Part shown: positions 1-64,000 of the stretch, in pieces | Layout: every line of letters starts with the position of its first letter | How positions within the stretch are numbered: position 1 is the first letter of the stretch | Origin: Melioribacter roseus | GTDB taxonomy: Bacteria; Bacteroidota; Ignavibacteria; Ignavibacteriales; Melioribacteraceae | Length of the DNA: 64,000 nucleotides | Direction: 5' to 3' | NCBI GenBank assembly: GCA_020722065.1 | Contig: DYLK01000002.1 | Span: 62,001 to 126,000 of the forward strand | The notes under the pieces: generated by a model | Told to the model about the DNA's origin: nothing | Seen by the model: only the letters and a program-made list of their open reading frames with translations | The model's database searches: none | Program-made: the position numbers and the translations under genes

Positions 1-621
1 TCGCTTATATTCTGCTTTTACAGGAAAAACATAACGTCCATCGTAAATTGTAAGAAAATCTTCTTGCAACACCGATTCTGAATTTAATTGTTTCAGTTTC
101 CTTTCGACTACTTTCTTTAATGAAATTTCTTTATCTGTTATAGATTTTCTTATTTCACGTAATTTGGGAGAAGCACTTGATTTTACTTCGTTTGTTACAT
201 CAATAATGCTATCAATTCTATTTTCAAGATTTTTATCGACAAATAGGAATTCCGAAAACTGATTTTTTAGATTTGGAGCATTATTCTGATTTTGAGTTAA
301 ATAATTCAAATAACGGCGAGATGTTATTAACAAGTTGCCAATTTCTCTGATTCTTCGTACTGCCAAAATATTTCCAGAAATTCGAGAATGTGCTAAACTT
401 TCTAATAAATTTGTTTCAAATTCTTCGGGAGGATAAATATTAAGAATTAACAAAGATTTTGCTTCGTTAATCAAATTCCCGTTTTTTTGGATAATTTGAA
501 TTTCTTTCTGTGGACGAATGGATAGTATTTTTTCTTTTGCTAACTCAGAATGAGCAAATCTTGTTATTTGTTCTAAAACCTTAAAATATTCTAATTTCTC
601 TAAAGTTGAATTTGTAAACAT
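1..621 (-). CDS. mutS2: Endonuclease MutS2, N-terminal part (cut by window edge)
   Basis: The frame is open from the ATG at 621 to base 1 and encodes the first 207 residues. It begins MFTNSTLEKLEYFKVLEQI and reaches the segment YDGRYVFPVKAEYKR, which matches the MutS2 core just before its clamp and ATPase region. The helical, Arg/Lys-rich N-terminus fits the MutS family lever domain. MutS2 proteins are ATP-dependent proteins linked to suppression of homologous recombination and rescue of collided ribosomes. The ATPase and Smr domains would lie outside the window. cvpA ends 43 bases upstream, a mutS2-cvpA pairing seen in many bacteria. Confidence 0.88.
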   Translation of the reverse strand, partial: MFTNSTLEKLEYFKVLEQITRFAHSELAKEKILSIRPQKEIQIIQKNGNLINEAKSLLILNIYPPEEFETNLLESLAHSRISGNILAVRRIREIGNLLITSRRYLNYLTQNQNNAPNLKNQFSEFLFVDKNLENRIDSIIDVTNEVKSSASPKLREIRKSITDKEISLKKVVERKLKQLNSESVLQEDFLTIYDGRYVFPVKAEYKR

Positions 622-664
622 TAGGTAATCTGTTTTAGTTCGTCAGATTTTTCGTAAAAATTCA

Positions 665-1207
665 TTAATTACCAATTTTCTCTTCTTTTTTATTGTTTTC
701 TGACAATAAATTAAATTCTTTGAAATATTCTTCTGCCGATTTATTATTATCTATGAAAAGATCAATTACTGTTGGAATAATGCCATAAACTTTTCCGTAC
801 ATAAAAGATTTATTCCGCATATTTTCATCTGGGAAATCAAAAATTCGAAAGAAAAGTAAAAATCCACTTAAAAAGATTGCAATTTGAATTGTACCGAAAA
901 ATCCACCGAGAAGTTGATTTATCATATTGTTAACTTTATCTGCTGGGTGAAGCAATCTTTTAATTAGTGCCGTAAACGCCAAAGTTGAAAAGAAAATTAA
1001 CAATCCCGCCACAGCATTTGCAAGACTTCGTTCGTCATTAAAAAATTGCACAAGAAATCCGCCAACATAATCTGAAAGAACAAAAGCCAACACAATTGCA
1101 ACTACCAAACCGAGCATCCCAATCAGTTTTCTTATAATTCCATCCTTAAAACCAAGAATAAAACCAACAACCAAAACAACTAAAAGTATAATATCGATGT
1201 AGTTCAA
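665..1207 (-). CDS. cvpA: CvpA family inner-membrane protein
   Basis: The 180-residue protein has four hydrophobic segments (about residues 5-22, 28-50, 62-82 and 103-122) and the Gly-rich first loop (GFILGFKDGIIRKL) typical of CvpA, a membrane protein associated with colicin V production and envelope stress tolerance. Its molecular activity is not established. The start is a TTG at 1207, two bases after the yqeY stop, with AGG a few bases upstream; no in-frame ATG gives a better N-terminus. It is probably co-transcribed with yqeY and mutS2. Confidence 0.85.
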   Translation of the reverse strand: MNYIDIILLVVLVVGFILGFKDGIIRKLIGMLGLVVAIVLAFVLSDYVGGFLVQFFNDERSLANAVAGLLIFFSTLAFTALIKRLLHPADKVNNMINQLLGGFFGTIQIAIFLSGFLLFFRIFDFPDENMRNKSFMYGKVYGIIPTVIDLFIDNNKSAEEYFKEFNLLSENNKKEEKIGN

Positions 1208-1209
1208 AA

Positions 1210-1656
1210 TTAACCTAAAACTTTTTCAACAATGGATTTTATTAAACTTCCGTCAGCTTTCCCTTTCAATTCTTTTGCGGCATTTTGCATTAATTTGCCA
1301 AAGTCTTTTTTCCCTTCGGCTCCAATTTCTAATGCAATTCTTCGCACAGTTTCTAAAATTTCATCTTCAGAAAGTTGTTTAGGTAAAAATTCTGATATTA
1401 TTTCTAATTCATTTTTTTCCTTTTGAGCTAAATCAATTCTTCCCGCATTTTCATATTGCTCAATCGAATCTTTTCTCTTTTTTGCGGCAGAAGATAATAT
1501 TCTAATTTCATCTTCTTCGGTCATTGTTTTACCTGAACCACTTTTTTCAAATTCCAAAATCAATGCTCTAATTGAGCGGAGTGTTAATAAACGTTCTTTT
1601 TGTCCGCTCTTTAAAGCTGATTTCATCTCTTCATTTATTTTTTCTGTTAAATTCAT
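1210..1656 (-). CDS. GatB/YqeY domain-containing protein
   Basis: The 148-residue protein matches the complete YqeY family. It has an N-terminal helical part (INEEMKSALKSGQKERLLTLR) and a C-terminal half resembling the tail of the GatB amidotransferase subunit (FGKLMQNAAKELKGKADGS). In GatB this domain contacts tRNA; the role of the free-standing protein is unproven. The ATG at 1656 is preceded by AAGG. It lies two bases from cvpA and is convergent with nothing, so it is likely the first gene of a yqeY-cvpA-mutS2 unit. The 137-base gap up to rnc holds no obvious gene. Confidence 0.88.
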   Translation of the reverse strand: MNLTEKINEEMKSALKSGQKERLLTLRSIRALILEFEKSGSGKTMTEEDEIRILSSAAKKRKDSIEQYENAGRIDLAQKEKNELEIISEFLPKQLSEDEILETVRRIALEIGAEGKKDFGKLMQNAAKELKGKADGSLIKSIVEKVLG

Positions 1657-1793
1657 TGTTCACCTTAATTTTTTAGCAAATTCAAGATTGTTCATAATGG
1701 GTTTTGGGTTAAAATATTTCAAAATTTTTGGAAAGAAGATTAATGATAATTCATAAGAATGTCAAAAAAAGGGAAAATTGTAGAAGTATTTTT

Positions 1794-2543
1794 TTATAAA
1801 TTTTGTGAGAAAATTTCCAAAGCACGTTGGGCGGCTTCTTGTTCAGCACTTTTTTTATTTTTTCCTCTACCAATTGCCAATTTTTCTCCATCCAACAAAA
1901 CGGCTACTGTAAAAATTTTTTGGTGTTCGGGACCATCAACATTTACAATTTCATATACTGGATTAGTTTTTCCCATTTTATGAGCAAGTTCAAGCAATTG
2001 TCCCTTAAAGTTAGAATCTTTGCTATAATCGATAACGTCAATCAACCAATTGTGAACAAATTCTATAGTTTTTCCAAGCCCTAGATCTAAATAACAAGCT
2101 CCAATAATTGCTTCAATCGCGTCGGCTAAAATTGAATTTATTCCACTTGGATTACTTTGCAAAAACTTTTTCTCAAAAAGTACAATTTTTTCTAAACCAA
2201 GATTAGACGCCATTTCAGATAATGCATTTTTATCGACTAAACGAACTCGCATTTTTGTAAGTTCACCTTCATTGAACTCAGGATATTCTTCGTAAAGATA
2301 GCTGGCAACAATCATTCCTAAAACTGCATCACCTAAAAATTCAAGTCGTTGGTTGGAAACTTTTAATTTATGGTTATTTAATGCTGATTGATGTGTAATT
2401 GCTTCAATAAATAATTGTGTGTTTGTAATTTTGGCAGGAAGGAATTTTTCCAGGAGCAAAACACGTTCTTCAATTGTTGGTTGAGTTTTGCTCCCAAAAT
2501 TAAATAAATTAAATAGTTTACGTAAAAGCGAGAAAAAAGACAT
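1794..2543 (-). CDS. rnc: Ribonuclease III
   Basis: The 249-residue enzyme cleaves double-stranded RNA in rRNA processing and mRNA turnover. The catalytic domain shows the signature NQRLEFLGDAV (residues 65-75) with E69 and D73, and the second metal site D141/E144 (DAIEAIIGA). A double-stranded-RNA-binding domain fills about residues 178-247. The ATG at 2543 shares one base with the fabF stop (TAATG), so translation is likely coupled. This is the last gene of the fatty-acid operon, a common arrangement (acpP-fabF-rnc). Confidence 0.97.
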   Translation of the reverse strand: MSFFSLLRKLFNLFNFGSKTQPTIEERVLLLEKFLPAKITNTQLFIEAITHQSALNNHKLKVSNQRLEFLGDAVLGMIVASYLYEEYPEFNEGELTKMRVRLVDKNALSEMASNLGLEKIVLFEKKFLQSNPSGINSILADAIEAIIGACYLDLGLGKTIEFVHNWLIDVIDYSKDSNFKGQLLELAHKMGKTNPVYEIVNVDGPEHQKIFTVAVLLDGEKLAIGRGKNKKSAEQEAAQRALEIFSQNL

Positions 2544-3787
2544 TACTCAATAAATTTTTTAATAAGTAAAGTAGCGTTATGTCCGCCAAATCCAAAAGAA
2601 TTTGATATTGCATAATTAATTTCTTTTTTTACAGCTACTTTTGGAGTGTAGTTCAAATCGCATTCATCATCTGGATTTTCTAAATTGATTGTCGGAGGAA
2701 CTATTCCATTTGTAATTGCTAAAGTAGTTGCAATTGCTTCAATAGCACCAGCAGCTCCGAGCAAATGCCCAGTCATAGATTTTGTTGAACTTATACTCAC
2801 TTTATAAGCATGTTCTGCAAATAGTTTTTTAATCGCTTTGGTTTCATTCAAATCATTTAATTGAGTAGAAGTACCGTGTGCGTTTATATAATCTACATCT
2901 TCTGGATTAATTCCACCATCTCGAAGTGCTTCTCTCATTGAACGAAAAGCTCCTTCTCCTTCTGGAGCTGGCGCAGTTACGTGGTAAGCATCGGCAGAAG
3001 CTCCCATTCCAATAATTTCAGCGTAAATTTTTGCACCGCGATTTTTGGCGTGTTCTAATTCTTCAAGAACAAGTGTTCCAGAACCTTCCCCCATAACAAA
3101 TCCATTTCTGTCTTTGTCAAAAGGTCGAGATGCTTCAGAATATCGATCATTCCATGTTGAAATGGCTCTTGCAGAATTAAATCCAGCAACTGAAATTGGA
3201 GTAATTGAGGCTTCTGTTCCTCCACAAATCATAACATCGGCTCTTCCTGTTTGAATCATAACAAAACCATCTGCAATCGCGTGTGTTGAAGTTGCACAAG
3301 CTGAAGTAACGGCATAATTTATTCCTTTTAATGCATATCTAATTGAAATTTGTCCAGCAGCAATATCTGAAATCATCATTGGGATAAAAAATGGGGAAAC
3401 ACGACGAGGTCCGCCATTTAACAAGGCTGTATGTTGTTCTTCAAAAGTGAGCATTCCTCCAATTCCACTGCCATAAATTACTCCAAATCTTTCTAAATCC
3501 TCTTTTTCGAACTCAAAAGCAGCATCTTTAATTGCTTCTTCAGCAGTTACTAAAGCGTAATGAGTGAATGGGTCCATTCTTCTGGCTTCTTTTTTATCAA
3601 GATACTCGTCAACATTAAAATTTTTAACTTCACAAGCAAATTTTGTAGTGTGGTCTTTAGTATCAAATTTTGTAATTAATCCAGCACCATTTTTACCATT
3701 TATTAAGCCATTCCAAAATTCTTCAACATTATTCCCGATAGGAGTTAAGGCTCCTAAGCCGGTGATTACAACTCTTTTTTTGTTCAT
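2543..3787 (-). CDS. fabF: Beta-ketoacyl-ACP synthase II
   Basis: This is the elongating condensing enzyme of type II fatty-acid synthesis, which joins malonyl-ACP to acyl-ACP with loss of CO2. With the start at 3787 ([18 protein letters not shown]) it is 414 residues. The triad is Cys164 ([10 protein letters not shown]), His304 (INAHGTST) and His341 ([11 protein letters not shown]), and the C-terminal GFGGHN loop is present. The reading frame stays open 12 codons further upstream, but the internal ATG has AAGGA in front of it and gives the normal FabF N-terminus. It sits between acpP and rnc. Confidence 0.97.
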
Positions 3788-3867
3788 AGAATTCCTTTTT
3801 ATTATGAATAAAAAAAATAGCAAAGAATCGAAACCCTTTGCTATTAATTCAGTAAATTCTGTAAAAA

Positions 3868-4095
3868 CTATCCTAATTTTGATTTCAGATAATTAATAGC
3901 ATCGCCAACTGTAGCAATTTTTTCAGCATCTTCGTCTGGAATTTGAACGTCAAAGGCTTCTTCTAAAGCCATTATTAATTCAACTGTATCAAGAGAATCT
4001 GCGCCTAAGTCGTTTGTAAATGATGCACTTGGCACAACTTGAGATGCATCTACTCCTAACTTATCAACAATAATTTCTTTTACTTTTTCTTCCAT
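3868..4095 (-). CDS. acpP: Acyl carrier protein
   Basis: The 75-residue acidic protein carries growing acyl chains on a phosphopantetheine arm. The attachment site is Ser34 in the [12 protein letters not shown] motif. Its length and the four-helix pattern match AcpP closely. The ATG at 4095 follows AAGGAG. It lies between fabG and fabF, as in most bacterial fab operons, with short gaps of about 40 and 80 bases. Confidence 0.98.
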
Positions 4096-4133
4096 TTTTT
4101 CTCCTTATAAGTTATAATTAGTTTATTAAAAAT

Positions 4134-4889
4134 TTACATTACCATTCCACCATCAACCGTAATAACTTGTCCAGTTATATATGATGAATCTTCACTTGCT
4201 AAAAAAAGTACAACTTTAGAAATATCTTGAGTTTTTCCCAATTTTTTCATGGGAATAAAGTCAAATAAACTTTTTTTCTGTTCTTCGGATAAGGCATTGG
4301 TCATTTCTGTTTCTATATAACCAGGTGCAATTGCATTAACATTTATTCCGCGGGAAGCAAATTCTTTTGCTACAGATTTTGTGAATCCAATTATTCCCGC
4401 TTTCGATGCAGCGTAATTTGCTTGTCCAGCGTTGCCAATTAAACCAACTACTGAGGAAACGTTTATAATTTTTCCATAACGCTGCTTTAGAATTTGTCGT
4501 GAAATTGCTTTCGTAAAATTGAAAACACTTTTAAGATTTACTTCGTAAACTCGGTCAAATTCTTCTTCGCTCATACGCATTAATAAATTATCTTTGGTAA
4601 TTCCTGCATTATTAACCAAAATATCTATTCTGCCAAATTCTTTTATTATTTCATCAACAGCTTTTTGCACATCTTCAAAAGATGAAACATCAACTTTGTA
4701 ACCTTTTACTTTTACATCGGAGTTTGCATATTGTAATTCAATTTGCTTGGCACAGTCATCACAATTATTATAGATAAAGGCAACATCACTAAAAATTTCT
4801 CCATTTATTTTGTGAGTTGCAAATTCATCAAGAATTGCTTTTCCAATTCCTCTTGAACCACCAGTAATAATTGCTTTATATTTTGACAA
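4134..4889 (-). CDS. fabG: 3-oxoacyl-ACP reductase
   Basis: This NADPH-dependent short-chain dehydrogenase reduces 3-oxoacyl-ACP in fatty-acid elongation. It is 251 residues. Visible are the nucleotide-binding TGGSRGIG motif (residues 9-16), NNAG (about 93-96), and the catalytic Ser146, Tyr159 and Lys163 (YAASK). The start is TTG at 4889 with AAGGA seven bases upstream; no ATG is available nearby. A slightly longer N-terminal region with the Cys pair NNCDDC is unusual but does not touch the active site. Confidence 0.95.
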   Translation of the reverse strand: MSKYKAIITGGSRGIGKAILDEFATHKINGEIFSDVAFIYNNCDDCAKQIELQYANSDVKVKGYKVDVSSFEDVQKAVDEIIKEFGRIDILVNNAGITKDNLLMRMSEEEFDRVYEVNLKSVFNFTKAISRQILKQRYGKIINVSSVVGLIGNAGQANYAASKAGIIGFTKSVAKEFASRGINVNAIAPGYIETEMTNALSEEQKKSLFDFIPMKKLGKTQDISKVVLFLASEDSSYITGQVITVDGGMVM

Positions 4890-4948
4890 ATTTGAATCCT
4901 TTTAAAAATTATTAATATAAAATAATTGTTTTTTCCAATTTTGCAAAA

Positions 4949-5854
4949 TCAATTCATATCCAAGAATTTATCTATTCCCGAAATTTTTACATCGGGATTT
5001 ATTTTTTTTATCAAACCTTGAAGAACTTTTCCTGGACCTATTTCAACGAATTCATCAATTCCATCAAAAATCATATTTTCAATTGTTTCAACCCAACGAA
5101 CTGGTGAAGTAAGTTGTTTTATTAGTAATTGTTTGATTTCTGTCTGATGATAAACTTTTTGAGCTGTAACATTTGCATAAATCGGAATTTTTGAATCTTT
5201 AATTTCTGTTAATTCCAATTTTTGATTAAGTGATTGCTCGGCTGGACGCATTAATTCTGAATGAAATGCTCCACTTACAACAAGCTCTTTTGCAAGTTTT
5301 GCACCATTTTGTTTTGCTAAATTCATAACTTCATAAACAGCTTGTGGTTCTCCAGAAATAACAATTTGTTCTGGGGAATTAAAATTTGCACACTGAACAA
5401 TTCCAAAATGCTGGGATTGTGAACATAATAACTCAAGTTTATTTCTTTCAATTCCTATAATTGCAGCCATTGTCCCTTTTTTTATGTCGCTTGTTTTTAG
5501 CATTGCTCTACCACGCAATTGAACAAGCTGCAGTGCATTTTCTAATGTTAAACTTCCTGTTGCAAATAAAGCAGAATATTCTCCGAGAGAATGACCCGCC
5601 ACAGCTGAAAAATTGGATAAACTTATCAATTCTGTTAAGATTGCACTATGTAGCAAAATTGCTGGTTGAGCAACATCAGTCGATTTTAATTCATCTGCGG
5701 AACCTTCAAACATTATTCTCTGAATATCAAGACCAAGAATAGTATTTGCTTTTTCAAACATTTCTTTTGCGATTGAGCTATTTTCGTATAAATCTTTTCC
5801 CATTCCAACATATTGCGAACCTTGTCCAGGGAAAACATAAGCAACTTTGCTCAT
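4949..5854 (-). CDS. fabD: Malonyl-CoA:ACP transacylase
   Basis: The enzyme loads malonate from CoA onto ACP. The start at 5854 ([14 protein letters not shown]) gives 301 residues. The nucleophile elbow GHSLGEYSAL holds Ser89, and the partner His lies in VSGAFHSELM near residue 200. The frame is open 12 codons further, but the ATG at 5854 overlaps the fabH stop as TAATG, the same coupling used elsewhere in this operon. The protein ends with the family's GPGKVLQGL region and a short tail. Confidence 0.96.
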   Translation of the reverse strand: MSKVAYVFPGQGSQYVGMGKDLYENSSIAKEMFEKANTILGLDIQRIMFEGSADELKSTDVAQPAILLHSAILTELISLSNFSAVAGHSLGEYSALFATGSLTLENALQLVQLRGRAMLKTSDIKKGTMAAIIGIERNKLELLCSQSQHFGIVQCANFNSPEQIVISGEPQAVYEVMNLAKQNGAKLAKELVVSGAFHSELMRPAEQSLNQKLELTEIKDSKIPIYANVTAQKVYHQTEIKQLLIKQLTSPVRWVETIENMIFDGIDEFVEIGPGKVLQGLIKKINPDVKISGIDKFLDMN

Positions 5855-6864
5855 TAATCTAAACTCCAATTTAGATATAACGAGCCCCAAGTGTAACCAG
5901 CTCCAAATGCAGCAAGAATCAGTTTATCGCCTTTTTTAAGTTTTTTATCTTCATAATAATCAGCAATACAAAGAGGAATTGTAGCAGCAGTTGTGTTTCC
6001 GTATTTATCAATATTAATCATAACTTGTTTGTCTGAAATTCCCATTCGGCGAGCAGTTGCATCAATTATTCTTAAATTAGCTTGATGAGGGACAAGATAT
6101 GCAATATCGTCAGAGGTTAATTCATTTCTTTGCATAATTTCAGCAGAAACATCAGCCATTCCTTTAACTGCAACTTTAAAAACTTTTTGTCCATCCTGAT
6201 AAATATAATGCCATCTTTTATCAATTGTTTCGTGAGAAGAAGGATTTAAACTTCCACCAGCTTTCATATTTAACGCATCTCTACCAGAACCATCACAATG
6301 CAAAATTGAATCTTGAATTCCTAATGATAAATCTGTAGTTGGTTCAAGCAATACTGCACCAGCGCCATCCCCAAAAATTACACAAGTTGTTCTATCAGTA
6401 TAATCTACTATTGAACTCATTTTATCGGCACCAACAACAACAACTTTTTTGTATAATCCTGATTCAACTAAATTAGCACCTGTTTGTAATGCAAACAAAA
6501 ATCCAGAACAAGCACCAGAAAGATCAAAACCCCAAGCATTAGTTGCACCTAAATTATCTTGTACTAAACAAGCTGTTGAAGGGAATAACATATCTGGAGT
6601 AACCGTTGCAACTATAATTACATCAATTTCTTCAGCTTTCAATCCTGTGTTTTTCATAAGATTTTCAATTGCACGTGTTGCAAGAATACTTGTTCCACCT
6701 TCTTCTAATTTTCTTCGCTCAACAATTCCAGTTCGTGTTCTTATCCATTCATCGCTGGTCTCAACAATCGATTCAAAATACTTATTATCTAATACCTTTT
6801 CTGGCAGATATTTACCAACACCTGTTATATGAGCATTTAAAATAGCTCTTTCGCGTTTTTTCAT
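5854..6864 (-). CDS. fabH: Beta-ketoacyl-ACP synthase III
   Basis: The enzyme starts fatty-acid synthesis by condensing an acyl-CoA primer with malonyl-ACP. In 336 residues it has the nucleophile Cys119 (DLSGACSGF), the His of [10 protein letters not shown] and the Asn of [10 protein letters not shown]. The ATG at 6864 overlaps the plsX stop (ATGA), which supports this start although it adds about nine residues compared with many FabH proteins. It lies in the conserved order plsX-fabH-fabD-fabG. Confidence 0.96.
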
Positions 6865-7868
6865 TTATTTAAAACCTCTGATAATTTTTCGACCAAATTT
6901 ACTTTACTTGAATTGACTGCTTCTAAAATCATATTTTTTATACCAATTGGCGAGCTTGAACCATGCCCAATAATTGTAATACCGTTAATCCCTAAAAGTG
7001 GAACTCCACCATATAAATTTGGGTCAGCAACTTTTAGCGATTTTGATAATCCCGATTTTGCAAGTCCAATTTGGATTTTAGGGACTAAACCAGTTGAAGC
7101 ATAATCTTTCAATTTTGTTTTGAGGAAAGGTAAAATAGATTCAGCAAATTTAAGTACAATATTGCCAACAAAACCATCGCAAACAACAATGTTAGCTTTG
7201 CCTTTCATAATGTCTTTCCCTTCTACGTTACCAATGAAATTGAGATTTGAATTTTCCAATAATTCTCTTGTATCTAAAGTAAGTTGGTAGCCTTTTGATT
7301 CTTCTTCGCCCACATTTAGCAAACCAACTGTTGGGTTTTTCTTGTTAAAAACAGTTTCTAAATAGACTGTTGTTAATTTTGCAAATTGGAAAAGATGTTC
7401 AGCTTTGGAATCAACAAATGCACCAGCATCTGAAAGTCGGGTATGACTACCTTTTTCATTTGGTATCGGAGCGGCAATTGTTGGCCGATTTACACCTTTT
7501 ATTCTACCAATATTTAAAATAGAAGAAATAGTTACGGCGCCAGTATTTCCCGCACTTACAAGGGCAGTAGCTTCTTTTGAATGTACCATTTTCGATGCGA
7601 TTACTAAAGAAGAATTTACTTTTTCTTTCACTGCTTTTGTAGGGGAATCTTTCATTGTAATTACTTCGGTGGAATTTACAACACTTATCCGAGTTTTGTC
7701 ATACTGATAATTTAATAATTCATTCTCAAGCAGTTTTGAATTCCCGACAAGAATTATATTAAAATCAGATTCTACTTTTAATGCTTCAATTGCACCAGCT
7801 ACTTCATTTTGGGGAGCGAAATCTCCGCCCATTGCATCAAGCGCAATTGAAATAATCTTTTCAGACAT
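6861..7868 (-). CDS. plsX: Phosphate acyltransferase PlsX
   Basis: PlsX makes acyl-phosphate from acyl-ACP and feeds phospholipid synthesis via PlsY. The 335-residue protein opens with the family hallmark [13 protein letters not shown] and carries SAGNTGA (about 105-111), [15 protein letters not shown] and the C-terminal GHGSSSP segment. The ATG at 7868 lies six bases after the rpmF stop, and the TGA overlaps the fabH start. A conserved operon member joining lipid synthesis to ribosomal protein L32. Confidence 0.96.
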
Positions 7869-7873
7869 TTTAG

Positions 7874-8053
7874 TTATGATTCTGGAACGAAAATAGATTT
7901 ACCTGAATAATATCCGCAACTTGGACAAGCTCTGTGGGAAAGTTTAATTGCCCCACAATTTGAACAAATTGTTAGTGTTGAAGCAGTAGCTTTGTAATGA
8001 GTTCTTCTTTTATCTCTTCTACTTTTCGAAATCTTTCTCTTTGGATGTGCCAT
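7874..8053 (-). CDS. rpmF: 50S ribosomal protein L32
   Basis: The 59-residue protein, too short for routine ORF cut-offs, begins [20 protein letters not shown] and carries a zinc ribbon with Cys30, Cys33, Cys43 and Cys46 (CSNC and CPSC). This is the Cys-containing (C+) form of L32. The ATG at 8053 follows AAGGTG. Its place between yceD and plsX is one of the most conserved gene orders in bacteria. Confidence 0.97.
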
Positions 8054-8082
8054 TTTATCACCTTGATTACTTTATTTTTTAT

Positions 8083-8592
8083 CTAATTTACTTTATTATC
8101 ATCAAATTTTATTTTTAATAAATCTTTCCATATTGGATTAACTTCTTGATTTTCACATTTGCAAGATTCGTAGTTCAAATTTGCTCCGCAATGCGGACAC
8201 AAACCTTTACAGTCTTCTTTACATAAATTTTTCTTTGGAACCGAAAGATTAATGTAGTCAAGAAAATCTTGTGTTAAATCAACTTCAACTTGTTCATATT
8301 TTAGCGAATAAACATTATCAGAATCTAAAACTTCATTTTCTGTATTTGACAGGTAAATTATTTTGAAGCTATCTTGTATTTCCCTATCAAATTCATCTAA
8401 ACATCTATCGCAAGTTAAATGAAGTTTTACAAGAAAAGAACAATTAAAAACTATCTGACTATCAGATTTATCAACATTTACTTTTAAATTTACCTTGTCC
8501 CGAAATGGGTCTGTTAACCCATATTTCTGAACAAACTCTTCTTGCTCAAAATCATGAAATCCATCAGACAAATTACTAATTTTTATCTTCAT
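8083..8592 (-). CDS. yceD: YceD/DUF177 family protein
   Basis: The 169-residue protein has the DUF177 core, including the CDRCLDEFDREI motif around residues 61-72. A Cys-rich tail follows with CKEDCKGLCPHCGANLN and CKCE, probably a small zinc ribbon. YceD proteins are linked to 23S rRNA accumulation in some bacteria and are nearly always encoded before rpmF. The ATG is at 8592. It is the first gene of the operon; a promoter-like element lies at 8618-8649. Confidence 0.9.
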   Translation of the reverse strand: MKIKISNLSDGFHDFEQEEFVQKYGLTDPFRDKVNLKVNVDKSDSQIVFNCSFLVKLHLTCDRCLDEFDREIQDSFKIIYLSNTENEVLDSDNVYSLKYEQVEVDLTQDFLDYINLSVPKKNLCKEDCKGLCPHCGANLNYESCKCENQEVNPIWKDLLKIKFDDNKVN

Positions 8593-8617
8593 TAGTTTCT
8601 AGTCAAAATTTAGCTTG

Positions 8618-8649
8618 CAAATATAAAAATTGATATTTTTATAAGCAAC
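8618..8649 (-). promoter_or_regulatory. Predicted Bacteroidota-type promoter of the yceD-rpmF-fab operon
   Basis: Read on the minus strand, TATATTTG (8618-8625) fits the TAnnTTTG -7 element, and GTTG (8646-8649) lies 20 bases upstream where a TTTG/TTG -33 element is expected. Transcription would start about 20 bases before the yceD ATG. The bases after the -7 box read CAAGCTAA, as in the rplU promoter. Known: the consensus of Bacteroides primary promoters. Inferred: function here. Confidence 0.6.
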
Positions 8650-8689
8650 AAACTGAATTTATAAAATTTTTAATTAAAAATAACATTCA

Positions 8690-9244
8690 ATGCAAATTAA
8701 TTTTCAAAATAAGTTCCACAACCAGCTTTTCCTTTCATTTATTTGTGGATTTTTTTGCTTATCTATATTAGCTATTTTGTTGGAATTCATACTAAAAATG
8801 ACTTTTTTTTCTTTCCAGATTAAAAATAATTATGCTTTTCAATTAATTGTGTTTGCTCCTTTTGTCGAAGAATCATTAAAATTTACTCTATTTAAACGAA
8901 TAAATGGGAATATTTTTTTAGGAAAGAAATCAATTTTCTTGCTTTTTGTAATTGGATTTTCATTTGGAGCAGCCGAAAATTTAACTTTTTTTATTGCCAA
9001 TTCTGAAATTGGATTTTATGAATTATCAAGAATAATTACCTCTCAGATATTGCACACAATTGCACCAATATTAATTTTTCTAAAAAAGACAGAAAGAATA
9101 TCGACTTGGCTTGTAATTATTCCATTTTTTACACACTTAATTTGGAATTTACTTATTTATTTTGAAGTTGAGGTAATTTTAAGTTATTTTTTCGCCCTAA
9201 TTTTGATTATTTACTTATTATATAAATTAATTCGACATAATTAA
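8690..9244 (+). CDS. PrsW-like intramembrane protease (M82 family candidate)
   Basis: The 184-residue protein has about six hydrophobic segments. It shows the PrsW-type motifs inside membrane helices: EESLK (E60, E61, K64), GFSFGAAEN (E96, N97), a His in ILHTIAP (H122) and HLIWN (H149-N153). PrsW proteases cut anti-sigma factors or other membrane proteins, with glutamates and histidines as key residues. It is somewhat short for the family. The ATG is at 8690, and the stop shares a base with the nadD start (TAATG). No anti-sigma factor is nearby, so the substrate cannot be inferred. Confidence 0.75.
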   Translation: MQINFQNKFHNQLFLSFICGFFCLSILAILLEFILKMTFFSFQIKNNYAFQLIVFAPFVEESLKFTLFKRINGNIFLGKKSIFLLFVIGFSFGAAENLTFFIANSEIGFYELSRIITSQILHTIAPILIFLKKTERISTWLVIIPFFTHLIWNLLIYFEVEVILSYFFALILIIYLLYKLIRHN

Positions 9245-9822
9245 TGGAACATATTGGCATTCTTGGCGGTTCGTTCGACCCAATTCATATCGGACATTTA
9301 ATAACTGCTTTATCTGTTTTTGAAAAAAGGAAACTTACCAAATTAATTTTTATGCCCTGTTTTATTTCGCCACATAAAGTTGGGTACAATATTACTGATG
9401 CATTTCAAAGATTGGAAATGGTGCGTCTGGCAACTGAAGATTTTCCCCAATTTGAAGTTTCTGATTTTGAAATTAGTAAGCACGACATTTCTTTTACTGT
9501 CGATACACTCAAACATTTCAAAAAAGATTATTCTTCAATTGATTTGATTATAGGTTTTGATAATTTAATTTCATTCGATAATTGGAAAGAGCCAGAAACA
9601 ATAACCGAACTTGCAAATCTCGTGGTTCTCAAAAGGAATAACTTTGTTAGTTACTATCCTCTTCACAATTTTTTTGAAAAAGCTATTTTTGTAGATTCAC
9701 CAATTATCGAAGTTTCTTCAACATTAATTCGAGATAGAATAAAAAAAGGATTGCCTTTCAAATATTTTGTTCATAATAAAGTTTACCAATATATTATGGA
9801 TAATAAACTCTATATGAGGTAA
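9244..9822 (+). CDS. nadD: Nicotinate-nucleotide adenylyltransferase
   Basis: The enzyme converts nicotinate mononucleotide and ATP to deamido-NAD, an essential step in NAD synthesis. In 192 residues it shows the nucleotidyltransferase motif GGSFDPIHIGHL (residues 8-19) and the C-terminal SSTLIRDRIKKG, corresponding to the ISSTxIR motif. The start overlaps the PrsW-like gene's stop, and meaB follows after one base, so this is one transcription unit. Confidence 0.95.
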   Translation: MEHIGILGGSFDPIHIGHLITALSVFEKRKLTKLIFMPCFISPHKVGYNITDAFQRLEMVRLATEDFPQFEVSDFEISKHDISFTVDTLKHFKKDYSSIDLIIGFDNLISFDNWKEPETITELANLVVLKRNNFVSYYPLHNFFEKAIFVDSPIIEVSSTLIRDRIKKGLPFKYFVHNKVYQYIMDNKLYMR

Positions 9823-9823
9823 A

Positions 9824-10774
9824 ATGCTATCTGAAGTTAAATTATCAAAATTATTAGCAAAAGATAAAAGAACAATTTCCCGACTAATTTCACAAGTTGA
9901 AGATGATGAGGCTCCATCTGAATTATTAAATCAATTATTCAAAATTGGCGGAAAATCGTACAAAATTGGAATTACGGGACCACCAGGTGCGGGAAAATCT
10001 ACTCTCACTAATCAATTAACTAAATTATTAGTTGAAAAAGGATTTTTTGTAGGAATAATAGCAATTGACCCAACAAGTCCATTTTCAGGCGGAGCTTTGC
10101 TTGGCGATCGTGTCCGAATGAATGAAATTGGGCTTCACCCAAATGTTTATATAAGAAGTATGGCAACTCGTGGAAGTCTTGGTGGTTTGAGTAAAAAAGC
10201 AATTGATGCAAGCGATGTTTTGGATGCTGCGGGTTTTGATTTCATTATTTTTGAAACTGTTGGCGTTGGACAATCAGAACTTGACATAGCACAAACTGCT
10301 GATACCACACTTGTTGTGCTTGTCCCAGAATCTGGTGATTCAGTTCAAGCTATGAAAGCTGGTTTGATGGAAATTGCAGATTTTTTTGTATTAAATAAAA
10401 GTGATCGTCCAGGTGCTGATAATGCAATTATTTCAATTCGGACAATCCTGCAACTTAGTCATCATCAAGATATTGAATGGCAAATTGATATAATTAAAGC
10501 AGTTGCTTCTCAAAATATCGGAATCGAAGAAATTTATCAGAAAATTGAAGGACATCGTAAATTCCTTGAAAATTCTGACTCAATCGAAAAAAGAAGAAAG
10601 AGAAATAACACAATTAGAATCAAAAATATTGTAGAAAATGCTTTAAGAATTGAAATGTGGAGCAATAAACGCGAATTGTTTTTACAAGATGGCGTAAATA
10701 AAGTAGTAAAAAGAGAAAAGACACCACTCGAATTAGCAACAGAATTGATTAATAATTATAAAATGGATGAATAA
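9824..10774 (+). CDS. meaB: MeaB/ArgK family G-protein chaperone of B12-dependent mutase
   Basis: The 316-residue GTPase has the P-loop GPPGAGKST (about residues 52-60), the switch region DPTSPFSGGALLGDR, ETVGVGQSE and the base-recognition NKSDRPGA. MeaB proteins load adenosylcobalamin into methylmalonyl-CoA mutase and protect it. No mutase gene is in the window. The next gene, an acyl-CoA carboxylase subunit, overlaps by one base (TAATG), which fits propionate/branched-chain acyl-CoA metabolism. Confidence 0.93.
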   Translation: MLSEVKLSKLLAKDKRTISRLISQVEDDEAPSELLNQLFKIGGKSYKIGITGPPGAGKSTLTNQLTKLLVEKGFFVGIIAIDPTSPFSGGALLGDRVRMNEIGLHPNVYIRSMATRGSLGGLSKKAIDASDVLDAAGFDFIIFETVGVGQSELDIAQTADTTLVVLVPESGDSVQAMKAGLMEIADFFVLNKSDRPGADNAIISIRTILQLSHHQDIEWQIDIIKAVASQNIGIEEIYQKIEGHRKFLENSDSIEKRRKRNNTIRIKNIVENALRIEMWSNKRELFLQDGVNKVVKREKTPLELATELINNYKMDE

Positions 10775-12429
10775 TGAGAAAAATTGGTAAGCAGATTATT
10801 GAAAATTCAGTTTTTCTACAAAGAGAAGATTATCACAAAAATTTAATCAGAAAAATTAACGCCATCCACAATAAAATTAAACTCGGTGGTGGGGAAAAAG
10901 CTATTGAACATCAACACAAAAAAGGAAAATTAACTGCTCGCGAAAGAATAAATAAATTGATTGATGCAAATTCTAAATTCTACGAAATTAATTCCTTTGC
11001 TGCTTATGGTGATTATAAAGAATACGGAGAAGCTCCATCAGCTGGAACTGTAATGGGAATTGGAAAAATTCACACTAAATTACACTTTATTGTTGCCAAC
11101 GATGCAACTGTAAAAGCAGGAGCTTGGTTTCCACTAACAGCAAAAAAGAATTTACGAGCACAAGAAATTGTAATGCAAAATCATATCCCAATAATTTATT
11201 TGGTTGATAGTGCAGGAGTTTTCCTTCCATTACAAGATGAAATTTTCCCCGATAAAGAACATTTTGGTAGAATTTTTCGAAATAATGCCAAAATCTCAGC
11301 GATGGGAATTCCGCAAATATCTGCAATTATGGGACCATGTGTAGCTGGCGGGGCTTATCTTCCAATAATGTCTGACGAAGCTTTGATTGTTGAAGGCGAA
11401 GGTTCAGTTTTTCTTGCTGGTTCCCATTTAGTAAAAGCTGCGATTGGTGAAGATATTGAAAATGAAAAATTGGGTGGTGCAAAAGTTCAATCTAACATTT
11501 CAGGCGTAACTGATTATATTTCTACCGATGATGAAGATGCGATAAATACAATCAGAAATATTTGCGGGATGAACGGTAAATTTGAAAATGCTGGATTAAA
11601 TCGAATAGAAAGTAAAAAACCTAAATTCGACGAAAATGAGATTTATGGAATTCTACCTGAAGATAATTTCAAACAATATGATATGTATGAGTTAATTGCA
11701 AGAATTACTGACAATTCAGAAATTGATGAATATAAAGCTGGTTACGGAAAAACAATAATTACTGCATACGCAAGAATTGATGGTTGGGCAGTTGGAATTG
11801 TTGCAAATCAGCGAACTGTAGTAAAAAATGAAAAAGGCGAAATGCAGATTGGTGGAGTAATTTATTCTGATTCTGCTGACAAAGCTACTAGATTTATTAT
11901 GAATTGTAATCAAAAACGAATTCCATTATTATTTCTACAAGATGTTACAGGATTTATGGTCGGCAGTAAAGCCGAACATGGAGGAATCATAAAAGATGGT
12001 GCAAAAATGGTGAATGCCGTTGCAAACTCAGTTGTTCCTAAAATAACAATTATTGTCGGAAATAGTTTTGGAGCTGGTAATTATGCAATGTGTGGAAAAG
12101 CCTACGACCCAAGATTTATTTTTGCCTATCCAAATTCAAAAATTTCTGTGATGGGAGGCAATCAAGCGAGTAGTGTTTTGCTAGATATTAAAATCAAACA
12201 AATGGAAAAAGGCGGGAAACACTTTTCAGAAGAAGAAAAAGCAAAATTATTATCAGACATAAAGAAATCTTATGATGAGAAAAGCGAACCACTTTATGCT
12301 GCGTCAAAAATTTGGATTGATGAAATTATCGACCCAATTTTAACTCGCGAATACGTTTCAATGGCTCTTGAAGTTGCAAATAACAACCCAAATTGGGAAA
12401 AATTTAATGTAGGGATATTACAAACTTAA
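10774..12429 (+). CDS. Acyl-CoA carboxylase carboxyltransferase subunit, methylcrotonyl-CoA type
   Basis: The 551-residue crotonase-fold protein is the beta subunit of a biotin-dependent carboxylase. MGPCVAGGAYLPIMSDEA and GNSFGAGNYAMCGKAYDPR followed by ISVMGGNQAS resemble 3-methylcrotonyl-CoA carboxylase beta more than propionyl-CoA carboxylase. That would place it in leucine breakdown. However, meaB directly upstream suggests propionyl/methylmalonyl metabolism, so the substrate is open. No biotin carboxylase/BCCP subunit is encoded nearby. Its 3' end is followed by a strong hairpin. Confidence 0.9.
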   Translation: MRKIGKQIIENSVFLQREDYHKNLIRKINAIHNKIKLGGGEKAIEHQHKKGKLTARERINKLIDANSKFYEINSFAAYGDYKEYGEAPSAGTVMGIGKIHTKLHFIVANDATVKAGAWFPLTAKKNLRAQEIVMQNHIPIIYLVDSAGVFLPLQDEIFPDKEHFGRIFRNNAKISAMGIPQISAIMGPCVAGGAYLPIMSDEALIVEGEGSVFLAGSHLVKAAIGEDIENEKLGGAKVQSNISGVTDYISTDDEDAINTIRNICGMNGKFENAGLNRIESKKPKFDENEIYGILPEDNFKQYDMYELIARITDNSEIDEYKAGYGKTIITAYARIDGWAVGIVANQRTVVKNEKGEMQIGGVIYSDSADKATRFIMNCNQKRIPLLFLQDVTGFMVGSKAEHGGIIKDGAKMVNAVANSVVPKITIIVGNSFGAGNYAMCGKAYDPRFIFAYPNSKISVMGGNQASSVLLDIKIKQMEKGGKHFSEEEKAKLLSDIKKSYDEKSEPLYAASKIWIDEIIDPILTREYVSMALEVANNNPNWEKFNVGILQT

Positions 12430-12454
12430 GATTTTAGAAAAGATACCTAATAAC

Positions 12455-12480
12455 AAAAAACCCTCCAAAGAGGGTTTTTT
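12455..12480. terminator. Bidirectional intrinsic terminator
   Basis: An 11-bp stem (aaaaaaccctc pairing with gagggtttttt) with a CAAA loop is flanked by A and T runs on both sides. It lies between the convergent carboxyltransferase gene (plus) and rpmA (minus) and can stop transcription from both. Confidence 0.9.
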
Positions 12481-12499
12481 AGTTTAGTTATAAAAAAAA

Positions 12500-12754
12500 C
12501 TATGCTTCGTAAACTGAAATAAACTTTCTATTGTTTTGTTTAACTTCAAATTTTACAACACCATCAGAAGTAGCAAAAAGTGAATCGTCTCCACCTTTTT
12601 GTACATTAACTCCAGGGTGAAATTTTGTTCCGCGTTGTCTAACTAAAATAGAACCAGCAGTAACTTTTTCACCACCAAATTTTTTAACTCCAAGGTATTG
12701 TGGATTACTATCACGACCGTTTCTTGATGAACCTTGACCTTTTTTATGTGCCAT
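12500..12754 (-). CDS. rpmA: 50S ribosomal protein L27
   Basis: The 84-residue protein starts [16 protein letters not shown], the mature-type N-terminus that reaches the peptidyl transferase centre, so no Firmicutes-style cleaved leader is present. [10 protein letters not shown] and the basic [10 protein letters not shown] segment are typical. The ATG is at 12754, 16 bases after rplU in the usual rplU-rpmA order. Confidence 0.98.
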
Positions 12755-12770
12755 CTATATACCTCTTAAA

Positions 12771-13079
12771 TTACCCAATTTTTGTTATTTCAATTTTAGT
12801 TAATTGTTGTCGATGACCATTTCTTTTTTGATAAGATTTTCGTCTTGTTTTCTTAAAAACAATCACTTTGTCATCTTTAAGGTGTTCCAAAACTCTGGCT
12901 TCAACTTTTAAGCCTTCTACGTGAGGTGCACCAACTTTAATTTCTTCTCCATTCGAGAAAAGTAAAACCTTGTCAAATGTTACAACTGAATCAGCATCTG
13001 CACTTAATTTTGGGACATAATGCTTTTCGTTTTCACTTACTTTGAATTGTTGTCCGAGTATATCTACAACTGCGTACAT
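12771..13079 (-). CDS. rplU: 50S ribosomal protein L21
   Basis: The 102-residue protein has the family signature (KKTRRKSYQKRNGHRQQLT) and the start MYAVVDILGQQFKV. The ATG at 13079 lies five bases after a perfect GGAGG (13085-13089); a TTG four codons upstream overlaps that ribosome site and is rejected. A promoter-like element lies at 13109-13139. It is co-transcribed with rpmA. Confidence 0.97.
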   Translation of the reverse strand: MYAVVDILGQQFKVSENEKHYVPKLSADADSVVTFDKVLLFSNGEEIKVGAPHVEGLKVEARVLEHLKDDKVIVFKKTRRKSYQKRNGHRQQLTKIEITKIG

Positions 13080-13108
13080 CGAATCCTCCAAATAATTATC
13101 TTAGCTTG

Positions 13109-13139
13109 CAAAAATAAAGTTTTTTTTTTGTTTTGCAAA
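13109..13139 (-). promoter_or_regulatory. Predicted promoter of rplU-rpmA
   Basis: On the minus strand TTTG (13136-13139), 19 bases, then TATTTTTG (13109-13116) match the Bacteroidota -33/-7 pattern exactly. Transcription would start about 25 bases before rplU. The bases after the -7 box are CAAGCTAA, identical to those after the yceD -7 box. Confidence 0.7.
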
Positions 13140-13155
13140 AAAATGAAATATTTTT

Positions 13156-14175
13156 TTATTCAAATTCAAAAGGAACTTCAACCTCGCGACCAAGTTCTGC
13201 GGATTTGTACATTGAATCAATCATTTTCATTCTGTGCATAGCTCCTTCAATTGAAGAAACTACACCAACATTGTTAGAAATGGATGCAACAAAATGTTTG
13301 AGTTCATTTTCAAACGATTTCAAATAGAGTTCATTATTAGATATTTTTCTCATCAGAGGAGAAATATCTATTCTATCATTACCGATTTTTTTATAAGCTG
13401 TAAGCGGCGACAGTCGGGCTACTCCGTTTTCTCCGAAAAATTCTAATTGCATCTGTTCTTTATCATTATTTAACAACCAACTTACTTCATAAGCTAGCAC
13501 AAGATTATTTTTAAATCTCAACAAACCGATTGAAGAATCTTCAACTGCTGTGGTACGATGCTTAAAATTTTTTATAGAAACGGTTTCCAAATCAGGATAA
13601 TTTACACTCCAAATTGCTAAATCGAGGAGCAAAATTCCTAAATCCATTAAAACTCCTCCACCACTTTTTTCTTTTTCAAGAGCCCAATTTGCTTGCGAGC
13701 TTCTGCTTTTTGTCCAACTTGCTTTTATATAAAATATTTCTCCCAAATCCTTACTATTTACAATACTTTTCAAAAGCATTGTATCTGGTCTGAATCTCAA
13801 ATTCATTCCAACCATAGCTATTCGTTTGTTTTCACTAGCTATTTTCTTTATTTGGATAGCTTCTTGCAAACTTTTTGTTGCAGGTTTTTCAATCAAAATA
13901 TGTTTTCCTGCTTTAAGGCAATCTATTGCTATTTGGAAATGTGTGTCTGTCGGAGTTGTAATAATTACTGCTTCTATTTCAGAATTTTTTAACATTTCTT
14001 GATAATCTTGAAAACGATTGACAATGTTAAATTTATCTGCGACCATTTTAAGCTGATTTTTTTTAAGTTCAGAAACTGCTACAATTTCAATATTTTTCAT
14101 ATTCTTCAGAATAGGGAAATATCTAAGTTGAGCTATTGAACCAAGTCCGATTATACCAATTTTTGTTTGTGTCAT
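13156..14175 (-). CDS. Gfo/Idh/MocA family oxidoreductase
   Basis: The 339-residue protein has an N-terminal Rossmann fold with GIIGLGSIAQ (residues 7-16), the EKPATKS motif (E97-K98) that binds nicotinamide in this family, and a C-terminal alpha/beta domain. GGGVLMDLGILLLDLAIW corresponds to the motif near the active site, though the usual His of GGxxxDxGxH is replaced by Leu (DLGILL). Substrate is unknown; sugars or inositol-like polyols are usual. It lies two bases after dxs, probably by operon extension rather than shared pathway. Confidence 0.85.
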   Translation of the reverse strand: MTQTKIGIIGLGSIAQLRYFPILKNMKNIEIVAVSELKKNQLKMVADKFNIVNRFQDYQEMLKNSEIEAVIITTPTDTHFQIAIDCLKAGKHILIEKPATKSLQEAIQIKKIASENKRIAMVGMNLRFRPDTMLLKSIVNSKDLGEIFYIKASWTKSRSSQANWALEKEKSGGGVLMDLGILLLDLAIWSVNYPDLETVSIKNFKHRTTAVEDSSIGLLRFKNNLVLAYEVSWLLNNDKEQMQLEFFGENGVARLSPLTAYKKIGNDRIDISPLMRKISNNELYLKSFENELKHFVASISNNVGVVSSIEGAMHRMKMIDSMYKSAELGREVEVPFEFE

Positions 14176-14177
14176 AA

Positions 14178-16073
14178 TTATTTCTTGATAAATTCAATTA
14201 TACGTTTTGCAATTCCATTAGCATCTATTTCTAAATTTTGATGTAATTCTTTTTGAGTTCCTTGTTCTACAAATTGATCAGGTAGTGAAATACGTAGGAT
14301 ATTTTTATAGATGTTTTGCGAATTATAATATTCTAATACTGCACTTCCAAAACCACCTATTGGGGAATTTTCTTCAAGTGTAACAATATATTCAAATTCA
14401 CTTGCTATTTGATCCAGCATTTCAGTGTCAAGCGGACGTACGAATCGCATATTTACAATTTCTGCATTGATTCCCTTTTCAGAAAGAATTTGCAACGATT
14501 GATTGGCATATTCAACCATAATTCCTATTGCAAGCATCGCAACATGTGATCCTTTTTTAATAATTTCTGCTTTCCCGATTTCAATTTCTTTGAAATCTGA
14601 GTCGAGTTGAACACCCAATCCGCTCCCTCGTGGATATCGAATTGCAACTGGTCCTTTTTCATATTTTGTAGCAGTGAATAACATATTTCTTAGTTCATTT
14701 TCATCTTTTGGAGCCATTAAAATTAAATTTGGAATCATTCTCAAATAAGATAAATCAAATACGCCGTGATGTGTTGGTCCATCAGCCCCAACAAGACCAC
14801 CTCTGTCAATTGCAAAAATAACGTGCAGTTTTTGTAAAGCTACATCATGAATTATTTGGTCGAAAGCTCGTTGTAGAAAAGTTGAATATATTGCAACAAC
14901 AGGTTTAATTCCTTGTGTAGCTAAACCCGCTGCAAAAGTTACGGCATGTTCTTCGGCAATTCCAACATCAAAATACCTATTTGGGAATGCTTTTTGTACA
15001 AAATTTAAGCCTGTTCCATCTGGCATTGCTGCTGTAATTCCAACAATTTTTTCATCTCTTTGCATCAATTCGACCATAGTTTTTCCAAAAACTGATGTAT
15101 AAGATGGTTTGGTTGAATTATTTTGTATTGTTTTGCCTGTTACTTTATCAAATGGTGCAATTCCATGAAAATCAACAGCATTATCTTCGGCGGGTTTATA
15201 GCCTTTGCCTTTTTGGGTATTAATATGGACAAGAATTGGTCCATTATAATTTTTGATATAACTAAAAGTTTCTATTAGTTTGGGAAGATTATGTCCGTTA
15301 AAAGGTCCAAAATAACGAAATCCGAGTGATTCAAACAACATCCCAGGAGTTATAACCGATTTTATTCCAGTTTCTAATCTTGAAGCTACTTTTCGTAATC
15401 TGTCGCCAAAATTATCAAGTTTTCCTGTTAAATCCCAAATTGCCCCTTTTACTTTGTTGTATTCTGGTTTTGCCGCTATATTAGTAAAGTAGTTTGAAAT
15501 TTGCCAAACATTAGGAGCAATTGACATTTGATTATCGTTTAGAATTACAATCAAATTTTTCTTTAAAATTCCAGAGTTATTCATCGCTTCGTATGCCATT
15601 CCGTTTGTCATTGCTCCATCCCCAATAATTGCAATTACTTTTCTATCTCCTTGATTGTTCAGTGAATTTGCTGCTGCCATTCCTAATGCAGCGGAAATTG
15701 AAGTTGCCGCATGACCAGCTCCAAAAGTATCATAAATACTTTCAGAACGTTTTAGAAATCCACTTATGCCATTTAGTTGTCGAATTGTATTAAACTTGTC
15801 TCTTCTTCCAGTAATAATTTTATGAGGATAACCTTGATGCCCAGTGTCCCACACAATTAAATCGTTTGGAGTATTGAAAACTTTGTGCAAAGCAAGTGTA
15901 AGTTCAACAACTCCAAGTGAACCACCAAAATGTCCACCTATTACGCTTATTGTGTCTATTAAAAAATCTCGAATTTCTTGTGCTAATTCTGTTAGTTGAT
16001 TTATTTCGAGATTTCTAATATCTGCTGGATCGTTAACATTTGATAAATATTTATAATTCTTATTTAATTGCAT
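14178..16073 (-). CDS. dxs: 1-deoxy-D-xylulose-5-phosphate synthase
   Basis: This thiamine-diphosphate enzyme condenses pyruvate and glyceraldehyde-3-phosphate in the first step of the MEP isoprenoid pathway. In 631 residues it has GHQGYPHKI, the ThDP motif GDGAMTNGMAYEAMNNSG and the transketolase pyrimidine-binding part with GIAEEHAVTFAAG and DRGGLVGADGPTHHG. The product ultimately feeds farnesyl diphosphate for the squalene enzymes encoded at 44399-47376. The ATG is at 16073, 11 bases after xseB, so it follows xseA-xseB in one unit. Confidence 0.97.
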   Translation of the reverse strand: MQLNKNYKYLSNVNDPADIRNLEINQLTELAQEIRDFLIDTISVIGGHFGGSLGVVELTLALHKVFNTPNDLIVWDTGHQGYPHKIITGRRDKFNTIRQLNGISGFLKRSESIYDTFGAGHAATSISAALGMAAANSLNNQGDRKVIAIIGDGAMTNGMAYEAMNNSGILKKNLIVILNDNQMSIAPNVWQISNYFTNIAAKPEYNKVKGAIWDLTGKLDNFGDRLRKVASRLETGIKSVITPGMLFESLGFRYFGPFNGHNLPKLIETFSYIKNYNGPILVHINTQKGKGYKPAEDNAVDFHGIAPFDKVTGKTIQNNSTKPSYTSVFGKTMVELMQRDEKIVGITAAMPDGTGLNFVQKAFPNRYFDVGIAEEHAVTFAAGLATQGIKPVVAIYSTFLQRAFDQIIHDVALQKLHVIFAIDRGGLVGADGPTHHGVFDLSYLRMIPNLILMAPKDENELRNMLFTATKYEKGPVAIRYPRGSGLGVQLDSDFKEIEIGKAEIIKKGSHVAMLAIGIMVEYANQSLQILSEKGINAEIVNMRFVRPLDTEMLDQIASEFEYIVTLEENSPIGGFGSAVLEYYNSQNIYKNILRISLPDQFVEQGTQKELHQNLEIDANGIAKRIIEFIKK

Positions 16074-16084
16074 TTTAACCTTTC

Positions 16085-16291
16085 TTATTCAGCATTCAAG
16101 AACGTGCTGTTAATTTTTTCAATTTGTAATTCCGCATTTTTAAGTTCAGTAGAGCAGAAATTAGCTAATTTCATACCTTCTTCATAAAGATTTATCATAT
16201 CTTTTAGTGTAATTTCTTCGCTTTCAAGTAGCTTTGATATTTCCTCTAATCGATTGAGTGAATCCTCAAAATTTAATTTTTCTTTTGCCAT
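16085..16291 (-). CDS. xseB: Exonuclease VII small subunit
   Basis: The 68-residue protein has the XseB helix pattern FEDSLNRLEEISKLLESEEI followed by LIxLYEEGMKLANFC-like residues. It assembles with XseA into exonuclease VII, which degrades single-stranded DNA. The start at 16291 lies 19 bases inside the xseA 3' end, a usual overlap for this pair. Confidence 0.92.
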   Translation of the reverse strand: MAKEKLNFEDSLNRLEEISKLLESEEITLKDMINLYEEGMKLANFCSTELKNAELQIEKINSTFLNAE

Positions 16292-17466
16292 TTTGTTACC
16301 AGAATTTTTTTCTTTATCGAACGTAAAATAAATTGTTCATCGGAGGCTAATTCATCAAGTAATTTCGGTTCACCAAAATTACTTTCTGCAATTAGAAATC
16401 CTCGTTTTAGTGTTTGTTGAATATCTGAATTTGAGATTACTCTTTTTGATATTTCAATTTTATGTTGAAAAGTTATAATTTTCTTTTCAACTTCACTCGT
16501 TAAAGTGCTTGCAAGGTTATCAACATATTGAAATTTAATATACATTAAATCCGATAATTTTCGAAACCCGTGAGAGTTTATTATGCTTGAAATGTTTTTT
16601 CGATTTTTTTCGAAGTAGTTGTACATTTTCATTTTGGAATTATATGAAAATTCATTTATAAATCCAAGAATTTCACTTATATCAGGCAAAGCGTATTCCA
16701 TTGCGGCTGTTGGTGTCGCGGCTCGATAATCTGCTACAAAATCCGAAATTGTAAAATCAATCTCATGCCCAACACCGCTAATAATTGGTATTTCAGAATT
16801 GAAAATTGCTCGAGCAACAACTTCTTCGTTAAATGCCCATAAATCTTCAAGCGAACCACCACCTCTTCCTACAATTATAATATCAACTCGATTTTTTGTT
16901 TGATTTAATAATTCAATTGCACTAGCAATTTGTTGTGCCGAACCTTCCCCTTGAACTTTTACAGGAAAGTGAATTATCTTTATTGTGGGAAATTTTCTTT
17001 CAGCAACACTTAACATATCTTTTAAGGCTGCTGCTCCTTCGGCTGTTACAATTGCAATTGTTTTGGGAAATTTTGGAATTGCTTTCTTATTTGATTGATC
17101 AAACAAACCTTCGGCGGCAAGTTTTCGTTTTAATTTTTCGAAAGCTGCTTGCAATTCTCCTTCGCCATCAGGCGACATTTCTTTAACTGATATTTGATAA
17201 TTTCCACTTGGTGGATAAACAGTTACACTTCCGTGAACGATTACTTTCATACCATTTTCTGGCGAGAAAAATACGCGGGAATTATATGTTTTCCACATCG
17301 TACAATTTATCTGTGCGTTGGAATCTTTCAAAGTAAAATACCAATGACCAGAAAAGTGCTTTTTTAGATTGGAAATTTCTCCCTGAACTTGAACTTCCTC
17401 AAAATTATTTTCAATAATTAACTTAATATCTGATGTAATTTCAGAAACCGTCTGTAATTTCATCAT
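16273..17466 (-). CDS. xseA: Exonuclease VII large subunit
   Basis: The 397-residue protein has an N-terminal OB fold (VQGEISNLKKHFSGHWYFTL) and the catalytic domain with TAEGAAALKDM, GRGGGSLEDLWAFNEE and ISGVGHEIDFTISDFVAD, then a long helical region. It cuts single-stranded DNA in both directions with XseB. Two tandem ATGs (17466 and 17463) could serve as start. The stop of the DNA methyltransferase gene lies only four bases upstream. Confidence 0.95.
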   Translation of the reverse strand: MMKLQTVSEITSDIKLIIENNFEEVQVQGEISNLKKHFSGHWYFTLKDSNAQINCTMWKTYNSRVFFSPENGMKVIVHGSVTVYPPSGNYQISVKEMSPDGEGELQAAFEKLKRKLAAEGLFDQSNKKAIPKFPKTIAIVTAEGAAALKDMLSVAERKFPTIKIIHFPVKVQGEGSAQQIASAIELLNQTKNRVDIIIVGRGGGSLEDLWAFNEEVVARAIFNSEIPIISGVGHEIDFTISDFVADYRAATPTAAMEYALPDISEILGFINEFSYNSKMKMYNYFEKNRKNISSIINSHGFRKLSDLMYIKFQYVDNLASTLTSEVEKKIITFQHKIEISKRVISNSDIQQTLKRGFLIAESNFGEPKLLDELASDEQFILRSIKKKILVTKWQKKN

Positions 17467-17470
17467 TTTG

Positions 17471-18358
17471 TTAAACTTCCTTTCTAAAAATCAAACAATA
17501 TTGGTGATGACGATTTCCGACCCAAGCCGAATTTAATCCAAGTGGAAGCAATCTTTTATCATTTTGAAGCCAAATTTTTTCATCTTTCATTACCCAACTT
17601 TTATTCCCTCTTTTTGATAATGAAATTGCGGTATCGAAAGCAAGCGGAAAAAGCCGTCCATCAACAAAAACATTGTTTGTAATTACAACCAAATACGCTC
17701 CATTTTTTGTAATATCAAATACTTTATCAAAAATTAAAGCTTGCTTTTTAAGGAATTCATCATAATTTTCTGTATTCCCAATATCGTCAGATTCCATAGA
17801 ATATTTTGTGTCTAACCCTTTTTCAGCTCTATTTTTCTGACGTACAGAATTTCTTTCAAGTTGATTCCAATATGGAGGCGATGTTATCACAAAATCCATT
17901 TCTTTTTCAGTGCGATTTCTAACCAAGTCTATCAAATTATTTGAATTCCCGTTAATTGGAAGCAAATTATAAGTAAAATTATTTTCCTCAATTCGCTTTT
18001 GAGCAATTTCAAAATATTTTGGCGAAAGTTCAATCCCAATTCCATTTCTTTCTAAATTTCCACATGCAATTAGTGTACTTCCAGTTCCAAGAAATGGGTC
18101 GAAAACAAAATCACCTTTTTTTGTAAAAAATTTAATGAATTCTTCAACAAGAGATTCTGGGAATTTTGCTGGATGTAGAATCTCATCGTCTTTTCTTCTT
18201 TTTGGTTGATGTAAAAACCAAGTCTTTGTAAATTTTATCCATTCTTTGCCTGTTAAATCATTAAGCTTATTTTTTTTACTTAATTTACCACGTTCTGGTA
18301 TTTCAATATATTTTTCTTCAGATTTCAAATACCTACTACTTTGTTTTTTGAGTTGCAA
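17471..18358 (-). CDS. Solitary DNA methyltransferase (SPPY-type, N4-cytosine or N6-adenine)
   Basis: The 295-residue protein has S-adenosylmethionine motif I (DPFLGTGSTLIA, about residues 84-95) before the catalytic motif TSPPYWNQLE (about 159-168). Motif IV with TSPPYW is typical of N4-cytosine methylases of the N6_N4_Mtase superfamily, but the target base cannot be settled from sequence. No restriction endonuclease is nearby, so it looks like an orphan. The start is uncertain: the TTG at 18358 is the first candidate and no in-frame ATG lies upstream before a stop. It leads into xseA. Confidence 0.85.
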   Translation of the reverse strand: MQLKKQSSRYLKSEEKYIEIPERGKLSKKNKLNDLTGKEWIKFTKTWFLHQPKRRKDDEILHPAKFPESLVEEFIKFFTKKGDFVFDPFLGTGSTLIACGNLERNGIGIELSPKYFEIAQKRIEENNFTYNLLPINGNSNNLIDLVRNRTEKEMDFVITSPPYWNQLERNSVRQKNRAEKGLDTKYSMESDDIGNTENYDEFLKKQALIFDKVFDITKNGAYLVVITNNVFVDGRLFPLAFDTAISLSKRGNKSWVMKDEKIWLQNDKRLLPLGLNSAWVGNRHHQYCLIFRKEV

Positions 18359-18467
18359 AATAACCGAATTCTTGATTTTTATGAAATAAAAGATAAATAA
18401 TTATACAAGATTGAAAATATCACTTTTGTATATTATGCCTTTCATTTTATAATTCTTTGAGGAAATT

Positions 18468-19223
18468 TTGAAAATTTTAATAGTTAACGACGATGGAATA
18501 AATTCCAAAGGAATAATGGCACTTGCCAAAAGATTACAAATGGAACACGAAATTTATGTTGTTGCACCACTAACCGAGCAAAGTGCAGTTGGTCACGCAA
18601 TTACAATGAAGATTCCTTTGCGAATTTTTAAGATTGAACGAGAAGGTTCATTTTTTGGATATGCAGTTGATGGAACTCCCGCAGATTGCATAAAAATTGG
18701 CATAAGAAATATTCTTAAAATTACACCAGATATAGTAATTAGTGGAATTAATAACGGTTCAAACGCCGCAATAAATGTTATCTATTCTGGAACTGTTTCT
18801 GGCGCTCGTGAAGCGGCAATAATGAACATTCCTTCAATTGCAGTTTCTGTTGCTTCGCATGATGTAAAGGATTTTTCATTTGCTGCTGAAATTGCGAACA
18901 AATTTGCTTATTTAGTTAAAGAAAACGGTTTGCCAAATGGAACTTTGCTTAATATTAATATACCAGATTTGCCAAAACAGAAAATTAAAGGAATAAAAGT
19001 TACTCGCCAAAGTATGTCGCGTTGGGATGATGTTTACGAAAAAAGAGTTGATCCGTACGGAAAAGATTATTATTGGCTAACTGGTTCGATGATTGAACAT
19101 CCAAATGAGAACGATTCTTTCGATTATTTCGCTAATTTGAATGGATATATTTCAGTAACGCCAATTCATTTTGATTTAACTGATTATTCCACTTTCGAGA
19201 AATATCAGAATTTTGAATTCTAA
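18468..19223 (+). CDS. surE: 5'/3'-nucleotidase SurE
   Basis: The 251-residue metal-dependent phosphatase removes phosphate from nucleoside monophosphates. Metal and active-site motifs are NDDGI (residues 7-11), SAVGHAITM, YAVDGTPADCIKIG and ISGINNGSN. The start is TTG at 18468 with GAGG five bases upstream; the product begins exactly at the family's MKILIVNDDG. It opens a plus-strand unit continuing to comF. The 109-base gap to the divergent methyltransferase gene should hold both promoters, but I found no clear consensus there. Confidence 0.95.
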   Translation: MKILIVNDDGINSKGIMALAKRLQMEHEIYVVAPLTEQSAVGHAITMKIPLRIFKIEREGSFFGYAVDGTPADCIKIGIRNILKITPDIVISGINNGSNAAINVIYSGTVSGAREAAIMNIPSIAVSVASHDVKDFSFAAEIANKFAYLVKENGLPNGTLLNINIPDLPKQKIKGIKVTRQSMSRWDDVYEKRVDPYGKDYYWLTGSMIEHPNENDSFDYFANLNGYISVTPIHFDLTDYSTFEKYQNFEF

Positions 19224-19225
19224 CA

Positions 19226-21319
19226 ATGTTTAATTTTTTTAAGATTGGAATTGAATTTGATTTTCACTCAATTTGGGTAATAATTGGGATTTTACTTTCG
19301 TTATTATTTTCGATTTTTTATTATCGTTTTACAATTCCAAAAATCTCGAATAATTTACGATTTCTTCTTGTTTTTATTAGATTTATAGCAATTTCATCAA
19401 TTGTTTTGCTTTTGGCAAATGCAAGAATTGTTTTTCATTCTCAGTCTGAGGAAAAGCCCAAAAACCTAATTTTTATTGATAATTCAGCTTCTATTGTAAA
19501 TTCTGATAGTTCTCTTATCTCAAAAAAAATTAACCAAATTATCTCGGAATTCCAAAATTTTAATAATTATGAAAATCAATTCATCTTTTTTGGCGACACT
19601 TTATCTGGGATAAATGAAAATCAGCAATTACCAAACTTTAGTTCAAAAAGCACAAATTTTTGGAATATCTATGAATTTCTGAAAAATAGTGAAACCAAAA
19701 TTGAGAATATTTTCATTTTTTCTGATGGAATTGCAAATGATGGGAAAATCCCAAAATCTGAATTTGAAGAAATACCAATAAAAATTAATGTAATTGCTTC
19801 TGGGAATGAGAAATTGAAATCTAACCTCGAAATTGTTTCTGTAACTCATAACCATTCATTTTTCCAAAATAAAGATAATCCGATAAATGGCCGAATTTTT
19901 AACAATTCCAACCAGAATCAATCATTTTCTATTTTTGTCAATTTAGGGAAAGAAAAATTATTCACTCAAAATGTAAATTTACAAGCAAATGAAATTAGTG
20001 AATTTAATTTTAATATCCACCCAAAGAATTCTGGAATTTCTAATTTAAGGGTTGAAATTAGCAAAATTCCCGACGAATTAACATACACTGATAATTTCTA
20101 TTTTGCCCCGATTGAAATCGAAAAAAGTAAACGACAAATTTTGCTAATTACTTCTTCACCAAATTTTGATTTGACTTTCATTAAACAAAGTTTGCAAAAA
20201 GATTCCACATTTAACGTAAACTCAATCTTTGTAAAATTCGACCAAACTCAACTAACTCCCGAACAAAAGAAGTTGATTTCTGAAGCGAAAACAACATTTT
20301 TTATAAATTTTCCAACAAAAGAAATTTCAAATCAAATTGTAAAACAAGTTAGCGAACTTACTGCAAACAAATCTGTATTTATTCAATTTACAAATTTTAC
20401 AGATTTACAGAAATTGAAAACTCTCGTTAACGATTTTCCATCAAAACAGAAATTGCTAAACTTTCCCAATTCCCAAATTACTTCGGTTCAAAATCATCCA
20501 ATTTTTGATGGAATTAACATACAAAACAAGAATTTTCTTGCAAGTTTTCCACCAATAAATTTGAATTCATTTCCTCAAAATGTAAATCCAAATATTTTGA
20601 TTTACTCACAAAATGGACAAAATATATTCCCAATTTTAGAAATATCACAAAATTCTGTAAATAACCGAGCATATTTTTATGCTTCAGAAATCTGGCGTTG
20701 GAAATTGCAATCTTCTCTTGAAAACGGAGTTTATTTTGATATTTTTTTTGACAATCTATCAAAATGGTTAATTACTGATAGTAAAAAAAATCGTTTGATG
20801 GTAAATGCTCAGAAACCAATAATCTCACAAAACGAAACTGCAATTTTCAATCTTTCTGTAATGGACCAATTGCAACAACCGAGCGAAAATCACCAAATTA
20901 AATTGTTGATTGATAACAACTTAGTAACTAATTTTAAGATAATTGAAAAGCAAAAGGGCAATTTTCAAATTGAATTGGAGAATTTAATTCCAGGCAAACA
21001 TACAATCAATTTTCAAGCAATTTCCGAAAATGATTCTTTAAATAAATCATTAGAAATTTTGGTTTTGCAAGAAAATATTGAGAAGCAGAATTTAACAATC
21101 AATTACAACTATTTACAACTTATCGCTCAATTAACTAACGGGAAATTTACAACATTAAACCAATTCAATGTAAATGATTATCTGTCAGAAAAGCAAAAGC
21201 CAAAATTGGTGATTCGAGAAAATAACATTAGAATTTTTCCAAATGAATTTTTACTGATTTTTGTTATTTTTGCTTTATCTTTTGAATGGTTTTTAAGAAA
21301 ACGAAAGAATTTATTATAA
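19226..21319 (+). CDS. Membrane-anchored VWA-like domain protein, function unknown
   Basis: The 697-residue protein has two N-terminal membrane segments (about 14-33 and 44-65), a von Willebrand A-like region starting KNLIFIDNSASI (a DxSxS MIDAS-type motif near 86) with IFIFSDGIAN later, a long Asn/Phe-rich periplasmic region, and a C-terminal membrane helix followed by RKRKN. The architecture resembles large BatA/VWA-type membrane proteins found in Bacteroidota. It starts two bases after surE. I cannot assign a function. Confidence 0.7.
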   Translation: MFNFFKIGIEFDFHSIWVIIGILLSLLFSIFYYRFTIPKISNNLRFLLVFIRFIAISSIVLLLANARIVFHSQSEEKPKNLIFIDNSASIVNSDSSLISKKINQIISEFQNFNNYENQFIFFGDTLSGINENQQLPNFSSKSTNFWNIYEFLKNSETKIENIFIFSDGIANDGKIPKSEFEEIPIKINVIASGNEKLKSNLEIVSVTHNHSFFQNKDNPINGRIFNNSNQNQSFSIFVNLGKEKLFTQNVNLQANEISEFNFNIHPKNSGISNLRVEISKIPDELTYTDNFYFAPIEIEKSKRQILLITSSPNFDLTFIKQSLQKDSTFNVNSIFVKFDQTQLTPEQKKLISEAKTTFFINFPTKEISNQIVKQVSELTANKSVFIQFTNFTDLQKLKTLVNDFPSKQKLLNFPNSQITSVQNHPIFDGINIQNKNFLASFPPINLNSFPQNVNPNILIYSQNGQNIFPILEISQNSVNNRAYFYASEIWRWKLQSSLENGVYFDIFFDNLSKWLITDSKKNRLMVNAQKPIISQNETAIFNLSVMDQLQQPSENHQIKLLIDNNLVTNFKIIEKQKGNFQIELENLIPGKHTINFQAISENDSLNKSLEILVLQENIEKQNLTINYNYLQLIAQLTNGKFTTLNQFNVNDYLSEKQKPKLVIRENNIRIFPNEFLLIFVIFALSFEWFLRKRKNLL

Positions 21320-21329
21320 AAAAGGATTT

Positions 21330-21737
21330 ATGATGACATTTCTTCAATGGGACACATCGCATTCAGTGGGAATTTCGATTGTTGACAAACAACACAATCA
21401 AATTGCTGAACAAATTAACCAACTTTACAAATTAGTCGGCACAAATAAACATTCACAAATAGTTGAAATTCTCAAAGAATTGAATAAATTGATGGATGAG
21501 CATTTTTCAACTGAAAATGCTTTGATGAAAGAGCATAAAGTTTTTAATTATTTTTCTCACAAAGCCCAACACGACAGACTTTCCCGCATACTTGACGACA
21601 ATCTTGATGATATTATTGAAAATAGAAAAGAATTAACACCACAATATTTAATTTTACTCAGAGATTGGACGATAAATCACTTAAAATTTCATGACAAACC
21701 AATGGCAGATGAATTAAAGTCAAAAGGTGTTATTTAA
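21330..21737 (+). CDS. Bacteriohemerythrin
   Basis: The 135-residue protein has all di-iron ligands of the bacterial hemerythrin family: His22, His58, Glu62, His77, His81, His117 and Asp122 (HFSTE, HKAQH, HLKFHD). Such proteins bind oxygen reversibly, for storage, delivery or sensing. There is no attached signalling domain. The start ATGATG at 21330 follows AAGGA; either ATG is possible. It overlaps the comF start by 11 bases. Confidence 0.92.
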   Translation: MMTFLQWDTSHSVGISIVDKQHNQIAEQINQLYKLVGTNKHSQIVEILKELNKLMDEHFSTENALMKEHKVFNYFSHKAQHDRLSRILDDNLDDIIENRKELTPQYLILLRDWTINHLKFHDKPMADELKSKGVI

Positions 21738-22443
21738 AAGATTAAATAAATTTTGGTCAGATTTTTCTGATTTTTTTATTGGAAGAGAATGTGAGGTTTG
21801 TGAAATTCCACTCTCTTCCACCGAAAACGTTATTTGTAACAATTGCCTTTCTAAACTTCAATTTATTGATTCCGCACTTCTCGAAAATGAATTCCACACG
21901 AAATCACTTCATCTAAATTTCACAAATTTCTATTCACTTTTTAATTTTAACGAATTCACCGAAATTAAAGAACTGGTTCACAAATTGAAATACTCAAATA
22001 ATATCAGAATTGGAGAATTTTTTGGAGAAATAATTGCAGAGAAATATAGAAAGCAGTTAGAAGATGCCAAAATTGATTTCCTAATCCCAGTTCCGCTTCA
22101 TCCAATTAAGCAAGCGGAAAGAGGTTACAATCAATCATATTGGATTTCAAAAGGAATTAGCAAAATTTCTGGGATTAAAATCAAAAATAATTTTGTCAAA
22201 AGAATAAAATATACTGAAACCCAAACACATCTAAATTTACACGAAAGAAAACTGAATGTGGAAAACGCATTCAAAATTATAAATCATAATAAAATTAAAG
22301 GGAAAATTTTCGCAGTAATTGATGATGTTGTTACAACTGGTTCGACAACAAGCGAAATTGCTAAAAATTTATTAGAAAATGGAGCAAAAGCAGTTTATTT
22401 GATTTCAATCGCAACTCCGCTACTACCAAACAAAAGTAATTAA
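21727..22443 (+). CDS. comF: ComF family phosphoribosyltransferase-like protein
   Basis: The 238-residue protein has an N-terminal zinc finger (CEVC about residues 21-24 and CNNC about 37-40) and a C-terminal PRTase domain with the PRPP-binding motif VIDDVVTTGSTTSE. ComF proteins are required for natural transformation in several bacteria. The start used here is GTG at 21727, overlapping the hemerythrin gene; no better start precedes the zinc finger. Its TAA overlaps the convergent stop of the next gene by four bases. Confidence 0.88.
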   Translation: MLFKRLNKFWSDFSDFFIGRECEVCEIPLSSTENVICNNCLSKLQFIDSALLENEFHTKSLHLNFTNFYSLFNFNEFTEIKELVHKLKYSNNIRIGEFFGEIIAEKYRKQLEDAKIDFLIPVPLHPIKQAERGYNQSYWISKGISKISGIKIKNNFVKRIKYTETQTHLNLHERKLNVENAFKIINHNKIKGKIFAVIDDVVTTGSTTSEIAKNLLENGAKAVYLISIATPLLPNKSN

Positions 22444-23987
22444 AACAGCATTTTTACTACTAAAAGAGCAGTTAAAATTCCAGCAATGTCGGCTGAAACT
22501 CCTGCAATAACAGCGTGGCGAGTTTTTCTAATTCCAACTGAACCAAAATAAACAGCTAAAACGTAAAAAGTCGTTTCTGTACTTCCCATAATTGTTGAAG
22601 AAAGAACACCAAAAAAAGAATCAACACCATATTTTGACATAATTTCCGACATTATAGCCAGAGAACCGCTTCCTGAAAGTGGACGCATTAACGCCATCGG
22701 TAAAACTTCGGCTGGAAATCCAACTAAATTCGTAATTGGTGAAAATATTGTAACAAATAAATCCATTCCACCACCAGCTCTAAAAATTGAAATTGCCACA
22801 ATCATACCGACTAAATATGGAATAATTCTAATTGCCACATTAAATCCTTCTTTGGCTCCATCAACAAATTCTTCATAAATCTTTACATTTTTAATAATTC
22901 CAAAAAACACAAAGAATAGAATTAATAATGGGATGGCTAAAAGCGAAATAACAGAAACAAAATCTATAAGAAATGAAGAAAGATAATCGCCAAAATATTG
23001 AATTATAAAGACAACAATTGAAATTATAATTGCAATTATTAATGATATTTTGATTACTGAAACAACGGGCAATGAAATTTTGCGTTTGGATTTTTTAGTC
23101 GAGAAATATTCAAAAACTTTCGCCACCAAAACCCCGACAAAAGTCGCAGCAAATGCGGCAATAAATGAAGTCCCGATAATAATTGTTGGATTTGCACTTC
23201 CTTGAGCTGTACGAATTGCAATTGCAGTTGCGGGAATTAATGTAAGTCCCGAAGTGTTGATTGCAAGAAAAGTACACATTGAATTTGAAGCTGTTTCCTT
23301 TTCTGGATTTAGTTTTTGAAGTTCTTCCATTGCTTTTAATCCGAAAGGTGTTGCTGCATTTCCCAAACCTAACATATTTGCAGAAATATTCATTATCATA
23401 GATGCAAGCGCAGGATGACCTTGTGGAATTTCGGGGAAAAGGAAATCTGTAATTGGCTTAATTCCTTTTGAAATTGTTAAAATCAAGCCAGATTTTTCAG
23501 CAATTTTCATAATTCCGAGCCACAAAGTCATAATTCCAATCAAACCAAGTGCAATATTTACTGCCGATTTTGAAGATTCAACCACTGAATTTGTAACATC
23601 TTTTGTTGCTAAAAACGAAGTTTTAGGAAATTTCACCAAGATTTCGTTATTAGAATTTGTTTTTACTATTTCAAGATTTAGTAATTCACTCGTTCCATTC
23701 GATTTGGCAATTTCCTTAAATATTTGAGAGGAATTTTCTTTAATTTTTATTGATAAATTCAATTTCGAAATTGAATTTACTTGATATTCCAATGAATCTG
23801 ATGGTAATTGGGCAATGAATGAATTATTGGATTTTATAAATTTGATGTGAGTTTTTGATGAATCAATATATTTACAAGCTACAATTTGCTGGCTTCCATA
23901 CTTATTATTTACAATATCAGAAGAATCTGTTGCTATTGCAAAGATAATTCCAACTGAAATAAGTAAAAACCAAATATAATTAAGCAT
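22440..23987 (-). CDS. SpmA/SpmB-type nucleoside-recognition (Gate) membrane protein
   Basis: The 515-residue protein joins two Gate domains: an SpmA-like half (GNAATPFGLKAMEELQKLNP with SNSMCTFLAINTSG) and an SpmB-like half (SIFRAGGGMDLF, RPLSGSGSLAIMSE, GSTETTFYVLAVYFGS). About ten membrane segments are visible. An N-terminal membrane anchor is followed by a roughly 110-residue Ser/Lys/Ile-rich extracytoplasmic part. In sporulating bacteria SpmA/SpmB act in spore core dehydration; in non-sporulating bacteria the fused form is widespread with unknown substrate. Confidence 0.85.
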   Translation of the reverse strand: MLNYIWFLLISVGIIFAIATDSSDIVNNKYGSQQIVACKYIDSSKTHIKFIKSNNSFIAQLPSDSLEYQVNSISKLNLSIKIKENSSQIFKEIAKSNGTSELLNLEIVKTNSNNEILVKFPKTSFLATKDVTNSVVESSKSAVNIALGLIGIMTLWLGIMKIAEKSGLILTISKGIKPITDFLFPEIPQGHPALASMIMNISANMLGLGNAATPFGLKAMEELQKLNPEKETASNSMCTFLAINTSGLTLIPATAIAIRTAQGSANPTIIIGTSFIAAFAATFVGVLVAKVFEYFSTKKSKRKISLPVVSVIKISLIIAIIISIVVFIIQYFGDYLSSFLIDFVSVISLLAIPLLILFFVFFGIIKNVKIYEEFVDGAKEGFNVAIRIIPYLVGMIVAISIFRAGGGMDLFVTIFSPITNLVGFPAEVLPMALMRPLSGSGSLAIMSEIMSKYGVDSFFGVLSSTIMGSTETTFYVLAVYFGSVGIRKTRHAVIAGVSADIAGILTALLVVKMLF

Positions 23988-24014
23988 TTACAACAATAAT
24001 TTAGTGGGAAAATA

Positions 24015-24890
24015 TTAATCTAAAATTCGAGCAACCATAACACCAGTTTGCGTTTTATGAAGTTTGATGTATTCTGCTAATGGATTTTTCGAGATTTGCA
24101 CTTTTTCACCAACTTTTGGAGCGTGTAAAAAATAAATTCTACCATCTTCTTCGCGAATTGCAAGTCCAACGTGAGTTATATCTAATCCATTATAAGCTGA
24201 AGTTATTCCAATAATATCACCTGTATAAATTTTGGACTCGTGAGCAAAAAGCGAATCTTCTGGAATATAAAATTTTTCCCTTTCAGTTATAATTTTTTCG
24301 AAACCTGCAATTTTCTTTATCAAAGTAGAATCTTTTCTCAATTGTTTATATAATTTCGGATTTTTTGACATCAAATAAATACTCTTTTCATATTTAATTC
24401 CGCCAATTTCTTTTGTAATATCCTTAATTATTCCACGTCGAGATAGATCCCATATCCAATCGGAAAAATAATGCAATCGTGATGAAAAATCTTCCAAAAT
24501 ACCATTACGATAACGAATAGTTTTGATATTATCAAAAAACTTGTCTTGAGTAGGATTTTCATCTTTAACCGTCATTGCAAAAGCAAGTCCATTTTCAAGC
24601 AAAGTATAGCAATCGTAACCAGACAAAGTAGTTACAAGTTTTTTTTCATCAAGAGAATCGAGAGTTTTTGCATAGTAATCAAAACCAATTACAGATTTTG
24701 CAAAAAGTGTAAAAATTTCAGATTTAGATTTTTCTTTCCAATTTTCTTTTTGTGCAACATCAAAGAACTTTTTTAGGTAAACAGAATCTTTTTGTGGATA
24801 AAGAAATGTTTGTGCAAAAAATTCACTACTGAAAAGAATTAAGAATACGAAATATTTAAAATATTTATTAAAATGGAGCTTGTATCTCAT
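24015..24890 (-). CDS. DUF1460 N-acetylmuramoyl-L-alanine amidase-like secreted protein
   Basis: The 291-residue protein has an N-terminal signal peptide (hydrophobic residues about 10-27 ending FFAQ). The putative catalytic Cys lies in GYDCYTLLENGLAFA, with a downstream His in ITHVGLAI and HAPKVGEKVQ. This is the DUF1460 pattern, an NlpC/P60-like papain fold related to cell-wall amidases. Cell-wall cleavage is family inference. The ATG at 24890 lies 23 bases inside the dnaB 3' end, suggesting translational coupling. Confidence 0.85.
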   Translation of the reverse strand: MRYKLHFNKYFKYFVFLILFSSEFFAQTFLYPQKDSVYLKKFFDVAQKENWKEKSKSEIFTLFAKSVIGFDYYAKTLDSLDEKKLVTTLSGYDCYTLLENGLAFAMTVKDENPTQDKFFDNIKTIRYRNGILEDFSSRLHYFSDWIWDLSRRGIIKDITKEIGGIKYEKSIYLMSKNPKLYKQLRKDSTLIKKIAGFEKIITEREKFYIPEDSLFAHESKIYTGDIIGITSAYNGLDITHVGLAIREEDGRIYFLHAPKVGEKVQISKNPLAEYIKLHKTQTGVMVARILD

Positions 24891-26298
24891 TAGTTGAACT
24901 TTCTATTTGGTTTGGCATTTGATAATTTGTTAATTTATTGTCAAAACGTGCGTATTCTTTAAAAAATTGGACTGGGACTGTTCCAATAGGACCATTTCTT
25001 TGCTTAGCGACAATTACTTCGGCATAACCGTCTGAACTTTCTCCATTTGGAAGAGTAGTAATTCCATAAGCTTCGGGTCGCGTTAAAAACATTACAACGT
25101 CAGCATCTTGTTCAATTGAGCCAGATTCGCGTAAATCAGAAAGAATTGGACGTTTATCTTGTCTTGAATCTACCAATCTATTTAGCTGTGCCAAAGCAAT
25201 TATTGGAATATCGAGTTCCTTTGCTAAACCTTTTAAGGAGCGAGAAATTGTTGATATTTCCCTTTCTCTACTTTCCATTCGGAACGAAGATCCCATTAAT
25301 TGCAAATAATCAATTACAATTAGACCAAGTTTGTGTTCCCTTTTCATTCTTCTGGCTTTTGCTCTAATTTCCAGGACAGTTTGAGCGGGAGTATCATCAA
25401 TAAATATTTTTGCTTGTTGTAATTTGTGAACTGTTCTACTGATTTTTTGACCTTCTTCTGCTTTGAATTTCCCTGTTCTGATATTATGGACATTAATTCT
25501 TGCTTCAGATGAAATTAATCGAGTTATTAGCTGAATTGTGGACATTTCTAAGCTAAAAATTGCTACTGGGACATTGTAATCAACAGATGCATTTCTTGCA
25601 ATAGACATAGCAAACGCAGTTTTTCCCATTGAAGGGCGTGCCGCAATAATTATTAAATCAGATTTGTGAAAACCTCCGAGTAAAGTATCCAAATCGTGTA
25701 TTCCACTTTTTACGGAGAAAGATGATAAATCTTTTGAATGAATTGATTCGATATATTCCAAAGCTCGTGGAATAGCAACATCCATTCCAATATATGGTTC
25801 AGTTAAGCCTTCTTCTGCAATTGCAAAAATTTGACTTTCAGCTTCGTCCAAAATATCAAAAACATCTTTTTGAGATGAATATGCCTGCTGTGCCATCTTT
25901 AATGAAGACTCAATTATTTGCCGTAAAATCCATTTTTCAAGAATAATTCTTGCGTTTATTTCAGCATTTACGGCAGAAGCTATTGAAATTGATAATTCTG
26001 TTAAATAGCCAACATTCAAGCTTTCACTCAACTTGTTCATTTTTTCAAGTCGATGGTAAACAGTCGTAATATTAATTGGGTCAGAACCTTCAAAAAGAAT
26101 TGTCATCGCTTCAAAAATTGTCTGATTTTTCGGGTCATAAAAATGTTTAGCTTTTAATATTTCAAAAACTTTTGGGACCGCACTTTCATCCATTAACATT
26201 GCTGCGAGGAGTTCTTTTTCGGCATTTACAGCATTCGGAGCTTCTTTGCCTTGCAATATATTTGCTACATTTGTGTTTTGTAACTTCGATTTAGCCAT
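24868..26298 (-). CDS. dnaB: Replicative DNA helicase DnaB
   Basis: The 476-residue helicase unwinds DNA at the replication fork. Its N-terminal domain (EKELLAAMLMDESA) is followed by the RecA-like core with Walker A AARPSMGKTAFAMS, Walker B LIVIDYLQLM, the AQLNR motif and DLRESGSIEQDADVV. The start chosen is ATG at 26298 ([10 protein letters not shown]), which overlaps the stop of the upstream glycosylase gene by eight bases; 14 further open codons upstream lie inside that gene. No intein is present. Confidence 0.96.
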   Translation of the reverse strand: MAKSKLQNTNVANILQGKEAPNAVNAEKELLAAMLMDESAVPKVFEILKAKHFYDPKNQTIFEAMTILFEGSDPINITTVYHRLEKMNKLSESLNVGYLTELSISIASAVNAEINARIILEKWILRQIIESSLKMAQQAYSSQKDVFDILDEAESQIFAIAEEGLTEPYIGMDVAIPRALEYIESIHSKDLSSFSVKSGIHDLDTLLGGFHKSDLIIIAARPSMGKTAFAMSIARNASVDYNVPVAIFSLEMSTIQLITRLISSEARINVHNIRTGKFKAEEGQKISRTVHKLQQAKIFIDDTPAQTVLEIRAKARRMKREHKLGLIVIDYLQLMGSSFRMESREREISTISRSLKGLAKELDIPIIALAQLNRLVDSRQDKRPILSDLRESGSIEQDADVVMFLTRPEAYGITTLPNGESSDGYAEVIVAKQRNGPIGTVPVQFFKEYARFDNKLTNYQMPNQIESSTNEIQAPF

Positions 26299-27085
26299 TT
26301 GCTTTCTCTTTTCTGTAAATTTGCATAAATTTTTGAACATCTTCCCAAACGTATTTTTTCCAACCAGGATTTCGTAAAAGTGCTGCTGGATGATAAGTTA
26401 CCATCATCGTTATTCCTTGGAATTTGTACACTTTTTCCCGCATTTTGGTTAGCGAATCGGTTGTGGAAAGTAAAGTTGTAGCAGCAATTCGCCCAAGACA
26501 TAAAATCATTTTAGGTTGAATTAACTCAATTTGTTTCAACAAATATGGCATACAAGTTTCAGCTTCATTGGGTAGTGGATCACGATTATTTGGTGGGCGA
26601 CATTTTAAAATATTTGCAATATATACTTCTTCGCGTGACAAATTTATTGCTTTTAGAATATCAGTTAACAATTTGCCAGCTTTTCCAACAAATGGTTCAC
26701 CTAATTTATCTTCATCAGCACCAGGGGCTTCACCAATCAACATTATTTCAGCTTTGGGATTTCCTTTGCCGAAGACAAATTTCGTTCGTGTTTTTCCCAA
26801 TGAACAATTTTGGCAAACGTTTATTTCCCTCTCAAAATCAGACAAACTTTTTATGTGATCAAAATCGTAAGTAATTTTAGGTAAAATTACATTTTCTTCC
26901 TTTTTAACTGATTCCAAGTTTTCTGCTTCTGATTTTGATAAGGTTTCAACTTCAGTGCTTAAAATTCTTTTCGATGGATTTTTGTGGATTTCAATTTGTA
27001 TTTCAGAATCAAAAATATCATCGCCAAATATTTCACTTTGCATTTTTAAGGAATTTATGATGATATTTTTAACTAAATCAGACAT
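26291..27085 (-). CDS. Family 4-type uracil-DNA glycosylase
   Basis: The 264-residue protein removes uracil from DNA. It has the family motif [19 protein letters not shown], and four Cys suited to a 4Fe-4S cluster ([17 protein letters not shown] and the Cys of ETCMPYLL). The active-site His lies in [14 protein letters not shown] low-complexity N-terminal extension of about 75 residues precedes the domain. It lies between rpoZ and dnaB with overlaps, so it is probably produced together with replication and transcription proteins. Confidence 0.92.
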
Positions 27086-27087
27086 AT

Positions 27088-27384
27088 TTATTCGATTGTG
27101 TCAGTCTTATATCTAAAAGAAATTTCTCCATTTATTAGCTCGTGCAAAGCCTGAATGTGTGGTTTTAATTTTTTTTCAACTTCCATTGCATGTTGTCTTA
27201 ATTCTGGACTTACTCTTTCGTCAAATTCATCATCATAAGAAACAACAGATGCTTTTAATTCATCGTACTCTTTTTTCCTTTGGGTATTGATAATTTTTGC
27301 TTTCTTTGCAGCTACAATTACTGCTTCATAAACATTTGCAGTATTTTCTGTTAGTTTTTTTTGGTCAATAGGTTGTAATCCCAT
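27088..27384 (-). CDS. rpoZ: RNA polymerase omega subunit (Bacteroidota type)
   Basis: The 98-residue protein carries the omega/Rpb6 core with NVYEAVIVAAKKAKIIN followed by a charged middle part. It promotes RNA polymerase assembly. Placement directly after gmk is the common gmk-rpoZ order and supports the assignment, since sequence similarity to proteobacterial omega is weak. ATG at 27384, 11 bases after gmk. Confidence 0.85.
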   Translation of the reverse strand: MGLQPIDQKKLTENTANVYEAVIVAAKKAKIINTQRKKEYDELKASVVSYDDEFDERVSPELRQHAMEVEKKLKPHIQALHELINGEISFRYKTDTIE

Positions 27385-27394
27385 ATAATCCTCT

Positions 27395-27952
27395 TTATTT
27401 CATATTATTATTTACAATTTGATATGCTTCATCTTGAGCTTTTTGAAGATTATCATTAATAACACAATAATCAAATTTATCTTGATAACTCATTTCAAGC
27501 GAAGCTCTTTCAATTCTTTTTATTAAATCTTCTGGGGAATCAGTATTTCTTTTTTTCAATCTATATTCTAATTCTTTTAAACTTGGTGGAGCAAAAAAGA
27601 TTGTTACCGCATTTGGGCACTTCTTTTTAATTTCAATAGCTCCTTTAACGTCAACTTCGAGAAAAACATTAAAACCTTTTGATATATTTTCATCTATAAA
27701 GGATTTTAATGTTCCATAATAATAATCATAAAATTTTTCCCATTCAAGAAAAGCATTCTCTTCAATTTTCTTCAAAAATTCTTCTTCGGAAATAAAAAAA
27801 TAGTCTTTTCCGTCTATTTCATTTTTCCTTGCTTTTCGAGTTGTTGCTGAAACAGAAAAAACAACATTTGGTATTTTATTTAGTAAAAATTTTACAATTG
27901 TAGTTTTCCCAGTTCCACTTGGAGCCGAAAAAACAAATAATTTATTTTTCAT
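27395..27952 (-). CDS. gmk: Guanylate kinase
   Basis: The 185-residue enzyme phosphorylates GMP to GDP. The P-loop is SAPSGTGKTT (residues 9-18); VSATTRKARKNEIDGKDYFF is the GMP-binding part and EVDVKGAIEIKK follows. Length and motifs are complete. ATG at 27952. It precedes rpoZ and follows yicC, a widespread gene order. Confidence 0.97.
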   Translation of the reverse strand: MKNKLFVFSAPSGTGKTTIVKFLLNKIPNVVFSVSATTRKARKNEIDGKDYFFISEEEFLKKIEENAFLEWEKFYDYYYGTLKSFIDENISKGFNVFLEVDVKGAIEIKKKCPNAVTIFFAPPSLKELEYRLKKRNTDSPEDLIKRIERASLEMSYQDKFDYCVINDNLQKAQDEAYQIVNNNMK

Positions 27953-27998
27953 CTATCCAAAAGCTCACTAATTACTGCTGTAAACTTAATTTTTTAAC

Positions 27999-28874
27999 CT
28001 ATTCAATATTTTGTACTTGTTCGCGGATTTTTTCTAGTTCTTCTTTTATTACTAAACCGTTATACGATATTTCTGTCGAAATTGACTTGCTGTTTATTGT
28101 ATTTACTTCGCGATTCATTTCCTGAAGTAAAAAGTTTAATCTTTTTCCAACTTCTTCTTCCTTTGCAATTATATCTCTGAATTGTTTTATATGGCTTTTT
28201 AACCGCACAATTTCTTCGGAAGTGTCATATTTTTCAGAAAGTAACGCTAATTCTAAATTTAATCTATCGTCAAATTGAGAAAAATCGGAAATTAATTGAT
28301 TAGCTCTTTCTTTTAATCTGTTAAAATAATTATTTACTTCAAATTTTAGTTGGTTTTCAATTTCATTTACTTTGTTTTCAATAATTTTAATTCTATTTAG
28401 TAAATCTTTAACTAATTCCGAACCTTCTTTTTCTCGCATTTCATTCATCAATTGAATTGCTTTTAGAATTTCTTCTTCAATTTGATGAAAAAATTCAACA
28501 TCATAGTTTTCATTTTCGTTCAAAAACATACTTTGTAATTGCAGAATATGATTCAAATTAATTTTTTCATCAAGATTTGCTACTTCTTTAATTTTTTTTA
28601 TCAAATCAATTACTTTTGAAAATGAATTTATGTCATAACGTGTTACAGAATCTATAGAGTTATTTTGAAGTAAATTTATTGCAAATGAAATTTTTCCTCG
28701 CTGAATATTATTTTTAATGAGATTTCTTATCTCATATTCTTGAGCTGAAAATTCCTTTGGAACTTTTGTAATTACTTCAAGAAATCTATTATTTAAGCTT
28801 TTAATTTCAATTTCAATTAAAAAGTTAGAAATTTCTTTCGTAACTTTTCCGTAACCAGTCATACTTCGAATCAT
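27999..28874 (-). CDS. yicC: YicC family protein (YicC-like endoribonuclease)
   Basis: The 291-residue protein starts MIRSMTGYGK, the near-invariant YicC N-terminus, continues with EIKSLNNRFLEV, and ends with the DUF1732 part (GKRLNFLLQEMNREVNTI). YicC proteins have been described as endoribonucleases acting on RNA in stationary phase. A long coiled-coil-like middle region is visible. A promoter-like element lies at 28895-28926. Confidence 0.93.
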   Translation of the reverse strand: MIRSMTGYGKVTKEISNFLIEIEIKSLNNRFLEVITKVPKEFSAQEYEIRNLIKNNIQRGKISFAINLLQNNSIDSVTRYDINSFSKVIDLIKKIKEVANLDEKINLNHILQLQSMFLNENENYDVEFFHQIEEEILKAIQLMNEMREKEGSELVKDLLNRIKIIENKVNEIENQLKFEVNNYFNRLKERANQLISDFSQFDDRLNLELALLSEKYDTSEEIVRLKSHIKQFRDIIAKEEEVGKRLNFLLQEMNREVNTINSKSISTEISYNGLVIKEELEKIREQVQNIE

Positions 28875-28894
28875 AATTCCTCAAAAAATGAGTG

Positions 28895-28926
28895 CAAAAA
28901 ATAAAGAAATTGTGCAGCAATTCAAA
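28895..28926 (-). promoter_or_regulatory. Candidate promoter of the yicC-gmk-rpoZ unit
   Basis: On the minus strand, TTTG (28923-28926), 19 bases, then TATTTTTTG (28895-28903). The -7 element has one extra T compared with TAnnTTTG. Position 21 bases upstream of the yicC ATG fits. Confidence 0.45.
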
Positions 28927-28943
28927 AAAAAAGAATAGGATAA

Positions 28944-28975
28944 TTTGATTTTAGTATTCCTCTTAAATATATTTG
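28944..28975 (+). promoter_or_regulatory. Predicted promoter of tRNA-Gln
   Basis: TTTG (28944-28947), 20 bases, then TATATTTG (28968-28975) match the Bacteroidota -33/-7 consensus. The element ends ten bases before the tRNA 5' end, so the primary transcript would have only a few extra bases. Confidence 0.7.
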
Positions 28976-28984
28976 CAATTCTTT

Positions 28985-29055
28985 TGCCCCGTGGTGTAAT
29001 GGTAGCACAACAGACTCTGGATCTGTTCGTTCGAGTTCGAATCTTGACGGGGCAG
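28985..29055 (+). tRNA. tRNA-Gln (anticodon CTG)
   Basis: A full cloverleaf can be drawn: acceptor stem TGCCCCG/CGGGGCA with the U1-A72 pair typical of tRNA-Gln, D-arm GTGT/GCAC, anticodon stem ACAGA/TCTGT with loop CTCTGGA (anticodon CTG at 29017-29019), four-base variable loop, and T-arm with TTCGAAT. The discriminator is G and CCA is not encoded. It reads CAG codons; a TTG-anticodon tRNA must exist elsewhere for CAA. Confidence 0.95.
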
Positions 29056-29098
29056 CATAAAATTTTCCAATTTTCCCCAGAATACTAAATATTTAAAA

Positions 29099-29128
29099 AA
29101 AAAGGGAGATTAATCAATCTCCCTTTTT
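29099..29128. terminator. Bidirectional terminator between tRNA-Gln and an outer-membrane protein gene
   Basis: A 13-bp stem (aaaaagggagatt with aatctcccttttt) with an AATC loop has A and T tracts at the stem base. It follows tRNA-Gln on the plus strand and the barrel gene on the minus strand. Confidence 0.9.
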
Positions 29129-29149
29129 GAAAATTTGATATATTTTTTC

Positions 29150-30238
29150 TTATTTGAATGAAGACATTACACATAATTCAAATTTATGACGTGAATAATC
29201 TTTTGAATTATCAATAACTTCGGTTGAATATCTCCAACGTGGCATAATTGAAACTGAACCATTATCACCTTTATAAAGTTCTACAGCATATTGAACGTGA
29301 ATATAGCTATAAGCGTGTTCAATGTTTAAACCATCAGGATCATCAGCTCTTTTTGCCATATCATACCAAGCAGTTAAAAACCCAGGGCCAATTTTTCCCA
29401 TTGCTTTAACTCTCATCAAATTACCATCATAATTATAAGTTCCATCTACAGTATTTGAAGTCATAGCATAGCTAAAACCAAAGCCAAAACCAGCAAATTT
29501 AGGAGTAGTTAAATTAACACCATAAGTCATAGGAGCAGCAACAGAGTCACTTGCATAAGTATAAAATAACGCTGGTTGAACGCCAAATCCCATTAAGTTG
29601 AAATCATAATCAAAATTGAAAGTATAAATATCATGCAAATCTGAAATTACATCTCCTGAAGGATTTGATTCTAAATAAGTTTCATTGTAATCTTTTGAAA
29701 CTAACATATTTAATTTACCAGGACCAGCATTAACCCAAGCTTTTGCACCTGTTAAACTATTTAGTCTAAAAAGTGCAAAAGGGACATCAATCATTAAATT
29801 TGGTAAATAATGAATATCAAACATTGGGTTTGCAATAGAATTAACTGGAATAATACCAGCTTCAAATCCCCAATTTTCAGTTTTATAACCTAAAAACATT
29901 TGGTTAAAATTAACTGTCGGGCGAGCAATTAAATCACTTTGCATAATTGAGCTTGATGTACCTCCTAAAGATCCAGTTCCATCGTTTGTCCAAGATGCTC
30001 CAGATATGCCATAATGTCCGAGTTGTACTTTTCCATACCAGCCGCCGCCAATATTTGCTTTGATATCAAATGTTGACTTTAACATATAGTATAAATCTGA
30101 AGAATTAGTACCTGAATAATCGCCATAGTTTTTTGTGTCATATCTTGGAGCAACCTCAACAGTACCAGAATAAGAAATTTGAGCATACAAACTACTCATA
30201 ATTCCCATTACAACAACAACAGCAAAAATGAAAAACAT
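29150..30238 (-). CDS. Outer-membrane beta-barrel (porin-like) protein
   Basis: From the ATG at 30238 the product has 362 residues. It has a signal peptide (MFFIFAVVVVMGIMSSLYAQ) followed by alternating Tyr/Gly-rich beta-strand patterns throughout and a strand-like C-terminus (RHKFELCVMSSF). It resembles porin-type barrels; the substrate is unknown. The start is odd: GGAGG (30251-30255) lies 12 bases before this ATG, while an ATG only four bases from it (30246) is out of frame by one base in an A run. The frame is open further upstream but starts there with an unlikely TTG. Confidence 0.75.
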   Translation of the reverse strand: MFFIFAVVVVMGIMSSLYAQISYSGTVEVAPRYDTKNYGDYSGTNSSDLYYMLKSTFDIKANIGGGWYGKVQLGHYGISGASWTNDGTGSLGGTSSSIMQSDLIARPTVNFNQMFLGYKTENWGFEAGIIPVNSIANPMFDIHYLPNLMIDVPFALFRLNSLTGAKAWVNAGPGKLNMLVSKDYNETYLESNPSGDVISDLHDIYTFNFDYDFNLMGFGVQPALFYTYASDSVAAPMTYGVNLTTPKFAGFGFGFSYAMTSNTVDGTYNYDGNLMRVKAMGKIGPGFLTAWYDMAKRADDPDGLNIEHAYSYIHVQYAVELYKGDNGSVSIMPRWRYSTEVIDNSKDYSRHKFELCVMSSFK

Positions 30239-30334
30239 TTTTTCATAAATCCTCCTATTAGAATTTTTGATTTGTTTGTTAGTAAATAAATAATGAACAA
30301 AACTATAACCTGAAATCTTTTTCAAGCTACGAGT

Positions 30335-30364
30335 AAAATATAATAAATTAATTCGATATACAAA
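30335..30364 (-). promoter_or_regulatory. Candidate promoter of the outer-membrane barrel gene
   Basis: On the minus strand, TTTG (30361-30364), 18 bases, then TATATTTT (30335-30342), one mismatch from TAnnTTTG. It would give a 5' untranslated region of about 90 bases. Confidence 0.4.
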
Positions 30365-30400
30365 TCTTTTTTATAAAGAAGATTTTTTTTCTGATTTAAT

Positions 30401-30823
30401 TTACTTGTATTTTCTTATAATTATCATTCTTTGTTCATTATTTAATTGAATTTGCACAAGATAATTATAATTATTAACAATAGAAGGAAACATTTCTGCC
30501 CATTCAATGAAAGAAATTGCTTCAGAATCTGCTAAATAATCCGAGATTCCAATATCGTGTAATTCCATTTCATTTTTAATTCGATAAAAATCAAAATGAT
30601 AGCATTTAATATCAGCGTCATATTCATTAACTATTGAAAATGTTGGTGAAGTTACATCATTATAATTTAAATATTTAAGAACTTCTTTAACAAAAAATGT
30701 TTTTCCAGAACCAAGATTTCCATTTAATAGAACAATATCACCAGGTTTTAGATTTTTAGCTAAAAACTGAGCAGCTTTGCAAGTATCATCTTCTGAAGAT
30801 ATTTCAAAAATAAACTCGTCCAC
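30401..30823 (-). CDS. tsaE: tRNA threonylcarbamoyladenosine biosynthesis ATPase TsaE
   Basis: The 140-residue ATPase works with TsaB and TsaD in making the t6A modification of ANN-decoding tRNAs. It has the P-loop NGNLGSGKTFF (about residues 34-44), SPTFSIVNEY, YHFDFYRIKN and the FIEWAEMFP motif. The start is GTG at 30823, sharing one base with the porX stop (TAGTG). Being the third gene after sprA and porX puts a translation factor into a secretion operon. Confidence 0.93.
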   Translation of the reverse strand: MDEFIFEISSEDDTCKAAQFLAKNLKPGDIVLLNGNLGSGKTFFVKEVLKYLNYNDVTSPTFSIVNEYDADIKCYHFDFYRIKNEMELHDIGISDYLADSEAISFIEWAEMFPSIVNNYNYLVQIQLNNEQRMIIIRKYK

Positions 30824-32388
30824 TACACTTTACTCTCTAAAATTACAATTGGTAAAATCATTTCTTCCATCGAAATTCCACCGTGCTGAAAAGTATCTCT
30901 GTAATAATTCAAAAATTTGTGATAATCTGTAGGATAAACAAAATAGAAATCTTCTTTTGCAATAATATAGTTAGTTGTAACACTCAAATCTGGTAATTTA
31001 TATTCTAAAGGATTTTTAATATACATCGCATTTTTATCGTCAGTTTTAAGGTTTCTTCCGTACTTAAATCGAAGATTTTTAGATGCTTCTTTATCGCCCA
31101 AAACTTTTGCACCGCGTTTTACAAGAATACTTCCGTGGTCTGTTGTGAGAATAATTTTAGCATTTGGCATTTTTGAAATTGCTTGGAAAATTGCTAACAA
31201 AGAAGAGTGTTTGAACCAACTTTCAGTTAGCGAACGAAAAGCAGCTTCGTCTGGAGCAATTTCTTTTAACACTACAGAATCAGAACGGCTATGAACAATC
31301 ATATCTAAAAAATTTAGCACAACTGCCATAAAACTTGTTTTAGAATGCGAATTTACGTTTTGCGCAAAGGCTCTTCCGACTGCTGGATCAATGATTTTTA
31401 GATATTTTAACTCATTTTTTAAGGTAACTTTATGTCGATTCAGCATTAAATCTAGCAGTTCTTTTTCAAATTTATTAAGTTGATTTTCATTTTCGCTCCT
31501 CGTAGCCCAGTATTCTGGATATTTTTTCTCAATTTCTGAAGGGAAAAGTCCAGAAAAAAGTGCATTCCTTGAATATGGTGTTGCTGTGGGGATCATTGAA
31601 AAATAATAATCTTTATGAATTTCAAATAGATTTTGAATATTTCTTTCAATAATTTGCCATTGGTCAAGTCTCATGCAATCTAATACAAAATAAAATACAG
31701 GACCTGTTTGACTTTCTATTTCTGGAAGAACATAATTTTCGAAAATTTGTGGACTTAAAATCGGTGCATTTTTAGGGTTTTCTATCCATTTTAAGTAATT
31801 TTTTTCAACGTATTTTGAAAATTCTTTATTCGCTTCACGAAATTGTTCTTGCAAAGTTTGTCGTAAACCAATTTCTGGATGTTCATCCAATTCCAAATCC
31901 CAATTAACTAAACTTCTATAAATTGATATCCAATCTAACCAATCATTTTCCGACATTAATTTCATTGTAATTCGGTTGAATTCCGACATATAATCTTTTT
32001 TAATATATTCCTTTGAGATTGCTTTTCTATCTAATATCTTTTTACAAGTCATTAACATTTGAGATGGAACAACGGGTTTAATAAGATAATCGTTTATTTT
32101 ACTTCCAATTGCGTCATTCATTAACGATTCTTCTTCATTTTTCGTAACCATTACGATTGGAATATTTGGTTTAATTTCTTTGATTTGCGAAAGTGTTGCC
32201 AAGCCGCCAAGTCCAGGCATCATTTCATCAAGAAAAATTATATCAAATTCTTTTTCTCGTACTTTAAATATTCCATCTTCTCCGTTTGTAACTGTTTCAA
32301 CTTCGTAACCTTTTTCTGTTAAAAATATTACGTGTGATTTTAGTAATTCAATCTCGTCATCTATCCAAAGTATTCTTTGTTTTTCCAT
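30823..32388 (-). CDS. porX: PorX-type response regulator with PglZ domain
   Basis: The 521-residue protein has an N-terminal receiver domain with D10, D11, phosphoacceptor D54 (FLDEMMPG) and the Lys of DYLIKP. The C-terminal PglZ domain belongs to the alkaline phosphatase superfamily, with metal/active-site motifs VLDCMRLDQW, TATPYSRNALFSG, LTTDHGSILVKRG and QHGGISMEE. PorX regulates the type IX secretion system in Porphyromonas and related bacteria and has phosphodiesterase activity. It lies eight bases downstream of sprA, supporting a T9SS role. No cognate PorY kinase is adjacent. Confidence 0.93.
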   Translation of the reverse strand: MEKQRILWIDDEIELLKSHVIFLTEKGYEVETVTNGEDGIFKVREKEFDIIFLDEMMPGLGGLATLSQIKEIKPNIPIVMVTKNEEESLMNDAIGSKINDYLIKPVVPSQMLMTCKKILDRKAISKEYIKKDYMSEFNRITMKLMSENDWLDWISIYRSLVNWDLELDEHPEIGLRQTLQEQFREANKEFSKYVEKNYLKWIENPKNAPILSPQIFENYVLPEIESQTGPVFYFVLDCMRLDQWQIIERNIQNLFEIHKDYYFSMIPTATPYSRNALFSGLFPSEIEKKYPEYWATRSENENQLNKFEKELLDLMLNRHKVTLKNELKYLKIIDPAVGRAFAQNVNSHSKTSFMAVVLNFLDMIVHSRSDSVVLKEIAPDEAAFRSLTESWFKHSSLLAIFQAISKMPNAKIILTTDHGSILVKRGAKVLGDKEASKNLRFKYGRNLKTDDKNAMYIKNPLEYKLPDLSVTTNYIIAKEDFYFVYPTDYHKFLNYYRDTFQHGGISMEEMILPIVILESKV

Positions 32389-32396
32389 TTTTTTCT

Positions 32397-35300
32397 CTAT
32401 TGTATTGAAATATGAACGTCTAAACCAGCTTCGTTTCTGGTTGTTGGTGGAATTTTTGAGGCACCTTCGGGTTCAACTGTCGAGCGTTTGTAGAAAATCT
32501 CGATTGTAATTCTTGAACTCATAACATATTTAACTCTCGGCTCCATTGTAACACGTGTTGTGCCATCTTGTGGTTCCCCTTTTTCATTAAATTCATCCAT
32601 TTTATAAATAATTGCTGCACTTCTTCCATTAGTATAGGAAAAAGAAAATTCTAAGTCATTTTTTAGATTTAACCCAAATAGCGGAATAGAAAATCCAGAT
32701 TTTTGGAAAGCAAACTGTAGATTAATATCGTTAGCAACGCCTTCAGTAATTGTGCGTGTTGAAATTCCCAAATCGTAATTGTTTTTCATATTGAACTTAA
32801 AATCACCACGTAAATTTCCACCCCAAAGTTCGTTGAAAGTAAGCGAAAGACCAACAAGCGGAGCTAATGAATAGTTAACTTTTTGTGTTTGAATTACATT
32901 TTTCCCGTCAGGATTAATTTTCCATCCTTCAATATAAGATGAAGAATAACCGTGTGTAATGCTTGCTCTTTTTATTAAATCCTTAAAAATTCCATATTTT
33001 TCAATTCCATTCCACGTTAATCGCCAATTTGGTTGTGGAATATATTGAGCGATATTTTGAAAAAAGGGCAATTTCGACATAATTGGAAGTGCTTCCATTC
33101 CAGTTAAAAATGCATTAGATAAACTTCCTGCTGGGTCAGATGAATTTGGATCATATTTATCATGTACAGATTTTACACTTCCGCCTAATAAACCATAAGG
33201 TAAAGTAAAGAAAGAACGGGTAGTAGCTCCATTAATATTTGGTGATGCAATTGTAATATCACCATTTTCGTCAGTATTTACAGTATAACTTTTATTCACA
33301 TCCCAATTTACATTCCAATCAATCGTAATATCAACACCTTCGGCAAGTGGTCGCTGTGTAGAAATACTTACATCATTGGAATGTGAAAACTTTTCACCCA
33401 AACTTGCGTTTGGTGCTCGTGGACCAATATCGTTTGAAAACCCTAACATAAACAATCTACTTGGTCCGTAACTTGGATCATTTACTCCCCAAAAGTTTGC
33501 AAATCCAGTTCCACTGCTTAAAATTCCACCAGCAGCCATTGAATTTTTCTGATTAAATGAAAATGAAAATTGCTCATAATCAAAAAATGTCCATTTTACA
33601 ATATCTCTTAATAAATACAGAGATTTCATAGCGGTTGAAGTTTTTTCTTCTTCCGTTTCTTCAATTAAACCATTTGCTTCTGCAATAATTTTAGCTGAAT
33701 CAGCGGCAGTTTGGTTCATCTCTCTGTCTAAATTTCTTTCCCTACCACGCTTTCTTGTTTGATTATTAGCAGCATTTGATTTCGTACTTCTCATATTTTT
33801 TTCTGTTTCTTTTGGGAAAAGTGGCTCTGTAAGTGATTTCCATTTAAGAGTTAATTTGGTATTTAAACCAGAACTATACCCTGCACTTCTTCCAAGCAAT
33901 TCTTGATTTAAATCGTTTCGCCAAGAATAACTAACATTGTAACCTGCCGAAATTGTAAAATATCGATTTAATCCCCAAAATGAAGGTAATTTTGGTTTTG
34001 TTTGAATTCCAAAAGATTGCTGATAACTATTCGTTTTACCAAAATATTCGCCAGCAAAAATATGTTGCCAAATCCATTGTTCATTCGTTAGATTTTCATT
34101 TTTATCATATAAAAGATGATTTAATGATGAATTGATTGTAAGATTGTATTTTACACTCAAATTCAGCAAAGCATTTTGAGTAAAAGTCCAATCAAAGCCA
34201 GCTGTTCGAGATGAAACAAATTCTGTAGAAATTATTGGTTCAGTGTCAGAATTTCTTGAACGGGAATAACTATATTTTCTATTCATAGTAACACCAGCAC
34301 TCAAATTATTTGGGAAAAATCTAAAACCGGCATTTTTATAATCTTCAAAATATGTAAAAACATCGCCAAGTAAAGGAATATCAGCAAATTTGAAATCAAA
34401 ATATTCGGAAAAACTTGCTTGATAATTTCCTCCACCTTTCCAAGTCCACATTTCGTTAAATAATGTTGTCGGATTTCTTCCTATCGAGCGACTATAATTA
34501 TAATTGAATGATAATGAGTTAATTGTTTTCTCGAAATACCATTCTCTTGATGGAATTTTAATTTTGATATTCGAAAAAGTAATAGCTTCACTAACATTTA
34601 ACGATTGAACTTCTTTTCTGATTGCATCTTCGGCTTTGTCGGCATCGTCAATTGTGCCACCATTTGTAAGAATACTTTCGCGAGTACGTTGCACAACTTT
34701 TTCGACTGAAATATCACTCGAAGGCATATAAAGCGGATTAGTAACATTTTCCGTTCTATTGTAATTCATTGATAAATTACTTCCTTCGGTATTAAATGGC
34801 ATTAATTTCAAAAAGTTAACATCAACTGCCATTCCCCAAGCAATTCTATTTTCTCTTGTTCCAAATCTATCAGTTACTTTATGGAAATACGGATCTTGTT
34901 GACGTACGTTTCCAGTTATAGTAATAAAATCAGCCAATTTTAATGAAGATGAAGCAGTATATGCCCAACCTGGGGTATTATCAGCCCCAAGTACACGTAA
35001 TTCATTAACCCAAACTTTTCCAGAAGTGGGAAATACAGAACCAATTCCAGATGGATTTTCTATTTGAATTAAGAAAAACGATATTTTGGTTAAAGAAGGA
35101 TTTCCTTTTACACCATAAAAATGATTATTTCTGCCAGCAACTGGAATTCTGTAAATCTCGTCAGAATTAGTTCGTAATTCTTTTAACGGAGGAAGTTCTG
35201 AAAGATTTATTGTTATTGATTGCCAATCTTCAATTAATGGGAATGAATATTCATAATAGTTGGCAGTATCTGCTCCGAAACGGAAATAAATCAAAGTATT

Positions 35301-38300
35301 GTATTCGTTTCCGTCCAAAGTATCTACATAAGATAGTTGGTCGCTGGTTGGATTGACATCACCATGGAAAAATAATTTCATCTGTTTGTATGAAAAAATA
35401 TCCAATTTCTGGCTTGAAGGTAAATATTTTACAGCTTGTCTATATTCACCGTCAGGTAAATCTTCAACAATTAGTGAAAGTGATTGTTCATTTTTCATTA
35501 CTTCTGTGTCAGTTTGGCTTCTATCTCTTTCTCTAATAACGCCATTTGGTAAATAATATTCTGGATTTTCTTCAATACTTACAGTAGTAACAGAAAGCAC
35601 TTCATCTGAAACAGTTTGATTTTGCAGTTTCAATTCTTCCCATTGATTGCCAACAAAATTAAATTCTGTAATTCTCATTGCAACAGTAGATTCTACATCC
35701 TGAAACCAAACTCTGACTGCTTCAACATTTGTAAATGTTGGAAAACCAACTGTTGAAATATAATCTTTTAGAGGAATTTTGAATTGATACCAACCTTTAT
35801 TTCCACCACCAGTAATAAACGGATTTGTTAAACGATTAGTGTCCAAAGGAATTTCATATCTGAAATAACTATTTACAACTTCCAAATTAAAACTTCTGTT
35901 TAAGTCTTCAGTATCTGGAATTATTCCCAAATCGGTCAAAACTGAATTTCCTTCGGTATTATTAATGTTTGAATAATCACCAGCATTTGTATTTAACGAA
36001 AAATTGTCGTTTGCTGGATCTTTGTTTAACGAAGCATCATAACCTGGTTCAGCAATACTTGCAAGTCTATCAATTCCTAAATCTTCACCGTCATCTAATC
36101 TATCATTATTATTTTGGTCTTCAGTATCAAAAAAGTTATTTGGGATTACATCTTCTGAAATTAAACCCAAATCAATATACATTTTTGCATTTGTAGGTGC
36201 TGAATTTATTTGAGCCCAAAATTCCAAATATTCAATCTTTTCTTTTTCAAGATTATTTGCCGAACTTGAAAGCAAATATGACATTGCTCCCCAATTTTTG
36301 TTTAATGAATCTGTTTCCGACCAATCTTCATTATAATTATAACTTCCTTTTTTTGATGGATCAAAAACTATATCCATAACAGTAACTTGGCTGTTTTCTT
36401 TCGCAACATCTCGTTCAGGCCAAATATCATTTACGTGAACATCTGTAGGAATTCTATTAAACCGTAATAATTTGGATTTATAATTCATAATTTCCATTTT
36501 TTCACGATTTTGGTGATAAATCATACTATCTGGAAATGCAGCATCTTTCCAAACTGTGTATGAAATTCCAAGTGGAATTGTTTTCTTCGTACCTTCAAAA
36601 TCATCTAAATAAGCAATACTTTGCGAACCATCTCCAACAATTGGACTTTTTCTTGTGTTTGGGTCAGGGTCAATATATGCAAATTCTCCTTTCAGAGCGA
36701 AACTTGATGGAGTGCTTGTGGACATTACATTATCCAACATTTTTGTAACAAATGGCATATCGAAAGTTGAATTGAAATCGACACCCATTATTGAATTACT
36801 AATTGGTTCTTCCCCCAACCGAACTTTGTCATTTAGCGATTCTTGTGTCATATTCATAAATGTAAATCCGAGATTTACATTTTTATTAAATTCGTAAATT
36901 GCGCGTGCTCCAACTAATGTTTTAGATGCAAGCGAAAGTAAATCATTTTGTTCATAAGTAATTCGTAAATCGGCACCAGGCACTAATGCGGCATCATTTC
37001 TAATTGTAACTTGTCCAACATTATAATCTACTTGATAATCTTTTCCTTCGGATAATTCTCTATTTCCCAAATATACTTTTACTGAATTTTCGATTGCATT
37101 AAATCCGATGGAAAAAGTTGAAGATAAAGATGCTGAATATTTTCCACTTATTCTGAAACGGTCTTTTTCTTGGTCATTTTGAGCTACACTTTGTGTTGTA
37201 TCGTAAATTGCTTGATATTTTAATTCACTTGGTAATTTTTGGGGGAAATTTACGCCGAATGGCTGCAAAACTGGGAAAATAATTTCCCCTCGACTTGTAA
37301 TAATTGTTCTACCTGGGAAAAAGTCAAATTTTCCATCAGGTTTTAGAATTTCATTTGCTTCTCCACTATAATTATCTAAATTAAATGCATTAAGTAATTT
37401 TACTCCGTTTAGTTCATTTTGTGGATCTTGTCCTGGAGTTTCATATAAAATATCAAGTTCAAAATTTCCAGGCTGAATTTCCATTCCACCAAGTGAATAA
37501 ATGTTCTTCAACATCAGATCCCAAGCTTCAAGGTAATTTCCCGTCGGTTGCAAATTACTTGGTTTAATTAATTTTAACAAAATTACTTTACTTGTATCTG
37601 CAGCAATTTGTTCTAAAAATTCACCATATAAAATATCATCATCTGGGGAAGTTGTCGGTCCTTCGATTCTAAAAGCTGCACCATAAATATCATTATTATT
37701 AACTGTCGAAAGAATTGTTACATGCCCCGTATATTCTTCATAAATAAAGTCAATTCCTCGTACTAATTGTTCGTATCTATTACCAATTTCATTTCTACCT
37801 GGCGTTGCATTTTGGGTAATATCTCTGTATGATTCAGGATAAACTTGACTAGTTTGAAGTTGTGGTAAATCGATAAATAGATTAGCTTGTCTGTCTTTTG
37901 ATAGATCAACTGCTCCTTGTGCTTTTCTCCAAAGTTCTACATCTTTAACTTTATAAAAGGATTGATTGTAATTTGGTTGAAATTCTGTTGAGCTATAATA
38001 TTTGTTAAAAAAATTAAATTCTTCAGTTGTATCAGCATAAATTTTATCAAGGAAAAAGTGATTTTCAACATAATCCCAAGCGTGAATGTTAAATTCTTGT
38101 GAACTAGCGCCACTTTTCACGTTCATTTCTTGAACTTCCCCTTTTTTTTGCGAAGCGATTGTAGTTAGTGAAAATGGTCCTAATTGTAATTCTGCTTTAA
38201 TACCAAAAAGTGCTTCACTACCCCCAATTAATGAAGTAGTTTGCAAACTAACATTTCCAGCTTCAACACTTTTTATGATTTCATTATCATAACCAGTATA

Positions 38301-39125
38301 TTTTATTTTAAGTGTATTCTGATATTCAAACGTGTTTTGTGTATTCCAATCCGCAGAAATATTTAGTTTATCACCAATAGTACCATTCACATTAACTTGA
38401 ACTTGCTGTTTAAAATCGGGTTCATTTTTTGTGTTTCCCAAAAGTGATGCTGTTAAACCTTCGGTTGTTTCATTAACCCAACCACCATGAATATCAACAG
38501 CACCATTAATTCGTAAACTGATTTTCGGTGGTCCGAAGATAGATAAAAATCCAGCACTTGGTAAAGGAATTGAAATATTTGTAATATCTGTAAGTAACGA
38601 ACTTAAACCATCTCCTTCAGTTTTAATTGAATATTTATAAGCTTCATTTTCAATGATTTTTCTTCTATTTGCTTGAACTATTAATTCCAAATATTCATCA
38701 AAAGTTAAAATTAGCGGTTCTTTGAAATCCTTTCCATTCAATTGTTCTCGAATGGTTACAGTATTTCCAACCGAATCAATTTCAATAATACGTTGGTAAA
38801 ATCTTTGAGATGGCTTTGCGAAAAAACTTGTTTGGTGTGGTTCGTAAATATCTGTATAAAAAGTGGTAGTCGGTTTGTATCGAAAGTAGTGAATTCTTGC
38901 AGTAGAATCTGCAAAAACAATCTTTTTGTTCCCGAGCGAGTCAGTAGCTTGAACTGTTGTTGAATCTCCAACTGGGAATAAATTAACCAATTTGGGAGAA
39001 GAATCAACTTCAAGGAATTTTTCAACAAAAAAATTCATTTCCTCTGATTTAGCAAGAAACACTAAAACAAAAGCAAAAAGAATAATTTTCTTGAAAATTG
39101 AAATATTTTTAAAAAATAGAGTAAT
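32397..39125 (-). CDS. sprA: T9SS outer-membrane translocon protein SprA (Sov)
   Basis: This is the giant translocon barrel of the type IX secretion system, at least 2221 residues. The SprA_N motif appears as IAYLDDFEGTKKTI about 850 residues in; long beta-rich stretches such as GQVTIRNDAALVPGADLRITY and a barrel-like C-terminus (GLDVHISIQ) follow. A good signal peptide (ISIFKKIILFAFVLVFLAKS) lies in frame just before the first GTG (39062), but no ATG/GTG/TTG precedes it; the frame is open back to a stop at 39140. I place the start provisionally at an ATT (39125), six bases after AAGG. porX follows after eight bases. Confidence 0.9.
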   Translation of the reverse strand: MTLFFKNISIFKKIILFAFVLVFLAKSEEMNFFVEKFLEVDSSPKLVNLFPVGDSTTVQATDSLGNKKIVFADSTARIHYFRYKPTTTFYTDIYEPHQTSFFAKPSQRFYQRIIEIDSVGNTVTIREQLNGKDFKEPLILTFDEYLELIVQANRRKIIENEAYKYSIKTEGDGLSSLLTDITNISIPLPSAGFLSIFGPPKISLRINGAVDIHGGWVNETTEGLTASLLGNTKNEPDFKQQVQVNVNGTIGDKLNISADWNTQNTFEYQNTLKIKYTGYDNEIIKSVEAGNVSLQTTSLIGGSEALFGIKAELQLGPFSLTTIASQKKGEVQEMNVKSGASSQEFNIHAWDYVENHFFLDKIYADTTEEFNFFNKYYSSTEFQPNYNQSFYKVKDVELWRKAQGAVDLSKDRQANLFIDLPQLQTSQVYPESYRDITQNATPGRNEIGNRYEQLVRGIDFIYEEYTGHVTILSTVNNNDIYGAAFRIEGPTTSPDDDILYGEFLEQIAADTSKVILLKLIKPSNLQPTGNYLEAWDLMLKNIYSLGGMEIQPGNFELDILYETPGQDPQNELNGVKLLNAFNLDNYSGEANEILKPDGKFDFFPGRTIITSRGEIIFPVLQPFGVNFPQKLPSELKYQAIYDTTQSVAQNDQEKDRFRISGKYSASLSSTFSIGFNAIENSVKVYLGNRELSEGKDYQVDYNVGQVTIRNDAALVPGADLRITYEQNDLLSLASKTLVGARAIYEFNKNVNLGFTFMNMTQESLNDKVRLGEEPISNSIMGVDFNSTFDMPFVTKMLDNVMSTSTPSSFALKGEFAYIDPDPNTRKSPIVGDGSQSIAYLDDFEGTKKTIPLGISYTVWKDAAFPDSMIYHQNREKMEIMNYKSKLLRFNRIPTDVHVNDIWPERDVAKENSQVTVMDIVFDPSKKGSYNYNEDWSETDSLNKNWGAMSYLLSSSANNLEKEKIEYLEFWAQINSAPTNAKMYIDLGLISEDVIPNNFFDTEDQNNNDRLDDGEDLGIDRLASIAEPGYDASLNKDPANDNFSLNTNAGDYSNINNTEGNSVLTDLGIIPDTEDLNRSFNLEVVNSYFRYEIPLDTNRLTNPFITGGGNKGWYQFKIPLKDYISTVGFPTFTNVEAVRVWFQDVESTVAMRITEFNFVGNQWEELKLQNQTVSDEVLSVTTVSIEENPEYYLPNGVIRERDRSQTDTEVMKNEQSLSLIVEDLPDGEYRQAVKYLPSSQKLDIFSYKQMKLFFHGDVNPTSDQLSYVDTLDGNEYNTLIYFRFGADTANYYEYSFPLIEDWQSITINLSELPPLKELRTNSDEIYRIPVAGRNNHFYGVKGNPSLTKISFFLIQIENPSGIGSVFPTSGKVWVNELRVLGADNTPGWAYTASSSLKLADFITITGNVRQQDPYFHKVTDRFGTRENRIAWGMAVDVNFLKLMPFNTEGSNLSMNYNRTENVTNPLYMPSSDISVEKVVQRTRESILTNGGTIDDADKAEDAIRKEVQSLNVSEAITFSNIKIKIPSREWYFEKTINSLSFNYNYSRSIGRNPTTLFNEMWTWKGGGNYQASFSEYFDFKFADIPLLGDVFTYFEDYKNAGFRFFPNNLSAGVTMNRKYSYSRSRNSDTEPIISTEFVSSRTAGFDWTFTQNALLNLSVKYNLTINSSLNHLLYDKNENLTNEQWIWQHIFAGEYFGKTNSYQQSFGIQTKPKLPSFWGLNRYFTISAGYNVSYSWRNDLNQELLGRSAGYSSGLNTKLTLKWKSLTEPLFPKETEKNMRSTKSNAANNQTRKRGRERNLDREMNQTAADSAKIIAEANGLIEETEEEKTSTAMKSLYLLRDIVKWTFFDYEQFSFSFNQKNSMAAGGILSSGTGFANFWGVNDPSYGPSRLFMLGFSNDIGPRAPNASLGEKFSHSNDVSISTQRPLAEGVDITIDWNVNWDVNKSYTVNTDENGDITIASPNINGATTRSFFTLPYGLLGGSVKSVHDKYDPNSSDPAGSLSNAFLTGMEALPIMSKLPFFQNIAQYIPQPNWRLTWNGIEKYGIFKDLIKRASITHGYSSSYIEGWKINPDGKNVIQTQKVNYSLAPLVGLSLTFNELWGGNLRGDFKFNMKNNYDLGISTRTITEGVANDINLQFAFQKSGFSIPLFGLNLKNDLEFSFSYTNGRSAAIIYKMDEFNEKGEPQDGTTRVTMEPRVKYVMSSRITIEIFYKRSTVEPEGASKIPPTTRNEAGLDVHISIQ

Positions 39126-39169
39126 AACTAACCTTGGTTATTAAAAAATTGTACAAATTACTCTATAAT

Positions 39170-39174
39170 CCTCC
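39170..39174 (-). promoter_or_regulatory. Strong Shine-Dalgarno GGAGG upstream of sprA with no start codon at normal spacing
   Basis: GGAGG within AATAGGAGGATT lies 45 bases before the provisional sprA start. An identical AATAGGAGGATT precedes the barrel gene at 30238. The nearest candidate is a TTG at 39156 in another frame, joined to the sprA frame if one T of the run 39111-39116 were absent. Confidence 0.5.
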
Positions 39175-39225
39175 TATTGTAGTTTATGTTGTAAAACTAT
39201 CGAAAAAGTTTTAATTATCAAATTA

Positions 39226-40125
39226 TTATTCTCCAATTAATTTGATATATTTATCAGTATTGCTTGGGTCTAATTTAAGCAAAAGTCTAAAAATATTTTT
39301 ATCTGGATAATCTGAAAGAGAATTTATTATTTCTCCAGCTTTGGTTTCAAAAAAAGTACGCAAAACAGAATTTCCCGAAACTGATAAAGATTGATTTTTG
39401 CTAATATTTTCAATCAATTTAACAATTTGTGCTTGTCCTTGCAATTTATACTTTTCTCCGCTATTCAATAAATCCAAACCATTATAATGATAATTATAGA
39501 AATCATCACGGAATTGTTGCAATTTTGTTTCCATATATTCATTCACAAATACTCTTCTGTTGTAGCTTGAACTTCTTATTTGCCAACCAGAAGCAGAATA
39601 AGCCGAATTTGAGCCTAAAACTGCTAATTCAATTGCTTTAGAAAAATATGGATTTCCGCCAAACGGCTCAAACGAATCAGCATCAACACCTATTATTAGA
39701 AGAGCATAGAAATCCAGAAAACTTGTTAGTCCATTAAAATTATAAAGATCGAAAATAAAAGGTTGATTTGGTTCGTAATCAAATTTCCATTCCTTGTCCA
39801 TCAATTTTAACATCAAAGAACTTACTGAACTTTTATAAACTGGTCTGTTACTTGTAACAACTATTTGTCCAGCATAACTAATTTCATTTCCTGCTGAAGT
39901 AATAAAAATATCGAAAGTACAATTTATCTTTTCACCTTCCCAATTTTCAGAAGTAAACTTTGTTGTATTTAGATATGCCTCGACTTCACGTTGAAAATTA
40001 ACTAATTTTTCTTTGTACTTTGTAGGAATTTGATCGGTATTAACAGAAACGCGGGCATTAAGTTCTTGTGAAAACACTAAACTTGTATTCATAATAACTA
40101 AAACAATAAAAAAATATTTTTTCAT
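39226..40125 (-). CDS. DUF4835 family secreted protein (PorD-like)
   Basis: The 299-residue protein has a signal peptide (residues 1-19, ending VFSQ) and the DUF4835 N-terminal pattern ELNARVSVNTDQI, followed by ENWEGEKINCTFDIFI and the conserved NQPFIFDLYNFNGLTSFLDFY-type segment. DUF4835 proteins are found almost only in Bacteroidota and relatives; some annotations name them PorD and list them with T9SS. The sprA-proximal position supports that link, but the function is unproven. The divergent gap to 40238 (112 bases) shows no clear promoter match. Confidence 0.85.
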   Translation of the reverse strand: MKKYFFIVLVIMNTSLVFSQELNARVSVNTDQIPTKYKEKLVNFQREVEAYLNTTKFTSENWEGEKINCTFDIFITSAGNEISYAGQIVVTSNRPVYKSSVSSLMLKLMDKEWKFDYEPNQPFIFDLYNFNGLTSFLDFYALLIIGVDADSFEPFGGNPYFSKAIELAVLGSNSAYSASGWQIRSSSYNRRVFVNEYMETKLQQFRDDFYNYHYNGLDLLNSGEKYKLQGQAQIVKLIENISKNQSLSVSGNSVLRTFFETKAGEIINSLSDYPDKNIFRLLLKLDPSNTDKYIKLIGE

Positions 40126-40237
40126 TTTTTCCTCAGAAAGAAATTTTTATTGATTTTTCGTTTTTTTTTATAAATTTCATTAGTTCTTCTTTTAATGTTT
40201 ATTTAACTATCATAATAATAAGATTTTTTTCAATAAT

Positions 40238-41071
40238 ATGAGCAATAAAATGCGGGCTAAAACACTTTTTATATTGATTTTTATAATTTCCCAGTATAAT
40301 TTTTCACAGGTAAAACCTTCTGCAAGAGAAATTTCACTTGCAAATTCAACTGTCGCAACTCCCGATAATTCTAACGCAATCTTTTACAACTCTGCTGGAA
40401 TTTCACTTCTGAAGAACTCTGAAATTTCCTTTTTTTATTCTCCATCTCCTTTTGGAATTCGTGAAATGGCGAATGGGAATTTTTCCACAAATTATGATTT
40501 TGGATATTCGCAAGTTGGTTTTGGAATTTCAACCTACGGCTACGATTTGTATCGTGAGAATTCATTTAGTATTTCAATTTCAAAGGAAATTTCAGAAGAT
40601 ATTTTTCTAGGCATTTCACCAGAAATTCGTTTCTTAAATATCAAAAATTACGGTAATTCCATCGTTTTTCTTTTGAATTTTGGTTTTTTAGCAAATATTG
40701 TAAAGAACTTAAGTTTTGGTTTCAATTTTGAAAACTTAACCAATTCCTCTTACACAAACACTGAAAATCAAGTTCCTGTAATTTATAATTTAGGTTTTGC
40801 TTACAAACCTTTTGAAGATATTTTCTTTTCTACGGCAATTGAAAAGGAATTTGATTTTCCAATTTCTGCAAGATTCGGAGTTGATTATTCACCACTTTCC
40901 TTCTTAAATTTAAGATGCGGAGCAAAAACTCAACCAAATTCATACTCGGCTGGAATTGGAATAAACTATTCACATATTCGATTAGATTATGCAATTTTTA
41001 CAAATCAATATTTATCTGAAACACATCAATTTGCAATCTCAATTGAAATTGAAAATTTGTTGAAACAATGA
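40238..41071 (+). CDS. PorV/PorQ/FadL-like outer-membrane beta-barrel protein
   Basis: The 277-residue protein has a signal peptide ending NFSQ and the N-terminal pattern AREISLANSTVAT followed by NAIFYNSAGIS, typical of the PorV/PorQ and FadL-like barrel group, then strand pairs to the C-terminus. PorV and PorQ act in T9SS by carrying substrates to the attachment complex; whether this protein does so cannot be told. Start at 40238; an ATG at 40250 is possible. It overlaps the next gene as ATGA. Confidence 0.7.
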   Translation: MSNKMRAKTLFILIFIISQYNFSQVKPSAREISLANSTVATPDNSNAIFYNSAGISLLKNSEISFFYSPSPFGIREMANGNFSTNYDFGYSQVGFGISTYGYDLYRENSFSISISKEISEDIFLGISPEIRFLNIKNYGNSIVFLLNFGFLANIVKNLSFGFNFENLTNSSYTNTENQVPVIYNLGFAYKPFEDIFFSTAIEKEFDFPISARFGVDYSPLSFLNLRCGAKTQPNSYSAGIGINYSHIRLDYAIFTNQYLSETHQFAISIEIENLLKQ

Positions 41072-43020
41072 AATATTTATCATTTTTGATAGTTTTTCTT
41101 GCCATTTCGCAAATTTTCGCACAAAATGAAGATATAATTTCAAAAGATGAATTGATAAAATATTTGGTTGAAAATTCAACAAGCGATGAAATTGACAACA
41201 CAAAATTGTACGAATATTTTGAAAATATTTATGAGAATAAAATTAATATTTCCAATGTTTCATTCGAAGAACTATCACTTTTCCCTTTTTTAACAATTCA
41301 AGACATTTCAGAAATCATAATTTCTATCAAAAATGAACAGAAAATTGTGAATTTCGATTTTCTTTATCAAACTTCGGTTTCTCCATCAAAATTGAAAATG
41401 TTAATTCCATTTTTCAGAATTGATACAAAAAAACCTACAGACGAAACGGGAGAAATTGAATTTTCTGCTCGAATGAGAAATAGAATCGTATTTCAGAATG
41501 AAAATCAAGTTGGAATTGATTCAAATTTCTTTTTGGGAAATAAACTGAAAACTTACTCCCGAATAAAGGGAAATCTAAATAGCAGTTATTTTATTAATTT
41601 GTTGGCAGAAAAAGATGTTGGCGAAAAGAATTATTTAGATTTTGTAAGTGGAAATATTAGTTATTTCGGCGATAACTTACTTCAAAAAATAATAATTGGT
41701 GATTTTTCAATCGATTTTGGTGAAGGTTTACTTATTTCATCTTCGTTTTCATCTGCAAAAAGTAGCAATGTTCTCTCGGTAAATAAAAATTCAGAAATTT
41801 TATCTCCATACTCAAGTTCTGATGAAAATTCCTTTTTTCGTGGTTTTGCCACAACATTAAATTGGAAAAACATTTCACTTTCAGGCATATTTTCATCAAA
41901 TAATTATGATGCCTCAATTGATAACAACCAATTTTCGTCAATCTCAACATCAGGTTATCACCGAACAAATAGCGAAATTGCGAAACACGATAATTTGAAA
42001 ATTATCACAAAAAGTGCTGTGCTTGAATATAAATCTGAGAATTTTTACTCCGCTGGAATATATTTTCAGCAGCAATTTTCTTCTGATTTACTAAACAAGA
42101 CAACGAGTAATTTTATAGGAAATTCAATTCAATATGCTTCAATTACAAATAAAATCATGTTTGGCAAATTGTATTATTCATCGGAAATTGCTTCAGATTT
42201 TAGCAATTTTGCACAAATTCATTCAATCAAATTTCAGATTGAGAAAAATTTGTCATTAATTTCAACATTTAGAAATTATTCTAAAGATTATTATTCACTT
42301 TTTGCTCAAGGTTTTGGAGAAAATTCCAACACTAATGATGAAATTGGATTTTATAACGGGTTTGCCTATTCATTATTTTTGGGGAAAATTGGTTTCTATT
42401 ATGATTTTTTCACTTTTCAAACTATTCCTGAAAAATCCACATTCTCTTCTTCTGGGAATGATTTTTTGATTGATTTTACTTCGAAAAGATTTAACAATCT
42501 TCATTTATATATAAAGTATAAGCGAGAAATCAAACAAATTTTAACAGAGAATGTGATTGATAATTTAAAAGAATTGGAAAATGAACAGACAGAAAAATTT
42601 CGTTTTTGGCTGAAATTTCAAAGAAAAGTAGTTCAAACGAAAACACAATTTGATTTCGTCCAATTTAGAGAATTAAATGATATTCAAACTGGATATGCGA
42701 TTTCCCAAAATTTTCAGTTAATTGTAAATGATTTTCTAAAAACCTATCTGCAATTAGCATATTTTCAAACAGAAAGTTACGAGACACGGATATATTTATA
42801 TGAGAATGAAATTGATGGGATGTTCACAAATAAATTGTTATATGGAAATGGGTTTCAATTTTATTTTCTTATAAAATATCAACCTTTAGATTTTGTAAAA
42901 TTTAATTTAAAATATTCACAATACAACAAGCCATTTGAAAAAACATTAGGAAGTGGTTTATCTGAAATTCAAAGTAATTCTGACGAAAAAATTACTTTTC
43001 AAATTGAATTAATGCTATAA
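41068..43020 (+). CDS. Secreted helix-hairpin-helix plus beta-barrel protein, function unknown
   Basis: The 650-residue protein has a signal peptide ending IFAQ. An N-terminal helical segment (INISNVSFEELSLFPFLT then QDISEIIISIKNE) resembles a ComEA-type helix-hairpin-helix. The rest is beta-rich with alternating aromatic residues, suggesting an outer-membrane barrel of 20 or more strands. Proteins of this layout occur in Bacteroidota without known function. Its translation is coupled to the PorV-like gene (ATGA). A terminator hairpin follows at once. Confidence 0.7.
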   Translation: MKYLSFLIVFLAISQIFAQNEDIISKDELIKYLVENSTSDEIDNTKLYEYFENIYENKINISNVSFEELSLFPFLTIQDISEIIISIKNEQKIVNFDFLYQTSVSPSKLKMLIPFFRIDTKKPTDETGEIEFSARMRNRIVFQNENQVGIDSNFFLGNKLKTYSRIKGNLNSSYFINLLAEKDVGEKNYLDFVSGNISYFGDNLLQKIIIGDFSIDFGEGLLISSSFSSAKSSNVLSVNKNSEILSPYSSSDENSFFRGFATTLNWKNISLSGIFSSNNYDASIDNNQFSSISTSGYHRTNSEIAKHDNLKIITKSAVLEYKSENFYSAGIYFQQQFSSDLLNKTTSNFIGNSIQYASITNKIMFGKLYYSSEIASDFSNFAQIHSIKFQIEKNLSLISTFRNYSKDYYSLFAQGFGENSNTNDEIGFYNGFAYSLFLGKIGFYYDFFTFQTIPEKSTFSSSGNDFLIDFTSKRFNNLHLYIKYKREIKQILTENVIDNLKELENEQTEKFRFWLKFQRKVVQTKTQFDFVQFRELNDIQTGYAISQNFQLIVNDFLKTYLQLAYFQTESYETRIYLYENEIDGMFTNKLLYGNGFQFYFLIKYQPLDFVKFNLKYSQYNKPFEKTLGSGLSEIQSNSDEKITFQIELML

Positions 43021-43022
43021 AA

Positions 43023-43046
43023 AAACCTCCGTAAAAACGGAGGTTT
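43023..43046. terminator. Intrinsic terminator between convergent genes
   Basis: A 10-bp stem (aaacctccgt with acggaggttt) and AAAA loop. The T run is longest on the minus strand, so it mainly serves gltA, but it lies directly after the barrel gene too. Confidence 0.85.
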
Positions 43047-43084
43047 GAGTTGAATAAATTTGAATAAAATAAATTTTTAAATAT

Positions 43085-44395
43085 TTATTTAATTCCAGCG
43101 ATTGCTTCAAGCATATCTGTTGTTAAAGATTTTGGTCTTTCCAAAGGATAACCTAAACCTCTATCCCAAATAATATTTGCAAGAATACCAAGAGATCTGC
43201 CAACGCCAAATAAAACTGTATAATAATCATATTCTTTTAATCCATAATACCATTGAATTACACCAGATTGTGCATCAACATTTGGCCATGGATTTTTTGC
43301 TTTTCCGTGTTTAAGAAGAATATCAGGAGTTACACGGTAAAGAATATCGACATATTTGAATAAAGGATAATCTGGAAGATTTTCGAGGCAAAATTCACGT
43401 TGTGCAGTATATCTTGGGTCAGTTTTACGTAAAACTGCATGTCCGTAACCTGGAATTACTTGTCCTGAGTTCAAAGTATCCCAAACAAATTTCGACATTT
43501 CTTCTTCGGTTGGAATTTTGTTTTCACCGCCCATTTTTTCCATTACACCTTGTATCCAAGCTAATACTTCTTGATTTGCTAAACCATGCAAAGGACCAGC
43601 CAACCCATCAAGCATTGCAGAAATTGCATAATAAACATCTGAAAGTGCAGATGCAACTAAATGTCCTGTATGAGCACTAACATTCCCACTTTCATGATCA
43701 GAATGCAAAATGAAATATAATCTTGCAACATCATCATAAGGAGAAGCAATTCCCATCATGTGAGCAAAATCACCGCCCAAATCTAATGTTGGATCAGATG
43801 GAATAATATTTCCACCTTTGTATTTCCATCTATAGATAAAAGCAGCAATTTCTGGGATTCTTGCCATCAGATTCATTGCATCTTCAAAAGTTGGTTTCCA
43901 ATAATCCATTTTATTCAAACCAGCATTATATTCCTTTACAAAAATGGATTCTCTTTGCATGCTAACAACTGCAGCAGAAAACATAGCCATTGGATGTGAA
44001 TCTTTTGGCATCGCTTTTAAAACATCAAAAACGTATTGTGGAACTTCTTTGCGTTTTTTGAATTCTTCAACAACTAATTTTACATCTTCTTCGGTTGGAA
44101 TTTCACCTGTTAATAATAAGTAAAAAAATCCCTCAACATAAGGCATTTTTCCACCAGGGACTTTAGGTAATTTTTCCAACGTTTCTGGAATTGTGTAACC
44201 ACGGAAACGTATTCCTTCCATCGGATCAAGATAGGAAATATCAGTAACTAAAGATTTTATACTTCTCATTCCACCGATTAATTGTTCCATTGTTACTTCG
44301 CCAACTTTGACGTTCCCATACTCTTTTAACAATCTTGTTGTACGTGGACGCCATCCAACGATTTTTTCTTCTAATTTTTCTTTTAATGTAGCCAT
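43085..44395 (-). CDS. gltA: Citrate synthase, eukaryote-like type
   Basis: The 436-residue enzyme condenses acetyl-CoA and oxaloacetate. Catalytic motifs are HSDHESGNVSAH (first His region), GYGHAVLRKTDPR (second His) and the C-terminal Asp region. The long N-terminus (GWRPRTTRLLKEYGNVKVGEV) and PLHGLANQEVLAWI follow the mitochondrial-type rather than the hexameric E. coli type. The ATG at 44395 has GAGG upstream and lies three bases after hpnE, so it ends the kinase-hpn gene string. Confidence 0.94.
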   Translation of the reverse strand: MATLKEKLEEKIVGWRPRTTRLLKEYGNVKVGEVTMEQLIGGMRSIKSLVTDISYLDPMEGIRFRGYTIPETLEKLPKVPGGKMPYVEGFFYLLLTGEIPTEEDVKLVVEEFKKRKEVPQYVFDVLKAMPKDSHPMAMFSAAVVSMQRESIFVKEYNAGLNKMDYWKPTFEDAMNLMARIPEIAAFIYRWKYKGGNIIPSDPTLDLGGDFAHMMGIASPYDDVARLYFILHSDHESGNVSAHTGHLVASALSDVYYAISAMLDGLAGPLHGLANQEVLAWIQGVMEKMGGENKIPTEEEMSKFVWDTLNSGQVIPGYGHAVLRKTDPRYTAQREFCLENLPDYPLFKYVDILYRVTPDILLKHGKAKNPWPNVDAQSGVIQWYYGLKEYDYYTVLFGVGRSLGILANIIWDRGLGYPLERPKSLTTDMLEAIAGIK

Positions 44396-44398
44396 TTA

Positions 44399-45688
44399 TT
44401 ACCTCTTTAGGTTTTGTTGTATTTTGATAATTCTTTCGCTTACAATTTTTCCACTTAATATTGCACTTTCGATTGTTTGAGGAATTTGTAGTATTGTCCA
44501 ATCGCCAGCAAAAAGAAGTCGATTGTAAGGAAAGGGAATTATTTCTTGTAAATTTATAATCAGATTTTCGGACAACATTGTAGCTTTTTTTATTTTTAAC
44601 ACATCGAAATTTACAACATTTTCCATTGAAAACGAATTACATTTTTTATTAATTTCTTGGAAAATAATTCCTATCAAGTCATTATTATTTAGATGTTGTA
44701 AGCCTTCACTATTGCTTATTACAATAGTTGCTCGCAATTTATCAATAAAAAGCCAATCAATAAATGAATCTGAAATTGCAAACATTCCATTTTTAAGCAA
44801 TATTTTCTTTAATTTGAAATTTATTGTGATAATTGAATTGCCTTTCCACTTGTTTGGAAAATTAATTTTTGGATGAAGTAATTGCTCAATTTCATTTGGC
44901 TGAATTGTCGAAATTACATAATCATAAGTAATTGTATTTCCATTATTTACTGCAATTTCCACTTTGTCGTTTTCTAAAAATGATATTCTATTGATTTTAT
45001 TTTTCAAAAATATTTCAATTCCAAACTGTTTCGATTTTTCCAAAAAAGGATGAACGAAAAGTTTTGCTAATGTAGATTTTGGAAGATAAAATCTCGAATT
45101 CCCTGAACTTGAAGAAAATATATTTTTTATTACATAATGAAGCTGGTTTTCTTCAATATTCTCAATTCCTGTGTTAAATACTGATAATAGGAGTTTCTTC
45201 CAGAAATTGTTTAAATTTTTGAATTTTGTTTCATCAAGTATCAATAATTCTGATATCGATTTTTGAGAATATTTATTCTTTTTAAGATAATTAATTTGTT
45301 CTAACAACTTTAATTTTTCAGAAAAAGTGAAGTATTTGTTTGATATTAATCCTAAAATTAAATTAATAGGAAAAATAAAATGCGGATTTTTGAAAGGAAA
45401 AACTTTATTATCTCGAATAAAATGCAACTTTTGTTCAACTAAATCTTTAATAGAAAAATTTGGTTGAACTTTTTTAAGGTACGAAAAAGTGTTGTGGTAA
45501 GCTCCAGAAATTAAATGCTGTCCAAAATCAACTTTTCCAATTTTGGCAGAATTAATTCCCATAATTCTACCGCCAAGTTGAGATTTCTTTTCGTAAATAT
45601 GAATTTTTACAGGATTTGTTGCATTTGTGCTTATTTCCATTGCGGCTGATAAAGCAGATAAACCTCCACCAATTATTGCAATTTCCAA
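44399..45688 (-). CDS. hpnE: HpnE-type FAD-dependent desaturase/reductase (squalene synthesis)
   Basis: The protein has an FAD-binding N-terminus (EIAIIGGGLSALSAAMEI), GGRIMGI, and the C-terminal FAD motif LLFAGDWTILQIPQTIESA. HpnE-type proteins reduce hydroxysqualene to squalene, the third step after HpnD and HpnC. I prefer the TTG at 45688, giving 429 residues and the family N-terminus; a TTG at 45718 lies further inside the upstream gene. It overlaps hpnCD by 16 bases. Confidence 0.88.
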   Translation of the reverse strand: MEIAIIGGGLSALSAAMEISTNATNPVKIHIYEKKSQLGGRIMGINSAKIGKVDFGQHLISGAYHNTFSYLKKVQPNFSIKDLVEQKLHFIRDNKVFPFKNPHFIFPINLILGLISNKYFTFSEKLKLLEQINYLKKNKYSQKSISELLILDETKFKNLNNFWKKLLLSVFNTGIENIEENQLHYVIKNIFSSSSGNSRFYLPKSTLAKLFVHPFLEKSKQFGIEIFLKNKINRISFLENDKVEIAVNNGNTITYDYVISTIQPNEIEQLLHPKINFPNKWKGNSIITINFKLKKILLKNGMFAISDSFIDWLFIDKLRATIVISNSEGLQHLNNNDLIGIIFQEINKKCNSFSMENVVNFDVLKIKKATMLSENLIINLQEIIPFPYNRLLFAGDWTILQIPQTIESAILSGKIVSERIIKIQQNLKR

Positions 45689-47376
45689 AGTCCTAATTTC
45701 CCTTTCACAATTTCCCAAAAAACGATTTTTAATTTTTCATTTTTAGTTAAACTATATCTATTTTCAATTACATTAAAATTATCTTCTTTCATCTTTTTAT
45801 ACAATTCAAAATATATTTTTCCCATCGCAACAGCTGGGAAAAGAGTTTTTTTATCTTTTTCATAAAGTGAATCGAATGCTTTGTAATAGAAATCTTCGGC
45901 TTTTTTGCCTAAAATAGATAACATTTCTTTCATTTGCGGACGAACTCTTTTTTCCATCAATTCAGATTCTTTTACGCCAAATTCTTCTAAAAATGTAAGT
46001 GGAATATAAATTCTTCGCATTAAATAATCTTCTCGAACATCTCGAATTATGTTAATTATCTGCAATGCTTTGCCAAGATTTATTGCAAAACTTGGTGCAA
46101 TTGGGCTTGTGTAACCGAAAATCTTCAAAGAAATTAAACCGACAGTTGAAGCAACATCATAAGCATAAGATTCTAATTCAGCAAAATCTTTTATTCTATC
46201 TTGCAAAATGTCTCGTTCAAGTCCGCGTAGAAGTTCAAAAAAATACAATCCGTTGATATCATATTTTTCTCGAATTTTCCCTATTCTATTCATCAATTCG
46301 ATTGTTGATTTGCCATTGAAACCCAATTCTAATTCATTCTGCCAATTAACTAATGTAATATCTTTTGGTAAATTTGTTAGCGTTTTATCCACAATTTCAT
46401 CACTCATTCTTGCAAAAGTGTAAAAATCTTCAATATCCTTACTTTTTTCTTTTGGTAGAAACTTAAAAGTGTAATAGAAATTGCTCTCTCTATTTTTATT
46501 TTTACTTATTTCCAACATAACCTCAAGTAAAATTTTTATTCTATCAAAATTATTTAATTTTGGAGGATTTTCAAGTAGATTTTTTATCGAACTTTGTTTT
46601 ATTTTCTTAAGAATTCTCCAACCGCCTAAAATTGTCAATTTGATTTGAACTCGTAATTTTAGTGGAAGATATTTTGTAATTCTTGACCCTTCGCGATAGA
46701 ATTCCTCTATTTTTTCTGAATATTTATTAACAATTTCAGCTAATTTCGGGTGATTTTGCTCTTCGAGTAATTTATCCTTTTCCAAATCATATTGCTTTAA
46801 ATTTTCGTTAGCAAAATATATTCTATTTCTTTCGTAATCAGATTTAATGTCTTGTAAAAAGTTGGTTAATTGCAATGCCGTTGTTATTTTATCAGCAAGT
46901 TGATGAATTTCTTGATTTTGTATTCCGTGTATTTCTAAAATTAATTTCCCAATTGGATTTGCTGAGTTTTTTGTGTAATTCAAAATATCGTCGTATTTCT
47001 CAAATTCCTTCATTTCAGCATCAAATTTAAATGCTTTTAACAAGTTGAAAAGATTTTCAATATTCAGATTGTTTTTAGCAAATACATACTTCAGACTTCT
47101 AAAAAATTCTTGCATTTCGTTCGGCACATCATTTTCTAATTGCATTCTGAATAAATCAAGTTGTACAATTTTATTATAAATTGGAGAATCTTTGGAATCT
47201 GCAATATCATCTGACAAACGAGCAAATTTGTAAATTAAGGCAATAGAATTATTTTGTTCCTTGCTGAAAAAGAGGGAGAGTACAGGAAAGTTTTCGTAAT
47301 GATTTTTTGAAAATTGTATGGCTTTTTTTACTTCATTTTCAAAACCGATTGGCTTTGTTAAAGTTGTTGTTTTCAC
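45673..47376 (-). CDS. hpnCD: Fused HpnC-HpnD: hydroxysqualene synthase plus presqualene diphosphate synthase
   Basis: One 567-residue frame holds two complete trans-isoprenyl synthase domains. The N-terminal HpnC-like domain (about 10-275) has DDIAD (56-60) and QDIKSDYERNR (175-185). The C-terminal HpnD-like domain (about 290-550) has DEIVD (326-330) and RDVREDYLMRR (445-455). HpnD makes presqualene diphosphate from two farnesyl diphosphates; HpnC turns it into hydroxysqualene. These are normally separate genes. The start is GTG at 47376, overlapping the upstream stop as GTGA. Both Asp-rich motif pairs are intact, so both halves look active. Confidence 0.9.
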   Translation of the reverse strand: MKTTTLTKPIGFENEVKKAIQFSKNHYENFPVLSLFFSKEQNNSIALIYKFARLSDDIADSKDSPIYNKIVQLDLFRMQLENDVPNEMQEFFRSLKYVFAKNNLNIENLFNLLKAFKFDAEMKEFEKYDDILNYTKNSANPIGKLILEIHGIQNQEIHQLADKITTALQLTNFLQDIKSDYERNRIYFANENLKQYDLEKDKLLEEQNHPKLAEIVNKYSEKIEEFYREGSRITKYLPLKLRVQIKLTILGGWRILKKIKQSSIKNLLENPPKLNNFDRIKILLEVMLEISKNKNRESNFYYTFKFLPKEKSKDIEDFYTFARMSDEIVDKTLTNLPKDITLVNWQNELELGFNGKSTIELMNRIGKIREKYDINGLYFFELLRGLERDILQDRIKDFAELESYAYDVASTVGLISLKIFGYTSPIAPSFAINLGKALQIINIIRDVREDYLMRRIYIPLTFLEEFGVKESELMEKRVRPQMKEMLSILGKKAEDFYYKAFDSLYEKDKKTLFPAVAMGKIYFELYKKMKEDNFNVIENRYSLTKNEKLKIVFWEIVKGKLGLWKLQ

Positions 47377-49316
47377 AAGTTACTTTTTGGAATTATTAAT
47401 TCTATTGTAATTTCATCTATTTCACTGCTTTTTACAAAAAGTTTACTTTTGTTAATTTCAATTATACGTTTTACTAATTTTGGACTGATATCCGATTCTG
47501 TTTCGTTGTCAAGTGTGGTTGCTAAACTATTTCCTTCATATTTTGCTTTCAAATCTAATGCGGACTCCATTACTTTTTTGGCTTCAATTCTCAAAATTAT
47601 AGTTTGCTTGTTATCTTCACAACCTATTTCAATTGAACTGCCAGAATGAGTGTGCTCTAATAAATGGAACAAAATATTCTTCAAAGTAAGCTCTATCAAT
47701 AATTTATCGCAGTTACAAATAAGTTCTTCGAAATTCTTCTGTTTTAATTCAACTCCAGATAAATTTGCACTATCGTTAAAAAAATCTACTACATCTGTAA
47801 TTATTTCACTCGTATTAAAATTTGATGGCGTGTAAATTAAACTTCCGATTTGTATTCTTGCCCAATGAAGTAGATTTTCAATTGTAAGAAGTAGTTTTTC
47901 AGAAAGCGATTTCAAATTACGAATTCCAACTTTAAGTTCACTTTGTTCAAGTGAATCAAAATCAGAAATGAGCAAATTTGAATTTCCAAGTAGCGATGTA
48001 AAAGGTATATGCAAATCTTTTGCTAAAATTGTAAAAAATTGATTTTTAGTATTAACTTCTTTTTGTAATAGTTTTTTATCGTAACTCAACTTTCGGTTTA
48101 ATCTTATAATTACAAAAAGCAGCAAAGCAATAAGTGAAAATATCCCAACAAACAAAACGACCAAAAAGTTAATTGCAACATGGTCTTTTTGTAAACTTAA
48201 ATTTTTAGACTTAATTCTTGATAATTCCATTAAATTGTTAAATTCTTCTAACTGAGTTTTTTTATCAATTGTTTTCAGAGAATCAAGAATTTTCGTGTAT
48301 CTTTTTTCTAATTTGATATAATTTTGGAAATCTCCCACGGATGAATAATATTTCAATTTTATCCGCATTGTTTCAATATCAACTTCAGTTAAATCTCTAT
48401 TTTTTAATTTTTTAGAATTTTCAATCGCTTCTTTTGCTAAATCAAATTCTTTGCTTTCGACATAACATTCCGCAAGCAAATTATAAGCATTTTGTAAGGC
48501 AATATAATTTTTAACTTCACTTAAAATTTTGATAGCATATTTTAATTGATTAATTCCTCGTTTTTGGTCTCCAAGTTTAAATGTTAAATACCCAATGGAA
48601 ACTAAAGCGATAGCTTTTCCGACACGATTTTTTTCTTTCACAAATTGATAATACATTTCGTTTGCAAGACTATCGGCGATCTCATATTTTTTTAACTCAA
48701 TATAATTTTTTACGAGATAAATATTATAGACATTTGCACCATTTACATCGTTAAGTTTTTCTCTAATTTTTTTCCCTTCATTTAAAAAGAAAATTGACCG
48801 TTCAAAATCTTTTAGATGAAAAAACCAGTTGCCTGCTTGAACATCAACATAAGCTAAACCTTCCTGATTTTTTAGAGATAAAAACAATTCGCGAGCAAAA
48901 AACAAATTTTTAAGAGCTAAGAAAAATCTTCTTTTAAATCCCCAATATCCACCAATATTGTTGTAAGCATAAGCTATTTCAGTAGAATCTTTGCACTTTG
49001 ATGAAATTGACAATGCTTTATTGAAAAAATAATAAGAAGAATCGAATTGAGAAAGATTTCGATATGGAACACCCAAAAGATTATAAGTTCGAGCAATTTT
49101 AGTTGAATCTTTAAGTAGAAAAGCTAATTTAAGAGCTTCTTTCCCAATTTTCTTTGCAAATTCTGGATTTTCTGAACGGAACATCCAAAGTGAATCTATT
49201 TTTTGATCATATTTTTTTAGCAATATTTCATTTTTCTGAGAGAAAAGATTTGATTGCAAAATCCAAAAACTTAGCAAAAGAAATGAAATTTTTGAATATT
49301 TTTCGAAATTCTTCAT
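47373..49316 (-). CDS. TPR-containing histidine-kinase-like protein, probable pseudokinase
   Basis: The 647-residue protein has a signal peptide, about six TPR repeats (residues 35-310), a coiled stretch, a membrane helix (about 385-405) and a kinase-like C-terminus. The phosphoacceptor position is Lys433 (LAKDLHIPF) instead of His, and the ATPase domain lacks the N-box Asn, the DxGxG loop and GxGLGL. It is clearly paralogous to the kinase gene three bases upstream (shared AYNNIGGYWG, SLLG, LLHWARIQ). It may sense or modulate rather than phosphorylate. It couples to hpnCD by GTGA. Confidence 0.85.
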   Translation of the reverse strand: MKNFEKYSKISFLLLSFWILQSNLFSQKNEILLKKYDQKIDSLWMFRSENPEFAKKIGKEALKLAFLLKDSTKIARTYNLLGVPYRNLSQFDSSYYFFNKALSISSKCKDSTEIAYAYNNIGGYWGFKRRFFLALKNLFFARELFLSLKNQEGLAYVDVQAGNWFFHLKDFERSIFFLNEGKKIREKLNDVNGANVYNIYLVKNYIELKKYEIADSLANEMYYQFVKEKNRVGKAIALVSIGYLTFKLGDQKRGINQLKYAIKILSEVKNYIALQNAYNLLAECYVESKEFDLAKEAIENSKKLKNRDLTEVDIETMRIKLKYYSSVGDFQNYIKLEKRYTKILDSLKTIDKKTQLEEFNNLMELSRIKSKNLSLQKDHVAINFLVVLFVGIFSLIALLLFVIIRLNRKLSYDKKLLQKEVNTKNQFFTILAKDLHIPFTSLLGNSNLLISDFDSLEQSELKVGIRNLKSLSEKLLLTIENLLHWARIQIGSLIYTPSNFNTSEIITDVVDFFNDSANLSGVELKQKNFEELICNCDKLLIELTLKNILFHLLEHTHSGSSIEIGCEDNKQTIILRIEAKKVMESALDLKAKYEGNSLATTLDNETESDISPKLVKRIIEINKSKLFVKSSEIDEITIELIIPKSNL

Positions 49317-49319
49317 AAG

Positions 49320-51275
49320 CTATTCTACTCTTGGAATTGTAAATATAAAAGAAGTACCTTGTCCAACTTCGCTTTCAACCGAAATGGTTCCACCATTTTT
49401 TTCAACCATTTCCTTTACAAGTGGTAAACCAAGCCCAGTTCCCTTTTCGCCGAGCGTTCCGTCAGAAGAACTATTGTTTGAAAAAAGATTATTTAATTTA
49501 CTTTTTTCAATTCCTACACCATTATCTTCTACAATAATTTTAACAAATTCTTGAGTTTCATCAATTTCTGAATGAATTGAAATTCTACCACCATTTCTAG
49601 TAAATTTTATTGAATTATTAATCAAATTTCTCAAAGCAGTTTCAAACATGGTTTTATCGCAAAAACACCGCAAATTTGGTTTGAATTGTATTTTCAATTC
49701 AACATCTTTGGCTTTAGCACTTTGTGTGTAATATGAAATTGTAGATAAAATTATTTTATCAACAACAATTACTTCAGGATTGTACTGAATTTGATCTGTT
49801 TGAGTTCTCGCCCACTGAAGTAAATTATCAACCATTTGGAGCAATTTTTCAGTTGAAGCTCGCATATTTCTCAAACCATTTTTTATTTCGGTTCTATCAA
49901 GTTCTTCAAATTCATCAAGTAAAAGCGAAGAATAACCCAGCAATGAACTAAATGGATTCTTCAAATCGTGTGCTACAATACTAAATAATTTATCTTTTGT
50001 TGTAATTGCTTCTGAGAGAAGAATTTTTTCTTTATTTATTCTTTTATTGAGATAAAAAATCAAACCGATTAGTATTAAAACAAAAACTGCCATAATCACA
50101 AAAAAGATTACTATTCTTTCTTTATAATTAAGATCTTCCTTAAGTTTTTCATTTTCTTGCTGAACTTTAGTTAGCTGGAACAAGTTTTCAAATTCATCAA
50201 ACTGCGACTTTCTCTCATTTACATCAAGTGAATCTACAATTCTTGAATATTCCCTTGATAATGCCACATATCTTGCAAATTCTTTAGTTTTTTCATAATA
50301 TGTCAGAAATTTTTGCAAAATTTCTAAATCTTCATCCGTTAGATTTCCTTTGGAATTTGCATGAGCTTGTTTAAGTGATTCGAAAGCTAATTCCATTTTA
50401 TTTTCAAACATATAAATATCAGCTAAGCGAGATAAAGCACGTTGTAAACCTAACGGATTATCAATTTTGGAAGAAAATTTAACTGCACCACGCAACAATT
50501 CTCCAGCTCTTTTATAATTACCAATTTTCCCTTGAATATAACCCATATTCGAAAGTGTATATGCTTTTCCTCTAATATCCTTTTTCTTAGTATAAATTAC
50601 AAAAGCTGTAAAATTAAGAGAATCTGCTAATTTATTGTTTCCGAGTGCAATATAAGTATCAGCAATTTGAGATAAAGTTGCTGCTATACCTAAACTATCA
50701 TTTTTTTGCTCACGAATTTTCAACGCTTCATTCAAATAAAAGAGGCTATTTTCATAATCTTTTAAATAACGAAACCACATCCCGATTTGAATATCAGAAA
50801 AACCTACTCCAACCAAATCATTTTTCCCCTTGAAATAATCACGAGCAATAGAAATATTTTTTATTGCAAGAAAATATCTGTTTTTGTATCCCCAATAACC
50901 GCCAATATTATTGTAAGAATATGCAATCTGAGTTGAATCGTTCCCCATTTTTGCATAATACAATGCTTTTAAGTACATTTTGTATGAAGAATCATAGTTG
51001 GCAATGTTTCTGTAAACGATTCCTAAATAATTGTATGCTTGTGCAATATGAGAAAAATCATCATTTTCACTTGCAATTTTTAATGCTTTCCGAGCAAATT
51101 TTTCTGATTTATATGGTTTTGACCCACGATTATTCCACGCAGAATCAAGTAATTTTACAACTTCTTTATCGGAATTTTGGAAAAATTGGGCATAGCTTTC
51201 CGAAGTCGCTAAAACAAGCACAAAAATGGTAATGATTGATAAAATATTTTTGGTTTTCCTGCTCAAACTCTTCAT
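49320..51275 (-). CDS. TPR-containing sensor histidine kinase
   Basis: The 651-residue protein has a signal peptide (to about 29), TPR repeats (about 35-330), a coiled coil, one membrane helix (about 390-410) and a full kinase core. The H-box is SIVAHDLKNPF with His436, the N-box RNLINNSIKF (from 549), G1 DNGVGI (about 584) and G2 GTGLGLPLVKEM (about 612). The TPR part is extracytoplasmic, so the signal is likely a protein or envelope state. No response regulator is adjacent. A near-consensus promoter lies at 51287-51317. Confidence 0.93.
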   Translation of the reverse strand: MKSLSRKTKNILSIITIFVLVLATSESYAQFFQNSDKEVVKLLDSAWNNRGSKPYKSEKFARKALKIASENDDFSHIAQAYNYLGIVYRNIANYDSSYKMYLKALYYAKMGNDSTQIAYSYNNIGGYWGYKNRYFLAIKNISIARDYFKGKNDLVGVGFSDIQIGMWFRYLKDYENSLFYLNEALKIREQKNDSLGIAATLSQIADTYIALGNNKLADSLNFTAFVIYTKKKDIRGKAYTLSNMGYIQGKIGNYKRAGELLRGAVKFSSKIDNPLGLQRALSRLADIYMFENKMELAFESLKQAHANSKGNLTDEDLEILQKFLTYYEKTKEFARYVALSREYSRIVDSLDVNERKSQFDEFENLFQLTKVQQENEKLKEDLNYKERIVIFFVIMAVFVLILIGLIFYLNKRINKEKILLSEAITTKDKLFSIVAHDLKNPFSSLLGYSSLLLDEFEELDRTEIKNGLRNMRASTEKLLQMVDNLLQWARTQTDQIQYNPEVIVVDKIILSTISYYTQSAKAKDVELKIQFKPNLRCFCDKTMFETALRNLINNSIKFTRNGGRISIHSEIDETQEFVKIIVEDNGVGIEKSKLNNLFSNNSSSDGTLGEKGTGLGLPLVKEMVEKNGGTISVESEVGQGTSFIFTIPRVE

Positions 51276-51286
51276 GAATTAAAAAC

Positions 51287-51317
51287 CAAAAATACTAATT
51301 AATTTGATATCAGCGAA
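51287..51317 (-). promoter_or_regulatory. Candidate promoter of the kinase-hpn-gltA gene string
   Basis: On the minus strand, TTCG (51314-51317), 19 bases, then TATTTTTG (51287-51294). The -7 element is perfect and the -33 has one mismatch. Transcription would start only a few bases before the kinase ATG at 51275, so the message would be almost leaderless. The rest of the 165-base gap up to 51440 is AT-rich with nothing else visible. Confidence 0.45.
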
Positions 51318-51440
51318 TTGTAATTAAGAATATTGAAATTAAAATGATAATTAATTTTTTAATTTGCGAGAATTTTGATGTGGAATTTAGCTTAAAAAAA
51401 ATGTCAGTTTTAATAATCTCTAACAAATTTAGGATTTCTA

Positions 51441-52130
51441 CTAAAAAAGGATTTTTTTTAATTGATATAACTTAGAAATTTGATAAGTTGGGAAAATGGT
51501 GGTATTATTTTCCTTTTTTTTGCTATTGAACCAACAAGAATCGATCCCAAAATTAATCCCACCTTGAATATCTGAAGATAAATTATCACCAATTATCAGT
51601 GTTTTGGATTTATCTGTGAAATTCAATTTTTGGAATGTATAGTTAAAAATCTCAGGATTCGGTTTTGCAAATCCTATTTCTTCGGAGATTATTATTAGTT
51701 CAAAATATTTTGCAATAGAGGAATTAGCAAATCTTGGTTTTTGGACTTTTGTTAAACCGTTTGTCATTAATACCAAACGAAATTCCGTTGAAATCTCGGA
51801 TAACAAACTTTCAGCTCCTGGTAATAAATCAGAATTTTGACTTAAATAAAAAAGAAAATCATCTGAGACTTGACGTGACGAAATATTTGATTTTCCAATT
51901 TTATTCAAAAACCTTATGAACCTTTCAACTTTTAATTTTTCAACTGAAATCTGTCCATCTTCAAATTCCTTCCAAATTTGCTTGTTTACTTTTTGATAAA
52001 TAAAAATTTTCTCTGATGTAAATCTGCCTAGATTATTTTTTAAGAAGGTGTTTTTTAAAGCTAATTTTTCAGTTTTATCAAAATCAAATAAAGTCCCGTC
52101 AGCATCAAAAATTAGTAAGTTATAGTTCAT
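51441..52130 (-). CDS. HAD superfamily hydrolase, YjjG-like nucleotidase
   Basis: The 229-residue protein has all HAD motifs: DADGTLFDF (nucleophile Asp9, Asp11), MTNGLTKVQKPR, KPNPEIF and IGDNLSSDIQGG. The pattern matches the YjjG family, which dephosphorylates non-canonical pyrimidine nucleotides, but substrate cannot be proved from sequence. The ATG is at 52130. It stands alone, with a terminator-like hairpin and a small repeat upstream. Confidence 0.88.
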   Translation of the reverse strand: MNYNLLIFDADGTLFDFDKTEKLALKNTFLKNNLGRFTSEKIFIYQKVNKQIWKEFEDGQISVEKLKVERFIRFLNKIGKSNISSRQVSDDFLFYLSQNSDLLPGAESLLSEISTEFRLVLMTNGLTKVQKPRFANSSIAKYFELIIISEEIGFAKPNPEIFNYTFQKLNFTDKSKTLIIGDNLSSDIQGGINFGIDSCWFNSKKKENNTTIFPTYQISKLYQLKKILF

Positions 52131-52210
52131 TTTTCAGTTTTTAGTTTAGAGTTATTTGGGTTAATAATATATTTTATAGAAAAAATCAGCAAAGTTAGTT
52201 TTTAAAATAA

Positions 52211-52238
52211 AATGAGATACAACATAGTGTATCTCATT
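52211..52238 (-). terminator. Probable terminator of the acyl-CoA synthetase gene
   Basis: An 11-bp stem (aatgagataca with tgtatctcatt) and six-base loop is followed on the minus strand by a T-rich tract. It lies about 75 bases after the acyl-CoA synthetase stop. Confidence 0.65.
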
Positions 52239-52277
52239 AAATTTGCAAACAAAAATGTTAAAATCAAAAGCAAAATT

Positions 52278-52305
52278 AACTCTTAACTTTTAACTCTTAA
52301 CTTTT
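52278..52305. repeat. Tandem 14-base repeat
   Basis: Two perfect copies of aactcttaactttt, followed by a partial third copy that runs into the stop codon of the acyl-CoA synthetase gene. Each unit is itself nearly two copies of a 7-mer. Such taactctt/taactttt tracts are simple sequence, not CRISPR or a known binding site. Confidence 0.85.
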
Positions 52306-52309
52306 AACT

Positions 52310-54121
52310 TTAATTGTACATTTCGTCAATTAAATCTGAATATCTTTCTTCTATAACTTTTCGTTTAATACTCATTTTTGGAGTAAGTTCACCAGTTTCA
52401 ACTGTAAATGGTTTGTCGAGAAGTGTGAATTTTCTAACTCTTTCGAAATTAGCTAAATTCTTCTGAAATACTGAGATTTCCTTCTCGAGAAGTTCATTAA
52501 TTTGTTTCAGATTTACGAGTTCTTTGACATCAGAATATGAAATTCGATGAGCATCAGCATATTCCTTAAGTGCTTCAAAATCTGGAACAATTAGTGCTGT
52601 TATAAACATTCTTCTATCGCCAATAAGCACAAATTGTTCGATATATTTACTTGCCATAAACATATTTTCAATCGGAGTTGGCGCTACATATTTACCACCA
52701 GAAGTTTTAAAAAGATTTTTCTTTCTGTCTGTAATAATTAAAAATCCTTGAGCATCAAAAACTCCAATATCACCAGTGTGAAACCAACCGTCTTTTATTA
52801 CAGCTTCAGTTTCCTTTTTATTTTTATAATAGCCTTGCATAATATTTGGACCAGCAGCTAAAATTTCACCATCGGAAGCAATTTTTAATTCTACACCAGG
52901 GATTACTTTCCCAGGAGTACCAAATTTGTAATCTTCTTCGCGGTTTACCGTTAAAACGGGCGAAGTTTCTGTAAGTCCGTAACCTTCAAGAATTAAAATT
53001 CCAACAGCGGCAAAAAACTCACCTAATTCGCGAGGAAGCGCTGCCCCGCCAGAAACAAAAAATCGTAATCTTCCGCCCATTATTTTATAGATTTTATCTA
53101 AAACAAGTTTTTTAGCAGTTTTGTGTTTTAAGTTTAATAAAATTGGTAAAGATTCTCCTTTACGTTTTCGTTCAGAAACTTCCTTCCCAACATTTAATGC
53201 CCAATAAAATATCTTTTGCTTTTTTTCGGGTTGCGATTCAACATTTTTTATAATTTTTGCATGCATTCTTTCAAATAATCTTGGCACGGCGGTCATTAAA
53301 GTTGGTTTTATTTCCGTCAGATTTGATGCAACTTTTTCAATTCCTTCGGCATAAGCAATAGTTGCGCCAGCAGAAATTGCAAGATAATGTCCAGCCATTC
53401 TTTCAAAAATATGGCATAAAGGAAGAAATGATAGAAACACATCAGATTCTGTAACTGAAATTACGGAATGAGCAGATAATACATTTGAAACAATATTTTT
53501 ATGAGTTAATATTACTCCTTTTGGTTCACCAGTTGTGCCAGAAGTATAAATCAATGTAGCAATATCATCTTCTTTTGCTAAATTCATAGAATTTACAAAA
53601 TGTTTTGGATTTGTTTGGCGATATTTTCTGCCTTTTTCTTGAATTTGGGCAAATGTATAAACATTTTTACTGTCAGAAGTATCAATCTCATTCATTACAA
53701 TCACAAATTTTAAGTCAGATAAATTTTTCCAAACTTTAGTGATTTTATTTAATTGAAATTGATTTGAAACTATTGCACCAACAGATTCTGAATTTTTTAA
53801 AATAAATTCAACAGTATCAGCTGTTGAAATTGGGTAAAGTGGAACACTTATTGCTCCGAGCCCCAAAATTGAAAAATCTGAAACTGCCCATTCAGGACGG
53901 TTTTCCGAAATCATAGCAACTTTATCGTCTTTTTTTACACCTAACGATGCTAATCCTAATGCTAATGTTTCGGCTTGTTCGTAAAATTCATCGTAAGTAA
54001 TATCAACAAATTTACCATCAACTTTGTGTTTAAGAAATGCCTTTGTTTTCCCCTTTCCATATACTAAAACCACATCTCTGAATAATTCAGAAAGAGTTTT
54101 GAATTGACTGACAGCTCCCAT
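52310..54121 (-). CDS. Long-chain acyl-CoA synthetase
   Basis: The 603-residue AMP-forming ligase activates fatty acids to acyl-CoA. Motifs are LIYTSGTTGEPKGVILTHKN (P-loop), the linker GYGLTETSPV, WFHTGDIG and ITDRKKNLFKTSGGKYVAP. The layout matches the FadD15-like group common in Bacteroidota. ATG at 54121 with AAGGAGA upstream. The 167-base gap up to ccmF is AT-rich and holds no gene. Confidence 0.94.
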   Translation of the reverse strand: MGAVSQFKTLSELFRDVVLVYGKGKTKAFLKHKVDGKFVDITYDEFYEQAETLALGLASLGVKKDDKVAMISENRPEWAVSDFSILGLGAISVPLYPISTADTVEFILKNSESVGAIVSNQFQLNKITKVWKNLSDLKFVIVMNEIDTSDSKNVYTFAQIQEKGRKYRQTNPKHFVNSMNLAKEDDIATLIYTSGTTGEPKGVILTHKNIVSNVLSAHSVISVTESDVFLSFLPLCHIFERMAGHYLAISAGATIAYAEGIEKVASNLTEIKPTLMTAVPRLFERMHAKIIKNVESQPEKKQKIFYWALNVGKEVSERKRKGESLPILLNLKHKTAKKLVLDKIYKIMGGRLRFFVSGGAALPRELGEFFAAVGILILEGYGLTETSPVLTVNREEDYKFGTPGKVIPGVELKIASDGEILAAGPNIMQGYYKNKKETEAVIKDGWFHTGDIGVFDAQGFLIITDRKKNLFKTSGGKYVAPTPIENMFMASKYIEQFVLIGDRRMFITALIVPDFEALKEYADAHRISYSDVKELVNLKQINELLEKEISVFQKNLANFERVRKFTLLDKPFTVETGELTPKMSIKRKVIEERYSDLIDEMYN

Positions 54122-54288
54122 GCGTCTTGTTCTCCTTGCTTAGAAAGTATGAAATAAATGAATTAGTTTTTTTAGTTTATGCTTATTTAAGTAATTTCAA
54201 CTTTATTTACACAAATTTTGATTAGCTCTATTCAATCTAATAATTTTTTTCCATTTTCAACTATAACAAATTGAATCTTAGTTTTTTT

Positions 54289-56682
54289 TCAATTCAGACT
54301 TTTCTTATTAAATTCTTTAATTCTATGCATTATTGAAAAAATAAATCCAATACTCATAATTCCTACACCAATCCAAATAAGACTAACGAAAGGTTTTAGA
54401 CTTGCTTCAACAGTAAATATTTGTTTGGGTATAGTTATTTGTGAATCTGATTTATTTATTTGAAGTTGAATTTGTCCCATTGCATTTAATCCAACAAGTT
54501 GGGCAATATAGTTTTCTGAAATTTGTTGAGGAATAGATTGTCTATTGGCTTTTTCGATTATTTGGCTAATTTCAAACTCGTTATCTTTTCCATTTTCAGT
54601 TACAATAACTTTAGCAATAATTGTCATTTTTTCGCCACTTTGCATCGCTTCCATAAAGCCTTCGGAAAATTTGAACGAGTCAAATCTTATTTGCAAATTA
54701 TCGAATTGCTTTGTTTCGCCTTTTTTTAATTCAAGAATTTCAGCATTTGCCTTATTTCTACCATCATCATAACTTACTGGGGAAATATAAAAATCGTATG
54801 ATAAATTTGCATCCATGTCTGGTTCCCGCATCATGGAATTATCCATTTCAACAATAAACATAACTGGAGAAAGGTTTTTAATATTCCCATTCTTTTCAAT
54901 TTCCACATTGAATTTATATTTTTCGTTATCAAAAACTTCAAATCCAGTAAATGTTAAATTATGACCAAATACTTCAACTTTTTCGCCTTTTGGTAATTGA
55001 ACTTGATTTTGCTTTGAATAACCTCCATTTCCAATAACACCAAGAATGAAAATTGAAATCCCAATATGAGCAAGATAAACTCCCATCGCAGAAAAGCGTT
55101 TTTTGATTATATGAATAGCTTTAATTGAATTTACATACAACGCCATCAAACTGGAAAGAATAATTAAAATGTATAAGGCATTGTAAACATTTCCTAATAA
55201 AACAATTGCGATAGTAAAAATCACACTGAAAATTGCTGGATTTTTTAAGTCTTGTAAAATTTGTTTGAAAGGTGTTTTATTCCATTTTAGAACAAAGCTA
55301 ATCACATTTAAAAATGCCATAATTATCGCAAGTGGAAGTGTCATTTTATTGTAAAATGAAATATCAACTGTGTTTCCAAAAATTGGGAGAGATGTACCAA
55401 AAATTATTATTGATGCCGAGCCAAGTAAAGTAACGGTAGCAGTAAAAAGTGCTAATTCTCGCGACCAGATATTTTCTTCATAAGTAAAATTAGCTTCTAA
55501 ATACTTCCAACGGATTGCAATTGAAATTAACCCAATTAGGAAGAAAAACATCAAAAAAGCTAATAAAACAATGAAGATTACTTTCCCAGGAGCAACAAAA
55601 GAATGAACTGAAGCATCACTTAAAACACCACTTCTTGTTAAAAATGTACTATATAAAACAAGAATATATGTTAAAATTGACAAAATTAAATTGGTTTTTA
55701 CGAATCGCCCAGAAGTTCCTTCCTTTTCGATGGATCTTTTCTGCACTAACATTGTGTGAATTCCCGCAACTGCAATTATCCACGGAACAAGACTTGAGTT
55801 TTCAACTGGGTCCCAGCCCCACCAACCGCCCCAACCAAGAACGCCGTAAGCCCAATATCCGCCAAGCATAATTGCTACTCCCAATACTAAAGCAACACCA
55901 AGAAGCCAAGGTAATGAATCTTGAACCCAAGTTTTATAATCATTTTTCATTAGTGCTGAAATTGCAAACGAAAATGGGACTGCCGACATTGCAAAACCAA
56001 TAAATAAAAATGGTGGATGAATTTGCATCCAAAAGTTTTGTAGCAGTGCGTTCATTCCAACGCCGTTTATTATAAAATCGTTTATTTTAATTCCTTCTTT
56101 TTCCAGCAAAGCAACAAAATCAGCTGTAACTTTCACAAAAAAAGTTGAATTAGATTCATCTTGAAAAATAAATTTTTGTAAAAATGGAAGATTTAAGTAT
56201 GCTTGATTTACAAACTTTAGACTCACAAATTTTTCACTCGCCCAAATGTATGTAAATGGATTATCAAACAATGGATTTACCAGAATTAGGAGGAAGAAAA
56301 TAGTAAAAACAAAAACCATCATCACTCGCGATTCTAAGTCTTCTCGTTTTGATGTATAATCCATTAAAAATAGCCCAATTATTACGGAAAATAAAATCCA
56401 AAGAAGAATACTTCCTTCTTGCCCAGCAAAAAATGAGGAGATTAATAATCCGAGCGGAAGAGAGTTGTCGCTGTAATTATAAACATATTTGAATTGATAT
56501 TGGTGAGTTATGATAATGAAAAGGAAATAAAGTGAAGCCAATAACACAGAAATCGTCATAATATGGTAACCAATTCGAGCTAATTTTTTGCTATTTTGAT
56601 AACCTTTGAAGTCAAGATAGTAAAGAACAATTGTATATATACTTGCTAAAAGGGCAGCAAATAAAAATATATTTCCAATCAT
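54289..56682 (-). CDS. ccmF: Cytochrome c maturation heme lyase subunit CcmF
   Basis: The 797-residue membrane protein has about 14 membrane segments. The Trp-rich heme motif is GWGGWWGWDPVENSSLVPW; a His in QIHPPFLFIGFAMS fits a heme ligand. A periplasmic beta domain lies near the C-terminus (about 575-755). CcmF attaches heme from CcmE to apocytochrome c. It starts 12 bases after ccmE. No CcmH partner is encoded here. Confidence 0.94.
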   Translation of the reverse strand: MIGNIFLFAALLASIYTIVLYYLDFKGYQNSKKLARIGYHIMTISVLLASLYFLFIIITHQYQFKYVYNYSDNSLPLGLLISSFFAGQEGSILLWILFSVIIGLFLMDYTSKREDLESRVMMVFVFTIFFLLILVNPLFDNPFTYIWASEKFVSLKFVNQAYLNLPFLQKFIFQDESNSTFFVKVTADFVALLEKEGIKINDFIINGVGMNALLQNFWMQIHPPFLFIGFAMSAVPFSFAISALMKNDYKTWVQDSLPWLLGVALVLGVAIMLGGYWAYGVLGWGGWWGWDPVENSSLVPWIIAVAGIHTMLVQKRSIEKEGTSGRFVKTNLILSILTYILVLYSTFLTRSGVLSDASVHSFVAPGKVIFIVLLAFLMFFFLIGLISIAIRWKYLEANFTYEENIWSRELALFTATVTLLGSASIIIFGTSLPIFGNTVDISFYNKMTLPLAIIMAFLNVISFVLKWNKTPFKQILQDLKNPAIFSVIFTIAIVLLGNVYNALYILIILSSLMALYVNSIKAIHIIKKRFSAMGVYLAHIGISIFILGVIGNGGYSKQNQVQLPKGEKVEVFGHNLTFTGFEVFDNEKYKFNVEIEKNGNIKNLSPVMFIVEMDNSMMREPDMDANLSYDFYISPVSYDDGRNKANAEILELKKGETKQFDNLQIRFDSFKFSEGFMEAMQSGEKMTIIAKVIVTENGKDNEFEISQIIEKANRQSIPQQISENYIAQLVGLNAMGQIQLQINKSDSQITIPKQIFTVEASLKPFVSLIWIGVGIMSIGFIFSIMHRIKEFNKKSLN

Positions 56683-56694
56683 CTGAAATCCTTT

Positions 56695-57081
56695 CTAGGA
56701 ATTTTTTGCGGTTTGTGAATCTTGATATTTTGAAGGACACTTTGTGAGAATATCTTTTGCTTTAAAAACTCCATTATGGAATTTCCCAGTTACAACAATG
56801 CTTGTTGCGTGATCAAAATTATTCGGAATTGTTCCTTTATAAACAACTTTTATTTCATTCCCTTTATTGTCATTCATAAAAAAAGAAAATTCATTGTTTT
56901 TTGTATCTATTACGTATTTTTTACTTTTATCCCAACTTCCTGTTACTTTCACAATTTTTGTCGATTTCATAACTTTTTGGAAATCATTTTCGTATTTGAT
57001 ATTTGTTTCTGTGAATAAATATCCCATAATTGCAAAAAATACAACAATAATAATTCCACCGAAAATATATTTATTCTTCAT
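56695..57081 (-). CDS. ccmE: Heme chaperone CcmE, Cys (CxxxY) variant
   Basis: The 128-residue protein has an N-terminal membrane anchor (about 6-23) and the OB-fold domain with KVTGSW and VVYKGTIPNNF. The heme-binding position, usually His in HxxxY, is Cys115 in KCPSKY (Tyr119). The CxxxY form is known from Desulfovibrio and archaea and goes with a modified CCM system (I*). The ATG at 57081 lies inside the ccmD 3' end. Confidence 0.92.
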   Translation of the reverse strand: MKNKYIFGGIIIVVFFAIMGYLFTETNIKYENDFQKVMKSTKIVKVTGSWDKSKKYVIDTKNNEFSFFMNDNKGNEIKVVYKGTIPNNFDHATSIVVTGKFHNGVFKAKDILTKCPSKYQDSQTAKNS

Positions 57082-57217
57082 TTTTTCCCTCTTTCAATAT
57101 TGATTCAACTGATTTAATTCTTTTATTAATATTATTTACAAGAAAGAAAATTCCAATCCAAATTACAACTGTAATTATAAAAACGATATATATTGAATTT
57201 TGACTAAGAAATTCCAT
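57071..57217 (-). CDS. ccmD: CcmD-like small membrane protein
   Basis: This 48-residue frame starts MEFLSQNSIYIVFIITVVIW. It has one membrane helix (about 8-27) followed by a charged helix (NKRIKSVESILKEGK), as in CcmD. It shares a base with the ccmC stop (TAATG) and overlaps the ccmE start by 11 bases. CcmD helps release heme-loaded CcmE from the CcmC complex. Sequence similarity is not strong; position and topology carry the call. Confidence 0.8.
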   Translation of the reverse strand: MEFLSQNSIYIVFIITVVIWIGIFFLVNNINKRIKSVESILKEGKNEE

Positions 57218-57927
57218 TATAAAATAGTCTCCCGATTTTTAAGTTTTTCTTTGATAATAATTGCTCGGTAATTTAAGTTCCAAAGCCAATAAAAAAGTAT
57301 TGTAAAAGATAAAAGTGAAAGGAAAAATATAAACAACATATTTCCATTCATATGAAATTCCACAATTGGTCCAGAAGTTGTATCGTCAGCAGAACCAGGG
57401 TGCAAACCATCCATAATTCGTGGCATAATAAATGTAAAAAATGGTACAGTCAAAAATGCAAAAATTGAGTAAACCGCCGAAAGATTTGCTCTCTTTTCCT
57501 CTTGTTCAATTGCCGAACGCAATGCGAAAAGTGAGCCATAAATTAAAAGTAAGATGAAAAATGAAGTTTCTCGCGGGTCCCAATTCCAAAATGAACCCCA
57601 ATTAAATTTTGCCCAAATTGAACCTGTAACTGTCGCCAAAATTGCAAAAACAAATCCAATTTCTAAGGATGCTAAAGATTTTGCATCGTTTTTCAAGTCT
57701 TTAGTTCTTAGATAACTTATGCCATAAATCATAGAAAGTAAGAAAGCAATTGAAGCCAACCAAGCCGTTGGTACGTGGAAAAAGATGATTTTTGCTAATT
57801 CTCCTAAACCTGGAATGAATGGAAATTCATACCAAAATTGCGGTTTTTCTACGATTGGGAATGTTAATCCAGCATAGAATACAAATATCATCAGTATAAA
57901 TAAAAAAGATTTAATATAGTTATTCAT
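57217..57927 (-). CDS. ccmC: Heme-handling membrane protein CcmC
   Basis: The 236-residue protein has six membrane segments, the Trp-rich motif WAKFNWGSFWNWDPRET and flanking His in FFHVPTAWLAS and EFHMNGN. CcmC places heme on CcmE. It is the first gene of ccmC-ccmD-ccmE-ccmF. The ABC transporter genes ccmA and ccmB are not next to it; a flippase gene lies 59 bases upstream. ATG at 57927. Confidence 0.93.
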   Translation of the reverse strand: MNNYIKSFLFILMIFVFYAGLTFPIVEKPQFWYEFPFIPGLGELAKIIFFHVPTAWLASIAFLLSMIYGISYLRTKDLKNDAKSLASLEIGFVFAILATVTGSIWAKFNWGSFWNWDPRETSFFILLLIYGSLFALRSAIEQEEKRANLSAVYSIFAFLTVPFFTFIMPRIMDGLHPGSADDTTSGPIVEFHMNGNMLFIFFLSLLSFTILFYWLWNLNYRAIIIKEKLKNRETIL

Positions 57928-57985
57928 TTTTCTCTAAAATAATAATACGTAATATACTTTTTAATCTAAACAAAAAAAAGAGTTT

Positions 57986-59242
57986 TTAAGATTCAACTGT
58001 CTCTTTTTTATAATAAACTAAAATTGCAAATATTGTAACACATATTTCTGTAATTAACACTGAAAACGCTGTCCCATAAGCTTGAAATTTTGGGACAAAA
58101 ATGAACGAAAGAATTAAATTCATAACTGCAGCAGAAAGGACAATTTTCATTAAATCAGAAATTCGATTTAAATTAATTAGTAACTGAATACCAAAAATAT
58201 TGCTAAAGAAAATAATAAAAGGTAAAAAAGAAATCATTTTTAGCAAATTTGCAGATGAAGAATACTGACTTCCTAAAACAATGCTTACAATTTCTGAAGA
58301 GAAAAAGAAAGTGATAATAGAAATAATCAAAGCTATACTTCCACCAAAACTTGCAATTTTTTTCACAAACTCAATTCCATTTTGCAGATTTTCATCCAAA
58401 AGAAGCGAAACTCGAGGAAATACCGATTGGCTGAAAACTCCCATTATTCCCTGTATTGCCATTCTAATTTTATCGATTCCAACCCAATAACCAACAATTG
58501 TATTATTAGTAAAAAAACCAAGGATTACGACATTAGATGTTGTGTATAAATTTATTCCCAAATTTGTAATAAAATACTGCCAACTTTCAACTAATTCCGC
58601 AACAAAAGTACTTTTTTTGGGAAATCTGAATTTGTAACCAAACATAAATATCAAAATTCCCAGACTGATTAAAAACACCAAAAGAGAAGAAAAAGAATTA
58701 ATTGCAACGTATAAAATATAATCTTCAGGTTGCGATATAAACCCAAAAATTAGAATAAGTGAAATAGTCTTTGCCAAAATAGTAATTCCCGTTATCACAC
58801 TCATTTTTTCAATTCCTTGAAAATACCAAATTGGGAAAAATGAAATACTTACAACTGAAATTAGCGTTAAAACACTAATTTGAACATTTTCATTTGAAAT
58901 CTGAAAAATTAGAAATACTATTATTAAAAGTGCAACCCCGACTAAAAATATCAGAAATTTTATCATAAATATTGTAGAAACAAAATCATCCAACTTTTCT
59001 TTTTCATTACGTAAAATCGAGATTTTCCTTGTTGCTGAATAGTAAAAACCATAATCCAAAACCAATTGAAAATATCCGAAAATTGCTGCTATAAAATTAA
59101 TCAAACCAAATTTTTCTGGACTAATAATCCTTACAATGTATGGAATTGTAATCATCGGCAAAATGTAATTTGATATTTGCAGAATTGAAAGTGCCGAAAA
59201 ATTGGCAAAAACAGCCTTATAATCATTTTTATGGGAAATCAT
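57986..59242 (-). CDS. Oligosaccharide flippase (Wzx/MATE-like)
   Basis: The 418-residue membrane protein has about 12 to 14 helices and the family N-terminus (SNYILPMITIPYIVRIISPEKFG). Such proteins flip lipid-linked glycans across the inner membrane. The start chosen is the ATG at 59242, which overlaps the upstream stop (ATGA); a TTG four codons earlier is less likely. No glycosyltransferases are nearby, so the glycan is unknown. Confidence 0.88.
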   Translation of the reverse strand: MISHKNDYKAVFANFSALSILQISNYILPMITIPYIVRIISPEKFGLINFIAAIFGYFQLVLDYGFYYSATRKISILRNEKEKLDDFVSTIFMIKFLIFLVGVALLIIVFLIFQISNENVQISVLTLISVVSISFFPIWYFQGIEKMSVITGITILAKTISLILIFGFISQPEDYILYVAINSFSSLLVFLISLGILIFMFGYKFRFPKKSTFVAELVESWQYFITNLGINLYTTSNVVILGFFTNNTIVGYWVGIDKIRMAIQGIMGVFSQSVFPRVSLLLDENLQNGIEFVKKIASFGGSIALIISIITFFFSSEIVSIVLGSQYSSSANLLKMISFLPFIIFFSNIFGIQLLINLNRISDLMKIVLSAAVMNLILSFIFVPKFQAYGTAFSVLITEICVTIFAILVYYKKETVES

Positions 59243-60474
59243 TTCTTGAACCAAATTTCTGGATTTTCGGCTTTTTTACCTTTCCAAATTTGGAAATGCA
59301 TTACTTTCCCTTCGATTGTTTCCGAAACTTCGCCGAGAATTTCGCCCGATTTCACTTGACTTCCTTCCAAAACTCGTAAATTGCCAACATTCCCGTAAAC
59401 TGTTTTGTAATTATTTCCGTGATTTACAATTACAACACTTCCATAACCAGGCAACCATTGAATTACAGAAACAATTCCATCAGAAACCACTTTTATTTCG
59501 GGATATTTCCCTACCAAAAAATTCACACCAGATGAAACTGTAACAGTTTTTGTGGTTTGATTTGTTACATTTCCAAATTTTTGTATAATCCGTGCATTTG
59601 ACACTGGTTTTGGCAAATTTCCTTTCAGATTTGCAAATTTTTCGCCCGAAATAAAATTGAATTTTTCTCGTTTTTCATCCGCAATTTTTACTTCCTTTTT
59701 TATAGGTTTTTTCTCTTCAGATTTAGTTATTTCAGTTTTATTACTTTTTCTAATTTCATCTTCAATCAATTTTTGTATTAATTTGGTAATTTTTTCTTCA
59801 TCTTTTCTTTTCTGATTGACTAAGTTCGACATTCCTTTTTTATTTTTTCTGATTTTTAATAAAGCCGACAACTTATCTTGTTGTTTTCCAACAACCAAAT
59901 TTTCACTCTTTTTTGATTCAACTAAAGCAAATTTTAATTTGTTTTCACTTTCCAATAAATTTTCTCGATTTGCCGAAAGTTCTTTTTCTAAATTTTTGAG
60001 ATTTTCAATTTTTTGATTGATTTTTCTTGATAAATATTCATCCCAAAATTGATTTTCATAAATTTCAGAAAAAGTTTTAGAATCAAAAAGAAAATCCAAC
60101 CAAGTTACTTCTCGTTGTTTATATCTAAAAACAAGATATTTCTGCAATTCACTCTTCAATTTTTTCTGATTAGCAATATTTTCTGAAATCATAAAATTCA
60201 ACGAATCAATATTTTTTCGCTCAATACCTATCCGATTTTCATACTTTCTTACAACTTTTCCTAATAAAAATAGTTGTTCCTCAATCTTGTCCAATTCTTT
60301 ATCGATGGATTTTTCATTTTTATTCAGATTGGCAATTTCTCTTTCCAATTGTTCAATCTGAGCGTGAATTTCGGAAAGTTTTTTGTTTTCTTGGTCAATT
60401 TGCTCTGAATTTTGGGCAAGCGAAATTCCAAATAGAAAAATCAGAAAAAATATATATTTTGAGATTTTCCCCAT
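59239..60474 (-). CDS. EnvC-like murein hydrolase activator with degenerate M23 domain
   Basis: The 411-residue protein has a signal peptide (ending SLAQ), a long coiled coil (about 25-225), a Lys/Glu-rich linker and a LytM/M23 fold (about 300-411). In the LytM part the first zinc motif (HxxxD) is missing (GVNFLVG), while VNHGNNYKTVYG and MHFQIWKG keep single His. EnvC-type proteins do not cut peptidoglycan but switch on amidases. TAATG coupling to the DUF4292 gene. Confidence 0.88.
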   Translation of the reverse strand: MGKISKYIFFLIFLFGISLAQNSEQIDQENKKLSEIHAQIEQLEREIANLNKNEKSIDKELDKIEEQLFLLGKVVRKYENRIGIERKNIDSLNFMISENIANQKKLKSELQKYLVFRYKQREVTWLDFLFDSKTFSEIYENQFWDEYLSRKINQKIENLKNLEKELSANRENLLESENKLKFALVESKKSENLVVGKQQDKLSALLKIRKNKKGMSNLVNQKRKDEEKITKLIQKLIEDEIRKSNKTEITKSEEKKPIKKEVKIADEKREKFNFISGEKFANLKGNLPKPVSNARIIQKFGNVTNQTTKTVTVSSGVNFLVGKYPEIKVVSDGIVSVIQWLPGYGSVVIVNHGNNYKTVYGNVGNLRVLEGSQVKSGEILGEVSETIEGKVMHFQIWKGKKAENPEIWFKK

Positions 60475-61259
60475 TATTTCATCAAAATTGCGTCTGATGG
60501 GATGTCAATCTTTAGTGAATTAATTTCTTGATTTACAGAAATTGTACTGTATTCAATTTTCATTTCACTATTTTCTGAAAAATTAACAATTTGAATAGAA
60601 TAAGGAAAATCATCTAACCCACTTTTTACTTTCTTAAAATTTGAAAAATTGGCTACAAACAAATCTTTTCCATTTTGCACCAAGTTGAATTTTTCTAAAT
60701 TTAAGCCTTTTTCAGTGATTTGATATTTTTTCATCCAATTTTCTGATACAAATTCGATAAAATATTTTCCATCAATAATTTGATAACGAGTCGGATTTTC
60801 TCGCAAAATTCCAGAATAATCTATTGTTCCAATTAAAATATTTTGAATTTCTTCAGGCGATAAATCAACTTTGAAGAATTTTTTTACAACATTGTTGTTT
60901 GCTTTTCCTGTATAAACTTTGTTGTTAAAAGCATCGAAATAAGTATAAGTTTTTCCACCTAAAAGAAATTGAGCGATTTCCATTCCAAAAATTCCATAAA
61001 CCGATATTAAAAGTGAATCATTTTTCTTGAATTTTAGTTCAAAATCAAAATTTGTTGAAAATTCATCATTATCAATAAAAATTTCGCCTTTTGCAGAAAA
61101 TGATTTCACCTTTCTATTTTTTGCTTCAAGTTTTACAATTAATCTTTCAGCTGGGATTACACTTTCTGTTGGAAGATTTGGTTTTTGAACAATAACTTCA
61201 TTTTGCGAACAACCTATTACAAAGAGTAAAATTGTAAAAAAGATTAGAAAATTCTTCAT
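60474..61259 (-). CDS. DUF4292 lipoprotein
   Basis: The 261-residue protein has a lipobox (FVIGCS, Cys17). The mature part shows the DUF4292 pattern: SFSAKGEIFIDNDEF, SLLISVYGIFGMEIAQFLL and TIDYSG. The layout of paired strands and an early Leu-rich turn recalls LolA/LolB half-barrel lipoprotein carriers; this is inference. It sits between a TPR lipoprotein and the EnvC-like gene, both overlapping by one to four bases, so the three are probably translated together. Confidence 0.8.
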   Translation of the reverse strand: MKNFLIFFTILLFVIGCSQNEVIVQKPNLPTESVIPAERLIVKLEAKNRKVKSFSAKGEIFIDNDEFSTNFDFELKFKKNDSLLISVYGIFGMEIAQFLLGGKTYTYFDAFNNKVYTGKANNNVVKKFFKVDLSPEEIQNILIGTIDYSGILRENPTRYQIIDGKYFIEFVSENWMKKYQITEKGLNLEKFNLVQNGKDLFVANFSNFKKVKSGLDDFPYSIQIVNFSENSEMKIEYSTISVNQEINSLKIDIPSDAILMK

Positions 61260-63070
61260 TTTAACCCATTCTTTATTTTTTCTTCAACATTTTTTAAGGT
61301 TTTATCTTTATCAATCGCAGTTTTCCAATATTCTATTGCTTTTTTTGAATCACCAAGTTTATAATAAACATCGCCCAAATGGTCATAAACTTCAGCATTT
61401 GTCTCATTTTCGGCTAATGCTTTTTCTATCCAAATTTTAGCTTCGTTAAAATTTCCCATCTGAAAATAAACCCAACCTTTTGTATCAAGATAAGAACCGT
61501 TATCTGGGACAAGTTCAAGTGCTTTTGTAACCATTTTTAAAGCTTTTTCAAGTTCATTTTTCTGTTTAGAAAGTGAATAAGCATAATTATTCAAACTTAA
61601 AGCGTCAGTTGAATCTATAGAAATTGCTTTTTCGTAGCTTGCGTTACAATTTTGCCAATCTTCCAAATTGTCATAAACCATTCCCAACATACTATAATTT
61701 GCAGGGTTTGTCGGATCAATTTTTATTGAGTTTTTCAAACTTTCTATTGCTTTTGGATAATTTTTAAGTTGAATATAAGTGTAACCCAACGCCGAATTGG
61801 CATCTTTATCATTTGGATTAAGTTTTACTGCTTTTTCGAGAAATGGCATTGCAAGACTATCTTTTTGTAGCTGACTATAAGATAATCCAAGCAGAAAATT
61901 GATTAGAAAATTATCTGGAAATTTTCCCACAATTCCATATAGAAATTCGGATGATTCTTTGAATTTTTTGGAATCAAATAAATTCCCACCAAGTTGAATT
62001 GCCAAAACGTGATTCCATTCGGCTAATTTATAAGCCTCTTTTAGATAATAAATTGTGAGTGAATCTTGTCGCAATTTCTGATTTACTTCTCCCAAAGTTG
62101 CTTTTATTCGCCAATCCAAAGTGTCTTTATCAATTATTTTAAGTAATTTTTCGGCATAAAAAAGTAAGTTAGTATCTGATTCTGAGTTAAATTCTTCGAT
62201 ATATGAAGAAGAAATCATAAATTTTCTTTCGAAAGGATAATCTCTACTTTCCACTATTTTTTTGAATTCCTCGAAACTTTCTAACCATTGTTTTTTCCCA
62301 ATATATGCGTTTGCCTTATATTCAACAAGCGAAATATCATTTGGATAGACTTTTTCAATATGCGAAATTTGCTTCAAAGCCTCGTCAAATTGTGAATTGC
62401 GAAGTTGGAGTTCTATTACAATTTTTTCAAGATTAATATTAGAAGGATTTATTTCCAACAATTCCTTTGCGTAATTTGTTGTTTCTTCCAAATTTCCCAT
62501 TCTTTCGCTCAAATCTGCCATATCAACTAAAATTTGAAATTCGGGTCCAGTTGTGTGTAAAATCTTTTTATAATAATCCATAGCAAGGCTCGGACGTTTT
62601 GCTTCGCTCAATTTTGCCATTCCATAAAGTGCTTGTATATCGAGTGAATCTAATTTCAAAACAGCTTGATAATGCGTGATTGCAGAATCTCGTAGTTGCG
62701 AGAAATTAAAGATTTCCGCCGCAAGCATTCTGTAATCACGATTTTCAGGATCTAACTTTATTGCCGATTGGATTGATTTTATCGCATTCCCAACTTTATT
62801 TATTCTATAAAAATCTCGTGCAAGTGCAAAATGAATTCCAGCAGAAGAATCGTAATTCAAAGCATCCAAATATTCTAAAATTGCGGTTGCATATTCCCCT
62901 TTTTGGTCGAGCATTACGCCATTTATGAATTTTTCTTTTGCGATGCTATTTCTAATTTCTTTTGAAACTGCTCGACTTTTAACAATATTTTTAGGTTCAT
63001 TTTGTGTATTTACACTGCTGCACGCAACAGTAAAAAGTATAATAAATAATAGATATTTTAGATTTTTCAT
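61256..63070 (-). CDS. TPR-repeat lipoprotein
   Basis: The 604-residue protein has a lipobox (LFTVACSS, Cys17) and at least twelve TPR units spread over about residues 45-595, for example AIESLKNSIKIDPTNPANY and AIEYWKTAIDKDKTL. TPR scaffolds bind other proteins; a role in envelope assembly is likely from the neighbours. ATGA coupling to the DUF4292 gene. A promoter-like element precedes it. Confidence 0.88.
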   Translation of the reverse strand: MKNLKYLLFIILFTVACSSVNTQNEPKNIVKSRAVSKEIRNSIAKEKFINGVMLDQKGEYATAILEYLDALNYDSSAGIHFALARDFYRINKVGNAIKSIQSAIKLDPENRDYRMLAAEIFNFSQLRDSAITHYQAVLKLDSLDIQALYGMAKLSEAKRPSLAMDYYKKILHTTGPEFQILVDMADLSERMGNLEETTNYAKELLEINPSNINLEKIVIELQLRNSQFDEALKQISHIEKVYPNDISLVEYKANAYIGKKQWLESFEEFKKIVESRDYPFERKFMISSSYIEEFNSESDTNLLFYAEKLLKIIDKDTLDWRIKATLGEVNQKLRQDSLTIYYLKEAYKLAEWNHVLAIQLGGNLFDSKKFKESSEFLYGIVGKFPDNFLINFLLGLSYSQLQKDSLAMPFLEKAVKLNPNDKDANSALGYTYIQLKNYPKAIESLKNSIKIDPTNPANYSMLGMVYDNLEDWQNCNASYEKAISIDSTDALSLNNYAYSLSKQKNELEKALKMVTKALELVPDNGSYLDTKGWVYFQMGNFNEAKIWIEKALAENETNAEVYDHLGDVYYKLGDSKKAIEYWKTAIDKDKTLKNVEEKIKNGLK

Positions 63071-63090
63071 AAGATAATAAATTAATGTTG

Positions 63091-63120
63091 GAAATATAAT
63101 TAAGGAATGGTATTTACAAA
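63091..63120 (-). promoter_or_regulatory. Candidate promoter of the TPR-DUF4292-EnvC-flippase unit
   Basis: On the minus strand, TTTG (63117-63120), 18 bases, then TATATTTC (63091-63098), one mismatch from TAnnTTTG, about 20 bases before the ATG at 63070. Confidence 0.4.
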
Positions 63121-64000
63121 TTAACTGAAAGTATTGTCTTCAATATTTTCCAGTAGATTTAGATAACTTTTATAACGTTCGGGGGAAATTACCCCGTTTT
63201 CAACTGCATTTCGTATTGCACAATTTGGTTCATGATTATGTGTACATGAATAATATTTGCATTGTCCCAAATATTCCGAAAACTCGGGGAAATAGTGGCA
63301 TAAATCTTCTTTAGTTAAACCAAAAGGCTCAATTTCTCTTACTCCTGGTGTATCGATCAACTCAAACTCATCTATTTTAAAAAGTGAACTTGTTACTGTT
63401 GTATGCGTTCCCTTGTTAGAAAAATCACTGATTTCTTTTGTTTTAAGATTAAGTTGTGGGAAAAGTGCATTTACTAATGAAGATTTACCAACTCCCGATT
63501 GTCCCCAAAAAATTGCTCTTTTTCTAAATAATTTTTCACGTAATTTTTCTAAATTCAATCTTTTTATCGCACTTGTTCCAATTACAAAGTACCCAATTTT
63601 TTTGTAAATGTTCTCCCAAAATTGGAATTCATTGTCATCTAAATCAATTTTATTAATTACAATAAGTGGTTCAATTTTGTTGCTTTCAGCAATAACAAGC
63701 ATTCTATCTAAAAATCGATTATTAAAGCGAGGTTCTGACAAACTTGTAACTATAACAAGAAAATCTACGTTTGCGGCAATTATTTGTTCTAATCTTTCGC
63801 CTTTTTCGCCTCTGGCTTTAATTTTAGGAGCTTTTCGTGAAATGAAATTTCGGCGTTCTTCAATTTCAAGAATAGAAGCAAGATTTTCTTCATCAGTCTC
63901 AATTAGGACGAAATCCCCAAGTGCAACAATATCAAGTTGACTTTGTTTATTTTTTTTTAAGTGGAATTTATTTTTAATTTTGCCAGGTAAAATCGCCCGA
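63121..64000 (-). CDS. rsgA: Ribosome small-subunit GTPase RsgA (5' end outside window)
   Basis: The frame is open through the window edge and encodes the OB fold (RAILPGKIKNKF), the circularly permuted GTPase with VINKIDLDD (G4) before GQSGVGKSSLVNAL (G1) and IDTPGVREIEPFG (G3), and a zinc site (CHYFPEF, CKYYSCTHNHEPNC). Only about 15 residues at the N-terminus are missing. RsgA checks maturation of the 30S subunit. A TTG at 63741 would give a false, shortened start. Confidence 0.95.
   Translation of the reverse strand, partial: RAILPGKIKNKFHLKKNKQSQLDIVALGDFVLIETDEENLASILEIEERRNFISRKAPKIKARGEKGERLEQIIAANVDFLVIVTSLSEPRFNNRFLDRMLVIAESNKIEPLIVINKIDLDDNEFQFWENIYKKIGYFVIGTSAIKRLNLEKLREKLFRKRAIFWGQSGVGKSSLVNALFPQLNLKTKEISDFSNKGTHTTVTSSLFKIDEFELIDTPGVREIEPFGLTKEDLCHYFPEFSEYLGQCKYYSCTHNHEPNCAIRNAVENGVISPERYKSYLNLLENIEDNTFS

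Follow-up and report, generated by a model that had tools for sequence, protein, structure and literature searches.

HpnC, HpnD and HpnE are separate proteins in Zymomonas mobilis and Rhodopseudomonas palustris (review PMC7839719), and their genes commonly follow the order hpnC-hpnD-hpnE (PMC5462960). A fused HpnCD was found in 2017 in most of the subdivision-2 Acidobacteria genomes studied, with relatives in Actinopolyspora, Blastococcus and Rhodospirillum centenum (PMC5462960); published cases fall in Acidobacteria, Actinobacteria and Alphaproteobacteria. Here we describe such a gene in a 64,000-nucleotide stretch of bacterial DNA, the window. As in those bacteria, HpnC precedes HpnD in one polypeptide, a likeness that is drawn from the published description only and to phyla other than that of the window. 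The HpnCD architecture is already known and not new, and the window adds one lineage to it.

A preliminary description of the window had reported HpnC and HpnD as one uninterrupted frame of 567 residues. This proved exact: from its GTG start the minus-strand frame runs through 567 codons without a stop (Table 1). Searches with the NCBIfam profiles matched residues 24-287 to HpnC (TIGR03464, 331.7 bits, profile positions 3-266 of 267) and residues 294-553 to HpnD (TIGR03465, 330.7 bits, profile positions 3-262 of 267), above the curated equivalog cut-offs of 250.45 and 278.6 bits, respectively. The identities given to the halves therefore stand. Pfam likewise recognised two SQS_PSY stretches in the product. 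The closest solved structure for the HpnC half was itself an HpnC, while those for the HpnD half were of the CrtM and phytoene-synthase types. A whole-genome search, at an estimated completeness of 100%, found no second HpnC- or HpnD-like gene, so hpnCD would serve both steps if the pathway runs.

Table 1. Features of the hpnCD locus, in window coordinates.
Feature	Position	Strand	Basis or remark
hpnE-like gene, putative hydroxysqualene dehydroxylase; its probable TTG start, at ~45688, falls inside the 3' end of hpnCD	44399..45718	-	TIGR03467, 199 bits
hpnCD, fused HpnC-HpnD, 567 aa, GTG start	45673..47376	-	Open frame; above both NCBIfam equivalog cut-offs; sole copy found in genome
HpnD half (presqualene diphosphate synthase), residues 288-567; motifs DEIVD and RDVRED	45676..46515	-	NCBIfam, alignment; dN/dS against sister species 0.07
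hpnCD junction, ATTTTACTTGAGGTTATGTTG	46513..46533	-	One base longer than in G003 (ATTTTTTTGAGG...), the point there at which hpnC ends and hpnD begins
HpnC half (hydroxysqualene synthase), residues 1-287; HYENFPV, DDIAD and QDIKSD intact	46516..47376	-	NCBIfam, alignment; closest solved structure 4hd1 (HpnC)
TPR sensor histidine kinase; stop overlaps the GTG start of hpnCD by 4 bases	47373..49316	-	Open frame; NCBIfam

We next compared the catalytic motifs. Each half had been said to keep both Asp-rich motifs, and alignment agreed, with one refinement. In the HpnC half, DDIAD and QDIKSD aligned with those of 21 relatives. The HpnD half also has both motifs, with the outer aspartates (326/330 and 446/450) retained, and its first motif reads DEIVD, a D327E change from the second aspartate of the 21 two-domain relatives compared. 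The same DEI-D pattern occurs in other HpnDs of the genus. Among columns that are nearly invariant in the class relatives compared, 25 of 82 deviate in the HpnD half, against nine of 55 in the HpnC half. The deviations between residues 314 and 526 (window positions 45798-46437) include D327E, T441I and G454R. Since the HpnD of the window is 95% identical to that of its sister species and the divergence is common to both, most of it predates their separation. Given the 25 deviating columns, the exact activity of the HpnD half is not assured.

The gene lies in a tight minus-strand run of two TPR sensor histidine kinases, hpnCD, an HpnE-like oxidoreductase and, 4 bases beyond the latter, citrate synthase. 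The oxidoreductase matched TIGR03467 over its full length with a score below the cut-off of 283.05 bits; HpnE was nonetheless its top-scoring family, and among all proteins of the genome it matches HpnE best and alone does so over the full length. We call it HpnE-like on the basis of this score rank and its position.

To place the fusion among related bacteria, we searched 58 genomes of relatives, all of which had a match, and then 391 genomes of the class at an E-value of 1e-75, a threshold at which a more distant fused protein would be missed. Nearly all relatives carry hpnC and hpnD as separate genes, in agreement with the earlier statement that they normally are, and in most the two are neighbours that overlap or are separated by a few bases, and hpnE comes next. 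Of eight full-length matches in the first search that resembled fusions, the window's own is the only one with no stop dividing the halves, and the rest were rejected. Elsewhere in the genus, hpnD and hpnE stand together while hpnC is found apart from them, at a distance of 1.4 kb in G002 (L013/L035) and on another contig in G001 (L014/L036).

Across the class, the fused form was found in three of the 391 genomes, from two genera: the window's genome and G152 and G169, a pair of species from a single genus of a different family, whose frames are uninterrupted. At this threshold 51 other class genomes matched; they have a stop between the halves or, in the case of the sister species G003, a frame change; hpnC, a stop and hpnD often share one frame. 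Like the window, G152 and G169 have HpnE behind a single HpnCD frame. They differ from it in a junction about eight residues longer, in their place on a far branch and in being fused in both species sampled. In quick trees of both halves, of which only strongly supported groupings were used, the window paired with G003 and G152/G169 fell far off, which indicates at least two separate joinings in the class. A further fused protein came from outside the class: a single 552-aa CDS on a plasmid of the alphaproteobacterium Microvirga ossetica (RefSeq WP_162299269.1) matches both halves in one piece at roughly 26% identity. It has an FAD-dependent oxidoreductase in the HpnE position, as the window has its HpnE-like gene, but also crtI nearby, whereas no CrtI-type desaturase scored over the cut-off in the genome studied here.

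A close comparison was offered by G003, the sister species (recorded as Melioribacter roseus isolate SulCav_PC08_3_31_43, contig coverage 23.9 by its name), whose DNA is 92% identical; a scan of genome contigs matched only this species and one distant protein. The gene order around the locus is the same, but in G003 hpnC and hpnD are two overlapping frames. A single base at the junction makes the difference: the window reads ATTTTACTTGAGG, G003 ATTTTTTTGAGG. There, HpnC ends in KIFLRLLWK followed by a stop, and HpnD lies in the other frame, with TTG as its only usual start codon. The fused and the split form are known from one assembly each. Between the two species, dN/dS was 0.19 for HpnC, 0.07 for HpnD and 0.215 for HpnE. 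These values point to purifying selection on both halves across the species pair; spanning both lineages, they are silent on the period after the fusion.

Might the joined frame be a single-base assembly error, with overlapping hpnC and hpnD in the living bacterium? Removing one base from the junction would bring HpnC to the stop codon used in G003, and by inspection the series GAGG-TT-ATG-TTG, a GAGG followed by start codons, is still present at the start of the window's HpnD half. However, the window's junction (TTTTACTT) contains no long homopolymer. Over 141 kb compared on two contigs at about 92% identity, no clear net frame change other than that at the junction falls within a gene, as other intragenic gaps cancel out, keep the frame or lie near a gene start. 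An error would also have had to strike the 20-30 or so bases in which neither domain suffers. An assembly error precisely at the domain boundary is thus unlikely.

Several observations bear on the direction of the change. If the fusion predates the divergence of the two species, G003 must have lost a base in a run of Ts, or its assembly miscounts seven Ts for eight and G003 is in fact also fused. The G003 junction is indeed a T7 run. With eight Ts instead, the frame would be continuous (FFEVTLEISK), and the two sequences would then be related by two substitutions and no indel. Conversely, 143 other A/T runs of at least seven bases in coding DNA were examined, and in none does the frame change between the window and G003. 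As read, G003 has an HpnC of normal length, with the usual type of residue at position 285: lysine or arginine occurs here in 30 of 41 relatives and glutamate in none, and G003 has arginine where the fused frame has glutamate. The outgroups, although distant from the pair, nearly all have separate genes. Scored by HMM, the two candidate HpnC tails differed by about 0.7 bits, which was nearly uninformative. We therefore consider a fusion that precedes the species split unlikely, and hold with moderate confidence that the split state is the older one, because the outgroups are split and the G003 HpnC has normal length and arginine at position 285. The joining at the window locus, judged from the sequence comparison, looks very young.

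In G003, the hpnC frame carries a T-TTT-TTG run shortly ahead of the overlap, at about positions 1517-1528 of L003, and the register of this run fits a -1 shift into hpnD. Slippage at this run may already yield some HpnCD in the split sister, and the window species would then have fixed that product in frame, so that the pair would capture a fusion in the act; we regard this scenario as quite improbable.

Our preferred reading, to which we assign a probability of roughly 0.7, is that the gene encodes a bifunctional HpnCD that arose recently, when a one-base insertion at the boundary would have put overlapping hpnC and hpnD into one frame. The HpnD half is predicted to condense two molecules of farnesyl diphosphate into presqualene diphosphate, from which the HpnC half would make hydroxysqualene; the neighbouring HpnE would then reduce this to squalene. 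The expected chemistry has the same three steps as that of the separate enzymes of Zymomonas mobilis and Rhodopseudomonas palustris, with three proteins there and two here. The frame, the domain identities, the base difference and the rarity of the joining are read from sequence, whereas the direction of the change, the activity of each half and the form of the protein in the cell are inferred. The halves would work as independent domains linked by a short, flexible stretch, and the retained GAGG and ATG-TTG start-like site may still allow some free HpnD to be made from the old internal start.

A structural model is consistent with such a domain organisation. AlphaFold, run on a paired alignment in which neighbouring genes were translated across their in-frame stop, a device confined to alignment and folding, predicted two squalene-synthase folds with a mean pLDDT of 88 and a pTM of 0.55, and Foldseek matched CrtM-like and HpnC structures, each covering about half of the model. 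Junction residues 292-298 have a pLDDT below 50 and are disordered in the prediction. Two independent domains with a short, flexible connection between them are the most probable reading, their mutual placement being uncertain in this model.

The preliminary description had also raised the idea that the HpnD site might deliver presqualene diphosphate directly to the HpnC site. The pTM of 0.55 and the disordered junction lend this no support, and the AlphaFold model showed no fixed interface or tunnel between the halves. That the fusion was selected for such channelling could be argued from the recurrence of HpnCD joining in distant bacteria. Yet recurrence is equally expected from genes that lie a few bases apart and often share a frame, and with a disordered junction and an uncertain domain arrangement we find selection for channelling very improbable. 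The order of the halves had been noted as the reverse of the reaction order. The HpnC half does come first, but this needs no explanation beyond gene order: neighbours in the common hpnC-hpnD-hpnE arrangement were joined as they stood.

What becomes of the product was approached through profile searches, in which the absence of a cyclase leaves room for an unfamiliar enzyme. The genome's match to the squalene-hopene cyclase profile PF13243 scored 19.7 bits, below the cut-off of 26.1, and none of 56 genomes (G000 and 55 relatives) passed the cut-off of the squalene cyclase profile TIGR01787, though hpnC and hpnD are retained across the order. A literature search on squalene in Ignavibacteria or Melioribacter found nothing useful. 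Judging by gene content, the end product may be squalene or an unfamiliar C30 compound.

The host of the fused gene is an uncultured bacterium related to Melioribacter, and at the junction it differs from its split sister by one base. The joining of genes packed end to end evidently takes very little. Such a closely related pair of split and fused species provides naturally matched proteins for testing the effect of fusion on the flux or leakage of presqualene diphosphate.

As for the TPR sensor histidine kinases immediately upstream of hpnCD (47373-51275), these two adjacent genes of the same strand encode proteins of similar build, 647 and 651 aa long, and look like a tandem duplication.
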